Origin: Sphingopyxis flava
GTDB lineage: Bacteria > Pseudomonadota > Alphaproteobacteria > Sphingomonadales > Sphingomonadaceae
DNA: 64,000 nt
Direction of reading: 5' to 3'
NCBI RefSeq assembly: GCF_900168005.1
Contig: NZ_FUYP01000009.1
Span: 62,001-126,000 of the forward strand
Shown: piece by piece, positions 1-64,000 of the stretch
Layout: each line of letters begins with the position of its first letter
How positions within the stretch are numbered: position 1 is the stretch's first letter
Notes under the pieces: generated by a model
What the model was told of the DNA's origin: nothing
Database searches by the model: none
Seen by the model: the letters and a program-made list of their open reading frames with translations, nothing else
Made by a program: the position numbers and the translations under genes

Positions 1-162
1 GTCCGCATGGAAGAGGGCGGCCTTGGCGGCGCCGTGCCGATGAAGAATCTCGTCGGCCATGCGCTTGTCGGCATGTTTTCAACCGACGGTTCGGCAAGCT
101 GGATCAACCCGATCAGCTGGTTCACAGCCGCGCGGTGGGAGCGCATCGGGGAAGGCTTTTGA
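1..162 (+). CDS. lepB: Signal peptidase I, C-terminal end (partial)
   Basis: An open frame enters from the left edge and ends at TGA 160-162. The last 53 residues include a [16 protein letters not shown] stretch and end in WERIGEGF. This matches the C-terminal catalytic-domain end of type I signal peptidases (GDNR...VP...NLVGKA and following), membrane serine/lysine proteases that remove signal peptides from exported proteins. The identification rests on this short tail and on position: lepB directly precedes rnc and era in many alphaproteobacteria. The catalytic Ser and Lys lie outside the window. The stop codon overlaps the proposed TTG start of rnc (TTGA), which suggests translational coupling. 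Confidence 0.8.
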
Positions 163-842
163 GCGGGAGCGCCTCAGCCGAGACCATCGCCGCCCTCATC
201 GGCGCCGAGCCTCGCGATCTCGCGCTCTATCACGAAGCTCTGACCCACGGCAGCAGCGGCGCGGGCGATTATCAGCGGCTCGAGTTTCTCGGCGACCGGG
301 TGCTCGGACTGGTTATCGCGTCGGAATTGTACCGCCGCTTTCCCAAAGCGGCCGAGGGCGAGCTCTCCTCTCGCCTCCACGCGCTTGCCTCTGGTGAGAC
401 CTGCGCGCGCATCGCACAAGGCCTCGACCTCAACGCGCATGTCCGCTTCGGGGCGCAAGCCATCGGAGACGGGGGACGACAGAGCGACAATATTGCCGCC
501 GACGTCGTTGAGGCGCTGATCGGCGCGCTGTGGCTCGACCTTGGTGAAGAAGCAGCGCGCGCCTTCATCCTCCGGCACTGGGGCGAAATGATCGAGGGGC
601 AGGTCGCAGCGCCGAAACATCCCAAGGCCGCGCTTCAGGAATGGGCGCTCGCCCGCAAGCGGCGGCCGCCCGAATACCGGATGGTCCGCCGCGACGGCCC
701 CGACCATGCTCCCCGCTTCCGCGTCGCGGTGAGCATCGGCAAACTCGCCGAGGCGGAAGGCGAAGGTGCCTCGAAGCAGGCGGCCGAGAAAAATGCCGCC
801 GCGGCCCTGCTCGCGCGGCTTGTAGAGGAAGAGACGAGATGA
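159..842 (+). CDS. rnc: Ribonuclease III
   Basis: Endonuclease that cuts double-stranded RNA and matures rRNA and mRNAs. From the TTG start the protein is 227 residues. Residues 41-46 are the LEFLGD signature, with E42 and D46 as metal ligands. D114 and E117 in the [14 protein letters not shown] stretch supply the second acidic pair. A double-stranded RNA-binding domain fills about 153-225 ([10 protein letters not shown] to [11 protein letters not shown]). Start choice: TTG 159 overlaps the lepB stop as TTGA and has GGGGAAGG just upstream. An in-frame GTG at 135 would add eight residues but has no visible Shine-Dalgarno sequence. The gene overlaps era by four bases (ATGA). Confidence 0.93.
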
Positions 843-1732
843 CCCAGCGCTGCGGCTTCGTCGCCGTCGTCGGTGCTCCCAATGCCGGGAAATCGACTCT
901 CGTCAACGCGCTTGTCGGTCAGAAGGTCGCGATCGTCAGTCCCAAGGCGCAGACGACGCGCACGCGGCTCATGGGCGTCGCGATGGAAGGCGAGGCACAG
1001 ATCATCCTGATCGACACGCCAGGCATATTTGCGCCGACCCGCCGGCTCGATCGCGCGATGGTCGCAGCCGCCTGGGGCAGTCTTGAAGAGGCCGAGGCGA
1101 TCCTTGTGATGGTCGATGCCGCGGCCAAATTGACGGGCCGCGTCGAACGCGTACTCGAGGGCGTCGCGAACCGACCCGAGAAGAAATATCTCGTTCTCAA
1201 CAAGGTCGACCTCACCAGGAAAGACAAGCTGCTCGCGATCGCGACCGAGCTCAATGCGAAGGTCGCCTTCGACGAAAGCTTCTTCATCGCGGCGAGCAGC
1301 GGCGACGGCGTGCCTGATCTCAAGGCGCATCTGGCGAGGCTGATGCCCGAGGGCCCGTGGCATTTTCCCGAGGACGAGGTGAGCGACGCGCCCGAGCGGA
1401 TGCTGGCCGCCGAGATCACGCGCGAGCAGCTCTACCGCCAGCTCCACGAGGAGCTGCCCTACCAGTCGACGGTCGAAACCGAGCTTTTCAAGACCCGCCC
1501 CGACGGCAGCGCCGAAATCCATCAGCAAATCTATGTCGCGCGTGACAATCAGCGCGCGATCGTGCTCGGCAAGGGCGGCAGCCGCATCAAGGAAATCGGC
1601 GCGCGCGCGCGCGCCGAGCTCAGCGAATTGATGGGCCGAAAGGTCCACCTCTTTCTCCACGTCAAGGTCAAGGAAAACTGGGACGAAGACCGAGGCGTCT
1701 ATCGCGACATGGGGCTCGACTGGGTCGATTGA
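839..1732 (+). CDS. era: GTPase Era
   Basis: Small Ras-like GTPase with a C-terminal KH domain; binds 16S rRNA and helps assemble the 30S subunit. 297 residues, the usual length. G1 is GAPNAGKS at 12-19, G2 is QTTRTR at about 38-43, G3 is DTPG at 59-62 and G4 is NKVD at 121-124. The KH-domain core with [11 protein letters not shown] lies near 240-250. The ATG at 839 overlaps the rnc stop (ATGA); the frame is open further upstream, but that part only shadows rnc. The lepB-rnc-era order fits a small RNA-processing and ribosome-assembly operon. Confidence 0.96.
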
Positions 1733-2044
1733 CCGAAGGCATGGCGCGCACCCCTTGACGGTCCTGCTCCTCGCACTTGCGTAGCTCCGGCCATGGGGAA
1801 CCTACGAGCTGGCACGCCGCGACCATAAGGCCGGCGGGTGCATCCGCGCCGCTCTTGCAGCCTGCGCGGGACAGGTCCGCGGCCAGTCATTGGGCGGCAA
1901 ATGACCCGCCAAATGTCCGGGCGAGCAGAGCACTCACTTTGCCGATGCCGCTGGCGCCAAGCAGGAGCCCCGCGCGGCATCCTTCTCGGCCGCTTCGCAT
2001 CTTCCGGGAGGGCGCGAAAATCGCCGTGGCGGCGCTTTACCCCG
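1733..2044. other. Intergenic region between era and topA
   Basis: A 312-base gap between the convergent 3' ends of era (+) and topA (-). I see no convincing gene, tRNA or strong U-tailed hairpin. A 37-codon minus-strand frame (1887-2000) contains a GASGIGK stretch that looks P-loop-like, but it is too short and isolated to call. The region may hold transcription termination for both genes, or decayed sequence. Confidence 0.5.
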
Positions 2045-4591
2045 TCACTTTTCCTTCGCTGCCTTCTTCTTCGCTGGCGCCTTTTTCGCTGCGGCTTTCT
2101 TTTTCGGCGCCGCCTTCTTCCTGCCCTTCGCTGGCCCCTTGGCTGCGCGGGCATCGATCAGCGCGATCGCCTCCTCGGCCGTCAATGTTGCGGGGTCCGC
2201 CGTTTTCGGCAAGGTCGCGTTGGTCGTTCCATCGGTCACATAGGGACCAAAGCGCCCCTCCATCAGCTTCATCTCGCCCCCGCTCGTGGGGTGCGGGCCA
2301 AAGGTCTGGAGCGGCTGCGCCTTCACGCGCCCGCGGCCGCCACCATTGGCTGCATCGGCGATACGCGCAACGGCGGCGTTCATTCCGATTTCGAAGATTT
2401 CGGCTGTGCCGCTCAATTTTGCATATTTGCCATCGTGAAGCAGATAAGGACCATAGCGCCCGAGGCCCGCCAGGATCGTCTTTCCGCTCTCGGGGTGCGC
2501 CCCGACCTCGCGCGGCAGACTGAGAAGCCGCAGCGCATAATCGAGGTCGAAATCGTCGGCCGGAATATCCTTCGGGATCGACGAGCGCTTTGCCTCCTTG
2601 CCCTCCCCGAGCTGGATATAGGGGCCGAAGCGTCCGCTCCGTCTTGTCACCTCGAGTCCGGTTTCAGGATCCGTGCCGAGCGTTTCAGGGCCGCTGTCGC
2701 CGCCATTCTCGCTCCCGCCCGGCTGCGCAAATTTGCGGGTATATTTGCAGTCGGGGTAATTGCTGCACGCGATGAAGGGCCCGAAGCGTCCGCCGCGCAG
2801 CGCGAGGCGTCCGCTGCCGCAATTGGGGCAAAGGCGCGGGTCGCTGCCATCACCCTTGTCTGGAAAGAGATAGGGACCGAGAAACTCGTCTAGCGCCGCG
2901 GTGATCTCCGACGGCTTCTGATCCATCACTTCGCCTGTGCGCGGCTTGAAGTCGCGCCAGAAGCGGTCGAGCACCGCTTGCCACTGCGCGCGTCCTCCCG
3001 AGACGTCGTCAAGCTCTTCCTCAAGCTCCGCGGTGAAATCATAGCCGACATAGCGGGTGAAGAATCGTTCGAGAAACGCCGTCAGCAGCCGTCCGCTCTC
3101 CTCGGGAATGAAACGGTTCTTCTCGACCGTCACATAGGCCCGGTCCTTGAGGACCTGGAGGATCGAGGCATAGGTCGAGGGACGCCCGATGCCGAGCTCC
3201 TCCATCTTCTTGACGAGGCTCGCCTCCGAATAGCGGGGCGGCGGCTGCGTCTCGTGGCTCTCGACCTCGACCCCCGTCTTGGCAGGCGCGTCGCCCCTTG
3301 TCATCGCAGGGAGCAAGCGCGCGTCGTCCTCGTCGCTATGGTCGTCGCGGCCTTCGTCGTAAAGCGCGAGAAAGCCCGGAAATTTGACCACTTGCCCGGT
3401 CGCGCGCAGCATCGTCTTGCCGGTGCCGTCGGATAGATCAACGCTCGTGCGTTCAAGCCGCGCCGAAGCCATCTGGCTTGCGAGCGCGCGCTTCCAGATG
3501 AGTTCATAAAGGCGCGCATGGTCGCCGCTGCCGGCCTTGTCCTTGGCAAAGTCGGTCGGACGGATCGCCTCGTGGGCCTCCTGCGCATTCTTCGCCTTGG
3601 TCTGATACTGGCGCGGCTTGTCGGGGACATAGCCGCCGTCGTAGCGGTCGGCGATCGCGCGCCGCGCAGCGCTGATCGCGCTCGTGTCCATCTGAACCCC
3701 GTCGGTTCGCATGTAAGTGATCGCGCCATCCTCGTAGAGATTCTGCGCGATCCGCATCGTATGGCTCGCCGAAAAGCCGAGTTTGCGCGCCGCCTCCTGC
3801 TGGAGAGTGGAGGTGGTGAAGGGTGGCGGCGGGTTGCGGGTCAGCGGTTTGGTCTCGACCGCATCGACGGTAAAATGGCCCGCCTTCACATCGGCTTCGG
3901 CAGCGCGCGCGTCGGCTTCGGTCCCGATCGAGAGCCGCTCGATCTTCTCGCCGCGCCAGCGCGCGAGGCGCGCCTTGAAGGACGTGCCGTCCATTTCAAA
4001 GAGACCGGCGACCGACCAATATTGCTGCGCGACAAAAGCCTCGATCTCGCGTTCGCGTTCGACAACCAGCCGCAGCGCGACCGACTGGACACGCCCCGCC
4101 GACTTCGCACCGGGCAGCTTGCGCCAAAGCACGGGCGACAGGGTGAAGCCGACGAGATAATCGAGCGCGCGGCGCGCGCGATAGGCATCGATCAGATCGT
4201 CGTCGAGCCCGCGCGGATGCGCCATCGCGTCGGTTACCGCCTGCTTGGTGATCGCGTTGAAGGTGACGCGGTCGACGGCGGCCGGCAGCGCCTTTTTCTG
4301 ACGCAGCAGCTCTTGAACATGCCAGCTGATCGCCTCGCCCTCTCGATCGGGGTCGGTCGCAAGAATCAGGCGGTCGGCCCGCTTTGCGGCATCCGAAATC
4401 TCCTTCAGCCGCTTTGCCTTGTCAGGGTAAAGCTGCCACTGCATGGCGAAGCCGTCATCGGGGTCGACCGAACCGTCCTTGGGCGGCAGATCGCGCACGT
4501 GGCCATAGGAGGCCAGCACCTTAAAATCGCGCCCCAGATACTTCTCGATCGTCTTCGCCTTCGCAGGCGACTCCACAATCACCAATTGCAT
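2045..4591 (-). CDS. topA: DNA topoisomerase I
   Basis: Type IA topoisomerase that relaxes negative supercoils behind RNA polymerase. 848 residues. The TOPRIM domain is at the N-terminus, with the acidic motif DPDREGE at 80-86. The active-site tyrosine is Y293 in GAITYMRTDG. One zinc-ribbon module (CPNC...CSNYPDC) lies at about 595-625. It is followed by three topoisomerase C-terminal repeats marked by GRFGPY/GRYGPY and then by a lysine/alanine tail of about 30 residues, probably for DNA binding. The ATG at 4591 is the natural start (MQLVIVESPAKAKTIEKYLG). A sigma70-like promoter is visible just upstream. Confidence 0.97.
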   Translation of the reverse strand: MQLVIVESPAKAKTIEKYLGRDFKVLASYGHVRDLPPKDGSVDPDDGFAMQWQLYPDKAKRLKEISDAAKRADRLILATDPDREGEAISWHVQELLRQKKALPAAVDRVTFNAITKQAVTDAMAHPRGLDDDLIDAYRARRALDYLVGFTLSPVLWRKLPGAKSAGRVQSVALRLVVEREREIEAFVAQQYWSVAGLFEMDGTSFKARLARWRGEKIERLSIGTEADARAAEADVKAGHFTVDAVETKPLTRNPPPPFTTSTLQQEAARKLGFSASHTMRIAQNLYEDGAITYMRTDGVQMDTSAISAARRAIADRYDGGYVPDKPRQYQTKAKNAQEAHEAIRPTDFAKDKAGSGDHARLYELIWKRALASQMASARLERTSVDLSDGTGKTMLRATGQVVKFPGFLALYDEGRDDHSDEDDARLLPAMTRGDAPAKTGVEVESHETQPPPRYSEASLVKKMEELGIGRPSTYASILQVLKDRAYVTVEKNRFIPEESGRLLTAFLERFFTRYVGYDFTAELEEELDDVSGGRAQWQAVLDRFWRDFKPRTGEVMDQKPSEITAALDEFLGPYLFPDKGDGSDPRLCPNCGSGRLALRGGRFGPFIACSNYPDCKYTRKFAQPGGSENGGDSGPETLGTDPETGLEVTRRSGRFGPYIQLGEGKEAKRSSIPKDIPADDFDLDYALRLLSLPREVGAHPESGKTILAGLGRYGPYLLHDGKYAKLSGTAEIFEIGMNAAVARIADAANGGGRGRVKAQPLQTFGPHPTSGGEMKLMEGRFGPYVTDGTTNATLPKTADPATLTAEEAIALIDARAAKGPAKGRKKAAPKKKAAAKKAPAKKKAAKEK

Positions 4592-4615
4592 GGAAAATTC
4601 GTTCCCCGAAAACCT

Positions 4616-4627
4616 TACGTACGTACG
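4616..4627. repeat. Three tandem TACG units in the topA leader
   Basis: TACGTACGTACG lies 25-36 bases upstream of the topA start codon, within the transcript predicted from the promoter at 4665-4693. It is self-complementary and could form a short hairpin or a dyad-type protein site. No known family is recognised and it may be chance. Confidence 0.3.
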
Positions 4628-4664
4628 CGCGAGGGTGGCGGGCGCTCCCGTCCTCCGTCAAGCG

Positions 4665-4693
4665 GATTTAGAAAGCGCCCGCGCCGGGGTCAA
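4665..4693 (-). promoter_or_regulatory. Probable sigma70 promoter of topA
   Basis: On the minus strand TTGACC (4693-4688), exactly 17 bases, then TAAATC (4670-4665), about 75 bases upstream of the topA ATG. The -35 matches five of six consensus bases. It overlaps the stop codon of the upstream secreted-protein gene, so topA can be transcribed on its own. Seen by eye only. Confidence 0.55.
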
Positions 4694-5682
4694 CGCAGCG
4701 CGCTCAATCGGCCGAGCAGCATCTCGCTTGCGAGGCTCGCGGCTTTCGCCGCCCCCTCCTCATAGTTGCCGGGTTTGGCCGTGAAGGCGAACTTGCGCGT
4801 CTTTCCGAAGCGCAGGCCGCCGAAGCCCATCACCGCGGCGACGCCGCCCGCGACGTTCGCTCCTGATTGCAGCGCCTTGTCGGTCCCGCTCGTCGCATCG
4901 CTCTTTTCGATGAACTCGCCCTCGACCGCGACCGGGGCCTTGACGGTGATCACCGCCTGCTTGCCGCTCGGGGCGATCAGGGTCATTCGCGAATAATCGG
5001 CGCTTACCGACAGCGCGCTGTTCACCTGCAGCCCGCCGAAGCTGAAGGCGCCCGGGCGTTTCTGCTGCGAAAAGTCGATGAGGTAGACAATGTCGATGAC
5101 CCCGACCCCGGCCTCCCTTGCATAGCTTGAAAGCGCCATGCTCGCTTGGCCCGCGGACATGTTGATCCCCATGCTGCTCATTCCCGATCCCATGAAATCT
5201 CCCGGGATCATCAGCAGTGAGGGTAGCGCCGAGGGCTTGAAATAGGTGGCTTTGCCCTTGCTCCCCTTCTCGAGAGCAATATTGATATCGAGCGGCACCT
5301 CCTGCGACCTGGTCTTGGCGAGGGCGGCGTGACCGAACAGATGGCCCGCGGGATGGACTTCATATCCCCCCGCCGTCAGCTGGTTCACGAAGTCGGTATA
5401 GGCGGCATCGGTCACCGCCTGCATCATCTCGGGTGTGACGCCCACGAGTTCGCTCTTCGCCTTCGTGGTGCCTCCCAGCGCCCCCATCAAACCGCCGCTG
5501 GCCGCAGTGCGGTCGATCGATTCGAAGATGAAACCGACATTGAAAGCGCCGATGGTAACGGCGGTGACGCCCTTCGCATTGGCGGCCCCCGATATCTTGA
5601 CGGGTTCCTGGTCCTTCGCGACGGCGGCAACGGGTTGGGCCAGCAACGCCGCGATCGCGGCTGCCGACAGCAATGCCTTCAT
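4690..5682 (-). CDS. Secreted protein of unknown function
   Basis: 330 residues. I do not recognise the family. It begins with a clear signal peptide (MKALLSAAAIAALLAQPVAA, then VAKD), so it is periplasmic or outer-membrane associated. The mature part is rich in Gly, Ala and Ser. It has Gly/Met-rich stretches (MGSGMSSMGINM near 170), a later Gly-rich segment (AGGVAAVMGFGG) and no cysteines or recognisable catalytic motif. The start was set at 5682 because GGAGGG lies eight bases upstream; the frame is open for 37 codons further, but those residues do not look like a protein. The gene sits between the vWA protein and topA on the same strand. Confidence 0.7.
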   Translation of the reverse strand: MKALLSAAAIAALLAQPVAAVAKDQEPVKISGAANAKGVTAVTIGAFNVGFIFESIDRTAASGGLMGALGGTTKAKSELVGVTPEMMQAVTDAAYTDFVNQLTAGGYEVHPAGHLFGHAALAKTRSQEVPLDINIALEKGSKGKATYFKPSALPSLLMIPGDFMGSGMSSMGINMSAGQASMALSSYAREAGVGVIDIVYLIDFSQQKRPGAFSFGGLQVNSALSVSADYSRMTLIAPSGKQAVITVKAPVAVEGEFIEKSDATSGTDKALQSGANVAGGVAAVMGFGGLRFGKTRKFAFTAKPGNYEEGAAKAASLASEMLLGRLSALR

Positions 5683-5796
5683 GACTATTACCCTCCGACC
5701 CCTCCCCCCGCCAGTCGACCCCACCGACCGAAGAGAAAGGCTAATCGAAGCAACCCACGGCCTGCGCATCGGGCAGATGCAAAGGCAAGTCAATCC

Positions 5797-7332
5797 TTAC
5801 TGATTGTCCCAGCGAAAGCCCGCGGGCAGGATGCACTTGCCGGCGTCATACTGGCCGACACGCCGGATAACTTCCTGATCCTCAGGCTCGATCCGCCGAC
5901 CGCTGATCTGGCTGTCGATGACGCGGCGAACCAAGGCGTCGAGGCGGGTGACGAGGTAGCAATCGATGGCGGGCGCGGCGTGCGGATTGCCGACGCCGCT
6001 GTCGTCGGTGAGGAAGAGATAGCGCGACTGGGTCACGGCCGCCATCGCGCGCATGGCATATTCGGCCTCGTCGGCAACGCCCGAGGCTGCAACGGGCGTG
6101 ATGTGGATACGCTTCGCGCGTGCCGCCTCCGCCGCGGCCCAGGTCCGGGCGAAGCGATCGTCATGCGGCGGGGCATCAGCGACGAGGAGAAGCGACTTTA
6201 CGGCATCTGGCCGCCAATTCTGTCCCACCGCCCGGATCAGGGCTTGATCCATAGCCTCCGGATAATCGCCGCCGCCGCTGGCATATTGCTGGGCGAGCAC
6301 GCCCTGCGCGCGTCCGATGCCACGATCGAAGGCAATCGTCCGCGTCACATAGTCATCGCCAAGATCGCGGTAGAAGACAAAGCCGATGCGGATATCGAGA
6401 TCGCGGTGTTTTGCCGTTATTGCAGCGATGATCGATCGGAGCTCGGCCTGCAGATAGGCGATCTCGTCTCCCATGCTCCCTGTCGTATCGATAACCAGCA
6501 TCAGGTCGAGCTTCGTCGCGCCCGCCGCCATCTGGTTGGCGGTCAGCCCGACGAGCTGCCCGCCGGGAGCATCTGACACAAAGACGGGCCGCGCCTCTGC
6601 GATCGTCCGTCCTCCCCGCCGCGCGGACACGGTAATCCTCTCGCTCAGCCGGTCGAGCCCCGGGAAGAAGACGGCACTCCCATCGGTGTGCGTTGCAAGC
6701 GAAAGGCTGTTGCCATCGCTGCATGTCACGGTCACTTCGGCAAAGGGGATCGGCTGACCATTGCGGTCGCTCACCTTCACCGTCACCGCCCGCATCGTGT
6801 CGACGCGCGGCAGCGCGCGAATTTTCTGGCCGAGATTGCTGCGGTTGACATAAGCGGCATAGAGCTCGGGGTTGAGCAGATCATCATGCTCGCCGGCGGT
6901 GAGAATGCCGGATTGCGGTTGCGGCTGAGGCCGCGGGTGCGGCCAGGGGCGCACAATCGCACGGGCGGCCTCGGAAGAGCCGCCAGACGATGCCGCATCA
7001 AAAGGCGCTGGCGCCGCCATCGCGGGCTCTTCAGCGACGGGCGCTCCTGTGACGATGACGTCTCGGCCCGGCGCTGCGGACGCGGTGGGCGCGGGCGGAG
7101 CGGGCGGCGGCGGCGGCGGCACCGCGTCATAGCTCGGACTGCGGCCGGGCTCGCCCGCAGGTCCCTGACGCTGTGACGCTTCAGGCCCGAGCCTCGGCAG
7201 AGGGTCAGCGGTGCGGCAAAAGCCCTCCCGCTGCCCCGCGGGCTGCGCCTTCGCGGTGAATGGGGCAAGCGGCGCTGGAACAGCTGCAACGAGCGCGGCC
7301 ATCATAACCCCCGTCAGAAACCGGCTTCGCAT
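5797..7332 (-). CDS. Secreted von Willebrand factor A domain protein
   Basis: 511 residues. A signal peptide covers about the first 30 residues. A Pro-rich linker (about 65-145) contains GRDVIVTG at 89-96, resembling the start-of-plug motif of TonB-dependent receptors. A carboxypeptidase-regulatory or Ig-like beta domain spans about 180-255 (AVTVKVSDRNGQPIPFAEV). A vWA domain follows from about 275, with the MIDAS motif DTTGS at 282-286 and a later Asp/Thr set (VADAPPHDD). vWA domains bind metal and mediate protein contacts, so a periplasmic scaffold or adhesion role is plausible, but the substrate is unknown. GGGGAG lies upstream of the ATG. A tandem GTTC box and a 13-base palindrome occupy the upstream region. 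Confidence 0.85.
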   Translation of the reverse strand: MRSRFLTGVMMAALVAAVPAPLAPFTAKAQPAGQREGFCRTADPLPRLGPEASQRQGPAGEPGRSPSYDAVPPPPPPAPPAPTASAAPGRDVIVTGAPVAEEPAMAAPAPFDAASSGGSSEAARAIVRPWPHPRPQPQPQSGILTAGEHDDLLNPELYAAYVNRSNLGQKIRALPRVDTMRAVTVKVSDRNGQPIPFAEVTVTCSDGNSLSLATHTDGSAVFFPGLDRLSERITVSARRGGRTIAEARPVFVSDAPGGQLVGLTANQMAAGATKLDLMLVIDTTGSMGDEIAYLQAELRSIIAAITAKHRDLDIRIGFVFYRDLGDDYVTRTIAFDRGIGRAQGVLAQQYASGGGDYPEAMDQALIRAVGQNWRPDAVKSLLLVADAPPHDDRFARTWAAAEAARAKRIHITPVAASGVADEAEYAMRAMAAVTQSRYLFLTDDSGVGNPHAAPAIDCYLVTRLDALVRRVIDSQISGRRIEPEDQEVIRRVGQYDAGKCILPAGFRWDNQ

Positions 7333-7350
7333 CGACCATCTCCCCGCATG

Positions 7351-7363
7351 TGATATAATATCA
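7351..7363. repeat. 13-base perfect palindrome before the vWA gene
   Basis: TGATATAATATCA reads the same on both strands apart from its central base. It lies 19-31 bases upstream of the vWA start codon, in a locally AT-rich patch of otherwise GC-rich DNA. It could supply the -10 region (TATTAT on the minus strand) or an operator, or both. Confidence 0.45.
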
Positions 7364-7384
7364 TCAGCCTGAAGTTCGGCCGCT

Positions 7385-7399
7385 GAACCGTGGCTGAAC
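7385..7399 (-). promoter_or_regulatory. GTTC-N7-GTTC box, candidate LexA site
   Basis: On the plus strand the sequence is GAAC-CGTGGCT-GAAC, which is GTTC-N7-GTTC read toward the vWA gene 52 bases away. This is the LexA (SOS) box pattern of alphaproteobacteria. A 9-base direct repeat (GCTGAACCG) spaced by 11 bases contains it, so an OmpR-type regulator binding in tandem is an alternative. About two such 8-base patterns are expected by chance in the whole window, so this is only suggestive. Confidence 0.35.
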
Positions 7400-7696
7400 C
7401 GCGACCAAGGGGATGATTGACGAGGCGAAAACGCAAGGCGTCACACCCAGGAAAGATTGGCCAGCGCGCCGCTCGTTACTGCGGCGCCCATTCGTCCATG
7501 ACCCGAAAGCCGCACCTCACCGCGATGAAAAGGCTCTTCCTTGGCCGCCTTCGGGATGCCGCGCGGCGCGCGCGCTGAGCGCCTCGCCGAACTCAATTCC
7601 GGATCCGGGCCGGAAGCAGCTTGCGCCTATTTTGCAATGCTCCGCTTACCTTCGGTGTATCGACAGGGTGATCCCGCACCGGCTACCAGGCCGACG

Positions 7697-8299
7697 TCAC
7701 GCGGCGCCCCTTTTCCTGCCGACGCGCGGCTCGGTTCCGGCGCGCAGCCTCGCAATATTCTCGCGGTGACGCCACAAAAGGATGATGGCGAGCCCGGCGA
7801 GCCCCACCGCATAGACGGCAAAGCCGAACGCCAGCGCGGCAACAGGCGCCGATACGGCGCCCACCATGCCGCCAAGCGATGAAATGCGGGTCACGAGCAC
7901 CGTCCCGAGCCAGATGATCATGAAAACCGCGCCGATCGGCCAGGCGAGCGCAAGCGCGAGGCCGAGCATTGTCGCAACGCCCTTGCCGCCGCGAAAGTTG
8001 AGCCAGACGGGATAGCAATGCCCGATCACCGCCGCTGCGCCCGCAATCATTGCGCCGTGATCGCCAAGTTCCGGCAGCCAGTACCGCGCAAGCAGCACCG
8101 CGACCGCCCCTTTTGCCGCGTCGAGGAGCAGCGTCGCCGCCGCGAGACTCTTGCGCCCGGTGCGCAGAACATTCGTCGCGCCGATATTCCCGGAGCCGAT
8201 CTGCCGCAGGTCGCCCGCCCCGAAGGCACGTGTCAGAAGAACGCCAAAGGGGATAGAGCCGAGCAGATAGCCTGCAGCGATCAGCAAAAATATCGTCAT
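7697..8299 (-). CDS. plsY: Glycerol-3-phosphate acyltransferase PlsY
   Basis: Inner-membrane enzyme that moves the acyl group of acyl-phosphate onto glycerol-3-phosphate, the first step of phospholipid synthesis. 200 residues with about five membrane segments. Family motifs are GSIPFG at 14-19, GSGNIGATNVLR from 35, and GHCYPVWLNFRGGKG near 105-119. The start at 8299 (MTIFLLIAAGYLLG) has GGGAAGAGGG just upstream. A longer frame back to 8356 adds residues that do not fit the family. In many sphingomonads dprA separates plsY from topA; here two secreted-protein genes occupy that space. Confidence 0.95.
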   Translation of the reverse strand: MTIFLLIAAGYLLGSIPFGVLLTRAFGAGDLRQIGSGNIGATNVLRTGRKSLAAATLLLDAAKGAVAVLLARYWLPELGDHGAMIAGAAAVIGHCYPVWLNFRGGKGVATMLGLALALAWPIGAVFMIIWLGTVLVTRISSLGGMVGAVSAPVAALAFGFAVYAVGLAGLAIILLWRHRENIARLRAGTEPRVGRKRGAA

Positions 8300-8430
8300 C
8301 CCTCTTCCCCTGCTCGCGATGCGCGCCAATGTGGCGATACTGGGCGGCGCAATCAACGGGTTCGATCGAGGGGGCGCTGAATTCGACCAACCGATTGAGC
8401 CGCGGCAGCACCCCTGCTAGGCGGATCGCC

Positions 8431-9237
8431 ATGCACGCCCCTTCCCCCGACGCCCCGATCCTCTTCTTCGACAGCGGCCTCGGCGGGCTCACCGTGCTCG
8501 GGCCGACGCGCGCGCTGCTCCCGACCGCGCCCATCGTCTATGCCGCCGACTATGCCGGGCTCCCCTATGGCAAGAAAAGCGACGAGGAACTCGCCGCTCG
8601 CGTCCCGGCGCTGCTTGGGCGGCTGGTCGAGCGCTATCAGCCTCGGCTCGCGGTAATTGCCTGTAACACCGCCTCGACCATCGCCCTTCCCCATGTCCGT
8701 GCCGCACTCGATCTGCCCATTGTGGGCACGGTGCCCGCAATCAAGCCTGCGGCAGAAATGACGACAAGCGGCGTGATCGGTGTCCTTGGCACCGAGGCTA
8801 CGGTGCGCCAGCCCTATGTCGACGATCTGAGCGCTCGCTTTGCGGCCGGAAAGACGGTGCTGCGTCATGGAAGCCCCGGCCTTGTCACCGCCGCCGAGGC
8901 AAAGCTTCACGGACTCCCCGTCGATCTCGGCGCCGTTCGCGATGCTATTGCGGGGCTCCGCGACCAGCCAGGCGGGGATGCGATCGACGTCATCGTCCTT
9001 GCCTGCACGCATTTCCCGTTGCTGCGAGACGAATTGCAAGCGCTTGCCGGACCCGGCGTTGCGCTCATAGACGGCGCTGCGGGCATTGCACGGCGTATCG
9101 CCTCGCTTACCCAAGGCCAGCGCTGGCCTGCCGAGGCGCGGCCCGGGACGGCCGCTTTCACTCACAGCAACGCCTCACCGCCGCCATCGCGGAGCGCACT
9201 CGCGCCCTATGGCATCGGGCATATTGAGACAATTTGA
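8431..9237 (+). CDS. murI: Glutamate racemase
   Basis: Cofactor-independent racemase that makes D-glutamate for peptidoglycan. 268 residues. D14 and S15 lie in the FFDSGLGG motif. The two catalytic cysteines are C78 in ACNTAST and C191 in ACTHFPLL. The start at 8431 (MHAPSPDAP) has AGGCGGA six bases upstream; the frame extends to 8329 with residues that do not match. It is divergent from plsY, and the 131 bases between them should hold both promoters. Confidence 0.95.
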
Positions 9238-9352
9238 CCCATGCATTGCGAATCGTTCGCACTGGATTCAGGCGGATTTTGGGGTTATCGCCCCGCCAAA
9301 CACCGTCGCCGGAGGGGGCGGCGCGCGCCGACCAACCCGCGGGGTTATAAAA

Positions 9353-10573
9353 GTGAACTACGACGACATTTTCGCTCGGGCCATCGACCGCCTTCACGAG
9401 GAAGGGCGCTACCGCGTCTTCATCGACATCTTGCGCAACAAGGGCGCCTTTCCCAACGCGCGCTGCTTTGCCGGACACAATGGGCCCAAGCCGATCACCG
9501 TCTGGTGCTCGAACGACTATCTCTCGATGGGCCAGCACCCCAAAGTCGTCGCCGCGATGGAAGAGGCTCTGCACGACGTCGGCGCGGGCGCTGGCGGCAC
9601 GCGCAACATCGCGGGCAACACCCATTATCACATCGATCTTGAAGCCGAGCTTGCCGATCTTCACGGCAAGGAGGGCGCGTTGCTCTTCACCTCGGGTTAT
9701 ATTTCGAACGAAGCGACGCTCGGCACGCTCGGCAAGCTGTTGCCGAACTGCATCATCTATTCGGACGAGCTCAACCACGCCTCGATGATCGCAGGCATCC
9801 GCAATTCGGGCTGCGAGAAGCGCGTGTGGCGTCACAATGACCTTGCTCATCTGGAGGAATTGCTTGCCGCCGACGATCCGCAGGCGGCCAAGGTCATCGC
9901 CTTCGAGAGCGTCTATTCGATGGACGGCGACATCGCTCCCATCCACGCCATCTGCGACCTTGCAGAGAAATATAACGCCCTGACCTATTGCGATGAGGTT
10001 CACGCGGTCGGCATGTACGGCCCGCGCGGAGGCGGCATCACCGATCGTGACGAGGCTGCGCACCGCGTCGACATCATCGAGGGAACGCTGGGCAAGGCCT
10101 TTGGCGTGATGGGCGGCTATATCGCGGCCGACAGGAATATCATCGACGTCATCCGCAGCTACGCGCCAGGCTTCATTTTCACCACCAGCCTGTCGCCGGT
10201 TCTCGTCGCGGGCGTGCTTGCAAGCGTGCGCCACCTCAAGCAATCGAGCGTCGAGCGCGACGCGCAGCAGGCAGCGGCGGCCTTCCTCAAGCAGAGCTTT
10301 CGCGATGCAGGGCTGCCCGTGATGAATTCGACCACGCACATCGTCCCGCTGATGGTCGGCGACCCTGTGCGCGCGAAAAAGATCAGCGACATCCTCCTCG
10401 CCGAATATGGCGTCTATGTGCAGCCGATCAATTTTCCGACCGTTCCGCGCGGCACCGAACGCCTGCGCTTCACGCCGGGACCCACGCATGACGAAGCCAT
10501 GATGCGCGACCTTACAGCCGCGCTAGTCGAGATCTGGGACCGGCTCGACCTCGAACTTCAAAAAGCAGCTTAA
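9353..10573 (+). CDS. hemA: 5-aminolevulinate synthase
   Basis: PLP enzyme condensing glycine with succinyl-CoA to 5-aminolevulinate, the first step of haem synthesis by the Shemin route of alphaproteobacteria. 406 residues. With the GTG start at 9353 ([20 protein letters not shown]) the PLP lysine in EGTLGKAFG falls at K248, the number used for Rhodobacter capsulatus ALAS, which supports this start. DEVHAVG (214-220) supplies the PLP-ring Asp and following His. The open frame runs further upstream through murI but is not protein-like. No strong Shine-Dalgarno is visible, only GGGG about ten bases upstream. Confidence 0.96.
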
Positions 10574-10589
10574 GCGCTGGCCCTTGGGC

Positions 10590-10618
10590 GATCCGGGCGC
10601 CACCCTGGTGCACGGATC
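10590..10618. terminator. Hairpin between convergent hemA and HEXXH/TPR genes
   Basis: GATCCG at the left pairs with CGGATC at the right; after one G/A mismatch six more pairs follow (one G-T) around a three-base loop. That is twelve pairs in 29 bases. It sits 17 bases after the hemA stop and 18 bases after the minus-strand stop, so it can act in both directions. No U-run follows on either side, so efficiency is uncertain. Confidence 0.5.
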
Positions 10619-10635
10619 ACCGCCCTCGCCGCCGC

Positions 10636-12180
10636 TCATTCTGCGTCTTCGGCCTCCTCCTCTTGGCCTGCCGCGTCCATTGCCTTTAGTATATCATCGG
10701 CCGCTGCCTTCGCCTCGAACAGCGCGGCGATTTTCGACAGCCTCTCATTGCGGGCCGCGTGCGGGTTGAAGATGACGGGGGCGAGCACCTTCTGCGCCAG
10801 CGCAAGATCCTTTTCGATCACCAACTGGCGTCCCACCCGCATGCGGATCTCCGAGGACTGGGGAACCAGTTCGATCGCGCGCAGAATCGCGGTGACCGCG
10901 TCCTTGCGCGGCGCCTCCCCTGCCTGCGTGAAACTATCATAGTAGAGAACGAGCGGCAGCGCGAAATCGGGGTCGGCATGGTTTGCCTTGATGAACCAGG
11001 ATCGCGCCGCGGCCCAATCCTTCGCCTCCTTGCTTTCGGCCGCGCGGCGAGCAAGGACACGCCCTTTGTAGATCATCGCCGGCACCATCTTGGGGTCGAG
11101 CGCAAGCGCGCGATCGGCCGCTGCCTCGGCTTCGGCGTCATTTTTGGCATCGAACTCGATCTCGGCCATGGTGCGCTGCACGAAGGCGTCATTCGGATAG
11201 AGGGCTGCCACCGGGCGGGCTTCGGCCACCAGGGCCGCCGCCATCTGCTCGGTCACACCGCGCGCTGAGCGAATGCGATAGGGCATGATCGCCGCCGCGC
11301 CGGGGGAAAGCTCGGTTATTCCGATTTTGCCCGTGCTGAGCTTGTCGGCAGCAATGGTGAACACCTTCATCCCGCGCGTGCGGCGATAGCGTTCAAGGTC
11401 CTGATCAAGCTTGCCCAAGTCTCCGAAAGCCGCTTTTGCAGCCTCGGCCCATGGCTCGCCCTTGTTGATCCGCGCTACATATTGGACCAATTGGCCATCG
11501 CGTTCGCCGCCGAGCAAAAGATAATGGGTCATCAGCCACCCGGACGCGTAAAGCTGGCTTTCGTCGAATACCGAAAGCTTCTTCGTGTCGGAGGCCAGCA
11601 ATTCCGACGCCCGCATGCGGCTGAACGCGGTCAAGGCGTAGGAGCGGTCCTCGTTCGGCATGCCGATGGTGATGCTGCCGTCCCGGTTGAGACGGCTCAC
11701 CATGAAGAATTCGGCCATCCCTTCGGAGAGCCAGCGCGGATAATATTCGGTCGCGCTCGTCAACAGCAGGTGATGGGCATATTCATGAAACATCACGGCT
11801 TGCGCAGAGAGATTGTCGCTCGACATGTCGGCGGGCATGAAGGCACGCGATCCTTCATAGGAGGGAATATAAAATCCCGCGGCCGTCGAGCCGCTACGGC
11901 CACCGGTATGAAGCCTGCGCAGATCGCTGAGGCTCGGCAGCAGGTAGACGCTGACGCGGTTCCGGCTCGAAGCACCCGTTTCGGGCTGGCCGGTAATGAG
12001 GCGCAGGGCGCTATCATAATGTTCAAGACGCTCCGCATATTCGCGCAGCGTGCCGGCGCTGAGGTCGCCGTAAACGAGGAAATGCGCGCTGCTTGCCACG
12101 CGCCATTCCGCCTGTGCCGGCGCCGCCATAGAAAGTGGCAGAGCCAGCATGAAGAGATAGAAAAGACGATGTAGACGCAT
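10636..12180 (-). CDS. Exported HEXXH peptidase-like protein with TPR repeats
   Basis: 514 residues. The signal peptide is MRLHRLFYLFMLALPLSMAA then PAQA. The N-terminal half carries a gluzincin-type zinc-peptidase signature: HEYAH at 132-136, then SEGMAEF at 152-158 supplying the third-ligand glutamate. This resembles DUF1570 / peptidase-MA-like proteins. The C-terminal half (about 315-500) is helical with tetratricopeptide-like repeats (AEAEAAADRALALDPKMVPA). It ends in an acidic tail. Probably a periplasmic metallopeptidase or a peptidase-derived scaffold; the substrate is unknown. GGGGGAAA lies upstream of the ATG. Confidence 0.8.
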   Translation of the reverse strand: MRLHRLFYLFMLALPLSMAAPAQAEWRVASSAHFLVYGDLSAGTLREYAERLEHYDSALRLITGQPETGASSRNRVSVYLLPSLSDLRRLHTGGRSGSTAAGFYIPSYEGSRAFMPADMSSDNLSAQAVMFHEYAHHLLLTSATEYYPRWLSEGMAEFFMVSRLNRDGSITIGMPNEDRSYALTAFSRMRASELLASDTKKLSVFDESQLYASGWLMTHYLLLGGERDGQLVQYVARINKGEPWAEAAKAAFGDLGKLDQDLERYRRTRGMKVFTIAADKLSTGKIGITELSPGAAAIMPYRIRSARGVTEQMAAALVAEARPVAALYPNDAFVQRTMAEIEFDAKNDAEAEAAADRALALDPKMVPAMIYKGRVLARRAAESKEAKDWAAARSWFIKANHADPDFALPLVLYYDSFTQAGEAPRKDAVTAILRAIELVPQSSEIRMRVGRQLVIEKDLALAQKVLAPVIFNPHAARNERLSKIAALFEAKAAADDILKAMDAAGQEEEAEDAE

Positions 12181-12262
12181 GATTTCCCCCGGTAATAGCA
12201 GGGGGCCAGTCTAACGCGAGCGTCGGCGATTTCCATCCCTGATCAAGCCCGGAGGGCATGAG

Positions 12263-12859
12263 TTACAGGCGCAGGGGCTCACGCGTCATCCCCCAGAAAT
12301 GCGGGCCGCCGTCCTTCACGTCCCATTCGGCCACGGCGAAGAAACCGAGCCTCTCGTAGAGCGGGACATTCTCATGCGTCGCGGTTTCGAGCCAGCAAGG
12401 CAGCGCCTGCGCATCAGCGATCGCGGTCTGGGCCCGGATAATCCGCCCGCCGTGCCCCTTGCCCTGATCTGTGGGCCGGACGCCAACATAGTGGAGATAC
12501 CAAAAATGCCCCCTTCGCCGGTTCGCAGCGATGCTCGCCTGAACCTTGAGCCCGCGCGGCAGGGCGGTACCGAAGGCGGAAAGGATCGGAAAAAGGGTGC
12601 GCAGGAACTCCATCGTACCGCCGTGCGCGTGCCCCGGTGCGCGCCACAATGCAGCCGCCTCGTCACCAGCGGCGCGCAGAACGACGCCGCAGCGGGCATC
12701 GGCAGGCACGAGCACCCGAAACAAAGCGCGCAAAGCCTTCGCGCGGTGATGGGGATCAGCTAATATCCACGATAGCGCCGGGTCGCTCTGAAACGCCTGC
12801 GCGAGCGTCTCGGCCACGGCCGGGTGCTCAGCGGGTGCGGCCGCTGCAACCTTGGTCAT
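12263..12859 (-). CDS. GNAT-family N-acetyltransferase
   Basis: 198 residues. The C-terminal half has the acetyl-CoA-binding GNAT core: WYLHYVGVRPTDQGKGHGG (about 119-137) fits the Q/RxxGxG/A pyrophosphate loop. LETATHENVPLYERLGF is the typical beta4-alpha4 end. The N-terminal part (AFQSDPALSWIL) is common in the bacterial subgroup annotated simply as GNAT transferases, whose substrates are mostly unknown. A strong AAGGAGG lies upstream of the ATG. The 82 bases to the upstream gene suggest separate control. Confidence 0.85.
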   Translation of the reverse strand: MTKVAAAAPAEHPAVAETLAQAFQSDPALSWILADPHHRAKALRALFRVLVPADARCGVVLRAAGDEAAALWRAPGHAHGGTMEFLRTLFPILSAFGTALPRGLKVQASIAANRRRGHFWYLHYVGVRPTDQGKGHGGRIIRAQTAIADAQALPCWLETATHENVPLYERLGFFAVAEWDVKDGGPHFWGMTREPLRL

Positions 12860-12880
12860 TCCCCCCTCCTTAGGACAGGA

Positions 12881-13336
12881 TCAGTCGCGGCAATAACCCT
12901 CGCCTGCCTTGACGATCAGGCACTCCTTCTTGTCCGCAAGATATTTGAGCCCGGTATCCTCGCCACTGCCGCGATGGAGTGACAAGGCTTCGCCGCCACG
13001 CTCGAACTGGATGCCATGCTCGCTGTCGCGTCCGACATAGGTCCCCTTGGTGTCCAGATCGGACTGCATTTCGAGCGAATAGCGTTCGGTTTGCGTAGGC
13101 GTGATGGTGACATACATGCCCTCAACCCCAGTCCATTTGCCTGCCCAGCTTGCAAAACGATGCGGCGCGGTTGCCGGGTCGCTTTCACCAGCCTGCGTGG
13201 TTTCGTCGGAGGATGAATTGACGGGCACCTCGGTGGTCGTCGTCGGCGTGTCCGATGGCGCGGGCGCTTCCGCCTTTTCGCAGCCGGCGAGCAGCACCAT
13301 CGCTACGCCCGCCGCAAGGATCATGCTCATTTTCAT
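12881..13336 (-). CDS. Small lipoprotein of unknown function
   Basis: 151 residues. A type II signal peptide ends in the lipobox LLAGC with C19 as the lipidated residue. A Thr/Ser/Pro-rich linker follows to about residue 50, then a compact domain (FASWAGKWTGVEGMYVTI, then ERYSLEMQSDL and TYVGRDSEHGIQFERG) that looks like a small beta-barrel. Two cysteines near the end (CLIVKAGEGYC) could form a disulfide. The start at 13336 has AAGGAG seven to eight bases upstream; the longer frame to 13657 is a shadow of the neighbouring dehydratase gene. Confidence 0.75.
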   Translation of the reverse strand: MKMSMILAAGVAMVLLAGCEKAEAPAPSDTPTTTTEVPVNSSSDETTQAGESDPATAPHRFASWAGKWTGVEGMYVTITPTQTERYSLEMQSDLDTKGTYVGRDSEHGIQFERGGEALSLHRGSGEDTGLKYLADKKECLIVKAGEGYCRD

Positions 13337-13386
13337 CGTGCCTCTCCTTCTCATCGTCAGAACGCGTGCGCGGGCATAAGTTTCCC

Positions 13387-14376
13387 CTATCCTGCGAGGA
13401 TCTCGGCGTAGAGCTGCGGATCGACATTTCCGCCCGACAGGGTGACGAGCGTCGCGCGGCCAGGGGCCACCTTCCCGGCGAGCAGGGCCGCGAGCGCCGC
13501 CGCGCCGCCTGGCTCGACGACGAGATGGAGCTTCTCGAACGCGACGCGCATTGCACGGCGCACCTCCTCGCGCGAGACCGCGATCCCGCGCACGCCGCGC
13601 GCCTGGAGCACGGCAAAATTGATCGGCCACGTCTCGGGTGTCTGTAGCGCATCGCATTCGGTAGGATAGGATAGATCCTCCACCGAAAGAATTCTCCCCG
13701 CCTCGAGGCTCCGGGTGACGTCATCCCACCCCTCAGGCTCGACCGCGATGATTTCGGCATCGGGGCATGCGAGCGCGAGCCCGGCCGAAAGGCCCCCGCC
13801 GCCGCAGCAGGCGATGACCTTGTCGGGCCCCATGAGACCGCGCGCGGCAAGCTGGGCACGCGTCTCGATCCCTGCGCTCCCCTGTCCCTCGATGATCCAG
13901 GGATCGCCATAGGCGTGGACCAGCGTTCCGCCGCGCTCTTCGAGGAGCTTCGCCGCGACGGCATCGCGCGACTCCGCCACGCGATCATAAAGCACCACCT
14001 CGGCCCCGAGCGCCTTGGTCGCTTGAAGCTTCATGCGCGGCGCATTGCTGGGCATGACAATCGTCGCTCGAATCCCCAGTCTCCTCGCCGCCCACGCGAC
14101 GCCCTGCGCGTGATTGCCGCTCGAGACGCCCACGACGCCGGCGGCTGCCTCTTTCTCCGTCAGGTCGGTCAAGCGATGCCACGCGCCGCGGATCTTGAAG
14201 GCGCCCACCGGCTGCAGGCACTCGGCCTTGCACCAGACGGTCGTGCCATCGATCTCGAGCGGCAGAAGCGGCGTCGCTGGAAGCAATGGAGCGACTTTCG
14301 CCGCCGCGCGTTCGATCCCGGCAAGGGATGGGGTGCGGGCCGGATCGCGCAGGGGATCGGGGCTTTGCTGTGTCAT
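13387..14376 (-). CDS. Threonine/serine dehydratase family PLP enzyme
   Basis: 329 residues, fold-type II PLP enzyme without an ACT regulatory domain. The Schiff-base lysine is K61 in GAFKIRGA. SSGNHAQG and the phosphate-binding CCGGGGLSAG loop are present, as is the late LSGGN segment. The family includes catabolic threonine ammonia-lyase and serine racemase/dehydratase, which cannot be separated by eye. The lack of the C-terminal regulatory domain argues against the biosynthetic isoleucine enzyme IlvA. It is divergent from the polyamine block with 67 bases between the start codons. Confidence 0.88.
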   Translation of the reverse strand: MTQQSPDPLRDPARTPSLAGIERAAAKVAPLLPATPLLPLEIDGTTVWCKAECLQPVGAFKIRGAWHRLTDLTEKEAAAGVVGVSSGNHAQGVAWAARRLGIRATIVMPSNAPRMKLQATKALGAEVVLYDRVAESRDAVAAKLLEERGGTLVHAYGDPWIIEGQGSAGIETRAQLAARGLMGPDKVIACCGGGGLSAGLALACPDAEIIAVEPEGWDDVTRSLEAGRILSVEDLSYPTECDALQTPETWPINFAVLQARGVRGIAVSREEVRRAMRVAFEKLHLVVEPGGAAALAALLAGKVAPGRATLVTLSGGNVDPQLYAEILAG

Positions 14377-14443
14377 GGCTTCGTCCTATAGGGCAGCGCA
14401 TACAAGGCAAGCCGCAACGCTTCGCGGACAGGAGATTTTCACG

Positions 14444-15652
14444 ATGAGCAAGGTTCTGGTGATCGGCGCAGGCGGCGTCGGTTCGGTTGCGGTGCACAAG
14501 ATGGCGATGAACGCCGACATCTTTCCCGACATCACGCTCGCGAGCCGCCGCAAGTTCAAGTGCGACGCGATTGCACAATCGGTGAAGGAGCGGACCGGGG
14601 TCACAATCAAGACGGCCGAGGTCGACGCCGACCATATCGACGCGACGGCGGCGCTGATCCGCTCAATCGGCGCGACGCATGTCGTCAACCTCGCGCTTCC
14701 TTACCAGGACCTCACTATCATGGAGGCGTGTCTGTCGACCGGCGCGCATTATCTTGATACCGCCAACTATGAGCCGCGCGACGAGGCGAAGTTCGAATAT
14801 CATTGGCAATGGGCCTATCATGATCGGTTCAAGGACGCGGGGCTGATGGCTCTGTTGGGATCAGGCTTCGACCCCGGCGTGACCAGCGTCTTTGCAACCT
14901 GGCTGAAGAAGCATCATTTCGAGCGCATCGAAACGCTCGATATCCTCGACTGCAATGGCGGCGATCACGGCCAGCATTTCGCGACCAACTTCAACCCGGA
15001 GATCAACATTCGCGAAGTGACCGCGGTCGCGCGCCACTGGGAAGATGGCGCGTGGGTCGAAACCCCCGCCATGTCGGTAAAGCAATGCTTCGACTTTGAA
15101 GAAGTCGGACCGAAGAATATGTACCTTATGTATCATGAGGAGATCGAGAGCCTCAAAACCCACCTTCCCGAGATCAAGCGCATCCGCTTCTGGATGACGT
15201 TCGGCGACGCCTATATCCAGCACCTCACGGTTCTCCAGAACGTCGGCATGACGCGGATCGATCCGGTCGTTTACGAAGGCCGCGAGATCATCCCTCTGCA
15301 ATTCCTCAAGGCCGTGCTCCCTGAACCTTCAAGCCTCGGCGAAACGACAAAGGGCAAAACCAACATCGGCGTGATCGCAACCGGTCTTGGCAAGGATGGC
15401 AAGGAAAAGACGCTATACCTCTACAACATCTGCGATCATGAGGACGCCTATGCCGAAACCGGCAACCAGGCGGTCAGCTATACAACGGGCGTGCCCGCGA
15501 TGATCGGTACCGCGATGATGGTCACCGGCACGTGGAGCGGCAATGGCGTCTTCAACATGGAGCAGATGGATCCTGATCCTTTCATGGACATGCTGATGAA
15601 GCATGGTCTGCCGTGGCAGGTGAAGGAGCTCGACGCTCCGCTCGCCTTCTGA
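14444..15652 (+). CDS. Carboxy(nor)spermidine dehydrogenase (saccharopine dehydrogenase family)
   Basis: 402 residues. The Rossmann nucleotide site GAGGVG at 8-13 is followed by the saccharopine-dehydrogenase-like fold (VVNLALPYQDLTIMEACL, LLGSGFDPGVTSVFA). The family reduces the imine formed by aspartate semialdehyde with a diamine. With putrescine it gives carboxyspermidine, with diaminopropane carboxynorspermidine. The matching decarboxylase is encoded two genes downstream, which fixes the assignment better than sequence alone. The start at 14444 has GGAGA eight to nine bases upstream. A hairpin directly follows the stop. Confidence 0.88.
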   Translation: MSKVLVIGAGGVGSVAVHKMAMNADIFPDITLASRRKFKCDAIAQSVKERTGVTIKTAEVDADHIDATAALIRSIGATHVVNLALPYQDLTIMEACLSTGAHYLDTANYEPRDEAKFEYHWQWAYHDRFKDAGLMALLGSGFDPGVTSVFATWLKKHHFERIETLDILDCNGGDHGQHFATNFNPEINIREVTAVARHWEDGAWVETPAMSVKQCFDFEEVGPKNMYLMYHEEIESLKTHLPEIKRIRFWMTFGDAYIQHLTVLQNVGMTRIDPVVYEGREIIPLQFLKAVLPEPSSLGETTKGKTNIGVIATGLGKDGKEKTLYLYNICDHEDAYAETGNQAVSYTTGVPAMIGTAMMVTGTWSGNGVFNMEQMDPDPFMDMLMKHGLPWQVKELDAPLAF

Positions 15653-15657
15653 ATGAG

Positions 15658-15680
15658 GCGCTCCGGCGAAGCCGGGGCGC
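15658..15680 (+). terminator. Intrinsic terminator-like hairpin after the dehydrogenase gene
   Basis: A ten-pair stem GCGCTCCGGC / GCCGGGGCGC (one T-G pair) with a GAA loop starts six bases after the stop codon. It is followed by TTATGAT, a weak U tract. It may stop or reduce read-through into the downstream DUF486 and decarboxylase genes. Confidence 0.5.
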
Positions 15681-15737
15681 TTATGATCATCAACAGCGCC
15701 AGCGATACCGCTTTTGCTGGCATGACGCGGGGGCATC

Positions 15738-16088
15738 ATGACTGCGTATCTCGTGCCGATCGGCATGCTCTTCGTCTCCAACATCTTCATGACCTTCGCC
15801 TGGTATGGCCATCTCGGCGACCTCTCGCGGCCGATCTGGCTGGCGATCGTCATGGCGTGGGGGATCGCCTTCTTCGAATATTGTCTTGCCGTGCCGGCCA
15901 ATCGCATCGGCCACGCCGTCTATTCGACTGCGGAATTGAAGACGATGCAGGAAGTGATTACCTTGCTCGTCTTCGCAGGCTTCGCGGTCTTCTGGCTGGG
16001 TGAGCGATTGACGGTCAATCACCTCGTCGGCTTCACCCTGATTGCCGCGGGAGCCTTCTTCATCTTCAAGGGGCCGCTTCCGGCCTGA
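15738..16088 (+). CDS. DUF486 family membrane protein
   Basis: 116 residues with four hydrophobic segments (about 4-21, 29-46, 68-88 and 93-111). The motifs FMTFAWYGHL, ANRIGHAVYS and LKTMQEVITL are typical of DUF486 proteins, small relatives of the drug/metabolite transporter superfamily. Its place inside a polyamine block makes a role in polyamine or amine movement conceivable, but nothing in the sequence proves it. The start codon has only a weak GGGGGC in front. The next gene begins 15 bases after the stop. Confidence 0.82.
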   Translation: MTAYLVPIGMLFVSNIFMTFAWYGHLGDLSRPIWLAIVMAWGIAFFEYCLAVPANRIGHAVYSTAELKTMQEVITLLVFAGFAVFWLGERLTVNHLVGFTLIAAGAFFIFKGPLPA

Positions 16089-16103
16089 CAGGAACGCAAG
16101 TCC

Positions 16104-17276
16104 ATGGAAACCCGTGCTGGCGACCCCGGAGCCTTCGCCCGCTTTGATCTGAGTCGCGTCCCCTCGCCCGCCTTTGTCGTCGACGCGGCCAAGGTTCGCG
16201 CCAATCTTTCCGTGCTGCGCGGGATCGCCGATGCGTCGGGTGCATGCGTGCTCGCGGCGCTCAAGGCCTTTTCGATGTGGTCGCTCGGGCCCACCGTCGC
16301 GCGCTATCTCGACGGTGTCTGCGCATCGGGACTTTATGAAGCGAAGCTCGGCCGCGAGGAGTATGGCGGGGAGGTCGCGACCTATTGCGCAGGCTATAAG
16401 GAAGCCGATCTGCCGGAGATCGCCGCGCTCTCAGATCACCTGATCTTCAATTCGCCGGGCCAGATCGCGCGCTTCCGCCCGCTCCTCGATACGCTTCGCG
16501 CGAAGGGCGAGACTTTCGACATTGGCCTGCGCATCAACCCGATGCACAGCGAAGGCGAAGTCTCAAAATATGACCCCGCAGCGCCCTGCAGCCGCCTTGG
16601 CTTTCCGATCACTCAATTGCTGCCAGAGCATATGGAGGGCGTCGATGGCGTCCATATGCATAGCCTGTGCGAGCAGGATTTCCCGCCGCTCGAGCGAACC
16701 TGGCGGGCAGTCCAGCCTATGCTCCGTCCCTTCTTCGGGCAGCTCAAATGGATCAATTTTGGCGGCGGACATCATGTGACACGTGCCGATTACCAGGTCG
16801 ACGATCTGATCGCCTTCCTCAAGGAAGTGCGCGCCGCGACCGGCTGTGAGCTGATGATCGAGCCGGGCGAGGCCGTCGCGCTCGACGCCGGCATTCTCGT
16901 GGGTGAAATCCTCGATCTGTTCAGCAATGGCATGCCGATAGCGATCACCGATATCAGCGCAACCTGCCATATGCCCGACGTCATCGAGGCGCCCTATCGC
17001 CCGGCCATGCTGGCCGAGGAGGAGCGCGGCACCGCAACACGACTCGGCGGCCCCTCCTGTCTTGCGGGAGACGTAATCGGGGACTATCGCCTACCCGGCG
17101 GCGCTCGTGTCGGGCAGCGCTTTGCCTTCCTCGACCAGGCGCATTATTCGATGGTCAAGACGAACACATTCAATGGCGTTCCGCTGCCGTCGATCTGGCT
17201 ATGGGATAGCGAAAGCGACGAAATCAGGGAGATTCGCCGTTTCGGCTATGAGGATTTCAAGTCCCGGCTGAGCTGA
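16104..17276 (+). CDS. nspC: Carboxy(nor)spermidine decarboxylase
   Basis: 390 residues, alanine-racemase-fold PLP decarboxylase (fold type III). It removes the carboxylate from carboxyspermidine or carboxynorspermidine to give spermidine or norspermidine. The PLP lysine is K54 in LAALKAFSMWS. HMHSLCEQ, the FGGGHHVTR phosphate loop and EPGEAVALDAG are present in family order. The size is typical for NspC. It works with the dehydrogenase at 14444-15652. Starts ATG 16104 with GGAACG upstream. Confidence 0.93.
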   Translation: METRAGDPGAFARFDLSRVPSPAFVVDAAKVRANLSVLRGIADASGACVLAALKAFSMWSLGPTVARYLDGVCASGLYEAKLGREEYGGEVATYCAGYKEADLPEIAALSDHLIFNSPGQIARFRPLLDTLRAKGETFDIGLRINPMHSEGEVSKYDPAAPCSRLGFPITQLLPEHMEGVDGVHMHSLCEQDFPPLERTWRAVQPMLRPFFGQLKWINFGGGHHVTRADYQVDDLIAFLKEVRAATGCELMIEPGEAVALDAGILVGEILDLFSNGMPIAITDISATCHMPDVIEAPYRPAMLAEEERGTATRLGGPSCLAGDVIGDYRLPGGARVGQRFAFLDQAHYSMVKTNTFNGVPLPSIWLWDSESDEIREIRRFGYEDFKSRLS

Positions 17277-17319
17277 GGGGCGGCGGGGCGGCCGCGCGAT
17301 TTTTGCGATGCAAAGGGTC

Positions 17320-17348
17320 TTTACAGCCCGCCCCCCCAACCATATATG
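17320..17348 (+). promoter_or_regulatory. Probable sigma70 promoter of the ornithine-type decarboxylase gene
   Basis: TTTACA, exactly 17 bases (including a run of seven C), then TATATG. Five of six and four of six consensus matches. Transcription would start near 17355 and give a leader of about 75 bases. Confidence 0.5.
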
Positions 17349-17350
17349 CG

Positions 17351-17425
17351 CCCCTCGCTGCCCCAGGGGGACTTCCAATAACCGCAAGGCAGCCCTTGTC
17401 GTTTAACATATTTTTTGGGGGTCCC
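17351..17425 (+). promoter_or_regulatory. Structured leader before the ornithine-type decarboxylase
   Basis: Short stems are visible: CCCCT 17351-17355 with AGGGG 17365-17369, and CAAGG 17385-17389 with CCTTG 17394-17398. GGGAC at 17368-17372 could instead pair with GTCCC at 17421-17425, next to the GGGGG Shine-Dalgarno. Mutually exclusive pairing of this kind is what a translational control element would show. A relation to the alphaproteobacterial speF leader is possible but not recognised. Confidence 0.35.
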
Positions 17426-17430
17426 TTGAG

Positions 17431-18624
17431 TTGCACCAGCACCATAGCGCCCACGGGCTGATTCAGGCACTTTCGCCGGTCGAACCTGTTACGCTTGTCC
17501 GCCCGCATGCCGCGCGGCGCGCAGCGCGTTTCTTCATCGAGCGATTTCCCGGCACGACCATGTATGCGGTCAAGGCGAATCCCTCGCCCGACCTGCTGCG
17601 CGTGCTGTGGGATTCAGGCGTTACCCATTATGACGTTGCCTCCATCGCAGAGGTGCGGCTGGTGGCGCGCACCTTGCCCCATGCCACCCTCTGCTTCATG
17701 CACCCGGTCAAGGCCGAGGAAGCGATTGCAGAAGCCTATTGGAAGCACGGGGTGCGCACCTTTTCGCTCGACACGATGGACGAGCTTCAGAAGATCGTCC
17801 GCGCGACCGAAGGTGCCGCTGATCTCAATCTTCTGGTGCGGCTGCGGGTCTCCTCCGACCATTCGAAACTCAGCCTTGCCGCCAAGTTCGGCGCCGAACC
17901 CGACGAAGTGCCCGAATTGCTGATGGCAACCCGTCAGGCGGCCGACGCACTCGGCATCTGTTTCCACGTCGGCAGCCAGGCGATGACGCCGCACGCCTAT
18001 GCGCAGGCGATGGAGCGGGTCCGCGCCGCGATCGTCGCAGCATCGGTGACCGTCGACATCGTCGATGTCGGCGGCGGTTTCCCCTCCTCCTATCCCGGCA
18101 TGGAGCCCCCGCCGCTCGATGCTTATTTCGACACGATTCACCGTATCTTCGAAAGCCTGCCGATCAGCTACTCCGCCGAGCTGTGGTGCGAGCCGGGTCG
18201 CGCGCTGTCGGCCGAGTATAGCTCGCTCATCGTGCGCGTCGAAAAGCGCCGCGGCGAGGAGCTCTACATTAACGATGGTGCCTATGGCGCGCTTTTCGAC
18301 GCCGCCCACGTCGGATGGCGCTTTCCCGTCACGCTGCTGGGCGACGCGAAAAGCGATGTCGAGTTGCTGCCGTTCAGCTTCTATGGTCCGACCTGTGACG
18401 ATCTTGACCATATGGCGGGGCCCTTCTTTCTCCCGGGCGACGTCAAGGCGGGCGATTTCATCGAGATCGGGATGCTCGGCGCCTATGGCTGCGCGATGCG
18501 CACCAAGTTCAACGGCTTTGGCGCCGAAGCCATCCACGTCGTCAGCGACGAGCCGATGGCGAGCCTTTATACCGGCGAGGTCGAAGAGGAACGCCGCTCT
18601 GCAACAGTGACCAAGCTTTTCTAA
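17431..18624 (+). CDS. odc: Ornithine (or lysine/ornithine) decarboxylase, alanine-racemase fold
   Basis: 397 residues, fold-type III PLP decarboxylase producing putrescine (or cadaverine). The PLP lysine is K48 in YAVKANP. FHVGSQ, DVGGGFP and CEPGR line the cofactor. GPTCDDLD carries the Cys-x-x-x-Asp pair typical of ornithine decarboxylases rather than diaminopimelate decarboxylase. It supplies the diamine used by the upstream carboxyspermidine pair. The start is TTG 17431 (MHQHHSAHG) preceded by GGGGG; no ATG fits better. A separate promoter and leader lie in the 154-base gap upstream. Confidence 0.9.
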   Translation: MHQHHSAHGLIQALSPVEPVTLVRPHAARRAARFFIERFPGTTMYAVKANPSPDLLRVLWDSGVTHYDVASIAEVRLVARTLPHATLCFMHPVKAEEAIAEAYWKHGVRTFSLDTMDELQKIVRATEGAADLNLLVRLRVSSDHSKLSLAAKFGAEPDEVPELLMATRQAADALGICFHVGSQAMTPHAYAQAMERVRAAIVAASVTVDIVDVGGGFPSSYPGMEPPPLDAYFDTIHRIFESLPISYSAELWCEPGRALSAEYSSLIVRVEKRRGEELYINDGAYGALFDAAHVGWRFPVTLLGDAKSDVELLPFSFYGPTCDDLDHMAGPFFLPGDVKAGDFIEIGMLGAYGCAMRTKFNGFGAEAIHVVSDEPMASLYTGEVEEERRSATVTKLF

Positions 18625-18690
18625 GCGTCCGGAAGGCGAAATTCAGGGGCGGTTGACCGGGCGGGTCGGCGTCCCTAATTTTTTGCGGCA

Positions 18691-19422
18691 ATGCACAAAG
18701 GCATCGACCTTCCACCACCCCCGCCCTTTGCCGGGCTCGCCGCTCACCATTCGCTTGCGCTCTTTCTCGATTTCGACGGCACACTCGTCGAAATCGCCGA
18801 CACGCCCGACGGCATCCATGTGCCCGACGGCATGCCCGAACAGCTCACGGCCCTCAACCGCGCGCTCGATGGCCGCATAGCCATCGTTAGCGGCCGCGCA
18901 ATTGCCGACATCCGGACCTATCTTGGCCCTGTCGGTCTGTTGATGGTCGGCTCACACGGAGCGGAGATGTGCGAGGCGGCGGACACATCCCCCATTTTGT
19001 CGGACGCAAGCCGTACCGCCCTTGCCGCGCTAACCGCCGCCTGGCCGCAACTTCTCGTCGAAATCAAGCCGCACGGTATCGCGGTGCATTATCGGCAGGA
19101 ACCCGAAGCCGCTCCAGCCGTCTATACGGTCATGGATGAAATGGCAGCCCGCGAAGGCCTTGCCGCCCGGCGCGGCAAGATGGTGGTCGAACTGGGCCCG
19201 AAAAGTGCCAACAAGGGCGTTGCGGTAGCCCGGCTCATGGCCGGCCCGCCCTTTGCAGGCGCCATGCCGATCTTTATCGGCGACGACACGACGGACGAAG
19301 ATGGCTTCAACGCGGTGACATCCGCAGGCGGGCACGGCATCCTCGTTGGCCCGCCGCGGCCGACCGCTGCCCATTATCGCCTCGCCGACCCGGAAATGGT
19401 GCATCAATGGCTCATCCTTTGA
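18691..19422 (+). CDS. otsB: Trehalose-6-phosphate phosphatase
   Basis: 243 residues, HAD superfamily. The nucleophile motif DFDGT is at 27-31. The SGR segment (IVSGRAIADI), SHGAEM, LGPKSANKG with the conserved lysine, and the late FIGDDTTDEDGF acid cluster follow in OtsB order. It dephosphorylates trehalose-6-phosphate made by OtsA, encoded two genes on. The stop lies 16 bases inside the following GH15 gene, so the three genes are coupled. Confidence 0.95.
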   Translation: MHKGIDLPPPPPFAGLAAHHSLALFLDFDGTLVEIADTPDGIHVPDGMPEQLTALNRALDGRIAIVSGRAIADIRTYLGPVGLLMVGSHGAEMCEAADTSPILSDASRTALAALTAAWPQLLVEIKPHGIAVHYRQEPEAAPAVYTVMDEMAAREGLAARRGKMVVELGPKSANKGVAVARLMAGPPFAGAMPIFIGDDTTDEDGFNAVTSAGGHGILVGPPRPTAAHYRLADPEMVHQWLIL

Positions 19423-21200
19423 GCTCGCTAGCTCTATGGCCCGTCGGCAATTGCCAAGTCAGCGCGCTCGTTGACGGCGAGGCCGGCTTCGTTTGGGGCT
19501 GCGTTCCGCGCGTCGATGGCGACCCTGTCTTCTGCGCGCTTCTCGGAGGCGACCGGCAAGACGCCGGCGTCTGGCGGATCCGGCTCGCAGGGCAGGTCAA
19601 GGCGACCCCGCGCTATCGCCGCAACACGCCGATCCTCGTCACCCGGCTGGAGGCTGCGGACGGCAGCGCGGTCGACGTCATCGATTTCTGCCCGCGCTTC
19701 GAGCGGTCCGGGCGAATGTTCCGCCCTGTGGCCTTCGTTCGCATCGTCCGTCCGGTTTCGGGCAGCCCGCGCCTCGAGATGGAGCTGGTGCCAATGCGCG
19801 ATTATGGCGCCGAGGTCGCACCAACAACGCGCGGCACCAACCATATCCGCTATTTGATCGGTCCCCAGCCGCTTCGGCTGACGACTGACGCGCCCGTCGG
19901 TTATCTCATGGAAGGCCGCTCCTTCCGCGTCGAGCAGGATCTGCATTTTTTTCTCGGTCCCGATGAGCCTTTTACCGGCAATGTGTCGCAGGCGCTCCGC
20001 GCCATGGAAGAGGCGACCGATCTCTACTGGCGAAGCTGGGTGCGCGGGCTCGCAACGCCGATGGACTGGCAGGACGCTGTCATCCGCGCTGCGATCACGC
20101 TCAAGCTTTGCCAGCATGGGGAAACAGGCGCAATCGTCGCTGCCCTCACCACCTCGATCCCCGAAGCACCCAATAGCGGGCGCAACTGGGACTATCGCTT
20201 CTGCTGGATCCGTGACGCCTATTATACCGTGCAGGCGCTCAATCGCCTCGGCGCACTTGACGTGCTTGAGAAATATCTCGCCTATCTGCGCAACATCGTC
20301 GACCGCGCCGCGGGCGGGCACATCCAGCCGCTCTATTCGGTAATGGGCGTGACCGAGCTCGACGAAAGTGTCGCCCATGACCTCGCCGGCTATCGCGGCA
20401 TGGGACCGGTGCGCATCGGCAACGCCGCCTGGACGCAAATCCAGCACGACGCCTACGGTCAGATCGTACTGCCAACGGTGCAGGGCTTTTTTGACCAGCG
20501 CCTCTTTCGCCTCGCCGACGAGCGCGACTTCGAAAGCCTCGAGCGCGTCGGCGAGGTGGCGTGGAAGATGCACGACCAGCCCGACGCCGGCCTCTGGGAG
20601 TTTCGCACCCGACAGCTTGTCCACACCTATTCGGCGGTGATGAGCTGGGCGGCGTGCGACCGGCTTGCCAATGTGGCAACGCGGCTGGGGAAGCCCGAAC
20701 GCGAAACCTTCTGGAACGATCGCGCCGCGAAGATTCGCGCGACAATCGAACGCGAAGCCTGGTGCGGGGCCGAGGGGCATTATGGCGCGGCCTTTGGCCA
20801 TTCGCATCTGGACGCAAGCCTGCTCCAGATGGTCGAACTGCGCTTCATTCGCGCCGACGACCCGCGCTTTCAGGCGACCTTTGGCGCAGTCGAAAAGGCC
20901 CTGCGGCGCGGCCGGAACATGCTGCGCTATGACAGCGAAGATGATTTCGGGCAGCCCGAAACTGCCTTCAATGTCTGCACCTTCTGGCTGATCGAAGCGC
21001 TGCATCTGTGTGGGCGGTCGGACGAGGCGCGCGAACTGTTCGAAGCGATGCTCGCTCACCGGACGCCCTCGGGGCTCCTTTCGGAAGATATGGATTTCGA
21101 AAATGGCGAATTGTGGGGGAACTTCCCGCAGACCTATTCGCTGGTCGGCATCATCAATTGCGCAGGCTTGCTGTCGCGAAGCTGGGATACGGTGCGATGA
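19407..21200 (+). CDS. Glycoside hydrolase family 15 protein (glucoamylase-like)
   Basis: 597 residues. The N-terminal beta-sandwich (residues 1 to about 215) begins with GNCQVSALVD, typical of bacterial GH15 proteins. An (alpha/alpha)6 barrel follows, marked by RNWDYRFCWIRDAYYTV and later ETAFNVCTFWLIEAL. GH15 enzymes in bacteria include glucoamylases, glucodextranases and trehalases. The position between otsB and otsA makes an alpha-glucan or trehalose substrate likely, but specificity cannot be read from sequence. There is no signal peptide, so it is cytoplasmic. It overlaps otsB by 16 bases and otsA by four (ATGA). Confidence 0.92.
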   Translation: MAHPLSSLALWPVGNCQVSALVDGEAGFVWGCVPRVDGDPVFCALLGGDRQDAGVWRIRLAGQVKATPRYRRNTPILVTRLEAADGSAVDVIDFCPRFERSGRMFRPVAFVRIVRPVSGSPRLEMELVPMRDYGAEVAPTTRGTNHIRYLIGPQPLRLTTDAPVGYLMEGRSFRVEQDLHFFLGPDEPFTGNVSQALRAMEEATDLYWRSWVRGLATPMDWQDAVIRAAITLKLCQHGETGAIVAALTTSIPEAPNSGRNWDYRFCWIRDAYYTVQALNRLGALDVLEKYLAYLRNIVDRAAGGHIQPLYSVMGVTELDESVAHDLAGYRGMGPVRIGNAAWTQIQHDAYGQIVLPTVQGFFDQRLFRLADERDFESLERVGEVAWKMHDQPDAGLWEFRTRQLVHTYSAVMSWAACDRLANVATRLGKPERETFWNDRAAKIRATIEREAWCGAEGHYGAAFGHSHLDASLLQMVELRFIRADDPRFQATFGAVEKALRRGRNMLRYDSEDDFGQPETAFNVCTFWLIEALHLCGRSDEARELFEAMLAHRTPSGLLSEDMDFENGELWGNFPQTYSLVGIINCAGLLSRSWDTVR

Positions 21201-22573
21201 GCCGGCTGATCGTTGTCTCCAACCGGGTGTCGGTCGACAAGGGGCGCGGCGCTGCGGGGGCGCAGGGCGGCCTCGCCGTCGCGATGAATGGCGCGCTGCG
21301 TCAGCATGGCGGGATCTGGTTCGGCTGGTCGGGCGAGGAAGTCGAGCATTTTACCGGCCAGCTTACCATGGCGCGCAGCAACGGCTTCACCACCGCAACG
21401 ATCGACCTCGAACCCCAGGATGTCGAAGAATATTATAACGGCTACGCAAACCGGACGCTTTGGCCCCTCTTCCACTATCGCATCGATCTTGCCGAATATG
21501 AAAATGAATTCGGTATGGGCTACGAGCGGGTCAACGAGCGCTTTGCGAACAGCCTGATCCCGCTCGTTGAGCCTGATGATCTCGTGTGGGTGCAGGATTA
21601 TCATTTCCTGCCTCTCGGCGAACGTCTGCGGGCGCATGGCCTCAAGAACCGCATCGGCCTTTTTCTCCATATTCCCTGGCCGCCGACCCGCCTTCTCGTT
21701 TCGCTTCCCTTTCACGAACGGCTGGTGAAGGCCATGCTCCATTACGACGTGATCGGCTTTCAATCGTTCGAATGGCTCGAGAGCTTCCTCCATTATTGCC
21801 GCAAGGAACTGAACGCCGGGGTCGATGAACAGAAGGGCACGGTAGAGCTCGGCGGCCGCACCGTCGTAGCGCGCGCCTTCCCCATCGGGATCGACCATAA
21901 GGAATTCATGGCGCTGGGCGAGACCGAGGTTGCACGGCGCGCGCAGGTGCGCCTCGTCGGCAGCGCGCGCAGCAGGACGGTCGTGATCGGCGTCGACCGG
22001 CTCGACTACAGCAAGGGTCTGCCCGAGCGCATCGACGCGATGGAGCGCCTGTTCGCCACCAAGGACGACATGGTAAACCGGTTGCTCTATATTCAAATCG
22101 CGCCCCCCTCGCGCGAGGATGTCCGCTCCTATCAGGAAATCCGGGCCACGCTCGAGCAGAAGACAGGTCAGTTTAATGGCGCCCATTCGGACGTCGATCT
22201 CGTTCCCATTCGGTACGTGAACCGCGGCTTTGGCCGCGCCGAACTTTTCGGCTTCTACCGGGCGGCCAAGATCGGGCTGGTGACGCCCATTCGGGACGGA
22301 ATGAATCTCGTTGCCAAGGAATATGTCGCGGCGCAGGACCCCGAGGACCCTGGCGTTCTCATTCTTTCGCGCTTTGCAGGCGCAGCCGAGCAATTGACCG
22401 ATGCGGTCCTCGTCAATCCGCTCAACCATGACGAAGTGACCCGCGCGCTTTGGACTGCGATCCATATGCCGCTCGAGGAGCGCAAGGCTCGCTGGAGGGC
22501 GCTCAACGCCGTCGTGCGCGATCGCGACGTCATCAGCTGGGCTGAGGATTTCATCGAAGCGCTGAAGGGCTGA
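21197..22573 (+). CDS. otsA: Trehalose-6-phosphate synthase
   Basis: 458 residues, GT20 glycosyltransferase joining glucose-6-phosphate and a nucleotide-activated glucose. The N-terminal LIVVSNRV plus GGLAVAMNGAL loop, WVQDYHFLPLGERLR, LHIPWPPTRLL, GVDRLDYSKGLPERIDAME and PIRDGMNLVAKEYVA are all present. Length is normal. The ATG at 21197 overlaps the GH15 stop. It forms an osmoprotectant operon with otsB. Confidence 0.96.
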   Translation: MSRLIVVSNRVSVDKGRGAAGAQGGLAVAMNGALRQHGGIWFGWSGEEVEHFTGQLTMARSNGFTTATIDLEPQDVEEYYNGYANRTLWPLFHYRIDLAEYENEFGMGYERVNERFANSLIPLVEPDDLVWVQDYHFLPLGERLRAHGLKNRIGLFLHIPWPPTRLLVSLPFHERLVKAMLHYDVIGFQSFEWLESFLHYCRKELNAGVDEQKGTVELGGRTVVARAFPIGIDHKEFMALGETEVARRAQVRLVGSARSRTVVIGVDRLDYSKGLPERIDAMERLFATKDDMVNRLLYIQIAPPSREDVRSYQEIRATLEQKTGQFNGAHSDVDLVPIRYVNRGFGRAELFGFYRAAKIGLVTPIRDGMNLVAKEYVAAQDPEDPGVLILSRFAGAAEQLTDAVLVNPLNHDEVTRALWTAIHMPLEERKARWRALNAVVRDRDVISWAEDFIEALKG

Positions 22574-22657
22574 CCCACAGCCTTGCATTGTCGCGGCTGG
22601 GCCCTAGCATCCCCTGCACGCGGCCGACCACATGCGCCGCGATCGAAAGGGGGAATT

Positions 22658-23089
22658 ATGTCGCAAAGCATTCTTGCGCCTGGCGCAGTGCTGGTCCTGT
22701 GGACATTGATCATGCTTTTCTGGGTCGCAGCGACCCGCTTTCCGGCAATGGCGAAGGCCGGGATCAACTTGAAAGCGGCGCCGCCAGGCGGCCGAGGCGC
22801 CGACCTCGAAAACGTGCTGCCATCCAGCGTCAATTGGAAATCTCACAATTACACGCATTTGCTCGAGCAGCCGACGCTCTTCTATGCGGTCATCGTCTTT
22901 TTGCATCTCTCGGGCGGCGACGTCAGCTACACGCGCTGGATCGCCTGGGCCTATGTCGTCTTACGCATCCTTCACAGCTTATGGCAGGTGACGGTTAACC
23001 GCGTTCCGGTGCGCTTCACGCTCTTTTCGCTATCCACGCTGTGTCTGCTTGCGCTGGCGGTACTCGCCGTGATCGCAACGCTGGGTTGA
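22658..23089 (+). CDS. MAPEG-family membrane protein 1
   Basis: 143 residues with about four hydrophobic helices. NYTHLLEQPTLFYAV and the later WAYVVLRILHSLWQVTVN match the bacterial MAPEG family, relatives of microsomal glutathione S-transferases. These act in membranes, often as trimers; the bacterial substrates are mostly unknown. AAAGGGGG lies upstream of the ATG at 22658. It is followed after ten bases by a paralogue, and the two clearly come from a tandem duplication. Confidence 0.85.
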   Translation: MSQSILAPGAVLVLWTLIMLFWVAATRFPAMAKAGINLKAAPPGGRGADLENVLPSSVNWKSHNYTHLLEQPTLFYAVIVFLHLSGGDVSYTRWIAWAYVVLRILHSLWQVTVNRVPVRFTLFSLSTLCLLALAVLAVIATLG

Positions 23090-23099
23090 GGAGGAGATC

Positions 23100-23537
23100 A
23101 TGACCGATACGAACGCGATTCTCGGACCCGTTGCGACGCTCGCGCTCTGGTCGATGGTGATGTGGCTATGGATGTACGCAACGCGCCTTCCCGCCATGAG
23201 CCGCGCGAAAATCGATGCCGCGAAGCTGGTGGGCGGCACCGGAAAGAATCTCGACGATGTGTTGCCGCCCGAGGTGCAGTGGAAGGCGCACAATTATAAT
23301 CATCTGATGGAGCAGCCGACCGTCTTTTACGCTGTTGCCATCGCGCTCGCCATCGCGGGCATGGGCGGCGGGCTCAACGCCCAGATCGCCTGGGCTTATG
23401 TGGGCTTGCGCATTCTTCACAGCCTCATTCAGGCAACGGTGAACCGGGTGATGTGGCGCTTCGGCGTCTTCGTGCTTGCCAGCCTCGCCTTATTCGCCTT
23501 GTGCCTGCACGCCTTCATAGCCTTCGTGCTGCACTGA
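23100..23537 (+). CDS. MAPEG-family membrane protein 2
   Basis: 145 residues, a paralogue of the preceding gene that shares the layout TRxPAM, NxxHLxEQPTxFYAV and WAYVxLRILHSLxQxTVNR. It has four predicted helices. A strong GGAGGAG lies upstream of the ATG. Conservation of the helix-2 EQPT...FY motif in both copies suggests both fold and bind a similar ligand. They may form a heterotrimer, which is inference. Confidence 0.85.
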   Translation: MTDTNAILGPVATLALWSMVMWLWMYATRLPAMSRAKIDAAKLVGGTGKNLDDVLPPEVQWKAHNYNHLMEQPTVFYAVAIALAIAGMGGGLNAQIAWAYVGLRILHSLIQATVNRVMWRFGVFVLASLALFALCLHAFIAFVLH

Positions 23538-23570
23538 ATATGGCCGGCGCCCCGAAACGCGGGGCGCCGG

Positions 23571-24770
23571 TTACTTTGTGAAGCATCCCGCGAGCTCGAC
23601 ATGTGTCGACCAGCGGAACTGGCCCACCGGCTGCACCCAGTCGAGGCGATAGCCGCCTGCGGCGAGCAGCTTTGCATCGCGCGCAAAGCTCGCGGGGTTG
23701 CAGCTCACATAGGCAATCGCCGGCACCTTGGATGCAGCAAGCTGCTTGACCTGTTCCTCGGCGCCCGCGCGGGGCGGATCCAGAATGACCGCGCCAAAGC
23801 GATCAAGTTCGCCGGGAATGAGCGGTCGGCGGAACAGGTCGCGATGCTCGGCCGTGACGAGCGCCTGCGCGCGGTTCGCGGCGCTGGCGAGCGCCAATAT
23901 GGCATCGCGCGCGCCTTCGGCCGCGTAGACTTTGCGCCCTTCCTGAACCGACAGGGCAAAGGTTCCCACTCCCGCGAACAGATCCGCCACGGCCGGGACA
24001 TCGCCGATAGCCTCGCGCACCGCCTCGACCAGCGCGGCCTGCCCGGCAGAGGTCGCCTGCAAAAAGGCAAATGGCGGCACTTCGACCCCAATTTCGCCAA
24101 AGTGCACCGTTGGCGGTTCGGGCTGCCAGATTGTCTCAAGACCGTCCCCCTGATCGATCGCGAGACGCGCAAGGCGATTGGCGCTCGCAAAATCCTGAAG
24201 CGCCATCGCCGCGTCAAGCCCTTCGGCGCGCACGCCCTCGAGCACCAGCTCGACGCCCTGATCGAGCATCTGCAGCTTGATCTTCAAGAAGCGCCGCTGC
24301 GGCGCAATCAAACCCAGCAATTTGCGCACCGGCGCGATCAGCGCGAACAGCGCGGGCATCAGAAGCGGACATTCGCGCATGTCGATAATCTGGTTGCTCT
24401 GCGCCGCGTTGAAGCCAACCGCGATCTGCTGTCCCGTCCGCAGGGCAGTCAGCGCCGCGCGGCGACGGCTTTGCGGCGGCGAGAGCAACGCCGCGCGTAT
24501 CGCGTTGGCGTGCACCTGTTGCGCGGCAAGCGCGCCTGCGACGCGATCGCGCACAAAGTCTGCGAGCGCCCCTTCGGCCACATGCTGGAGCTGACAGCCG
24601 CCGCATCGCATGAAATGGCGGCAAACCGGCTCAGCGCGGTTTGGCCCCGGAATAAGGGTCCCGTCGGCCGCCACCCGGTCTCCCGGCGCGCTTCCTGCGA
24701 CGTGGCGCCCGTCCGCAGTCACGCCGTCGCCCCGCGCGGCGATGCGTTCGATCAAATCTTTATCGGTCAT
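23571..24770 (-). CDS. RNA m5U methyltransferase (RumA/TrmA family)
   Basis: 399 residues. It has the iron-sulfur cysteine pattern of the RumA group: C50, C56 and C59 (CRHFMRCGGC) plus C134 in MRECPLL. The AdoMet site VADLFAGVGTFAL is near 263. DPPRAG and VSCNP (catalytic cysteine) follow. The enzyme methylates C5 of a uridine in 23S rRNA or tRNA; which one cannot be told here. The TRAM domain seen in longer members is minimal. It overlaps nnr by four bases, so it is the last gene of that unit. Confidence 0.9.
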   Translation of the reverse strand: MTDKDLIERIAARGDGVTADGRHVAGSAPGDRVAADGTLIPGPNRAEPVCRHFMRCGGCQLQHVAEGALADFVRDRVAGALAAQQVHANAIRAALLSPPQSRRRAALTALRTGQQIAVGFNAAQSNQIIDMRECPLLMPALFALIAPVRKLLGLIAPQRRFLKIKLQMLDQGVELVLEGVRAEGLDAAMALQDFASANRLARLAIDQGDGLETIWQPEPPTVHFGEIGVEVPPFAFLQATSAGQAALVEAVREAIGDVPAVADLFAGVGTFALSVQEGRKVYAAEGARDAILALASAANRAQALVTAEHRDLFRRPLIPGELDRFGAVILDPPRAGAEEQVKQLAASKVPAIAYVSCNPASFARDAKLLAAGGYRLDWVQPVGQFRWSTHVELAGCFTK

Positions 24771-26113
24771 GCCCTTACCAGATCATCGGCTACAAGGCCG
24801 GGGCCGATAGCCCGCGCGCGCGAAATATGCCAGCTTACCGCTGCAACCGCAGCGTCGAAGGCCTCGTCGCCGCGCGCGAGCATCGCCGCGCACGCTCCCG
24901 CGAGCACATCGCCCGTTCCGGCGGTGGCAAGCCAGGGGCAGCCTGGCCAGGCAGCTGCGATGCGCCCGTCGGGCGCAGCGACAATAGTGTCCGCACCCTT
25001 GTAGATGACGACGGCACCGCTCTTGCTCGCAGCAGCCCGCGCCCGATCGATCTTGCTGCCTTCAAGGCCGGGAAAGGCGCGCGCAAATTCGCCCGCGTGC
25101 GGCGTCAGGATCGCCGGCGCTCCTCCGAGCCTCGGCAGCGCCGAGACTATTGCAGCGGCATCGAGGACGAGCGCCCTCCCGCTCTTCAAGGCCGCGGCCA
25201 CGTCGCGATCGAGCGCATCGCTGGCCGGATAGCCCGGTCCTATCACCACGGCGCCAAGACGTTCATCAGCGAGCCGCTCGGCAAAATGATCGCCGTCCTC
25301 CGCGATAATGGCCGAAAGAGGCGCGCCAGACGCGCCGCTCAATATTGCATAACCCGCCCCCGCGCGCAGCACCGCCGAGGCGGCAAGTCCCGCCGCTCCC
25401 CGCATCGGGCCAGCGCGCACCAGCGCCATACCCCGGCTGAACTTGTGGGCAGCTGCCCCGGGGCTATCGCATTCGTATCGCGGCAGCGTCCGAAGCGACG
25501 ATTGAGCCTCGATCCCGATTGGCGCAAGCACGACCTTGCCGCAAGTGGCAGCGGCGGGCAGCAATACATGCGCGGGTTTGAGCGCGCCGAGCGCGACCGT
25601 CACATCGGCTGAAAGCGCCGGCGCCCAGGGTTGCACGCCGTCTGCCTCGACTCCGCTTGGCACATCGACCGCAAGGACCCGCCGCTTCGCGAGGCCGCGC
25701 AGGCGCGCCGCCAGATCTTTTCGGAGAGGCCGCGAAAGTCCGACGCCGAACAGCGCATCGATGACCAAAGGCGCGGGGGCGAGATCGTCACCCAGCACCT
25801 CGACGGGCCCTCCCCACGCGCGCCGGGCCGCGCGCGCGAGTTCGCTCGCGGGTTCGGCGAGCGCCGCCACCCGTACATGCACGCCGCGCCGGGCAAGCCA
25901 GCGGGCCGCCACATAGCCGTCGCCGCCATTATTGCCAGGTCCGCACAGAACGAGCACGGGATTTCCTGCCGCCATCCGCCACGCAAAGTCCGCAACCGCA
26001 GCGCCGGCGCGCTCCATCAGCGTCGCGAGCGAGGTTCCCGACGCAGCGCACGCCGCCTCGGCGGCGCGCATCGCGTCGGCGGTAAGGATGGGAGCGTCGA
26101 CAGGAGACGGCAT
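24767..26113 (-). CDS. nnr: Bifunctional NAD(P)H-hydrate epimerase/dehydratase
   Basis: 448 residues. The N-terminal YjeF-type epimerase domain covers about 1-210 with GPGNNGGDGYVAARWL and VDVPSGVEADG. The C-terminal ribokinase-like ADP-dependent dehydratase domain has LTPHAGEFARAF and the ATAGTGDVLAG catalytic and nucleotide motif. Together they repair hydrated NADH/NADPH. The fused form is usual in bacteria. 51 bases separate it from the upstream lipoprotein gene, and it overlaps the methyltransferase gene (ATGA). Confidence 0.94.
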   Translation of the reverse strand: MPSPVDAPILTADAMRAAEAACAASGTSLATLMERAGAAVADFAWRMAAGNPVLVLCGPGNNGGDGYVAARWLARRGVHVRVAALAEPASELARAARRAWGGPVEVLGDDLAPAPLVIDALFGVGLSRPLRKDLAARLRGLAKRRVLAVDVPSGVEADGVQPWAPALSADVTVALGALKPAHVLLPAAATCGKVVLAPIGIEAQSSLRTLPRYECDSPGAAAHKFSRGMALVRAGPMRGAAGLAASAVLRAGAGYAILSGASGAPLSAIIAEDGDHFAERLADERLGAVVIGPGYPASDALDRDVAAALKSGRALVLDAAAIVSALPRLGGAPAILTPHAGEFARAFPGLEGSKIDRARAAASKSGAVVIYKGADTIVAAPDGRIAAAWPGCPWLATAGTGDVLAGACAAMLARGDEAFDAAVAAVSWHISRARAIGPGLVADDLVRA

Positions 26114-26164
26114 GATTAAGCTTACGACATCGCACCGGTCATGGAAATCGCCATTGCGCGCCGG

Positions 26165-26560
26165 CTATCTTGCCCCGGTCGTATTCGCGGGCAATCGGTA
26201 GCGGTCGCGGCCGACCGCGACCTCGATCACTCCCTCTTTGACGATCATGACCTTTGCCGGCTCGGCTCCGTCGGCGGACACGACGCCGCGCCCGTCCTTA
26301 GCAATCGCAAGACGCCGGTAGCCGGTATCGGCGCGGCCTACGATCAGGATATTTGTTTGCGCCCCGCTCATTTCCTCAAGCGTACACGTCCGGTCAAAAT
26401 GCTTCGCGCCTTCGAGCGCGCAGTCGATGCGCCCATTGAGCGCGGCCTCCTCACCCTGCCGCGCCTCGGCACGGGCAAGGGCGCTATTGTCCGGGGCCGC
26501 GCCGCAGCCGCCGAGAAGCAGCAGCGGCAACGCCAACAAGCCCGCCTTTCTCGGCTTCAT
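26165..26560 (-). CDS. Small lipoprotein of unknown function
   Basis: 131 residues. A signal peptide ends in the lipobox LLGGC with C19. Two more cysteines ([14 protein letters not shown]) are placed to form a disulfide. The following segment ([29 protein letters not shown]) is beta-rich. No family is recognised with certainty. It overlaps the end of ilvD by four bases (ATGA), so its expression is coupled to ilvD although the functions look unrelated. Confidence 0.75.
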
Positions 26561-28419
26561 CCTCCGGCTTTCCTCAGCTGCGAAAGGTCCCGCACCGCGC
26601 CGCGCGCCGCACTGGTCGTCATCGCAGCATAGGCCTGAAGCGCCACCGAAACCTTGCGCGGACGGGGTTTGGCGGGCTGCCAGGCCGCCTCGCCCTTGGC
26701 TTCCATCGCCGCGCGGCGTGCCGCAAGCACCTCATCGGAGATGATGAGGTCGATCGTACGCCCGGGAATGTCGATCTTGATGAGATCTCCATCCTCAACG
26801 AGCCCGATGGCTCCGCCTTCGGCGGCTTCGGGGGAAACATGGCCGATCGAGAGGCCCGATGTGCCGCCCGAAAAGCGCCCGTCGGTGATCAAGGCGCAGG
26901 CTGCCCCCAATCCCTTCGACTTCAAATAGCTCGTCGGATAGAGCATTTCCTGCATGCCCGGCCCGCCCTTCGGCCCTTCGTAGCGGATGACGACCACGTC
27001 ACCCGCCTCGACTTGCCCCGTCAGTATCCCGGCGACCGCCGCATCCTGGCTTTCATAGACTTTCGCAGGACCGGTGAACTGGAGGATGGAATCGTCGACG
27101 CCCGCAGTCTTCACGATGCAGCCATCGCGCGCAATATTTCCCGAGAGCACTGCAAGTCCGCCGTCCTTGCTGAAGGCATGCTCTGCCGAGCGGATCACGC
27201 CCGCTTCGCGGTCGAGATCGAGCGATGGCCAGCGCCGGTCCTGGCTGAACGCGGTCTGCGTCGGCACGCCGCCCGGTGCTGCCATGAAAAATTGCTGCAC
27301 CGCCGGATCGCTGGTGCGACCAATATCCCATGTGCTCAGCGCATCCCCCAGGGTTGCGCTGTGCACGGTCGGCAGATGCGCGTGGATCAGCCCCGCGCGC
27401 TCAAGTTCTCCGAGAATCGCCATGATCCCGCCAGCGCGGTGCACATCCTCCATGTGGACGTCACTCTTCGCCGGCGCGACTTTCGACAGGCACGGCACAC
27501 GACGCGAAAGCCGGTCGATGTCTTCCATCGTGAAATCAACACCCGCCTCGTGCGCTGCGGCCAGGAGATGGAGCACCGTATTCGTTGATCCCCCCATTGC
27601 GATATCGAGACTCATGGCATTTTCGAATGCCTCGAAGCTCGCAATCGTGCGCGGTAGCACGCGCTCATCCCCTTCCTCATAATGGCGGCGGCACATTTCG
27701 ACAATCATGTGCCCTGCGCGAAGGAACAGCGACTTGCGGTCGGCGTGTGTCGCAAGCGTCGATCCATTTCCGGGCAGCGACAAGCCGAGGGCCTCGGTGA
27801 GGCAGTTCATCGAATTGGCGGTGAACATGCCCGAGCAGGAGCCGCAGGTAGGGCATGCCGAGCGCTCGACCGCCGCGACCTCTTCATCGCTGTAATGTTC
27901 GTCGGCAGCCGCGACCATTGCATCGACCAGATCGAGAGCAATTTCCTTGCCCTTGAGCACCACCTTACCGGCTTCCATCGGTCCGCCGGAGACGAAAATC
28001 GTCGGGATGTTGATGCGCAGCGCTGCCATCAGCATCCCCGGCGTGATCTTGTCGCAGTTGGAAATGCAGATCATCGCATCGGCGCAGTGCGCGTTGACCA
28101 TATATTCGACGCTATCGGCAATGAGGTCGCGGCTTGGCAAGGAATAGAGCATGCCATCGTGACCCATCGCGATGCCGTCGTCGACCGCGATCGTGTTGAA
28201 TTCCTTGGCGACGCCGCCGGCTGCCTCGATCTCGCGCGCCACCATCTGACCGAGGTCTTTGAGGTGGACGTGCCCGGGAACAAACTGCGTAAAGCTATTG
28301 ACCACGGCAATGATCGGCTTGCCAAAGTCGCTGTCCGTCATCCCCGTTGCGCGCCACAAACCGCGTGCGCCGGCCATGTTGCGGCCGTGGGTCGTAGTTC
28401 GCGAACGATAAGAAGGCAT
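26557..28419 (-). CDS. ilvD: Dihydroxy-acid dehydratase
   Basis: 620 residues. Iron-sulfur enzyme of valine, isoleucine and leucine synthesis, converting dihydroxy acids to 2-oxo acids. Cluster motifs [12 protein letters not shown] and [18 protein letters not shown] are intact, and the late [15 protein letters not shown] motif is present. Length matches the longer E. coli-type enzyme with an oxygen-sensitive 4Fe-4S cluster rather than the shorter 2Fe-2S type; this is inferred from length. AGGA lies nine bases before the ATG. A weak promoter is visible in the 59-base AT-rich gap upstream. Confidence 0.97.
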
Positions 28420-28436
28420 TTGAAGAATTCCTGATA

Positions 28437-28464
28437 ATTTTATTTCATAGAAGAGAGGTTGGAA
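28437..28464 (-). promoter_or_regulatory. Possible promoter of ilvD
   Basis: On the minus strand TTCCAA, 16 bases, then TAAAAT, within the short AT-rich gap upstream of ilvD. The -10 is good (five of six), the -35 poor. Confidence 0.35.
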
Positions 28465-28478
28465 GGGCCTCTACACGC

Positions 28479-29210
28479 CTATGCCGGCAGTTTCAACGCC
28501 GCTTTCCGCAGCGTGCGGGTCAGCAGATCAGCAAAGCGCGCCTGCCCCGCTGCGTCCCCGACCAGATCCTGACGCATTTCGATCCCTACATAGGGAATCG
28601 CATTTGCTTCGGCGTGGCGGTTCATCGTCGCATTGAGCAGCCTGCCCGAATAGGGCTGCTGGTCTCCGACAAGCAGCCCCTCGCTCGCAAGCGCCGCGAT
28701 CACGGGCCCTGCAAGCCGGTCATCGGCATTATAGAGGACACCAGCGTCCCAGGGCCGGCTTTGCTCGGGATCGCTCGCAAGTTCCGGCGTGAAGCTGTGC
28801 AGCGATAATATCATCGCGGGCCGCGCTGCTGCGATCACCTTCGCGATGTGGGCATGATAGGGCCTGAATATGCGCGCAAGCCGCGCCTCGCGGGCCGCAG
28901 GCGTGAGCGCATTGCCCGGAATGGCATGGCCGTCGCTCACGATCGGGATAGTCCCCGGCGCGTCCTCATCGCGATTGCAGTCGACAACGAGCCGGGACAC
29001 CCCGCCCAGGATAGCGGCATCGATCGCCCCCTTTTCGACAAGCAGCGCCGCCACCTCGGCAACGCCTATATCGATCGCGATGTGCGTTTCAAGAAGGGCG
29101 GGATCAATGCCAAGATCGATGTCGAGCGGGACATGGTTTGACGCGTGATCGCCGATCAGCAAGACCCCGCCCGCGCGCGGCGTTCCAAGATCGCACCAGG
29201 CCTCGCTCAT
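28479..29210 (-). CDS. N-formylglutamate amidohydrolase family protein
   Basis: 243 residues. Contains GDHASNHVP near the start (zinc-ligand region), the DIGVAEVA segment, LVVDCNRDEDAPGTIP, the LSLHSFTP motif and a late IGIEMRQDL. These are the landmarks of the N-formylglutamate deformylase (HutG-like) family. No hut genes are nearby, so the true substrate is open. The start at 29210 overlaps the ispE stop (ATGA); the frame is open further upstream only as a shadow of ispE. Confidence 0.87.
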   Translation of the reverse strand: MSEAWCDLGTPRAGGVLLIGDHASNHVPLDIDLGIDPALLETHIAIDIGVAEVAALLVEKGAIDAAILGGVSRLVVDCNRDEDAPGTIPIVSDGHAIPGNALTPAAREARLARIFRPYHAHIAKVIAAARPAMILSLHSFTPELASDPEQSRPWDAGVLYNADDRLAGPVIAALASEGLLVGDQQPYSGRLLNATMNRHAEANAIPYVGIEMRQDLVGDAAGQARFADLLTRTLRKAALKLPA

Positions 29211-30055
29211 CGCAGCGCCCCTGCCATCTGCCACCATTGGGGCCTGCGCTCCTTCAGATAGCGAGCGGCTGCATCGCGTTCGGCGGGCGCGTCGAACAGC
29301 GCGAAACAGGTTGCACCCGAGCCCGACATGCGCGCGAGCCACGGCTTCAGTCCGCCAAGCTCGGTCAATATTTCGGCGACCGCGGGACATTGTGCGATCG
29401 CCGGGCGCTGAAGGTCGTTGCGCGCGGCGAACAGCTGCGCGCGAAGGTCTGCGCCGGTGAAGAGCGGTCCACGGTCGGTTCCGTCCCAGGCCGCGAACAC
29501 CGGCCCGGTGGCCACAGCTTGCCGCGGGTTCACCAAAAGCACCGGCGTTCCGGCAAGCGCAATTTCCGGCGCTGGGACGAGTTCAGACCCGGTCCCGATG
29601 CCCAGACAAGTTTCGCTGGCAATGCAAGCAGCGACATCTGCGCCGAGGGGCGCCACCAGTCGCGCGAGCGCCGCATTGCCAAGTTCGGGGAGGAAATGCC
29701 GCCGCACGAGCCGCGCCATGGCGGCCGCATCCGCCGACCCGCCACCGATCCCCGCCGCGACAGGCAATGTCTTGGTCAGCCGCACCGCAAGCGGCGGGAC
29801 GCGCGCTGCTCCATAGCGCCCGCGCAGCAAGGCGACCGCGCGGAGGACCAGATTGTCAGTGCCCGTGCTTAGCCCGGCTGCGAACTCGCCCGCAATCGAC
29901 AGCGTATCGGCGCTGGAAATGCCCGCCTCCAGCGTGTCGCCCCCGTCAACGAAGGCAAACAGCGTCTCGATGTCATGATAATTGTCGGGGCGCCTCGCCC
30001 GCACATGCAGCGCGAGATTGATCTTCGCCCAGCCCGCTTCGGTGAGGCGCGTCAT
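29207..30055 (-). CDS. ispE: 4-diphosphocytidyl-2-C-methyl-D-erythritol kinase
   Basis: 282 residues, GHMP kinase of the MEP isoprenoid pathway. AKINLALHV at 10-18 carries the catalytic Lys region. The ATP-binding motif PVAAGIGGGSADAA is at 98-111. A late MSGSGATCFALF matches the family C-terminal motif. It overlaps the TPR gene upstream and the amidohydrolase gene downstream by four bases each (ATGA), so all three are translationally coupled. Confidence 0.95.
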   Translation of the reverse strand: MTRLTEAGWAKINLALHVRARRPDNYHDIETLFAFVDGGDTLEAGISSADTLSIAGEFAAGLSTGTDNLVLRAVALLRGRYGAARVPPLAVRLTKTLPVAAGIGGGSADAAAMARLVRRHFLPELGNAALARLVAPLGADVAACIASETCLGIGTGSELVPAPEIALAGTPVLLVNPRQAVATGPVFAAWDGTDRGPLFTGADLRAQLFAARNDLQRPAIAQCPAVAEILTELGGLKPWLARMSGSGATCFALFDAPAERDAAARYLKERRPQWWQMAGALR

Positions 30056-31680
30056 GGTGCAACGGTTGCGGGCGTGAGCCCGTCGCGAAGCTTTGCGGCG
30101 ATCCGTGTCGCCATGTCCGCCTCCGCGGTCAGCGAAGCGGCTCGCCAGACATAGCGCGCCGAAAAGCGGCGCCCTGCTTGCCAATAGGCGTCGCCGAGAT
30201 GCTCGACGATGACGGCATTTTCAGGATCACCGCGCTGCGCCTTTTCAAGCAGCGGCACGGCATCCTCGATCCGTCCTGTCAGAAAATAGGCCCAGCCGAG
30301 CGAGTCGGTGATGCTCGGGTCCTGCGGCTCCTTCTGCCATGCCGCTTCGATCCGTCGCAGCGACCGCTCGACATTCTTGCGCCGTTCGAGCGCCGAATAT
30401 CCTGCAAAGTTCAGCACGGTCGCATCGTCGGGCCGCAGAGCGACGGCCTGCTCGATCAGGGTCTCGGCTCCATCCCAGTCGTCGGCTTTCAGCAGCAAGT
30501 CAGCGCGCGAGATCAGGAGGAGGGCGCGAAGCGCGATATCCTCCTCTCGCTCGCCAAGTCCCGCTTCCAGTCGCGAGTAGGCGCGCAGCGCCGCATCGCT
30601 GTCGCCCGATCGGCGCGCGAGGTCGGCGAGGCGAAGGAGGAGGCTGCGCGGTTGGCCGTCCCCCTTCACCGCGGCTTCGGCCGCCGCCAGCGCGCGCGTC
30701 ACCTCGCCGCCGTCGGCGAGCAACTCGGCGCGGCGCAATCCGAGCACCGGGGGTAGCGGCTCGCGCCCTCCGGACAGCAGGGCCAACGCGCTCTCCCGCT
30801 GGCCATTCCGCTCGAGCGCCTCGACCAAAGCGGTTCGAACCTGCTGATCCTCCGCGTTCAGCCAATGGGCCGCGCGCGCAAAGAGCAGCGGGACCGCGGG
30901 CCTGCTATGCGGCGTGCGCGACAGACCATCGGCAAGCAGTCCCAACCAGTGGGCGACCCCTGCGGGGGGCGATGAAACCGGCTGATCGGGCAGCAGCAAG
31001 AGTGGGTCGTCACGCTCTCCCGCGGCGAGTGCGATGCGCCCCCGAAGTTGCTTGGCGGCGGCTGTCTCGCTCGCCCGATCGAGCGAGGCTGCGACGCGCA
31101 GCGCGACGAGCTGACTTGAGCGGTCGCTGAGCATGATCGTGTCGACCTGTGCGACGGCATCGGCAGGTCGCCCCGCTGCCAGCTCAACGAGCGCCGCCTC
31201 GAGCAGGAGCGCGGGTTCGGGGCGCGCGGCGGGGCTCGCGGCGATCAGATGGCGCTCGGGATTGGGCGCGCGCGCGCCCACGTCGATCCAGGCATTGATC
31301 GCGGGGGTAATGAGCCTTGCCACAGCATCGACCCCAGCCTTGTCGGGGCGTCCCGCCAAAAGGGCGCGCGCGCCCTTCCAGTCCGATCGGCGAAGCGCGT
31401 CGACAAGCAGTACGAGCTGCGCATCGAACCGGCGCTCGCCGCTTTTCCAAAGCGCTCGAGCCGCGCCGCGGGCGGCGACGAAATCACCGGCCTGGATCGC
31501 TTGCTCGAGGATCTGTCCCCGCACGCCGGGAAGATCGGGGGCAAGGCTCGCCACTGTTTTCAGCTCCGACAGCGCGGCGGCAGGTTCGCCCGCCTCCTGG
31601 GCGAGCCGTGCGCGAACGAACGCGTTCAGGGCCCCGCCACCACGATCGGCCTCCGCATGGGCAGGGGTCGCAGCAAGCAT
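30052..31680 (-). CDS. Tetratricopeptide repeat protein, probably exported
   Basis: 542 residues from ATG 31680. Built of helical TPR-like repeats, clearest in the last third (AETLIEQAVALRPDDATVLN, SITDSLGWAYFLTGRIEDAV, PENAVIVEHLGDAYWQAGR). Such proteins are protein-protein scaffolds. The ATG start gives MLAATPAHA, only the end of what looks like a signal peptide. The codons upstream read KAARSVAILTTVAAM, a good hydrophobic core, but no ATG, GTG or TTG is in frame. An ATT at 31737 with GGAGG five bases upstream could be the real start (see findings). It precedes and overlaps ispE. Confidence 0.82.
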   Translation of the reverse strand: MLAATPAHAEADRGGGALNAFVRARLAQEAGEPAAALSELKTVASLAPDLPGVRGQILEQAIQAGDFVAARGAARALWKSGERRFDAQLVLLVDALRRSDWKGARALLAGRPDKAGVDAVARLITPAINAWIDVGARAPNPERHLIAASPAARPEPALLLEAALVELAAGRPADAVAQVDTIMLSDRSSQLVALRVAASLDRASETAAAKQLRGRIALAAGERDDPLLLLPDQPVSSPPAGVAHWLGLLADGLSRTPHSRPAVPLLFARAAHWLNAEDQQVRTALVEALERNGQRESALALLSGGREPLPPVLGLRRAELLADGGEVTRALAAAEAAVKGDGQPRSLLLRLADLARRSGDSDAALRAYSRLEAGLGEREEDIALRALLLISRADLLLKADDWDGAETLIEQAVALRPDDATVLNFAGYSALERRKNVERSLRRIEAAWQKEPQDPSITDSLGWAYFLTGRIEDAVPLLEKAQRGDPENAVIVEHLGDAYWQAGRRFSARYVWRAASLTAEADMATRIAAKLRDGLTPATVAP

Positions 31681-31720
31681 GGCCGCAACAGTGGTCAGGA
31701 TCGCAACGGAGCGAGCAGCC

Positions 31721-33376
31721 TTACATATTGGGGTAATTGGGGCCTCCGCCGCCTTCAGGAGTGACCCAGTTGATGTTCTGGGTGGGATCCTTGATGTCGC
31801 ACGTCTTGCAATGGACGCAGTTCTGCGCGTTGATCACGAACTTCGGGTCGCCCTCTTCGGCGCCGACGATCTCGTAAACGCCAGCCGGGCAATAGCGCTG
31901 CGCGGGCTCATCGTAGAGCGGCAGGTTATACTCGACCGGGATCGACGGGTCTTTCAGCTGCAAGTGAACCGGCTGGTCCTCCTCGTGATTGGTGTTCGAA
32001 AGAAATACCGAGGACAATCGGTCGAACGTCAACACGCCGTCAGCTTTGGGATAGTCGGGTTTGGACATCATGTCGGCCCGGTAAAGCGTCGTATTGTCGG
32101 GGTGATGTTTCATCGTGAAGGGCATGCGAATGCCGAAGCTTTCGAGCCACATGGTGATGCCCGAAAGAAGGGTTCCTGCCAGATCGCCATATTTTTCCAC
32201 AAGCGGCAGGACGTTGCGGACGATGCCAAGCTCCTTCTTGACCCAGCTTTCGTCATAGGCCGCCTGATAGGCATCGAGCGTGTCGCCGGCGCGGCCGGCA
32301 GTGACCGCGGCGAAAGCCGCCTCGGCTGCCATCATCCCCGATTTCATCGAGGTGTGCGTCCCCTTGATGCGCGGTACGTTCAGAAAGCCCGCGCTGTCGC
32401 CAATGAGTGCGCCGCCCGGAAACGCGAGCTTCGGTACCGACTGATAGCCGCCGTCGCTGATCGCACGCGCGCCATAGGATACGCGCTTGCCGCCCTTCAA
32501 TATCTTCGCGATCTCGGGATGCGTCTTCCACTTCTGCATTTCCTGAAAAGGCGAAGTGTGCGGGTTGCGATAGTTGAGCCATGTGACAAATCCCAATGCG
32601 ACTTGTCCATTGGCCTGGTGATAGAGGAAGCCGCCGCCATTGCTGTTGGAATCGAGCGGCCAGCCTTGCGTATGGATCACCCGGCCCGGCGCGTGGTTCG
32701 CAGGGTCAATGTCCCACAGCTCCTTGACGCCGAGGCCGTACACCTGCGGCTCGCAATCGGCGTCGAGGGCAAATTGCGGCTTCAGGATCTTGGTAAGATG
32801 CCCGCGCACGCCTTCGGCAAAGAAGGTGTATTTGGCATGGAGCTCAAGTCCGGGCGCATAATCGGGCTTGTGGCTGCCATCGCGCGCGACGCCCATGTCG
32901 CCCGTCGCGACGCCCTTCACCGACCCATCCTCGTTGTAGAGGATTTCGGCAGCCGGGAATCCCGGGAAGATTTCGACCCCCAGTCCCTCGGCCTGCTCGG
33001 CAAGCCAGCGGCACAGATTGCCGAGACTGCCGGTGTAAGTCCCCTTGTTGTGCATGAAAGCGGGCGAGATGAACTCGGGCAGAGCGAATTTCTTTTTCTT
33101 CGTCAGCACCCAATGCTGGTTGTCGTTGACCGGCACCTCGGCGAGCGGGCAGCCCATGTCCCGCCAGTCGGGAATCAATTCGTCGAGCGACCGGGGGTCG
33201 ATGACGGCTCCTGAAAGGATGTGCGCGCCGACCTCGGATCCCTTTTCAAGGATGCAGACCGAAAGGTCGCTGCCTGCCTCATTCGCCAATTGCTTGAGGC
33301 GGATCGCCGCTGAAAGTCCCGCCGGACCTGCGCCGACGATGACCACGTCATAGGGCATCGATTCCCGTTCGCTCAC
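31721..33376 (-). CDS. Electron transfer flavoprotein-ubiquinone oxidoreductase
   Basis: 551 residues. Membrane-associated flavoprotein passing electrons from ETF (fatty-acid and amino-acid oxidation) to ubiquinone. FAD-binding VIVGAGPAGLSAA is at the N-terminus and GDSAGFLNVPRIKGTH in the middle. The C-terminal ferredoxin-like part with four cysteines is CPAGVYEI... NCVHCKTCDIKDPTQNINW. The start chosen is GTG 33376 (MSERESMPYDVV) with AGG upstream; ATG 33358 six codons later is possible. Its 3' end may overlap the true start of the TPR gene. Confidence 0.95.
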   Translation of the reverse strand: MSERESMPYDVVIVGAGPAGLSAAIRLKQLANEAGSDLSVCILEKGSEVGAHILSGAVIDPRSLDELIPDWRDMGCPLAEVPVNDNQHWVLTKKKKFALPEFISPAFMHNKGTYTGSLGNLCRWLAEQAEGLGVEIFPGFPAAEILYNEDGSVKGVATGDMGVARDGSHKPDYAPGLELHAKYTFFAEGVRGHLTKILKPQFALDADCEPQVYGLGVKELWDIDPANHAPGRVIHTQGWPLDSNSNGGGFLYHQANGQVALGFVTWLNYRNPHTSPFQEMQKWKTHPEIAKILKGGKRVSYGARAISDGGYQSVPKLAFPGGALIGDSAGFLNVPRIKGTHTSMKSGMMAAEAAFAAVTAGRAGDTLDAYQAAYDESWVKKELGIVRNVLPLVEKYGDLAGTLLSGITMWLESFGIRMPFTMKHHPDNTTLYRADMMSKPDYPKADGVLTFDRLSSVFLSNTNHEEDQPVHLQLKDPSIPVEYNLPLYDEPAQRYCPAGVYEIVGAEEGDPKFVINAQNCVHCKTCDIKDPTQNINWVTPEGGGGPNYPNM

Positions 33377-33458
33377 CGATAATACCTTTCTGCAGTCCCC
33401 GCGCCGATCATTCATCGCGTTCGGCGCTCATCTTGTCACGAATTGCGATGCCCGCCAA

Positions 33459-33474
33459 TTGACGCGTCCGTCAA
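33459..33474. repeat. Inverted repeat between divergent ETF-QO and UDG-like genes
   Basis: TTGACG-CGTC-CGTCAA has perfect six-base arms. Each arm reads as a -35-like TTGACG in opposite directions, but no good -10 is found at the right distance on either side. It could be an operator in the shared 119-base upstream region. Confidence 0.3.
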
Positions 33475-33495
33475 CTGCCTGTTTGAAACAAATTC

Positions 33496-34284
33496 ATGGG
33501 TGGGCAAAAATCGGCCTTGCTGGCAGAAAGCATCTGCGACTGGTGGTCGCATGCGGGGGTAGACGCGCTCGTCGGCGAAAGGCCCGCAGGCTGGCTCCTT
33601 GCGCCGGCCGCAAATGACCCGGGGTCCAAGGCCCGCCCGCTTGCCCCTGTCGAAACCGAACCGCCACCCCTGCCCGCAGCCCTCCAGCGCCCGGCTGTCG
33701 AGGAGGCCGTCCCCCAAAAGAAGGGGCCGGTAAGCTTCCCCGACGACTGGAGCGGTTTTCAGTCATTTCTCGCAGAGCATCCCGACGTTCCGGGGAGCCA
33801 GTGGGACAATCGCCGTGTGCTACCGGTGGGCGCGCAGCGCGCCCCCTTGATGCTGCTCACCGCCTGGCCCGAGATCGACGACCAGCGCGAAGGCGCCTTG
33901 TTCAGCGGCGCGCCGGGCAAGCTTCTCGACGCTGCGCTGAAGGCGATCGGGACGGTGCGCACCGACTGCTACTTCGCCAGCCTCGCCGTCACACGCCCGC
34001 CGGGGGGGCGCTGCGATGCGCGTGATCGCGCCGAACTAGAAAGGCTGCTCGCCCATCATCTGGCGCTCGCCGATCCTGGAAAGCTGCTGCTGATCGGCGG
34101 TGACATTGTGCAAATGGCGGCAGGTCTTGCCCTTCCCGATGCCCGCGGAAGGTTACTCGATATTAACCATTCAGGCGGCAGGATAACGGCGGCAGCGATC
34201 GCGCATCCTGCGATGCTGCTCGCCCGTCCGGCCCACAAGGCGGCCGCCTGGGATAGCCTCAAACTGTTCAACCGGGGACGTTGA
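33496..34284 (+). CDS. Uracil-DNA glycosylase-like protein, degenerate active site
   Basis: 262 residues. The second half aligns with family 4 uracil-DNA glycosylases: EGALFSGAPGKLLDAALKAIG matches the RPFVGxAGxLLD segment, and AHPAMLLARPAHKAAAW matches the HP(S/A)YLL motif. Key features are missing. GEAPG is replaced by TAWPE, the motif corresponding to NVVKCRPP reads ASLAVTRPP, and there is no iron-sulfur cysteine set. The first 90 residues are low-complexity and Pro-rich. Probably a UDG-fold protein with changed or lost catalysis, or a non-enzymatic nucleic-acid binder. Three bases separate it from the transglycosylase gene. Confidence 0.72.
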   Translation: MGGQKSALLAESICDWWSHAGVDALVGERPAGWLLAPAANDPGSKARPLAPVETEPPPLPAALQRPAVEEAVPQKKGPVSFPDDWSGFQSFLAEHPDVPGSQWDNRRVLPVGAQRAPLMLLTAWPEIDDQREGALFSGAPGKLLDAALKAIGTVRTDCYFASLAVTRPPGGRCDARDRAELERLLAHHLALADPGKLLLIGGDIVQMAAGLALPDARGRLLDINHSGGRITAAAIAHPAMLLARPAHKAAAWDSLKLFNRGR

Positions 34285-34287
34285 CAG

Positions 34288-36057
34288 ATGAAAACCTCGA
34301 TTGCGGCATTGACCGCTCCGCTCCTTCTTTCCGCCGCGGCGACCACCTCGCCGGCGATGGCGACCGACGCCGGCGATCGCGCCTTGTACAGCGCGCCGCA
34401 GACGGTGCCGGGGATTCTTTCCTCGAAGCAAAGACAATTCTATTCGCAGGTTCTTGCAGCGATCCGCGGCGAGCGCTGGGCCGATGCGAAATCCATGCTC
34501 GCCGAGGCGAAGGACGGACCGCTCGACGATTTCCTCCGCGCCGAGTTCTGGCTGGCCGCCAATAGCCCGCGCGCTGAAGTCGCCGATCTCATGCCGATTC
34601 TCTCGCGCTCGCCCTGGCTTCCCCAAGCAGCCCAGCTGGGGCGTCTTGCCACGCGGCGCGGCGCGAGCGACCTGCCGGCCCTTCCTCCCGAGACGGCTCT
34701 TTCCTGGGCGGGTAGCGCGCCGCGACGTCGCGGCGCCGACACGGTCAGTGACCCCTTTGCAGCGGGCCTTGCGACGAGCATACCCGAGCGGATCAAGAAT
34801 GACGACCCCGCGGGCGCCGAGGCGCTGCTCAATGCAGTGCTCGATAAGCTCAGCCCCGAGGCCCGCGACGAGTGGCGTCAGAAGGTCGCATGGTCTTACT
34901 ATATCGAGAATGACGACGCGAATGCGCTGCGCCTGGCGGCGGACTGCACCAGCGGGACGAGCGCCTGGGCGACGCAGGGTGCCTGGGTGCGCGGCCTCGC
35001 CTCCTGGCGCATGCGCGACTATCCCACGGCGCTCGCGGCTTTCGACCGCGTTGCCAGGGAAGCGCCCGACAGCGAATTGCGAGCCGCAGGCTATTATTGG
35101 TCAGCGCGCGCCGCCATCGCCTCGGCCCGGCCCGATCTCGTCCAGTCGCGCCTGCGCGCGGCGGCTGCGAACCCCGAAACTTTCTACGGCCTGCTGGCGC
35201 GCGAAACGCTGGGCCAGGAAGCGGCCAGTCAGCGCGAGAGTCTGCGCGCTGATCGCAGCGCGTGGCGCGCGCTCGAAAAGCAGCCGAATGTCCGCGCTGC
35301 GATCGCGCTCGTGGAAATTGGCGAGGACAATTATGCAGGCGAAGCGCTCCGCCGCCAGGCGCGAATCGGCGATCCGCGCCAGCATGAACAGCTGATCAGC
35401 ATGGCCGAGGCATTGAGCCTTCCCGAGACTCAGCTCTGGCTTGCGCACAACACGCCGCAAGGCCGCAAGCTCGCCGCCTCAACGCGCTATCCGCAGCCAA
35501 GGTGGGAGCCCAATGGCGGTTGGAAAGTCGACCCGGCGCTGGTCTTCGCGCACACGCTTCAGGAATCGCGTTTCCGCCGCGCCGCGGTCAGCCCCGCGGG
35601 CGCCTATGGGCTGATGCAGGTGCGTCCTGGAACCGCGGGCGATGTCGCTCGCTGGGACGGCGACAAGATCAAGGCGGCACTTGAGGATCTCAAGACCCCG
35701 TCGGTGAACATGGATCTGGGCCAGCGATATCTTCAGTATCTGAGCCGCGACGCGTCGACCGGCGGGCTCCTGCCCAAGGTCATCGCCGCCTATAACGCCG
35801 GCCCGGCACCCGTCGCCCGCTGGCAGACCGAAATTCGCGATCAGGGAGATCCGCTGCTATACATGGAATCGATCCCCTATTGGGAAACTCGGGGCTATGT
35901 CGGCACGGTGCTGCGCAATTACTGGATGTACGAAGCGCAGCAAGGCAAGCCGTCGGTCAGCCGCGCCGCGCTCGCACAGGGCAAATGGCCGCGCTTTCCG
36001 GACAGCAAGGATCGCATCCGCCTGACCTGGGCTGGCGGCCTTGGCAATGCCGATTGA
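34288..36057 (+). CDS. Soluble lytic murein transglycosylase (Slt family)
   Basis: 589 residues. Signal peptide at 1 to about 26, then a long alpha-superhelical region as in Slt70. The C-terminal lysozyme-like domain has the catalytic glutamate in [20 protein letters not shown], then LMQVRPGTA and [11 protein letters not shown]. It cleaves peptidoglycan with formation of 1,6-anhydro ends in the periplasm. Length and domain order are normal. The last 11 bases overlap moaB. Confidence 0.93.
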
Positions 36058-36571
36058 TCCGGCCCTCCCCTTCAAGCCGGTGCGCATCGCAGTCCTGACG
36101 GTTTCAGACAGCCGCAGCGCGGCCGAGGACCGATCGGGCGATAGGCTCGAGCAATTGCTGACCGAGGCGGGCCACATTCTCGCCGGGCGCGCGATCATCC
36201 CCGATGAGGCCGACCTGATCGTGTCGCGCCTTCACAACTGGATCGACGATCCCGAGGTCGATGCCGTGATCACGACCGGCGGCACCGGGCTCACCGGACG
36301 CGACGTGACCCCCGAGGCGCTGCACCGCCTCGACGGAAAGGATATCCCCGGCTTTGGCGAACTCTTCCGCTGGCTGAGTTATCAGACGATCGGAACCTCG
36401 ACGATCCAGTCGCGTGCCTGCGCTGTTGTTGCGCGCGGCACCTATATCTTTGCGCTCCCCGGCTCGACGGGCGCGGTGACAGATGCCTGGGAGGGAATCT
36501 TGTCGGCGCAGCTCGATAGCCGGCACCGGCCCTGCAATTTCGTCGAGCTCATGCCCCGGCTGATGGAGTGA
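36047..36571 (+). CDS. moaB: Molybdenum cofactor biosynthesis protein MoaB
   Basis: 174 residues, MoaB/MogA fold. VLTVSDSRS at the N-terminus and [17 protein letters not shown] in the middle are the molybdopterin-binding landmarks. MoaB-type proteins adenylylate molybdopterin or support that step. ATG 36047 ([16 protein letters not shown]) is preferred over TTG 36041 two codons earlier. It overlaps the transglycosylase stop by 11 bases. No other moa or mob gene is in the window. Confidence 0.93.
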
Positions 36572-36604
36572 TCGCAGACCCCGGCAGGTGACGGGGCGAA
36601 GTTT

Positions 36605-36619
36605 GTTCTTTCTTTGTTC
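36605..36619 (+). promoter_or_regulatory. LexA (SOS) box before the radical SAM gene
   Basis: GTTC-TTTCTTT-GTTC exactly fits the alphaproteobacterial LexA consensus GTTC-N7-GTTC. It is nested in an eight-base direct repeat (TTTGTTCT twice), is AT-rich against a GC-rich background, and ends 24 bases before the GTG start of the radical SAM gene. Of the two such boxes seen in this window this is the convincing one. Confidence 0.7.
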
Positions 36620-36643
36620 TATTAATTGCGATAGTCTTGGGGG

Positions 36644-37729
36644 GTGCCTGCCAAGCCCCTTCCTCTCCTCGCCGGCCGCGGCGCGCCCGAAAACCCTCCC
36701 CCAGTTCGCACAGGCTCGCTCGCTCGCGAGGCCGACGGCGACTGGCTCGACGCGGCGGCCAATATCGACGGCGCACCGCCCCGATTGCGCACCACCGTAA
36801 CGATCGAGCATCCAAAGACCATCATCGCGCGCAACACGTCTCCCGACATCGGCTTCGACCGCTCGATCAACCCCTATCGCGGCTGCGAGCATGGCTGCAT
36901 CTATTGCTTTGCGCGTCCGACGCACGCCTTCCACGACCTTTCTCCCGGGCTCGACTTCGAAAGCAGGCTGTTCGCCAAGCCGGACGCGGCCAAGCTGCTG
37001 CGGCGCGAGCTGGCGAGCCGCAATTACAAGGTCGCACCGCTTGCCATCGGGACCAACACCGACGGTTATCAGCCGATCGAACGCGATTGGGGCATTACCC
37101 GGTCGGTGATCGAGGTGCTCGCCGAGGCAAGGCATCCGCTGCTCATCACCACCAAGTCCGATCGGCTCCTGCGCGACATCGATCTGCTGGCGCAGATGGC
37201 GAAGGACGAGCTGGTCGGGGTCGCGATTTCGGTGACCACGCTTGACGCGGCACTCGCCCGCACCCTTGAGCCCCGCGCGCCGCATCCGCAGCGCCGCCTC
37301 GCGGCGATCCGCGCGCTCGTCGACGCGGGCATCCCGACGCAGGTCAATATCTCGCCGATCATCCCCGCGATTACCGACCATGAGATCGAAGCTATCATGG
37401 CCGCCGCCGCCGGCGCGGGGGCGATCCGGGCTTCCTATATATTGATGCGCCTTCCCTTCGAGGTCGCCCCTCTGTTCAGGGCATGGCTGGCAGCGCATTA
37501 CCCCGATCGCGCCGACAAAGTGATGCATATGGTTCAGGACATTCGCGGCGGCCGCGACAATGATCCCAATTTCTTCAGCCGCATGAAAGGTCGCGGCATC
37601 TGGCCGCAGCTGATCCGCCAGCGAGTAAAGCGCGCAGCGCGCGCCCATGGTATGGACCGGAGCTTTCCCGCGATCCGCACCGACCTCTTCCGCCCGCCCG
37701 AACGCGGAGGGCAGATGGAATTATTCTGA
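36644..37729 (+). CDS. Radical SAM protein, PA0069/SplB-like family
   Basis: 361 residues. The 4Fe-4S cluster motif CEHGCIYC (C81, C85, C88) is followed by the TIM-barrel features IGTNTDGYQPIE, LLITTKSD and GVAISVTTLD. The conserved start RNTSPDIGFDRSINPYRG is typical of the PA0069 group, which is related to spore photoproduct lyase but has no proven reaction. The GTG start at 36644 follows a G-run that can serve as ribosome binding site. A perfect SOS box lies 24 bases upstream, so a role in DNA damage repair or response is a reasonable inference. Confidence 0.9.
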   Translation: MPAKPLPLLAGRGAPENPPPVRTGSLAREADGDWLDAAANIDGAPPRLRTTVTIEHPKTIIARNTSPDIGFDRSINPYRGCEHGCIYCFARPTHAFHDLSPGLDFESRLFAKPDAAKLLRRELASRNYKVAPLAIGTNTDGYQPIERDWGITRSVIEVLAEARHPLLITTKSDRLLRDIDLLAQMAKDELVGVAISVTTLDAALARTLEPRAPHPQRRLAAIRALVDAGIPTQVNISPIIPAITDHEIEAIMAAAAGAGAIRASYILMRLPFEVAPLFRAWLAAHYPDRADKVMHMVQDIRGGRDNDPNFFSRMKGRGIWPQLIRQRVKRAARAHGMDRSFPAIRTDLFRPPERGGQMELF

Positions 37730-37852
37730 CCTGTCCAGGCGAGGGGCATCCCCGGGGAAAAGGACGCGATCCATTGCGCGTCGGGCCTGCCCGTGCCCAG
37801 CGTCTCGCCTTGGCGTCGCGGTGTCCGCCGGGTGCGAGAAGCGCGCGTGGAC

Positions 37853-39457
37853 TCAGGTCTCTGCAAGCGATTTCAGCTTGAAATCCTTGTAATCATCGCG
37901 AAGCTGGCGCTTCAGTATCTTTCCCGTCGCGGTGTGCGGCAAGGCGTCGACGAAGAGGATTTCGTCGGGCAGCCACCATTTGGCGACCTTGTCTTTGAGA
38001 TAATCGATGATGGCGGACGCGCTCACCTCGGCGCCGGGCTTGGGTACGATGAGCAGGATCGGGCGCTCATCCCATTTCGGATGGTAGACGCCGACCGCTG
38101 CCGCTTCCTGCACACCTGGCGCGCCGACCGCGGCGTTCTCCAGTTCGATCGAACTGATCCATTCGCCTCCCGATTTGATCACGTCCTTTGCTCGGTCGGT
38201 GATCTGCATGACGCCGTCGGGATGAATGACAGCGACATCACCGGTGTCGAACCACCCATCGGCATCGGCGGCATCAGCCTCACCCTTGAAATAGCGCTGG
38301 ATGATCCACGGCCCGCGAATCTGAAGCCGCCCGCTGGTCTTCCCGTCGCGCGGCAGGACATGGTCCTCATCGTCGACGATGCGCAGTTCGACCCCGAACG
38401 GCGGACAGCCCTGGCGGCATATGACATCGACCTGCTCGTCAAAGCTGAGGTCATCCCAGTTCCATGGGCGCCGGCCCATCGTGCCGATCGGGCTCGTCTC
38501 GGTCATTCCCCAAGCGTGTCCGACATAGACCCCCGCTTTCATGAAGCGCTCGATCATCGCGCGCGGCGCCGCCGATCCGCCGATAATGACATGCTCAAGA
38601 GCGCCAAAATCGATCCCAGTCGCGTCCATATGCGCGAACATGGCAAGCCATACAGTTGGCACCCCCGCACTGTGAGTGACACCCTCGGCATGCATCAGTT
38701 CGCAAAGAAGCTGGGCATCGTTGGTCGCCGAAAATACCATTTTCGCCCCGACGGTCGCTGCAGCATAGGGTATGCCCCAGCTATTGGCGTGGAACATCGG
38801 CACGATCGGCAGCACCACGCTGCGGTTTGACAGGTTGAACGCGTCGGGCTGAATCTCGGTTACGGCGTGAATGACGTTCGAGCGGTGCTCGTAGAGCACG
38901 CCCTTGGGATTGCCTGTCGTTCCGCTGGTGTAGCAAAGACCAACCGGATCGCGCTCCTCAAGGTCGACCCAGGCGAAACCTGCATCGCCCTCGGCGATCA
39001 GATCGCGGTACGAAAGATAGCCCTCCTGCGCGGGCGCGTCGAACAGGACGAAATGCTCAATTTTTTCGAGCAACGGACGCAGCCGCTCGACGATCGGCAA
39101 GAAGACGGCGTCGAGGAACAGCATTCGGTCCTCGGCATGGTTGATGATGTAGACGAGCTGCTCGTCGAACAGGCGCGGGTTCACCGTGTGCAGCACCCCG
39201 CCCATTCCTGCCGTCCCGTACCAGCTGACGAGATGGTGGCCATGGTTCATCGCGAGCGTTGCAATGCGGTCCCCCTTCGTCATGCCGAGCCTCGTCAATG
39301 CCGACGCGAAGCGGCGCGCATCGGTCCCCGCCTCGCCCCAGCTCGAGCGCGTGATGCTGCCGTCGGCCCAGCGCGAAACAATCTCACGGCCCGCGTGTTC
39401 GCGCGCGGCATGATCGATCAGGCTGGTGACGAGAAGCGGCTGGCCTTGCATTCCCAT
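37853..39457 (-). CDS. Long-chain fatty acid--CoA ligase family protein
   Basis: 534 residues, ANL adenylation superfamily. The AMP-binding loop [11 protein letters not shown] is at 176-186. A8-type motif [11 protein letters not shown], the hinge [15 protein letters not shown] and the C-terminal catalytic lysine in [12 protein letters not shown] are intact. The N-terminus ([18 protein letters not shown]) fits the medium/long-chain acyl-CoA synthetases of alphaproteobacteria. It activates fatty acids for beta-oxidation, whose electrons go through ETF and ETF-QO (encoded at 31721-33376). AGAGGA lies upstream of the ATG. Confidence 0.92.
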
Positions 39458-39562
39458 ATCGGCATCCTCTCATTGCTATGATTTATGGGATAATCGCGAT
39501 TGCGCGCTGTGCAAGCGTCAAGCGGGCGCCAAGGAGGGATTAGGCGCGGCGGGTCTGCAGAC

Positions 39563-42500
39563 TCAGCCCCGCGCCCGAAAATCGCGGGGAGTATATAGCG
39601 ACAGCGAAGGTTCAGCGATCCCGGCCACGAGTTCGAGCCGCGCCACCACGTCGGGGCCGAGAACAAAGTTCCGGCCCAGATTGATCCGCACCGGATCGCC
39701 GGTGAGCGAATCCTCGGTCGTAATGACGATGCGCCCGCGCGCGTCATCGCGGCGTTCGCATATCCGCACCATGTCGTCGATGGCGCTCGCTTGTTCGACG
39801 CGGCAGGTCAGCTGCAGCGCTGCCGTTGCCGCCATGTCCGCGAGCGATTGCGCCCCGCGCACCGTGACCCGGGGGGTCTCCTCGCCTTCAAGCAAATCAA
39901 GTTCGACCGACAGAAGCGCGCAGCCCCCCTCCGCGGCCAGGGCTTCCAGAACCTTGCCTGCCTGCTCGTCGAAGCAGCTCGACTGGAACTGCCCGCTCCG
40001 GTCCGAAAGGGTTAGGTTGAGGAAGCGATTGCCGCGCTGCGAGACGCGCGGACGCGCGCTTTCGACCATCGCAGCCATCGTCATCGGAATTCGGGTGCCG
40101 GGCGTCATTTCGACCGTCTCGCAGATGTCGCCGTAGGTGCGCGCGCCGCGCGCCGCTATGATCGCTTCATATTGCTCGACCGGGTGCGCGGAGAAATAGA
40201 AGCCAAAAGCATCCTTTTCCCTGCTCATCCGCTCCGCAAGCGTCCAGGGCTCGGCGGCGGGAAGCTGGAGGACGGGCGCGAGATCGATATCGCCGCCAAA
40301 GAGCCCGCCCTGCCCGGTCGAGCGTTCATGCGCCGACGCATTGGCGCAGGCGAGCAGCGCCTCCGCGCCCGCGAAGACGCGCGGGCGCTCGGGCTCGAGA
40401 CTGTCGAACGCGCCCGCGCCTGCCAGCGCCTCGATCTGCCGGCGGTTGAGCAATTTGGGATCGATGCGGCTGGCAAGATCGTCGAGGCTCGCAAAATCGC
40501 CGCGCGCGCGTCGCTCAGCAACCAGCTCCTCCATCGCGCGCTCGCCGACGCCCTTGAGCGCGCCGAGCGCGTAGCGCACTACGAGCCCCTCGTCGGTGCG
40601 GCCGACCGAGAAATCCGCCTCGCTCTCGTTCACCGAGGGAGGCGCAGCCGCGATGCCGAGCCGCCGCATGTCGTCGATGAAGACCGACAATTTGTCGGTC
40701 TGGTGGCTGTCGAACGACATCGAAGCGGCGAAAAACTCATGCGGATGATGGGCCTTGAGCCACGCGGTCTGATAGGCAAGAAGCGCATAGGCGGCGGCGT
40801 GGCTCTTGTTGAAGCCATAGCCAGCGAACTTGTCAATCAAGTCGAACAGCTCGTTCGCCTTTTTTGCATCGATTCCATTATGTTCAGCGCAGCCCTTCAC
40901 AAAGGTTTCACGCTGGGCGTCCATCTCGGCCTGGATCTTCTTGCCCATCGCGCGGCGCAAGAGGTCGGCGCCGCCCAGGCTGTAGCCCGCAAGGATCTGC
41001 GCGGCCTGCATCACCTGCTCCTGATAGACGAAGATGCCGTAGGTTTCCTCGAGGATGTCTTTCAGCAGCGGATGCGGGTAGGCGATCGCCTCGCGCCCGT
41101 TCTTGCGGGCGCCGAAAAGAGGGATATTGTCCATCGGCCCTGGACGATAGAGGGCAACGAGCGCGATAATGTCTCCGAAATTCGTCGGCTTCACCGCCGA
41201 CAGGGTGCGCCGCATTCCTTCGGATTCAAGCTGGAACACTCCGACGGTATCGCCGCGCTGGAGAAGTTCGTAGACTGCAGGATCGTCCCAGCCAAGCTGA
41301 CCCAGATCAACGTCAATCCCTCTGAGCGCAAGGAGGCGCCCCGCCTCCTTGAGCACAGACAGCGTCTTGAGCCCCAGAAAGTCGAACTTAACAAGCCCTG
41401 CGCTCTCGACATATTTCATGTCGAATTGCGTCACCGGCATATCCGAGCGCGGGTCACGATAGAGCGGCACGAGCTGGTCGAGCGGCCGGTCGCCGATGAC
41501 CACACCCGCTGCGTGGGTCGAGCTGTGGCGCGGCAGGCCCTCGAGTTGCCGCGCCATATCGAACAGGCGGCGAACCCCATCGTCCTGCTTATATTCGGTC
41601 ATGAGTTCGGACACGCCGTTCAGCGCGCGTTCGAGCGTCCAGGGATCGGTCGGGTGGTTCGGTACCAGCTTCGCCAGCCGGTCGACCTGGCCATAACTCA
41701 TCTGGAGCACGCGGCCGGTGTCCTTGAGAACAGCGCGTGCCTTCAGCTTACCGAAGGTAATGATCTGCGCGACCGTGTCGCGGCCATATTTTTCCTGCAC
41801 ATAGCGGATGACCTCGCCGCGCCGCGTTTCGCAAAAGTCGATATCGAAGTCGGGCATCGACACGCGTTCAGGGTTCAAGAAGCGCTCGAACAGAAGGCCC
41901 AGTTTCAGCGGATCAAGATCGGTGATGGTGAGTGCCCAGGCGACCACCGATCCCGCGCCCGAACCGCGCCCCGGCCCGACGGGAATATCATGCGACTTGG
42001 CCCATTTGATGAAGTCCGCCACGATCAAGAAATAGCCCGGAAACCCCATCTGCGTGATGACGCCGATCTCATATTCAAGCCTGTCGACATAGGCCTGCCT
42101 CTCCGCATCGCTCAGATCGGGATAGAGCGCGAGGCGCAGCTCAAGGCCCGCATGGGCATCGGCCTTGAGCTGCGCCGCCTCGCCCTCGCGGTCGCCGGCC
42201 AGGCTGGGGAGGATCGGGGCGCGCTTTGGCGCCATGAAGGCGCAGCGCTGCGCGACGACGAGCGTGTTGCGTATCGCCTCGGGCAGATCCGAAAACGCAT
42301 CTTCCATCGCCTCGGCGGGCTTCAGCCAGGCCTCGGCGCTCGACACGCGTCGATCCTCGCTTTCGACATAGGCCGATTGGGCAATGCAGAGCATCGCATC
42401 GTGCGCGGGATGGAATTGCGGCTCGACAAAATTGGCGGGATTGGTTGCGACCAAAGGCAATGCGCGTCGATAGGCCATCTCGATGAGCGCCGTCTCGGCG

Positions 42501-43054
42501 GCCGCCTCGACCGGATCACCGCGCCGCGACAGCTCGATATAGAGCCGGTCGCCAAACAGCGCCTCGAGCTGCTCGACATAATCCTCCGCCGCCGCCTTCT
42601 GATCATCTGCAAGCAGGCGCGCCAACGCCCCCTCGCCGCCGCCGGTCAGGCAGATGAGCCCATCCGTGCGCCCGGCAAGCGCTGAAAGCGCAACATGCGG
42701 ATCCTGCTCGACCGGTCGATCAAGGTGCGCGGCCGAAACGAGGGCGCAAAGATTGTCATAGCCATTCGCGTCCTGTGCATAGAGCGCCGCCCAGTCGATG
42801 AGCGGCGCCCCATTCGCAGTGCGCTGGCCTGGCCGCGCGATGCTCAAAAGAGCGCCGATGATCGGCTGCACGCCCGCCGCCTGGCATGCATCGCCGAACG
42901 CCATGACAGCATAAAGCCCGTTGCGATCGGCCACTGCAATCGCGGGAAAACCGCGCTCACGCGCGGCTTTGGCAAGCGACTTTGGCTCGATCGCTCCCTC
43001 CAGCATGGTGAAACTGGAAAAGACGCGCAAGGGAACGAAGGGGCTGTAGGCCAT
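39563..43054 (-). CDS. dnaE: DNA polymerase III alpha subunit
   Basis: 1163 residues, the replicative C-family polymerase. N-terminal PHP domain, then the catalytic palm with GRGSGAGSVVAWAL and MPDFDIDFCETRR carrying two of the three catalytic aspartates. The finger and beta-binding regions, a helix-hairpin-helix (KLLNRRQIEALAGAGAFD) and a C-terminal OB-fold domain follow. The PHP metal-binding residues are altered: FVPLRVFSSFTM stands where other enzymes have HLRVHSxYS. The start at 43054 (MAYSPFVPLRVF) was chosen because the upstream frame does not look like protein. It lies downstream of the lol and glutathione peroxidase genes on the same strand. Confidence 0.97.
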   Translation of the reverse strand: MAYSPFVPLRVFSSFTMLEGAIEPKSLAKAARERGFPAIAVADRNGLYAVMAFGDACQAAGVQPIIGALLSIARPGQRTANGAPLIDWAALYAQDANGYDNLCALVSAAHLDRPVEQDPHVALSALAGRTDGLICLTGGGEGALARLLADDQKAAAEDYVEQLEALFGDRLYIELSRRGDPVEAAAETALIEMAYRRALPLVATNPANFVEPQFHPAHDAMLCIAQSAYVESEDRRVSSAEAWLKPAEAMEDAFSDLPEAIRNTLVVAQRCAFMAPKRAPILPSLAGDREGEAAQLKADAHAGLELRLALYPDLSDAERQAYVDRLEYEIGVITQMGFPGYFLIVADFIKWAKSHDIPVGPGRGSGAGSVVAWALTITDLDPLKLGLLFERFLNPERVSMPDFDIDFCETRRGEVIRYVQEKYGRDTVAQIITFGKLKARAVLKDTGRVLQMSYGQVDRLAKLVPNHPTDPWTLERALNGVSELMTEYKQDDGVRRLFDMARQLEGLPRHSSTHAAGVVIGDRPLDQLVPLYRDPRSDMPVTQFDMKYVESAGLVKFDFLGLKTLSVLKEAGRLLALRGIDVDLGQLGWDDPAVYELLQRGDTVGVFQLESEGMRRTLSAVKPTNFGDIIALVALYRPGPMDNIPLFGARKNGREAIAYPHPLLKDILEETYGIFVYQEQVMQAAQILAGYSLGGADLLRRAMGKKIQAEMDAQRETFVKGCAEHNGIDAKKANELFDLIDKFAGYGFNKSHAAAYALLAYQTAWLKAHHPHEFFAASMSFDSHQTDKLSVFIDDMRRLGIAAAPPSVNESEADFSVGRTDEGLVVRYALGALKGVGERAMEELVAERRARGDFASLDDLASRIDPKLLNRRQIEALAGAGAFDSLEPERPRVFAGAEALLACANASAHERSTGQGGLFGGDIDLAPVLQLPAAEPWTLAERMSREKDAFGFYFSAHPVEQYEAIIAARGARTYGDICETVEMTPGTRIPMTMAAMVESARPRVSQRGNRFLNLTLSDRSGQFQSSCFDEQAGKVLEALAAEGGCALLSVELDLLEGEETPRVTVRGAQSLADMAATAALQLTCRVEQASAIDDMVRICERRDDARGRIVITTEDSLTGDPVRINLGRNFVLGPDVVARLELVAGIAEPSLSLYTPRDFRARG

Positions 43055-43172
43055 GCGGGCGACGCTAGGCGGACGGGGCGATTCGGAAAAGGCCCATCTG
43101 CCCGCGAAGCACGTGTTAAGGGCCATCATGGGGGAGGCTGATGCGCTTTTGCGCTGCCCCCCTTTTGAGCCT

Positions 43173-43649
43173 TTAGTCCAGCAGCGCCTCGATCTCGGCT
43201 CGAAGCTGCTCAGGTTTTGTCGTAGGCGCATGGCGCGAGACGACCTTGCCGCTGCGATCGACCAGGAACTTGGTGAAATTCCACTTGATGCCGCTACCGA
43301 TCAGACCCGTCTTCTCGCGCTTCAAATGCTTGAAGATCGGGTCCGCATTGCTGCCGTTGACGTCAATCTTCGCCATTACCGGAAAGGTCACATCATAGGT
43401 GAGCGAGCAGAAGTTCGCGATCTCGTCGGCGTCGCCTGGTTCCTGGGCGCCGAACTGGTTGCACGGAAAAGCCAGCACCTCGAAGCCGCGATCCTTGTAA
43501 TCGCGGTAGAGTGCTTCAAGTTCGGCATATTGAGGCGTGAAGCCGCATTTCGACGCGGTGTTGACAATGAGCAGCACCTTGCCGCGATAATCGGCCATGG
43601 AGCGTGTGCCACCCTCCGGAAGCGGCGCGGAAAGATCGTAAAGCGTCAT
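43173..43649 (-). CDS. Glutathione peroxidase family (thioredoxin-type) peroxidase
   Basis: 158 residues. The catalytic set is C35 (NTASKCGFTPQY), Q69 (FGAQEPG), W123 and N124 (KWNFTKFLV), with cysteine rather than selenocysteine. C63 in FPCNQFG and C81 in FCSLTYDVTFPV are present. The latter is the resolving cysteine of the thioredoxin-using subgroup, so the reductant is probably thioredoxin. It reduces hydrogen peroxide and lipid hydroperoxides in the cytoplasm. GGGGAGGG lies just before the ATG. Confidence 0.93.
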   Translation of the reverse strand: MTLYDLSAPLPEGGTRSMADYRGKVLLIVNTASKCGFTPQYAELEALYRDYKDRGFEVLAFPCNQFGAQEPGDADEIANFCSLTYDVTFPVMAKIDVNGSNADPIFKHLKREKTGLIGSGIKWNFTKFLVDRSGKVVSRHAPTTKPEQLRAEIEALLD

Positions 43650-43676
43650 GGTCCCTCCCCTTCTGTCGATCAGAGC

Positions 43677-44354
43677 CTAGGCCTCGATATGCCCCTCATG
43701 TAAGCGCAGCACGCGGTCCATCCTCGCTGCAAGCCGCTCGTTATGAGTCGCAACGAGCGCCGCCGAACCGTGGTCGCGGACAAGCTTCACGAACTGCTCG
43801 AACACGCGGTCGGCGGTTGCCTCATCGAGATTGCCCGTGGGCTCGTCAGCAAGAACCAGGAGCGGACGGTTCGCAAGCGCGCGCGCAACGGCAACACGCT
43901 GCTGCTCGCCCCCCGAAAGCTTGCTCGGCTTGTGGTGCAAACGGCCCGCAAGACCCAATCGTCCGAGCAGATCGGCAGCCCGCTCTTCCGCCTCGCGCTG
44001 CGCTGCGCCGCGGATGAGCTGCGGCAGAACCACATTCTCGATCGCGCTGAAATCGGGAAGCAGGTGGTGGAACTGATAGACAAAGCCGATCTTTTCGCGC
44101 CGCGTGCGCGTACGGTCGCCCTGGCTGAGCCGGGTGACATCCTCGCCATCGATCCGGATGGTGCCGCCAAAGCCGCCCTCAAGGAGGCCCACAGCCTGCA
44201 GCATTGTCGACTTGCCCGAGCCCGACGGGCCGAGCAGCGCGACAATCTCGCCGCGCTCGAGATGGGCATCCACGCCGCGCAGCACGTCGATCGTCACCTC
44301 GCCCTGGGTGAAGCTGCGCTTGAGGCCCACAAGTTCGAGCACGACGTCACTCAT
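43677..44354 (-). CDS. lolD: Lipoprotein-releasing ABC transporter ATPase
   Basis: 225 residues. Walker [10 protein letters not shown] at 42-50, signature LSGGEQ near 146-151 and Walker B LLVLADE at 165-171. The start [15 protein letters not shown] and the motif [18 protein letters not shown] are typical of LolD. It drives release of lipoproteins from the inner membrane toward LolA. It overlaps the end of the lolC/E gene by eight bases. Confidence 0.95.
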
Positions 44355-45597
44355 AGCGCAGGACCTGCACCGGGTCGGTGTTGGCGGCCTTGAAGGCGGG
44401 ATAGAGCGTCGCGAGGAAGCTGAAAACGATCGCCATCACCGCGATGCCGACGATCTCGAACGGATCGGGCTTTGACGGCAATTCGGACAGGAAACGGATC
44501 GAGGGATCCCAAAGCGGCTGGCCGGTGATGAATTCGGCGCTGCGCAGCACGCCCTGACGAAAATAAAGGAGGCTGAACCCGATCACCATGCCAAAGAGGG
44601 TGCCCGCGATACCGATCGACAGACCGATCGCCATGAAGATGCGCAGCACCGCATCGCGCGGGGCGCCCATGGTGCGCAAGATCGCCATGTCGCGCGTCTT
44701 TGCGCGCACCAGCATGATGAGCGAGGACACGATATTGAAGGCTGCGACGAGTACAATGAGCGACAGGATCACGAACATGGCTACGCGCTCGATCGACAGC
44801 GCCTCGAACAGGCTCGAATTCATCGAGCGCCAGTCGGAGATCACGGCTTGCGAGGCGAGCTTTTCGGCGAGCGGCTGCAGAATTGTGTCAACCTTGTCGG
44901 GGTCGGTGGTCTTGATCTCGATCATCCCGATCTGATCACCCGTGAGCAGAAGAAGCTGCGCATCCTCCATGGGCATGACGACATAGGCCTTGTCGAAATC
45001 ATAGACGCCGATCTCGAAGACGGCCGACACGCGGTAGCCGATTTCGCGCGGCACGGTGCCAAAGGGGGTCGAACGACCGGCCGGATTGATGATTGTCAGC
45101 GTCGATCCGACCTGCGCCCCCAGATTGCGCGCAAGCTCGCTGCCGATCGCGACATTGCCCGATCCCGGCGTCAGCGTCTCGAGGCCGCCCTGCAAGACCC
45201 GGGCGTTGAGGGTCTCGTTGCGGCGAATGTCCGAGACCAGCATTCCGCGCGCCAAAATGCCCTCGACGCGGCCGTTCGACGTGGCAAGCAAGGGCTGCTC
45301 GATCAGCGGGGTCGCGGACACGACCCCCGGCGTCTTTCGTGCCTGATTGAGAACATCCTGCCAGTCATCGAGGCGGCCGCCAAAGCCCTGCACGACCGCA
45401 TGACCATTGAGCCCGACGATCTTGTCGAAGAGATCCGCGCGCACTCCGTTCATCACGCTCATCACGATTACCAGCGCCGCAACGCCGAGCGTGACCGCGA
45501 TGAAGCTGAACGCGGCGGCGACGAAGATGAACCCCTCGCCCCGCTGCGGCAGCATGTAACGTTTAAAGATGGTGCGCTCGTAAGGACGCAGAATCAT
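44347..45597 (-). CDS. lolC: Lipoprotein-releasing ABC transporter permease
   Basis: 416 residues with the LolC/LolE layout: a short cytoplasmic N-terminus ([18 protein letters not shown]), helix 1 near 25-50, a large periplasmic domain (about 55-265) and three helices of an FtsX domain (from [15 protein letters not shown]). [11 protein letters not shown] marks the coupling helix. Alphaproteobacteria usually have one such subunit acting as a homodimer, sometimes called LolF; only one copy is seen here. A perfect 20-base palindrome lies 24 bases upstream of the ATG, and GAAGGA serves as ribosome binding site. Confidence 0.93.
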
Positions 45598-45620
45598 CGG
45601 TTGAAAGATCCTTCAGAACG

Positions 45621-45640
45621 CATGTGTAGCGATACACATG
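45621..45640. promoter_or_regulatory. Perfect palindrome, candidate repressor operator of lolC/E
   Basis: CATGTGTA-GCGA-TACACATG: two perfect eight-base arms around four bases, ending 24 bases upstream of the lolC/E start codon. Size and spacing resemble TetR-family operators. The regulator is unknown and not encoded nearby. Confidence 0.5.
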
Positions 45641-45898
45641 AACCCGCTTTAAGGGCGCGCCGCGCCGCTGGCAATGGCCGCCGGGGACCGCTCTTTCTGC
45701 GAACGGCTCGCGACAACCTGTTGCCCATCGGCCACAGGGCGAAGCAAAAGCGCGGACGAGCACTCGCCGAGCGTGACAAAGCCCGGCGATCAACGTAGCC
45801 CATCATCATCTGGTTCAAGCGGCGAAAGGCCCGGTGCCAGGGAGTGCAGGCCATTCGCCTGGTCTGCGCAAAGGGGGATGGCGAGTGTTCGTCACAGG

Positions 45899-45926
45899 CG
45901 CCCGGGTCTCTTGCGAGGCCCGGGCG
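45899..45926 (-). terminator. GC-rich hairpin ending the nuo-birA-coaX-rnj-DUF1467 unit
   Basis: A twelve-pair stem (GCCCGGGTCTC against GAGGCCCGGGC plus one outer pair, one T-G) closes a four-base loop that reads GCAA on the minus strand, a stable GNRA tetraloop. It starts 26 bases after the DUF1467 stop codon. There is no U-run on the minus strand side; on the plus strand GTTGTGATTTT follows. Confidence 0.55.
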
Positions 45927-45951
45927 TTGTGATTTTCGCGGCCCCGGGGGG

Positions 45952-46212
45952 TCAGGCCCGTCCGCTAAGAACGTCAGGATCGACCCAGCCGCGGACATAG
46001 GCGACATAGTAAATCAGGAAGCTGATCGTCGCGACGATGGTCATCTGAATGAGTATGCGCAGCGGGCGCACTGTCGCCGGCGCTCCTGGTTCCTGCCCCT
46101 TTACCAATGGCACCGCATCATCCTCTGCCTTGCGCCCGTGAAAGGGCAGCACGAAAAAGGCGCTAAAGGCCCAGAAGAGAAGATAGATGGCAAGCGCCGA
46201 GGTCCATTTCAT
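45952..46212 (-). CDS. DUF1467 family membrane protein
   Basis: 86 residues with two membrane helices (about 5-23 and 52-70). The PFHGRKAEDD segment after helix 1 is the family hallmark; members carry a conserved PFG/H-x-R motif there. Function unknown. It is very often encoded just after rnj in alphaproteobacteria, as here (21-base gap), and is probably the last gene of the long nuo transcription unit. Confidence 0.85.
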   Translation of the reverse strand: MKWTSALAIYLLFWAFSAFFVLPFHGRKAEDDAVPLVKGQEPGAPATVRPLRILIQMTIVATISFLIYYVAYVRGWVDPDVLSGRA

Positions 46213-46233
46213 CGCAATCGCTATCCTTGCTGC

Positions 46234-47868
46234 TCAGATATCGACAAGCATCACGTCGACGACGGGCTTCTTGCCCGTCCAGTCGGTCGCGATCCGCCGC
46301 ACGCCGAGCCGGATCGCCTCGCGCAGCTTCTCGCGGTCACGGGCAGGACCCGTGGCGGCCAGTTCAGCGGCATCGCGCATTTCATCGATGAAGGCCTCGC
46401 GGTCATCCTCGACAGGCACGCCGCGATAGCTGATCGCACTTTCCACGAAGCGGTTGCCCGAGAAAATTGTCGCGACCGAAATATGGCCATTAAGCGCGAG
46501 TTTGCGTCTTTCGTTGATCGTCTCGCCGTCTGCTGGAAGAATCACGTCGCCATCGAGGATCAGGCGGCCCGAGCGAACGCGCTCGACGATCCTCGCAGGA
46601 CCTGGTGCAAGGCGAACAAGATCGCCATTCTCCTGTACCAATGCGCCGGGCACCCCGCTTTCGAGAGCGAAGCGCGCTTGCTCATGCATGTGCCGGACTT
46701 CGCCGTGGACGGGAACAATGAGCTTGGGCCGCAGCCACCCATAAAGCGCAGCGAGTTCGGGCTTTCCGGGGTGACCGCTGACATGGATATGCGCCTGCTT
46801 TTCGGTAACAGTGAGCACGTCGCGTGCGGCGAGCTGGTTCATGATCCGTCCGATTGCGACCTCGTTGCCCGGTATCTGCTTCGACGAGAATACGACCGTG
46901 TCGCCCGCCTCGAGCTTGATCTGGTGCGTGTCGTTTGCAATGCGCGCGAGCGCTGCGCGCGGTTCGCCCTGCCCACCAGTGGCGATCACCATCAGCTTGT
47001 CGCGCGGAAGGCGCATCGCTTCATCGAAATCGACCGTGGAGGGAAAGTCCTCAAGATAGCCAACCGACCGGGCGACACCGAGAATGCGGTCGAGCGAACG
47101 CCCCGCGACGCACAGGCTGCGTCCCGTGGCCTTTGCCACCGCACCGAGCGTGGCGAGCCGCGCCGCGTTTGAGGCGAAAGTCGTGACGACCACCCTGCCC
47201 TTTGCCGCGCCGATGGCGGCTTCCAGTCCTTTGCGCAAAGCGCCCTCGCTGCCCGACGCCTCGACATTGAAAGCATTGGTCGAGTCGCAGACCAGACAAT
47301 CGACGCCTTCATCGCCAATCGCCGCGAGCGCCGCGGCGGTCGCGGGAACGCCAAGGATCGGCTCTTCGTCGAGCTTCCAGTCGCCGGTGTGGAAAATGCG
47401 GCCATATGGCGTGTCGATGACCACCGCGCTCATTTCGAGGATCGAATGGGCAAGCGGGACGAGCCGAATGCCGAAGGGGCCGAGCTGAAAACTGTCGTCG
47501 ATATCGACGATCTTGATTTCGATCTCTTTCTCGAGCCCCTCTTCGGCGAGCTTGTGCGCGATAAGTCCCGCGGTGAAACGGTTGGCAAAAAGCGGCACGC
47601 CAAGCTCGGCAGCAAGATAGGGAATGGCGCCGATGTGATCCTCATGCCCGTGGGTGAGCACGATGCCGATCAGATCCTCCTTGCGATCCTCGATAAATTC
47701 AAGATCGGGCATGACGATGTCGATGCCGGGATAATCCTGGCTGCCGAAGGTCACACCGAGGTCGAGCATGATCCATTTGCCGTCACACCCATAGAGATTG
47801 GCGTTCATGCCGATCTCTCCCGACCCGCCGAGTGCGAGAAAGAGCAGTTCCTTGCCGGGTGTCGTCAT
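46234..47868 (-). CDS. rnj: Ribonuclease J
   Basis: 544 residues, metallo-beta-lactamase/beta-CASP nuclease with 5'-exonuclease and endonuclease activity on RNA. Motif II HGHEDH is at 73-78. The late [24 protein letters not shown] and [11 protein letters not shown] motifs of the beta-CASP domain follow in order. RNase J coexists with RNase E in alphaproteobacteria, where it matures rRNA and degrades mRNA. It overlaps coaX by four bases (ATGA). Confidence 0.95.
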
Positions 47869-48650
47869 GCGCCAGCACTCCGCTGCTGGTAGAGGTGCAT
47901 CAGGCCGTTCAGCGTCAAATCGGGTTCGATCCGGTCGAACTGATGGGCATGTTCTTCAAAGAGCGTGGCAAGGCCGCCGGTCGCGATGACGGTCATCGGC
48001 TTTGCCACCTCGGCCTTCATCCGCGCGATGAGCCCTTCAATCATTGCGACATAGCCCCAGTAGACGCCGATCAGCATCTGGCTTTCGGTGGTGCGGCCAA
48101 TGACACTGGCGCTCGCCGGTGCTTCGATGGCGATCCGCGGCAGCTTTGCTGCCGCAGCGACCAGGGCCTCAAGCGAAAGATTGACCCCCGGTGCGATGAT
48201 ACCGCCAAGATAGCCGCCTTCAGGACCGATATGGTCGAATGTCGTCGCGGTGCCGAAGCTGATGACAAGCTTGTCTACCCCGGGGGCGATTGCCTGCGCC
48301 GAAATGGCATTGCAGGCGCGGTCAGCGCCAACCGACTGCGGCTCGTCGACCCTGAGCGCAATGCCCCAGCTCACCGGATCGCGGCCCGCGATGAACGCCT
48401 CGACCCCGAAATATTTGTCGGCAAGCAAGCGCAGATTGTGGAGCGCTCGCGGCACGACGGTCGAAATGATCACTGCGTCGACGTCGCTGCGGTCGTGCCC
48501 CTCGATGCGCAGAAGCTGGTCGAGCCAGACCATATATTCGTCGGCCGTGCGGCGGTCGTCAGTCGCGATCCGCCAGCGCGCGAGCAGCTCGGTGCCGCGA
48601 AAAAGCGCGAACTTGGCATTTGTGTTGCCGACATCAATCGCGAGCAGCAC
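47865..48650 (-). CDS. coaX: Type III pantothenate kinase
   Basis: 261 residues, first enzyme of coenzyme A synthesis, ASKHA fold. [12 protein letters not shown] at the N-terminus is the phosphate-binding loop. [12 protein letters not shown] contains the conserved catalytic Asp. [10 protein letters not shown] and [11 protein letters not shown] complete the pattern. It is feedback-insensitive and needs a monovalent cation in known members. Only two bases separate it from birA. Confidence 0.95.
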
Positions 48651-48652
48651 GG

Positions 48653-49378
48653 TTATTCCCCTTTATCGGCGGGACGAAGCTCGACATCGCCCGCGTGGAT
48701 CAACATGAGCTTCCCGCCTCCCAGGCGCAAGCGCAGCGCGCCGTCGGGGGCGAGGCCATCGAATGACCCCTCGACGTCCGCTTCAGACGCGCGAAGCGAC
48801 GTTCCGACCGGATGGCCGAACGGCAGCCAGGCGCGCACAATGGCTTCGACGCCTTCCAGCCGCCAGCTGCGCAGCGCATCGACGAGCGCGATTGCGAGCG
48901 CCTCGGCGAAGCGGTCGCGGTCGATCGCCGCCCCTGCGCTCGCAATGGCAAAGGTCTTCCTGTCAGGCAGGTCGGGCGCCGAGACAAGATTGACCCCGAC
49001 ACCCACGACCACCGCGTCACCGCTGCGCTCGAGCAGGATGCCCGCACATTTCGCGCCGCCGACCATGAGGTCGTTCGGCCATTTGAGCGCGAAGGCAACC
49101 GTCGGGGCCAATGCCTTCACAACCCTGGCGAGCGCGACCGCGACCACGAGGGCCAGCGTCGCAGGCGACGGATCGCCCGCGGTCAGCTGCACGACAGTCG
49201 AGCCCATGAAATTGCCCTCGCCGTCGCCCCACGCGCGGCCGAGCCGCCCGCGCCCGGCGGTTTGCCGGTCAGCGATCAGCCAATGCCCCTCGCCGACATG
49301 CTCGCCGCGCGCAAGCCGGGCGAGCAGGTCGGCGTTGGTCGAACCGGTCTCGGCGATGCGCTCGATCGGCGCGATCAG
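48653..49378 (-). CDS. birA: Biotin--[acetyl-CoA-carboxylase] ligase, non-canonical start
   Basis: 241 residues if started at CTG 49378. It attaches biotin to the carrier protein of acetyl-CoA carboxylase. The essential N-terminal motifs are [10 protein letters not shown] and [12 protein letters not shown] (biotin and AMP binding). KWPND(L)[11 protein letters not shown] and VGVGVNL follow; the C-terminal domain is short and there is no N-terminal DNA-binding domain. The first ATG in frame is 49207, but that would delete both essential motifs, and no ATG, GTG or TTG occurs in frame upstream. CTG 49378 overlaps the nuoN stop as CTGA, copying the ATGA overlaps of this operon; ATC 49375 is the next candidate. 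Confidence 0.88.
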
Positions 49379-50814
49379 AACAGCACCGACGCGGCGCTTT
49401 GGGCTGCCGCCGCGAGCATCGGGATGAACAAGAAGCCGACCAGTGACAACCAGAGGGCGCTTACGGTGATGACTGCCCCCTCGGTTCTCGATCCATCACT
49501 TCGGATCGCCATCTCGGCTTCCTCGTCGAAGAACATCGTCTTGACGATCGCGATATAATAGAAGGCGCCGATCACCGAAACCACGACGCCCGCGACTGCC
49601 AGCGGCACGAGGCCCGCGTTCACCGCAGCTTCGAAAACGAGATATTTTGGCCAGAACCCGAACAGCGGCGGGATCGCAGCGAGGCTGAAGAGAAACACCG
49701 CCATCGCCGCGGCGAGCCCGGGCTGGCGCTTCGACAAGCCGGCATAAGCGGGGATGCTCTCGACCATCCGCCCGTCGGCATCCCGAAGCTGCATGACGAA
49801 CAGGAAGGCGCCGATCGTGGTGACGACATAGACGAGGAGATAGGTGAGAACCGCCTCGACGCCCTGCTGCGTTCCCGCAGCGAGGCCGATCAGCATGAAA
49901 CCGACGTTGTTGATCGATGAATAGGCGAGCAGGCGCTTGATATTCTTCTGCCCGATCGCCCCGACCGCACCGAGAATGATCGAGGCAAGCGCGAGAAAGA
50001 TGATGATCTGCTGCCAGGCGGCGAGCGCCGGACCCGCAGCGCCCATCGCCTCGATGAGGACGCGCGTCAGCAGGGCCATCGCGGCAACCTTCGGTGCGCT
50101 CGCGAAGAAGGTCGTAACCGGCGTCGGCGCGCCCTCGTAGACGTCGGGGGTCCACATATGGAAGGGAACCGCGCTGATCTTGAAGGCGAGACCGGAAATC
50201 ACAAAGACGATACCGAACAAGAGGCCTATATCGATCCCGCCCGCCATTGCGGTCGCAACCCCGGCGAAATCGGTAGTGCCCGAAAAGCCGTAGAGCAGCG
50301 AAATACCGAACAGCAGAATACCCGAGGCGAGCGCGCCGAGCACGAAATATTTGAGCCCCGCCTCGCTCGACCGGTCGTCGCCGCGCAGAAAACTCGCGAG
50401 CACATAGGAGGCCAGACTATTGAGCTCGAGCCCGACATAGAGGGTCATGAGGTCGCGCGAAGACGCCATGATACCCATGCCGAGCGCGGCGAACAGGATC
50501 AGCGCCGAATATTCAGCGCGCATCGCGGCGCCGAAATAGCGGGGAGCCACCGCGATGCAGATCAAGCTCGCTCCATAGATGATGAGCTTTGCAAAGCCGC
50601 CAAAGCCGTCAACCGCAAGCGTGCCTGAAAAGACCGCAGCGTCGGTGCCCGACAAGGCCACCACCGCCGCTCCAGCCGCCGCGAGCGTGAGGAGCGCGGC
50701 GAACTGATAAAGGCCGACCTGACGATCGCCCGCGAAGGCGCCAAGCATCAGGGTGACGAGCCCGCCGATCGTGAGGATCAGCTCGGGCCAGATGAGCGCG
50801 AGGTCGCCGGTCAT
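49375..50814 (-). CDS. nuoN: NADH-quinone oxidoreductase subunit N
   Basis: 479 residues, antiporter-like membrane subunit of complex I with about 14 helices. [18 protein letters not shown] and [16 protein letters not shown] hold the conserved glutamate/lysine proton-channel residues; [12 protein letters not shown] follows. It overlaps nuoM by four bases and is the last nuo gene. Its stop overlaps the proposed CTG start of birA. Confidence 0.96.
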
Positions 50815-52352
50815 TGGACGCCTCCCGCATGATGAGCCTCGCCGTGCGGCGCCGCGGCCTCTGGCTTGCCTGCCGTCAGGCGCGCGTCGCCTTCAGGCTT
50901 TGCGGGGGCGAGCCGTGCGACCACCGTCGTCACATCGCCGCGCATCGGCGCAAGGAAGCTTTCGGGATAGACGCCCATCCACAGCGCGACCGCAGCAAGC
51001 GGTACGAAAATCGCCCATTCGCGGGGCGTGATGTCCGGCATGGCCTTCACATCGTCCTTGGTGAGTTCGCCGAACACGATGCGGCGATAGAGGTAGAGCA
51101 TATAGGCAGCACCGAGGATGATCCCCGTGGTGCAGACGAACGCGGTCCAGCTTGAGGCTTCGTAAATGCCGGCAAGGCTGAGGAATTCGCCGACGAAGCC
51201 GCTCGTGCCAGGCAAGCCGATCGACGCCATGGTGAAGAGCATGAAGAAGAGCGAATAGGCCGGCATATTGACGGCGAGGCCGCCATAGCGGCTGATCTCA
51301 CGCGTGTGCAGGCGATCGTAGATTACCCCGACGCAGAAGAAGAGAGCGGCCGAGACGACGCCGTGGCTCAGCATGACGATAAGCGCGCCCTCGATACCCT
51401 GCTGATTGAAGGCATAAAGTCCCGCAGTGACAATCGCCATGTGCGCAACCGACGAATAGGCAATGAGCTTCTTCATGTCGCTCTGCACCAGTGCGACGAG
51501 GCTGGTGTAGACTACCGCGACCATCGACAGCGCAAAGACGAGCCACATGAACTGCGCCGACGCGTCCGGGAACATCGGCATCATGAAGCGCAGGAAACCG
51601 TAGGACCCCATTTTGAGGAGCACGCCGGCAAGGATCATCGAGCCCGCCGTGGGCGCCTGGACGTGCGCGTCAGGAAGCCAGGTGTGGACCGGCCACATGG
51701 GCATCTTCACCGCCATGCTCGCGAAAAAGGCAAGCCACAGCCAGGTCTGCATTTCGGGCGGGAAGTCGTAGTTCATGAGAACCGGAATCTCGGTCGTCCC
51801 CGCCTCGCGGATCATCGCGATCATCGCAAGCAGCATCAGTACCGAGCCGAGCAGCGTGTAGAGGAAGAATTTGAACGACGCATAAATGCGATTCTGTCCG
51901 CCCCAGATGCCGATGATCAAATACATCGGGATCAACACGCCCTCGAAGAAGATGTAGAAGAGAAGCAGGTCCTGAGCGGCGAAGACGCCGATCATGATGA
52001 CTTCCATGATCAGGAACATCGCCATGTAGAGGCCGACGCGCTGCTTGATCGATTCCCAGCTTGCAAGGATGCACAGCGGCATCAGGAAGGTGCTGAGCAC
52101 GATCAGCATCATCGCAACGCCATCGACGCCAAGCGCCCACTGGAATCGGCCGAACAGGTCGGCGCGCTCGACAAATTGCCACTGGGCGCCGCCGATATCG
52201 AAATTCGCCCAAAGCGCGATGGCGAGCGCAAGATCGACGAGCGTCGCCGCGAGCGCCACAAGCCGCGCAGGCCTTGCCTCGAGGAACAGGCAGAGGATGG
52301 CGGCGACCGCGGGGATCGCCAGCATCAGCGAAAGAATGGGAAGCCCGCTCAC
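50811..52352 (-). CDS. nuoM: NADH-quinone oxidoreductase subunit M
   Basis: 513 residues, antiporter-like proton-pumping subunit of complex [18 protein letters not shown] contains the key membrane glutamate. [20 protein letters not shown] has the proton-path lysine, and [15 protein letters not shown] follows. The C-terminus ends in a polar Ala/Pro/His tail of about 30 residues after the last helix. It overlaps nuoN and nuoL by four bases at either end. Confidence 0.96.
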
Positions 52353-54397
52353 AGGAACCTCACCATCACCCAGCTGGCAAGGCCGACGAGACCGAGCAGC
52401 ATCACGAACGCATATCCATAAACATAACCCGATTGCAGCCGGACCGCGAGCCGGGTCCCCCCTTGGACGAGCGCCGCGACGCCATCGGGTCCGAAGCGGT
52501 CGATGGTGCCTTCATCCCCGCGCTTCCAGAAGAAGCGGCCGATCGCGAAAGCGGGCTTCACGAAGAGGAGATTGTAGAGTTCGTCGAAATACCATTTGTT
52601 GAACAGGAACTGGTGGAGCAACCCGAACTGCGCGACAAACCGCGCGGGCAGCGCCGTGTTGCGGATATAGCTGTTCCACGCAATCAGCAGACCGATCGCC
52701 ATCGCCGCGAAAGGCATCCATTTGATAAGCGTCGGCACCTCGTGCGCTGCGTGCATCAGATGCGCGTCGAATGCGAGGCTGCCATTCCAGAACGCCATCC
52801 CCTCTTCGGGATAGATAAAGGGATGGTGGAAGAGATAGCCCGCGAAAATCGCGCCGACCGACAGCACGCCGAGCGGAATGAGCATCGAGAGCGGACTTTC
52901 GTGGGGGTGATAGCCTGCCGTGCCCTCGTGCGCATCGGCGGCGTGGGCGTGATGGACATCGCCCCCTGCATGCTCGTCCGCCGGGCGGTCGTGATGATCG
53001 CCGTGCACGGCATGCTGGATATGCTCGCTCGCGGCCCAGCGCGGCTTCCCGAAGAAAGTCAGGAAAACGAGGCGCCACGAATAGAAGCTCGTCAGGAGCG
53101 CGGCGAAGGTCCCGACCCAGAAGGCAATCTGGCCGCCCCCGCCCGACGCATAGGCCGCCTCGAGGATGCCGTCCTTCGAATAGAAGCCGGCAAAGCCGAA
53201 CACACCTGCGATGCCGACGCCGGTGATCGCCAGCGTTCCGGCCATCATCGCCCAATAGGTGAGCGGGATGTGCTTCCGAAGGCCGCCGTAATAGCGCATG
53301 TCCTGCTCGTGATGCATCGCATGGATCACCGAGCCAGCGCCGAGGAACAGCAGCGCCTTGAAGAAGGCATGGGTGAAGAGGTGGAACATCGCGGCGCCAT
53401 AGGCGCCGACGCCTGCTGCAAAGAACATGTAGCCGAGCTGCGAGCAGGTCGAATAGGCAATGACGCGCTTGATGTCCCACTGCGTGGTGCCGACCGTCGC
53501 GGCGAAAAGGCATGTCGCTGCGCCCACGAAGGTGACGACACCGAGCGCGATGGGCGCGACCTCGAACATGGGCGACAGGCGGCAGACCATGAACACGCCC
53601 GCGGTGACCATCGTTGCAGCGTGGATCAATGCGCTGACGGGCGTCGGGCCTTCCATCGCGTCGGGAAGCCAGGTGTGCAGCCCAAGCTGCGCCGACTTGC
53701 CCATCGCGCCGATGAACAGCAACAGGCAGAGCACGGTCATTGTGTCGAACCGCTGGCCAAGAAAGCCGATCGTCGACCCCGCCATGCCAGGCGCTGCGGC
53801 CAGTATCTCGGGAATCGACACGGTATTGAACACGAGGAAGGTGCCGAAGATGCCGAGCATGAAGCCGAGGTCGCCGACACGGTTGACGACAAATGCCTTG
53901 ATCGCCGCAGCATTGGCGCTTGGCTTTTTGTACCAGAATCCGATGAGGAGATAGGAAGCGAGACCGACGCCTTCCCAGCCGAAGAACATCTGAACGAGGT
54001 TGTTCGCCGTCACCAGCATCAGCATCGCAAAGGTGAAGAGCGAGAGATAGGCGAAGAAGCGCGGCTGGTCCGGATCCTCCTCCATATAGCCCCAGCTATA
54101 GAGGTGGACGAGCGCCGACACGGTCGTGATCACAACCAGCATCACCGCGGTCAGCGTGTCGACGCGCAGCTCCCAGTTGAACTGAAGCGCGCCCGAGGAG
54201 ACCCAGTGGAGCACGGGCGTCACGCTCGCCTCGGCATCGCCGCCGAGGAAAGAAAGGAAGATCGGCCAGCTCAAGGCGCAGCTTGCAAAGAGCGCGCCGG
54301 TCGTCACGATCTTCGAGGCCGCAGTACCGATGAAGCGCTGGCCAAGGCCTGCTACGAGAGCCGCAAGCAGCGGCAGGAAAACGATCGCCTGAATCAC
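52349..54397 (-). CDS. nuoL: NADH-quinone oxidoreductase subunit L
   Basis: 682 residues, the most distal proton-pumping subunit of complex I, with the long lateral helix at its C-terminus. [20 protein letters not shown] and [21 protein letters not shown]-type motifs are intact, including the channel glutamate and lysine. Residues 459-499 form a loop with twelve histidines in 41 residues, rich in Asp and Glu too. It starts four bases after the nuoK stop and overlaps nuoM by four. Confidence 0.96.
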
Positions 54398-54401
54398 CGG
54401 T

Positions 54402-54707
54402 TTACCCCTTCATCCGGTTGGCATCGTCGACGGCAATGGTGCCGCGGCCGCGGAAATAGATGACGAGAATCGCAAGCCCGATCGCCGCTTCACCGGCAGC
54501 GACGGTCAGCACGAACATTGCGAACACCTGCCCGACAAGGTCGCCGAGCGCCGCGCTGAACGCGACGAGGTTGATGTTTACCGCGAGCAGGATGAGCTCG
54601 ATCGCCATCAGGATGACGATGATGTTCTTGCGGTTGATGAAGATGCCGAGCACGCCGAGCGTGAACAGCACCGCCGAAACGGCGAGATAATGGCCGACCG
54701 AAATCAC
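54402..54707 (-). CDS. nuoK: NADH-quinone oxidoreductase subunit K
   Basis: 101 residues with three helices. [20 protein letters not shown] contains the first conserved membrane glutamate and [13 protein letters not shown] the second; both are part of the E-channel. The ATG overlaps the nuoJ stop (ATGA). Confidence 0.96.
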
Positions 54708-55315
54708 AATTCCATCCCCTGCCCGACACCCGGATCGACCAGCCGCGTCGCTTCGTCCGGACGGCGGCGGTTCTGTGCCGCGATTTTCTGACTGCGCGTT
54801 CCGCCGCGCTGGCGATGCGTGAGCGCGATCGCGCCGATCATCGCGACGAGAAGGACGATGCCCGCCGCTTCAAAGAGGAAGATGTAGCGCGTGTAGAGCA
54901 GTTCGCCGATCTGCTGGATATTGCTCTTGTCAGCGACGGCGGGCGCCGCGCGCGCCGCAAGGTCGATGCCGCCAGCACTCCATGCGCCAAGCGCAAAGAC
55001 GAGCTCGGCCGCGAGGATGATCGCAACGAGCGCGCCGAGCGGAAGGTAGCGGACGAAACCGGCACGAAGCTCGGCGAAATCGATATCGAGCATCATCACC
55101 ACGAACAGGAACAATACCGCGACCGCGCCGACATAGACGATGACGAGCAGCATCGCGATAAATTCGGCGCCCGCGAGCAGCATCAGCCCCGCCGCGTTGA
55201 AGAAGGCAAGGATCAGCCACATGACGCTGTGGACCGGATTGCGTGCGAAAACCACCATTGCTGCAGACGCAATGACGAGGAACGCGAAGAGATAGAAGGC
55301 GATGAGCTGAATCAT
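54704..55315 (-). CDS. nuoJ: NADH-quinone oxidoreductase subunit J
   Basis: 203 residues, five-helix subunit of the complex I membrane arm. [19 protein letters not shown] and the pi-bulge helix ([19 protein letters not shown]) match the family. A charged tail ([14 protein letters not shown]) follows the last helix. Twelve bases separate it from nuoI. Confidence 0.95.
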
Positions 55316-55327
55316 GTGCGCGCGCCC

Positions 55328-55816
55328 TTACCGATAGGGCGCGTCGGCGGCAAGGTTGGCCGCGATCGCGCGCTCCCATTTGTCGCCGTTGGCGAGGAGC
55401 TTGGCCTTGTCATAGAGCAGTTCCTCGCGCGTCTCGGTCGAGAATTCGAAGTTCGGCCCCTCGACGATCGCATCGACCGGGCAGGCTTCCTGACAGAAAC
55501 CGCAATAGATGCACTTGGTCATGTCGATGTCGTAGCGCGTCGTGCGGCGGCTTCCGTCCTCGCGCGGCTCGGCCTCGATCGTGATCGCCAGCGCAGGACA
55601 GATTGCCTCGCACAGCTTGCACGCAATGCAGCGCTCCTCGCCGTTCGGATAACGGCGCAGCGCATGCTCGCCGCGAAAGCGCGGACTCAGCGCATTCTTC
55701 TCGAAGGGATAGTTGATCGTCGCCTTCGGCTTGAAGAAATATTTGAGCGTCAACCAATGCGCCTGCACGAATTCCCACAGGGTAAAGGTTTTGACGAAGT
55801 GGGCGATGGAACTCAT
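55328..55816 (-). CDS. nuoI: NADH-quinone oxidoreductase subunit I
   Basis: 162 residues, ferredoxin-like subunit with two 4Fe-4S clusters (N6a and N6b). The ligand motifs are [12 protein letters not shown] and [12 protein letters not shown]. The N-terminal amphipathic segment ([19 protein letters not shown]) anchors it on the membrane arm. It overlaps nuoH by four bases. Confidence 0.97.
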
Positions 55817-56856
55817 GAATACCTCGTCAGCATCAAATAGCCGGATACCAGGAAGACCCAGATCAGCGAGATCGGCAGGAAGACCTTCCAGCCGAGGCGC
55901 ATCAGCTGGTCATAGCGGTAGCGGGGAACGGTCGCCTTCACCCAGCTGAAGACGAAGAAGAAAAAGAGGATCTTCGCGAACAGCCAGATGATCCCCGGAA
56001 CCGCATAAAGCGGCGCCCAGTCGAGAGGCGGCAGCCAGCCGCCCCAGAAGAGCACGGCGTTGAGCGTGCACATCAAGAGCACATTTGCATATTCGCCGAG
56101 CCAGAAGAGCGCGAAGCTCATCGACGAATATTCGGTCTGATAGCCTGCGACGAGCTCGCTTTCGGCCTCGGTGAGGTCGAACGGCGTTCGCGCCGTCTCG
56201 GCGAGCGACGAGATGAAGAAGAGCACTGCGAGCGGGAAGAGCAGGAGGTTGAAGCCGAAGGCGTTGACCAGCCCGAGCCCGTGCCCGAGCTGCGCTTTCA
56301 CAATCTCGTTGAGGTTGAAGCTGTCGGCGAAGAGGACGACCCCAATGAGAATGAAGCCGATCGAGACTTCATAGCTGATCATCTGCGCCGAGGCGCGCAT
56401 CGCGGAGAAGAAGGGGTATTTGGAGTTCGACGACCAACCCGACAGGATGACGCCATAGACGCCGAGCGAGCTCACCGCGAGGATATAGAGCAGGCCGACG
56501 TTGATGTCGGCGAGCACCGCGCCCGAATTGAACGGGATCACCGCCCACGCCATGAGCGCGACGGTGAAGGTGATGATCGGCGCGATCAGGAACAGCCCGC
56601 GGTTCGCCGAACTCGGGATGATCGTTTCCTGCAGGAAGACTTTCAGGCCGTCGGCAAAGCTCTGGAGCAGACCGAAGGGTCCGACGACGTTCGGCCCGCG
56701 CCGAAGCGCCATCGCCGCCCAGATCTTGCGATCGGCATAGATGATCATCGCAACCGCCAGCATCAGCGGCAGCGCGATCAGCAGAATGCCGCAAACCGTC
56801 GCGACGCCCCACGCCCACTCGTAGGACATGCCAAGGGATTGGAAAAACGCGGTCAT
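55813..56856 (-). CDS. nuoH: NADH-quinone oxidoreductase subunit H
   Basis: 347 residues with eight or nine helices, forming part of the quinone chamber. [40 protein letters not shown] and [10 protein letters not shown] are the conserved cytoplasmic loops with acidic proton-entry residues. The start at 56856 ([14 protein letters not shown]) overlaps the nuoG stop as ATGA; a longer open frame is only a shadow of nuoG. Confidence 0.97.
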
Positions 56857-58865
56857 TCCGCCGCCTCCGCATAGTCGACGCCGTGAAGCAATTCTTCCGA
56901 GCAGCGCTGCATCGTCGGCGAGGCGCGGCAGATGGCGTTGGTGAGGTAGAAGTCCTTGATCGGCGACGGAATCGCGCGTGCCTCGGGCTTCGCGGGCAGA
57001 TTGGGCGCCGTCCAGCCATAGTCGGCGATCCCCTCGATGCCGAGCGCCGGCACCGCGGCGATCATCGCGGCGCGGCATTCGGCGAAACTGTCGAAGCCGA
57101 CATGGACGCCGAGCGCATCGGCGAGCGCGCGGAAGATACTCCAATCCTCGCGGGCGTCGCCCGGGGCGAACACCGCTTTCTCGCTGCGCTGGACGCGGCC
57201 TTCGGTGTTGACCGTGGTGAAATCCTTCTCGGTCCACGCCGCCGCTGGCAGGATGACGTCGGCGGCGTGCGCGCCCTTATCGCCATGATGGCCGACATAG
57301 ACCTTGAACGTCTCCGTAAAGGCCGAAAAATCGACCTCGTCGGCGCCGAGGAAGAAGGCAAGCCTGGGCTTCGCCGCAATGATGTCGCGGATGCCGCCCG
57401 GCTGTGCATAGCCGAGCATCAGCGCGCCCATGCGCGCGGCCGAGAAATGGACGACGTTGAAGCCGTTCCACCCATCCTTGACTGCATTCACTGCCTTGGC
57501 CAGCGCGAGGCCGGCGCCGTGCACGCCTGGTACCGACAAGGCACCGCCGCCGAAGATCAGCATCGGGCGCTCAGCAGCCTTCAGCGCGTCGGTGACATGC
57601 CTCGGCAGCTTCGCGACCAGCGAGGCGTCGTCGCCGAGCCACCCGGCCTTGTAGGTCAGATCGACCTCGGGGCCGATGCCGAACACCTTCGCGCCCTTTT
57701 TCCACACCGCCTTGCGGACGCGCGTGTTGATGAGCGGCGCTTCCCAGCGCAGATTCGTACCCACAAGCAGGATCACGTCGGCATTCTCGGCCTCAGCGAT
57801 CGTCGTGTTGAAGTTGACCGCCGACAGGCTGGTGACGTCATAGTCGAGCCCGGTCTGGCGCCCCTCGAGAAGATGGCCGCCGAGCGCGGTTACCAGCGCC
57901 TTCGCCGCGAACATCGTCTCGCAATCGGCCATGTCGCCCGCGATTGCGGCGACCGACGAGCCGGCGTTCACCGCCTTGATCGCCTCGAAGGCTTCTGCCC
58001 AGCTTGCCTCGACAAGCTCGCCGTCCTTGCGCACGAACGGACGGTCGAGGCGGCGGCGAATGAGGCCATCGACGTGGTGGCGCGTCTTGTCGCTCGCCCA
58101 TTCTTCGTTCACATCATCGTTGACGCGCGGCAGGACGCGCAGGACCTGCCGCCCGCGGCTGTCGATGCGCACGTTGGTGCCGACCGCGTCCATCATGTCG
58201 ATGCCGAGCGTCTTGGTGAGTTCCCACGGACGCGCCTCGAACGCATAGGGCTTCGACGTCAGCGCGCCGACCGGGCAGAGGTCGACGACATTGCCCGAAA
58301 GCTCGCTCGCGACCGCGCGCTCGAGGTAGGAGGTGATCTGCATATTCTCGCCGCGATAGATCGCGCCGATATCCTCAACCCCCGCGACCTCCTCGGCAAA
58401 ACGGACGCAGCGCGTGCACTGGATGCAGCGCGTCATCACCGTCTTGACGATCGGGCCCATATATTTCTCGGTTACCGCGCGCTTGTTTTCATCAAAGCGC
58501 GAAGCGCCGCGGCCATAGGCGATCGACTGGTCCTGCAGATCGCACTCGCCGCCCTGGTCGCAGATCGGACAATCGAGCGGATGGTTGATGAGCAGAAACT
58601 CCATCACCCCTTCGCGCGCCTTCTTCACCATCGGGCTGTCGGTCTTGATCACTTGCCCTTCAGCGGCGGGCAGCGCGCACGACGCCTGCGGCTTGGGCGG
58701 GCCGGGCGACACTTCGACGAGGCACATACGGCAGTTGCCGGCGATCGACAGGCGTTCATGGTAGCAGAAGCGCGGGATTTCCTTCCCCGCCATTTCGCAC
58801 GCCTGCAGGACGGTCGCGCCCTGCGGAACGTCGAGTTCTACGCCATCTACGGTAACCTTCGGCAT
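56853..58865 (-). CDS. nuoG: NADH-quinone oxidoreductase subunit G
   Basis: 670 residues. The N-terminal 2Fe-2S domain has [15 protein letters not shown]. The His/Cys cluster region is followed by the 4Fe-4S motifs [14 protein letters not shown] and [14 protein letters not shown] molybdopterin-oxidoreductase-like domain without cofactor fills the rest. Length is that of the shorter alphaproteobacterial and mitochondrial form. The start ATG 58865 shares one base with the nuoF stop (TAATG). Confidence 0.97.
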
Positions 58866-60154
58866 TATTCGGCGGCCTCCAACGCGCCGCCATTCTCGCG
58901 GATGCGGCGTTCGATTTCGGGGCGGAAGTGACGGATCAGGCCCTGGATCGGCCATGCGGCCGCGTCGCCGAGCGCGCAGATGGTGTGCCCTTCAACCTGC
59001 TTGGTCACGTCGAACAAGGTGTCGATCTCGCTGATGTCGGCGTCGCCGGTGCGCAGCCGCTCCATCACGCGCCACATCCAGCCGGTGCCTTCGCGGCACG
59101 GCGTACACTGGCCGCAGCTTTCATGCTTGTAGAAATAGCTGATCCGGCTGATCGCCTGAACGACGTCGGTCGACTTGTCCATCACGATCGCGGCGGCAGT
59201 ACCGAGGCCCGAACCCAAATCCTTGAGGCCGTCGAAATCCATCGGCGCGTCCATGATCTGGGCCGCCGGAACCAGCGGGACCGACGAGCCGCCGGGGATC
59301 ACGGCGAGCAGATTGTCCCAGCCGCCGCGGATACCGCCGCAATGGGTATCGATGAGTTCGCGAAAAGTGATGCCCATCTCCTCCTCGACGACGCACGGCT
59401 TGTTTACATGGCCGCTGATCTGGAAGAGCTTGGTGCCCTTGTTGTTCTCGCGCCCGAAGCTGGAGAACCAGACAGCGCCGCGCCGGAGGATCGTCGGGAC
59501 AACCGCGATGCTCTCGACATTGTTCACGGTCGTCGGGCAGCCGTAGAGGCCCGCGCCCGCCGGGAACGGCGGCTTCAGGCGCGGCTGCCCCTTTTTGCCC
59601 TCGAGGCTCTCGATCATCGCGGTTTCTTCGCCGCAAATATAGGCGCCGGCGCCGCGGTGGACGAAGACGTCGAAATCATAGCCCGACTTCGCCGCATTCT
59701 TGCCGAGCAGGCCCGCATCATAGGCCTCCTGCACCGCGGCGAACAATGTTTCGGCCTCGCGGATGAACTCGCCGCGAATGTAGATGTAGGCAGCGCGCGC
59801 GCGCATCGCATAGCCCGCAATCAACGCGCCTTCGATGAGCTTGTGCGGATCGTGACGGATAATTTCGCGGTCCTTGCACGACCCCGGCTCGGATTCGTCG
59901 GCGTTGATCACGAGGAAGCTCGGGCGGTCGGCGCGCGGCTCCTTCGGCATGAACGACCATTTGAGGCCGGTCGGAAAGCCCGCACCCCCGCGGCCGCGCA
60001 GGCCCGATGCCTTGATCTCCTCGATGATCGCGTCCTGGCCGCGGCTCATCAGATCCTTGGTCTTGTCCCAATCACCGCGCGCCTGCGCGGATTTGAGGTT
60101 CCACGGCTGGAATCCGTAGAGATTGGTGAAAATCCGGTCCTTGTCGGCGAGCAT
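58865..60154 (-). CDS. nuoF: NADH-quinone oxidoreductase subunit F
   Basis: 429 residues, NADH- and FMN-binding subunit. [16 protein letters not shown] is the nucleotide loop, [17 protein letters not shown] follows, and [16 protein letters not shown] carries three ligands of cluster N3. The start ATG 60154 shares one base with the stop of the small membrane protein gene upstream (TGATG). Confidence 0.97.
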
Positions 60155-60312
60155 CAGCGACCCCCACCCTTCTTGAGCATCGTGTAAGCAATATAGCCGA
60201 GCGCGACGATCAGCAGCGGCCCGAGAAGCGCAAAGGTCACGCGCAGCACGAAACCGAGCACGACGAGCGCGCCGATAATCGCGAGAATCGTGATGATATC
60301 CTTCTGGGTCAT
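60154..60312 (-). CDS. 52-residue membrane protein inside the nuo operon
   Basis: A small gene between nuoE and nuoF with ATG 60312 and TGA 60156-60154. It begins [20 protein letters not shown], then one or two hydrophobic helices (about 7-22 and 28-45) split by an arginine at 24, and ends in a basic tail (LKKGGGR). Both ends are coupled: its ATG shares a base with the nuoE stop (TGATG) and its TGA shares a base with the nuoF start (TGATG). GGAAGGA lies upstream. It fills the gap exactly and uses typical codons, so it is very likely translated. The family is not recognised; a complex I accessory or assembly peptide is a plausible inference. Confidence 0.78.
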
Positions 60313-60980
60313 CACCATTCCTTCCGGTAGTCGTGGTTCGCCTCGACCATCGCTTTGAGCGTCGTGGGGCCGCCTTCGGGCTCGCTCGTGTGACGCTGCG
60401 GGTTCTGCGTGCCCGCCTTGGGCGCCTTGCCCGCGGCGAGATCGTCGAGGATGCGCGTCATGCTGTCATAGTCGAGATCTTCGTAATTATCGTCGTTGAT
60501 CTGGACCATCGGCGCGTTGGCGCAATTGCCCATGCACTCGACCTCGGACAGCGTGAAGAGGCCATCGGGCGTGGTCCGCCCCTTCACCATGCCGCGGTTC
60601 TTGCACGCGGCCATCACATCGTCCGACCCGCGGAGCAGGCACGGCGTCGTGCCGCAGACCTGCACATGATAGCGGCCGACCGGCGCGAGATTGTACATGG
60701 TATAGAAGGTCGCGACCTCAAAGGCGCGGATGTAGGGCATATCGAGCTGCGCTGCGACATATTCGATCACCGGGACGGGCAGCCAGCCTTGGGTGCTGGT
60801 CTCGGCGCCGACCTGCCGCTGGGCAAGATCGAGAAGCGGCATCACGGCCGAACGCTGACGCCCCGCGGGGTAGCGCGCGATGATCTGCTTGGCCTTCTCG
60901 GCATTTTCGGCCGTCCAGGCAAAGGCGCCCCAGCGCGCGCGGACTTCGGCCTCGTCAGGGATTTGCGGTGCGTCGGCCAT
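60312..60980 (-). CDS. nuoE: NADH-quinone oxidoreductase subunit E
   Basis: 222 residues, thioredoxin-like subunit with the 2Fe-2S cluster N1a. Ligands lie in [13 protein letters not shown] and [12 protein letters not shown]. The C-terminal 45 residues after LDDLAAGK form a polar extension ([17 protein letters not shown]) common in alphaproteobacterial NuoE. ATG 60980 shares a base with the nuoD stop. Confidence 0.97.
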
Positions 60981-62236
60981 CAGCGGTCACACTCTCCGAA
61001 AACGACGTCGATCGCGCCGATGATTGCAGTGGTGTCGGCGAGCATGTGGCCCTTCGCCATCATGTCCATCGCCTGCAGGTGCGAAAACGCCGTCGGGCGG
61101 ATTTTGCAGCGGTACGGCTTGTTGGTGCCGTCGCTGACCAGATACACGCCGAACTCGCCCTTGGGGCTTTCGGTCGCGACATAGACTTCGCCTGCCGGGA
61201 CGTGGAAACCCTCGGTGTAAAGCTTGAAGTGATGAATGAGCGATTCCATCGACTGCTTCATCTCGCCGCGTTTGGGGGGCACGACCTTGCGGTCGAGGCT
61301 CGCAACGGGACCTGAAGGCATGTCGCGCAGGCACTGCTTGATGATGCGCGCCGATTGATAGACTTCCTGGACGCGAACCATGAAACGGTCGTAGCAGTCG
61401 CCCTTAGTGCCGACCGGAATGTCGAACTCCATCGCCGCATAAGCGTCATAGGGCTGCGCCTTGCGGATGTCCCAGGGGATGCCGCTACCGCGGATCATCG
61501 GGCCCGAGAAGCCCCACGCCAGCGCGTCTTCCTTGCTCACCGTTGCAATGTCGACGTTGCGCTGCTTGAAGATCCGGTTGTCGATGACAAGGCTCATCGC
61601 GTCGCCGAACAATTTGGGCAGCCGCGTCTCGACCCACTCACCGATGTCGACGAGCAGCTTTTCAGGCACGTCCTGATGTACGCCGCCCGGTCGGAACCAG
61701 GCGTGGTGCATGCGCGCCCCCGACATGCGTTCGAAGAAGTTGAGGCAATCCTCGCGCAGCTCGAACACCCAGAGGTTCGGGGTCATCGCGCCGACGTCCA
61801 TCACGTGCGACCCGATGTTGAGCATGTGATTGCAGATGCGCGTCAGCTCGGCAAACAGGGTGCGCAGATATTGCGCGCGCGCGGGCACTTCGAGATCGAG
61901 CAGCTTCTCGATCGCGAGGACATAGCTGTGCTCCATGCAAAGCGGCGAGCAATAATCGAGCCGGTCGAAATAGGGCAGCGCCTGCAGGTAGGTCTTGTAT
62001 TCGATCAGCTTTTCGGTGCCGCGGTGAAGCAGCCCGACGTGCGGATCGACGCGCTCGATGATTTCGCCGTCGAGCTCCATCACCATCCGCAGCACGCCGT
62101 GCGCCGCCGGGTGCTGCGGTCCGAAGTTAATCGTATAATTGGTAACGACCTGGTCGCCCGCGGTGTCGGCGGTGTCGAGGGGATAGCCCTCGAACATGTC
62201 GCTGCCGTGATGCTTGACCTGGGGAGAGCCGGTCAT
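60980..62236 (-). CDS. nuoD: NADH-quinone oxidoreductase subunit D
   Basis: 418 residues, 49-kDa subunit lining the quinone site. [39 protein letters not shown] and the C-terminal [16 protein letters not shown] match the family. It is separate from nuoC, unlike the fused NuoCD of enterobacteria. The first 30 residues before NYTINFG are variable. It overlaps nuoC by four bases. Confidence 0.97.
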
Positions 62237-63129
62237 GCGTCGCCTCCTTTAGGCTTGCGCGGTTTCGCAGGCGCCTTGCTGGACCCCTTTTCGGCTTTTG
62301 CCGTGGCCGGCGTCTTGGACTTCGCCGCGGGCTTTGCCTTCGCGCCGTCCTTGCTCGGCCGGGCGGCCGCCTTGTTCGCCCCCTTGCCCGCCCCTGTTTG
62401 CGCTTCGCGATCGGTCGTCTTTGGGGTCGGCGGCGGCGGGGCCTTTGCCTCGCCTGCCTTCTTTACCGCATCGGCGGTCATCGGGCTCGGCGCGCCCTTG
62501 CCAGGCGCCTCCCCCGTCCCGCCGGCCTTCTCATCGCCAGGCAGGATGTAATCCGCACCTTCCCACGGCGAGAGGAAGTCGAAATTGCGAAAGTCCTGCG
62601 CCAATCGCACCGGCTCATAGACGACGCGCTTGTCCTCTTCGGAATAGCGCAGCTCAGTATAGCCGGTGAGCGGAAAATCCTTGCGCTGCGGATGGCCCTC
62701 GAAGCCATAGTCGGTGAGAATGCGGCGAAGGTCGGGATTGCCGCTAAAGAGCACCCCATACATGTCGAACACCTCGCGCTCGAGCCATCCCGCATTTGGC
62801 CACACCGGCACCACCGAGGGCACAGGCGTCGCCTCATCGGTCGCGACGCGCACGCGCAGCCGGTGATTCCTGGTGACGCTGAGCAGGTGATAGACCACTT
62901 CGAAACGCTCGGGGCGGTCCGGATAATCGACCCCGGCCATCTCCATGAGCTGCTGATATTCGAGCGCATCGCGAAGCTGCAGCATCACGCCGGCGATCGC
63001 CTCCCGGGTTACGGTGATGCTGTCTTCGTCGACCGCCCGCACATGCGCGAGCAGATCCTTGCCGAGCAGCTTTTCCAGCGCGGCAGCGAGATTCTCGCGC
63101 GGCGCAACGAGGGGAGCGGGATGTGTCAT
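62233..63129 (-). CDS. nuoC: NADH-quinone oxidoreductase subunit C with long basic tail
   Basis: 298 residues. The core (1 to about 198) is the 30-kDa subunit: [40 protein letters not shown] and [11 protein letters not shown] are intact. The remaining 100 residues are a low-complexity Lys/Ala/Pro tail resembling histone H1 or the PAKK-type tails of other bacterial proteins. Standard NuoC ends near residue 200, so this tail is an addition. Overlaps: nuoD by four bases downstream and the nuoB stop by one base upstream. Confidence 0.96.
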
Positions 63130-63683
63130 CAGCGTTCAATCGTCCCGACGCGGCGGATCTTCCGCTGCAATTGCATAACGCCATAGAGCAAGGCTTCAGC
63201 AGTCGGCGGGCAGCCGGGGACATAAATGTCCACCGGTACAATGCGGTCGCAGCCGCGAACCACCGAATAGCTGTAGTGATAATAACCGCCGCCGTTCGCG
63301 CAGCTGCCCATCGAGATGACATATTTGGGGTTCGACATCTGGTCGTAAACCCGGCGCAGCGCGGGCGCCATCTTGTTGCACAGCGTGCCCGCGACAATCA
63401 TTACGTCCGACTGGCGCGGAGAGGCGCGCGGCGCAGCGCCGAAACGCTCCATGTCGTAGCGCGGCATATTGACGTGGATCATCTCGACCGCGCAGCAGGC
63501 CAGGCCGAAGGTCATCCACCACAAAGAGCCCGTGCGCGCCCAGTTGAACAGATCTTCGGTCGAGGTGACAAGGAAACCCTTGTCGCCGACCTCGGCATTG
63601 AGATCGTCGAAGAAGCCCTGGTCGGGGTTGGTGCCAGGGGCGACCGGCATCTGGCCGGAGCTCAGGATCGTTGCGCTGCTCAT
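63129..63683 (-). CDS. nuoB: NADH-quinone oxidoreductase subunit B
   Basis: 184 residues, PSST subunit carrying the terminal cluster N2. Ligands lie in [10 protein letters not shown] (tandem cysteines), [20 protein letters not shown] and [12 protein letters not shown]. The start at 63683 ([11 protein letters not shown]) overlaps the nuoA stop as ATGA and is preferred over the start nine codons upstream. Confidence 0.97.
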
Positions 63684-64000
63684 TCCCAATCCAACGCGCC
63701 TTTTTTCCACGCGTACACAAGGCCGACCGAAAGCTCGGCGAGAAAGACCATCATCGTCGCCCAGCCTGCCCAGCCAATTTCCTCCAGGCTGACGGCCCAG
63801 GGGAAGAGGAAGGCGGCCTCGAGGTCGAAGATGATGAACAAAATGGCGACCAGATAGAATCGCACGTCGAACTGACTGCGGGCGTCTTCAAAGGCGGGAA
63901 AACCGCATTCATACTCGGTCAGCTTGGCCGGGTCGGGCTTGTGCGCGCCAGTGAGGCGGGCAACCCCCATCGGCAAGAAGACGAAGGCCGCCGACAATCC
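63680..64000 (-). CDS. nuoA: NADH-quinone oxidoreductase subunit A (5' end outside window)
   Basis: The 106 C-terminal residues are present; the frame continues past the right edge. [21 protein letters not shown]-type loop with the conserved YECG motif, [25 protein letters not shown] and the third helix match NuoA. The TTG near 63997 is not the start: the residues there ([11 protein letters not shown]) are the end of helix 1. The promoter of the nuo operon must lie outside the window. Confidence 0.93.

Follow-up and report, generated by a model that had tools for sequence, protein, structure and literature searches.

A predicted LexA operator at the promoter of a PA0069-family radical SAM gene in Sphingopyxis flava and its conservation among proteobacterial orthologues

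A gene for a radical SAM protein of Sphingopyxis flava is closely preceded by a sequence of the form GTTC-N7-GTTC, which raises the questions of whether this sequence is a genuine LexA operator and, if so, on what substrate an enzyme made under SOS control would act. The locus lies in a window of 64,000 nucleotides, by which we mean the whole stretch of DNA analyzed here. An exact check of this sequence placed the site GTTCTTTCTTTGTTC (GTTC-TTTCTTT-GTTC) at positions 36605-36619 of the forward strand, with 24 bases (36620-36643) between the box and a GTG start codon at 36644; position, sequence, spacing and orientation were all exactly as proposed in a first-pass annotation of the window. The features on which the following discussion draws are these:

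33496-34284, forward strand: uracil-DNA glycosylase (UDG)-superfamily gene, 2.4 kb upstream of the radical SAM gene
36605-36619, forward strand: predicted LexA operator (SOS box), from the exact sequence and its conservation upstream of orthologues
36609-36614, forward strand: predicted -35 region TTTCTT, within the box spacer, from the spacer consensus of 165 boxes and the distance of 17 bases to TANNNT
36632-36637, forward strand: predicted -10 hexamer TAGTCT (TANNNT), from T28, A29 and T33 conserved in congeners
36644-37729, forward strand: PA0069-family radical SAM gene, 361 aa, GTG start, assigned by NF033668 and PF04055
36884-36907, forward strand: codons of the CX3CX2C [4Fe-4S]-binding motif (C81, C85, C88), invariant in 62/62 orthologues

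Upstream of the radical SAM gene and on the same strand, the UDG-superfamily gene, a lytic transglycosylase gene and moaB follow one another in a row (the four genes together spanning 33496-37729 of the window). Since the gene directly 3' of the radical SAM gene is encoded on the opposite strand, the latter stands alone.

For this organism, GTTC-N7-GTTC is the LexA motif to expect, because its own lexA, recA, uvrA and other such genes carry it upstream. Both lexA and recA have this box in front of them in the genome, the lexA match on contig C57 (105079-105747, reverse strand) having its box at 105788-105802, 40 bases before the first matched codon. A comparison with the lexA, recA and imuAB promoters, as the first-pass annotation had suggested, found the same motif upstream of lexA, recA and two ImuA-like genes, and boxes are also present upstream of uvrA, radA, rmuC and a pcrA/uvrD-like gene. 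The two ImuA-like genes (C35:101921; C118:53612), whose scores are below the NCBI cut-off, each have a box of their own, and one of them lies about 2 kb from an SRAP-match frame with a further box near its own start; the position of this last box relative to the start is ambiguous, and it may sit inside the gene. Further boxed genes encode a 2OG-Fe(II) oxygenase, a superfamily that includes AlkB, a ribonucleotide reductase, and rSAM_link_UDG (TIGR03916, 551 bits), the box of the latter being located just upstream of the matched part (C110:68177-68191, reverse strand). Well-scoring boxes are found as well beside genes without a known repair role, namely a VOC-fold gene, a GST-like/CinA-like divergent pair and a glycerol kinase gene, all named by eye. 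When the 94 genomic sites were scored with a spacer matrix derived from 67 orthologue boxes (the window's own box excluded, three Sphingopyxis relatives included), the window box ranked second, a rank that expresses likeness to the orthologue boxes on which the matrix was trained and is no measure of best binding. For most of the 94, the spacer is poor and a chance match probable.

A bare motif count is on its own no proof of an operator and could be due to chance. The window contains 4 sites versus 1.43 expected, and 4 or more were obtained in 8 of 100 shuffles, while the whole genome contains 94 matches versus 79 for the reversed control pattern; with only slight enrichment in both window and genome, motif counts were rejected as evidence. 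What argues for a real box is its conservation upstream of orthologues, far above chance. A named set of 80 orthologue loci was assembled, of which 69 are alphaproteobacterial by title (one titled only Proteobacteria being included) and 11 are beta- or gammaproteobacterial. The exact box lies within 300 bases of the match start in 67 of the 69 named alphaproteobacterial loci, and the other two carry it with one mismatch. First-order Markov resampling of the same upstream stretches (500 rounds) yielded a mean of 0.37 boxes and a maximum of 3, as opposed to the 67 observed, and the rest of those loci, used as background, has 17 sites over 371,767 bases when both orientations are counted. The moaB promoters of the same loci carried the box in 0 of 44. 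We also considered moaB as the true target of the box; a moaB match occurs in 45 of the 80 orthologue loci, even with 2.5-kb flanks, and this candidate was rejected, because moaB precedes the box on the same strand and is itself without one in all 44 testable loci.

In sampled genomes of the class, the PA0069 family is present in 155 of 289, with 143 scoring over the curated cut-off. An exact forward box was found in 97 of 110 class-sample loci (29/30 and 68/80), a count that covers 110 of the 155 loci and stands apart from the window's own genome and 44 others, several with partial genes. The 13 loci lacking an exact forward box comprise two with a reversed box, eight with one mismatch upstream and three with none, and at one of these three the sequence ends 42 bases upstream. 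Among the 99 class-sample loci having an exact box, GTTC is oriented towards the gene in 97. The two exceptions are genomes of the same family (f82), which, unlike the other 97, carry an inverted box, GAAC-N7-GAAC, at -99 from the match start; the operator appears to have been flipped or rebuilt there. Of 60 genomes sampled from the genus, 59 gave a family match (55 over the cut-off), and the box was present in 30 of the 30 examined. The one congener without a family match has a small, 2.3-Mb genome. The named and genome-sample collections may overlap in species, and their counts are not additive. The first-pass annotation had let its proposal depend on whether the box is conserved before orthologues, and the box survived this in the named set, the class sample and the genus. 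For comparison, 24 of 30 lexA loci carry the box, these being partly from other genomes and with 300 bases scanned versus 450, and within these terms the frequency of the box before the PA0069 family is comparable with that before lexA. Judged from this frequency and from the class-sample count, the PA0069-family gene behaves like a core SOS gene.

In other classes of the phylum, a different motif is found at the corresponding place. The 11 named beta- and gammaproteobacterial orthologues have an exact CTGT-N8-ACAG in five cases, a copy with one mismatch in one and none in five, and Aquisalimonas lutea, a named gammaproteobacterium, has the exact motif before its orthologue. Among sampled genomes from other classes of the phylum, exact CTGT-N8-ACAG occurs at 14 of 21 loci and is absent in exact form at seven, the 21 being counted apart from five further such genomes over the cut-off. 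This swap of motif across classes suggests that LexA control has often been kept where LexA reads another motif.

Alignment of the box-bearing loci revealed a common architecture downstream of the first GTTC half. Over 165 loci, the spacer consensus is TTGNTT, and TANNNT follows after 17 bases, occupying positions 28-33 as counted from the first base of the box. In-frame start codons fall at position 40 in 60 loci and at positions 39-41 in 96 of the 165, and in 73 of these 96 TANNNT lies no more than one base from position 28. The 69 loci without a start at 39-41 include 33 that start at 16-32 and 36 that fit neither class. A TANNNT within the box itself, from position 9 on, was seen in 12 of the 33 loci of the 16-32 class and also in 22 of the 96 loci of the 39-41 class, and separates the start classes poorly. 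Starts at 39-41 go with TTG spacers (79/104 versus 17/61 for others; Fisher p 1.8e-9, uncorrected for shared ancestry); the window's spacer is of the TTT type, of which 11 of 17 start at 39-41.

The same architecture is visible as a footprint within the genus. Across 31 sequences from congeners, conservation is 100% in the two GTTC halves and 65-100% in the spacer; T28 and A29 stand at 97%, T33 at 90% and the start-codon TG at 94-97%, while the surrounding intergenic positions have drifted, mostly to 32-77%. The GTG codon of the window occupies box position 40, the predicted +1, and the spacing between -10 and start codon fits and is conserved. In the simplest reading, the LexA operator is probably wrapped round the -35 of a promoter for a leaderless mRNA. 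In the window itself, both hexamers, TTTCTT at -35 and TAGTCT at -10, are weak, and the -10 might instead be TATTAA at 36620-36625, which would give a 12-base leader.

The encoded protein matches NF033668 (rSAM_PA0069) over its full length with 465 bits versus a cut-off of 360, as well as PF04055, and its nearest named relatives are from Sphingopyxis (85-87% protein identity). It fits the PA0069 family without difference, the family model being a hypothetical equivalog with no assigned reaction. Rv2578c is the name of a sister family. The cluster motif, described as intact in the first-pass annotation, reads C81-E-H-G-C85-I-Y-C88, and its CX3CX2C pattern is kept in all 62 aligned orthologues. 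The rSAM_link_UDG gene of the same genome resembles the PA0069-family gene in being radical SAM, in its name as a putative DNA modification or repair protein and in its LexA-type box, but belongs to another family, and its name implies a partner of the uracil-DNA glycosylase type, whereas the PA0069-type gene stands alone.

A structure model predicted from 62 orthologues (pLDDT 84.8, pTM 0.83; residues 1-7, 26-32 and 358-361 poor) has spore photoproduct lyase (4fhc, 4k9r) as its best PDB match, with a Foldseek value of 2e-8 and Z 17.9. The superposition covers 264-268 residues at an rmsd of 3.5 and 13% identity; lipoyl synthase is the next family (Z 14.7), and NifB and PFL-activase are further structural matches. 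The previously claimed kinship to spore photoproduct lyase holds in the fold of the predicted model. By sequence, the family profile gave no match to the lyase chains at E up to 1 and profile alignment only a weak 82-column stretch; the motifs TK, EP and RLAAxR are common to orthologue and lyase sequences in a sequence alignment.

In spore photoproduct lyase, Cys140 (4fhc numbering) is the hydrogen donor, and Tyr98 next to the cluster is important. Alignment programs pair Cys140 with residue 130, which is Cys in 19 and Pro in 23 of the 62 orthologues and Val in the window protein. Judged from the preceding strand in the model, residue 137 would be the likelier counterpart, and this residue is T, V, S or A, never C, in the 62 orthologues. 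The residue-by-residue alignment with the lyase around Cys140, in which the aligners choose residue 130, was rejected as unreliable. Because of this, the argument about the cysteine rests on two other observations, namely that no invariant Cys beyond the three cluster ones exists among the 62 orthologues and that the window protein has no Cys at all outside the cluster motif. The counterpart of Tyr98 is F89 in the window protein, with F in 53 and Y in 9 of the 62. With no invariant equivalent of Cys140 in the family and Phe mostly in the place of Tyr98, the enzyme is probably not a spore photoproduct lyase; it is probably better described as a radical enzyme of the spore-lyase fold and not to be filed under the lyase name. 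The two share the predicted fold and the CX3CX2C cluster, and they differ in that the PA0069-family gene is under predicted LexA control, whereas the spore photoproduct lyase gene is sporulation-controlled.

Several other explanations of the locus can be weighed against this evidence. That the box is a chance match in front of a constitutive gene agrees with the barely enriched bare motif in both genome and window, yet is scarcely credible in view of the conservation in the named set, the class sample and the genus together with the footprint among congeners. A more serious proposal is that the protein is after all a true spore photoproduct lyase, which reverses 5-thyminyl-5,6-dihydrothymine and whose amount is raised by SOS after UV; the lesion may also arise in dry non-spore DNA, and this proposal is near the 'splB' reading of a 2012 paper that gives the gene that name (PMC3323433). 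A Paracoccus SplB-like protein has likewise been proposed as the main photolyase of that organism (PMC3925955), and the DNA photolyase domain PF00875, matched in 8 of 14 control genomes, has no match in the whole genome of the window. The lead of the lyase among the structural matches by about 3 Z units, the three common motifs and the Cys found in part of the orthologues at residue 130, the position that the aligners pair with Cys140, also speak for such an identity. We nevertheless consider it quite unlikely, given the absent extra invariant Cys, the Val of the window and the Pro of many orthologues at residue 130, the lack of any Cys at residue 137, the prevalence of Phe in place of Tyr98 and the failure of the family profile to match the lyase chains by sequence.

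Alternatively, LexA control may be real while the enzyme has a target other than DNA lesions, for example an RNA, a nucleotide or a protein in damage recovery. The diversity of the radical SAM superfamily, exemplified by lipoyl synthase, NifB and PFL-activase as the next structural matches, would allow for this, as would the frequent neighbor moaB, for which we know of no repair role, and the well-scoring boxes beside the VOC-fold, GST/CinA-like and glycerol kinase genes. However, the spore-lyase fold match leads clearly, many boxed genes of the genome are DNA repair genes and the UDG-superfamily gene lies near in the window, and a non-DNA target appears to us somewhat unlikely.

We hold it very likely that the radical SAM gene is under LexA control via the box at 36605-36619. 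The box, its conservation and the promoter/start-codon footprint are read directly from the sequence, and from them we infer LexA binding, induction and a leaderless transcript. The operator would form part of the core promoter itself in an SOS unit of one gene, where its spacer would supply the -35, the TANNNT -10 would follow 17 bases on and the start codon would coincide with the predicted +1, making the mRNA probably leaderless. In undamaged cells, LexA would cover the -35 and block RNA polymerase; upon damage, RecA-driven self-cleavage of LexA would free the promoter and the PA0069-family radical SAM enzyme would be made. Its cluster site would then serve the reductive cleavage of SAM to a 5'-deoxyadenosyl radical, acting most likely on a DNA lesion, with the hydrogen presumably returned otherwise than by the Cys140/Tyr98 path of the spore lyase. 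The cluster motif is read from the sequence and the fold is predicted by a model, while the DNA substrate and the reaction are putative; the DNA-lesion step is, in our judgment, reasonably likely, and a role in the repair of DNA lesions plausible.

The regulatory idea itself is not new, a 2012 study having predicted that LexA controls 'splB' in alpha- and betaproteobacteria (Sanchez-Alberola et al., PMC3323433). In that study, SplB-like genes of both classes were preceded by sites of the LexA type, in the motif proper to each class, and the same argument for control kept despite motif change was made from a smaller set. Because the Rhizobium, Agrobacterium and Burkholderia loci examined here carry the PA0069 family with such sites, the 2012 splB and the PA0069 family are probably the same family. 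The earlier work was directed at species with several chromosomes and saw no gammaproteobacterial control, in contrast to Aquisalimonas lutea here; it read the enzyme as one of photoreactivation, and its splB section is without promoter anatomy (PMC3323433). Added here over the 2012 prediction are the breadth, the promoter anatomy and the failed test of spore-lyase identity.

Other reports touch on the subject. A 2013 paper connects SplB-like proteins with SOS operons (PMC3765255). Parallels by name only are a 'Radical SAM protein' included in a table of LexA ChIP-seq/RNA-seq results for Streptomyces venezuelae (PMC9380542), the RecA-dependent induction of a 'DNA repair photolyase' by mitomycin in Mycobacterium tuberculosis (PMC8151990) and a 'DNA repair photolyase SplB' among the DNA-repair genes up-regulated in Pseudomonas fluorescens under EGCG (PMC5435343). 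Two early SOS genes of Caulobacter are likewise preceded by such a box, GTTCttgttatGTTC (PMC12700426), and may or may not include the orthologue of the PA0069-family gene. Searched for by terms, the PA0069-family gene was not found in papers on the SOS response of Caulobacter and Dinoroseobacter. Literature searches by family name gave no match; the name PA0069 itself occurs in one paper of the literature searched, and Rv2578c in two. Nor is a leaderless LexA/SOS promoter of this type described in the titles and abstract starts of the literature matches listed. The PA0069 gene of Pseudomonas may already have appeared among reported LexA targets.

Tentatively, and as a possibility that we rate well short of even, the PA0069 family might join photolyase and spore photoproduct lyase as a third way of directly reversing DNA damage. 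The enzyme would work without light by radical SAM chemistry, would have a lesion and a hydrogen-return residue of its own, and would have stayed under LexA across at least two LexA motifs; its leaderless mRNA would come from a compact unit of operator, -35 and start codon. The question of the lesion attacked by SOS-induced radical SAM enzymes is hereby narrowed to one gene, amenable to deletion and assay in laboratory strains, and the interest now lies in the lesion and the reaction of this enzyme rather than in its regulation.
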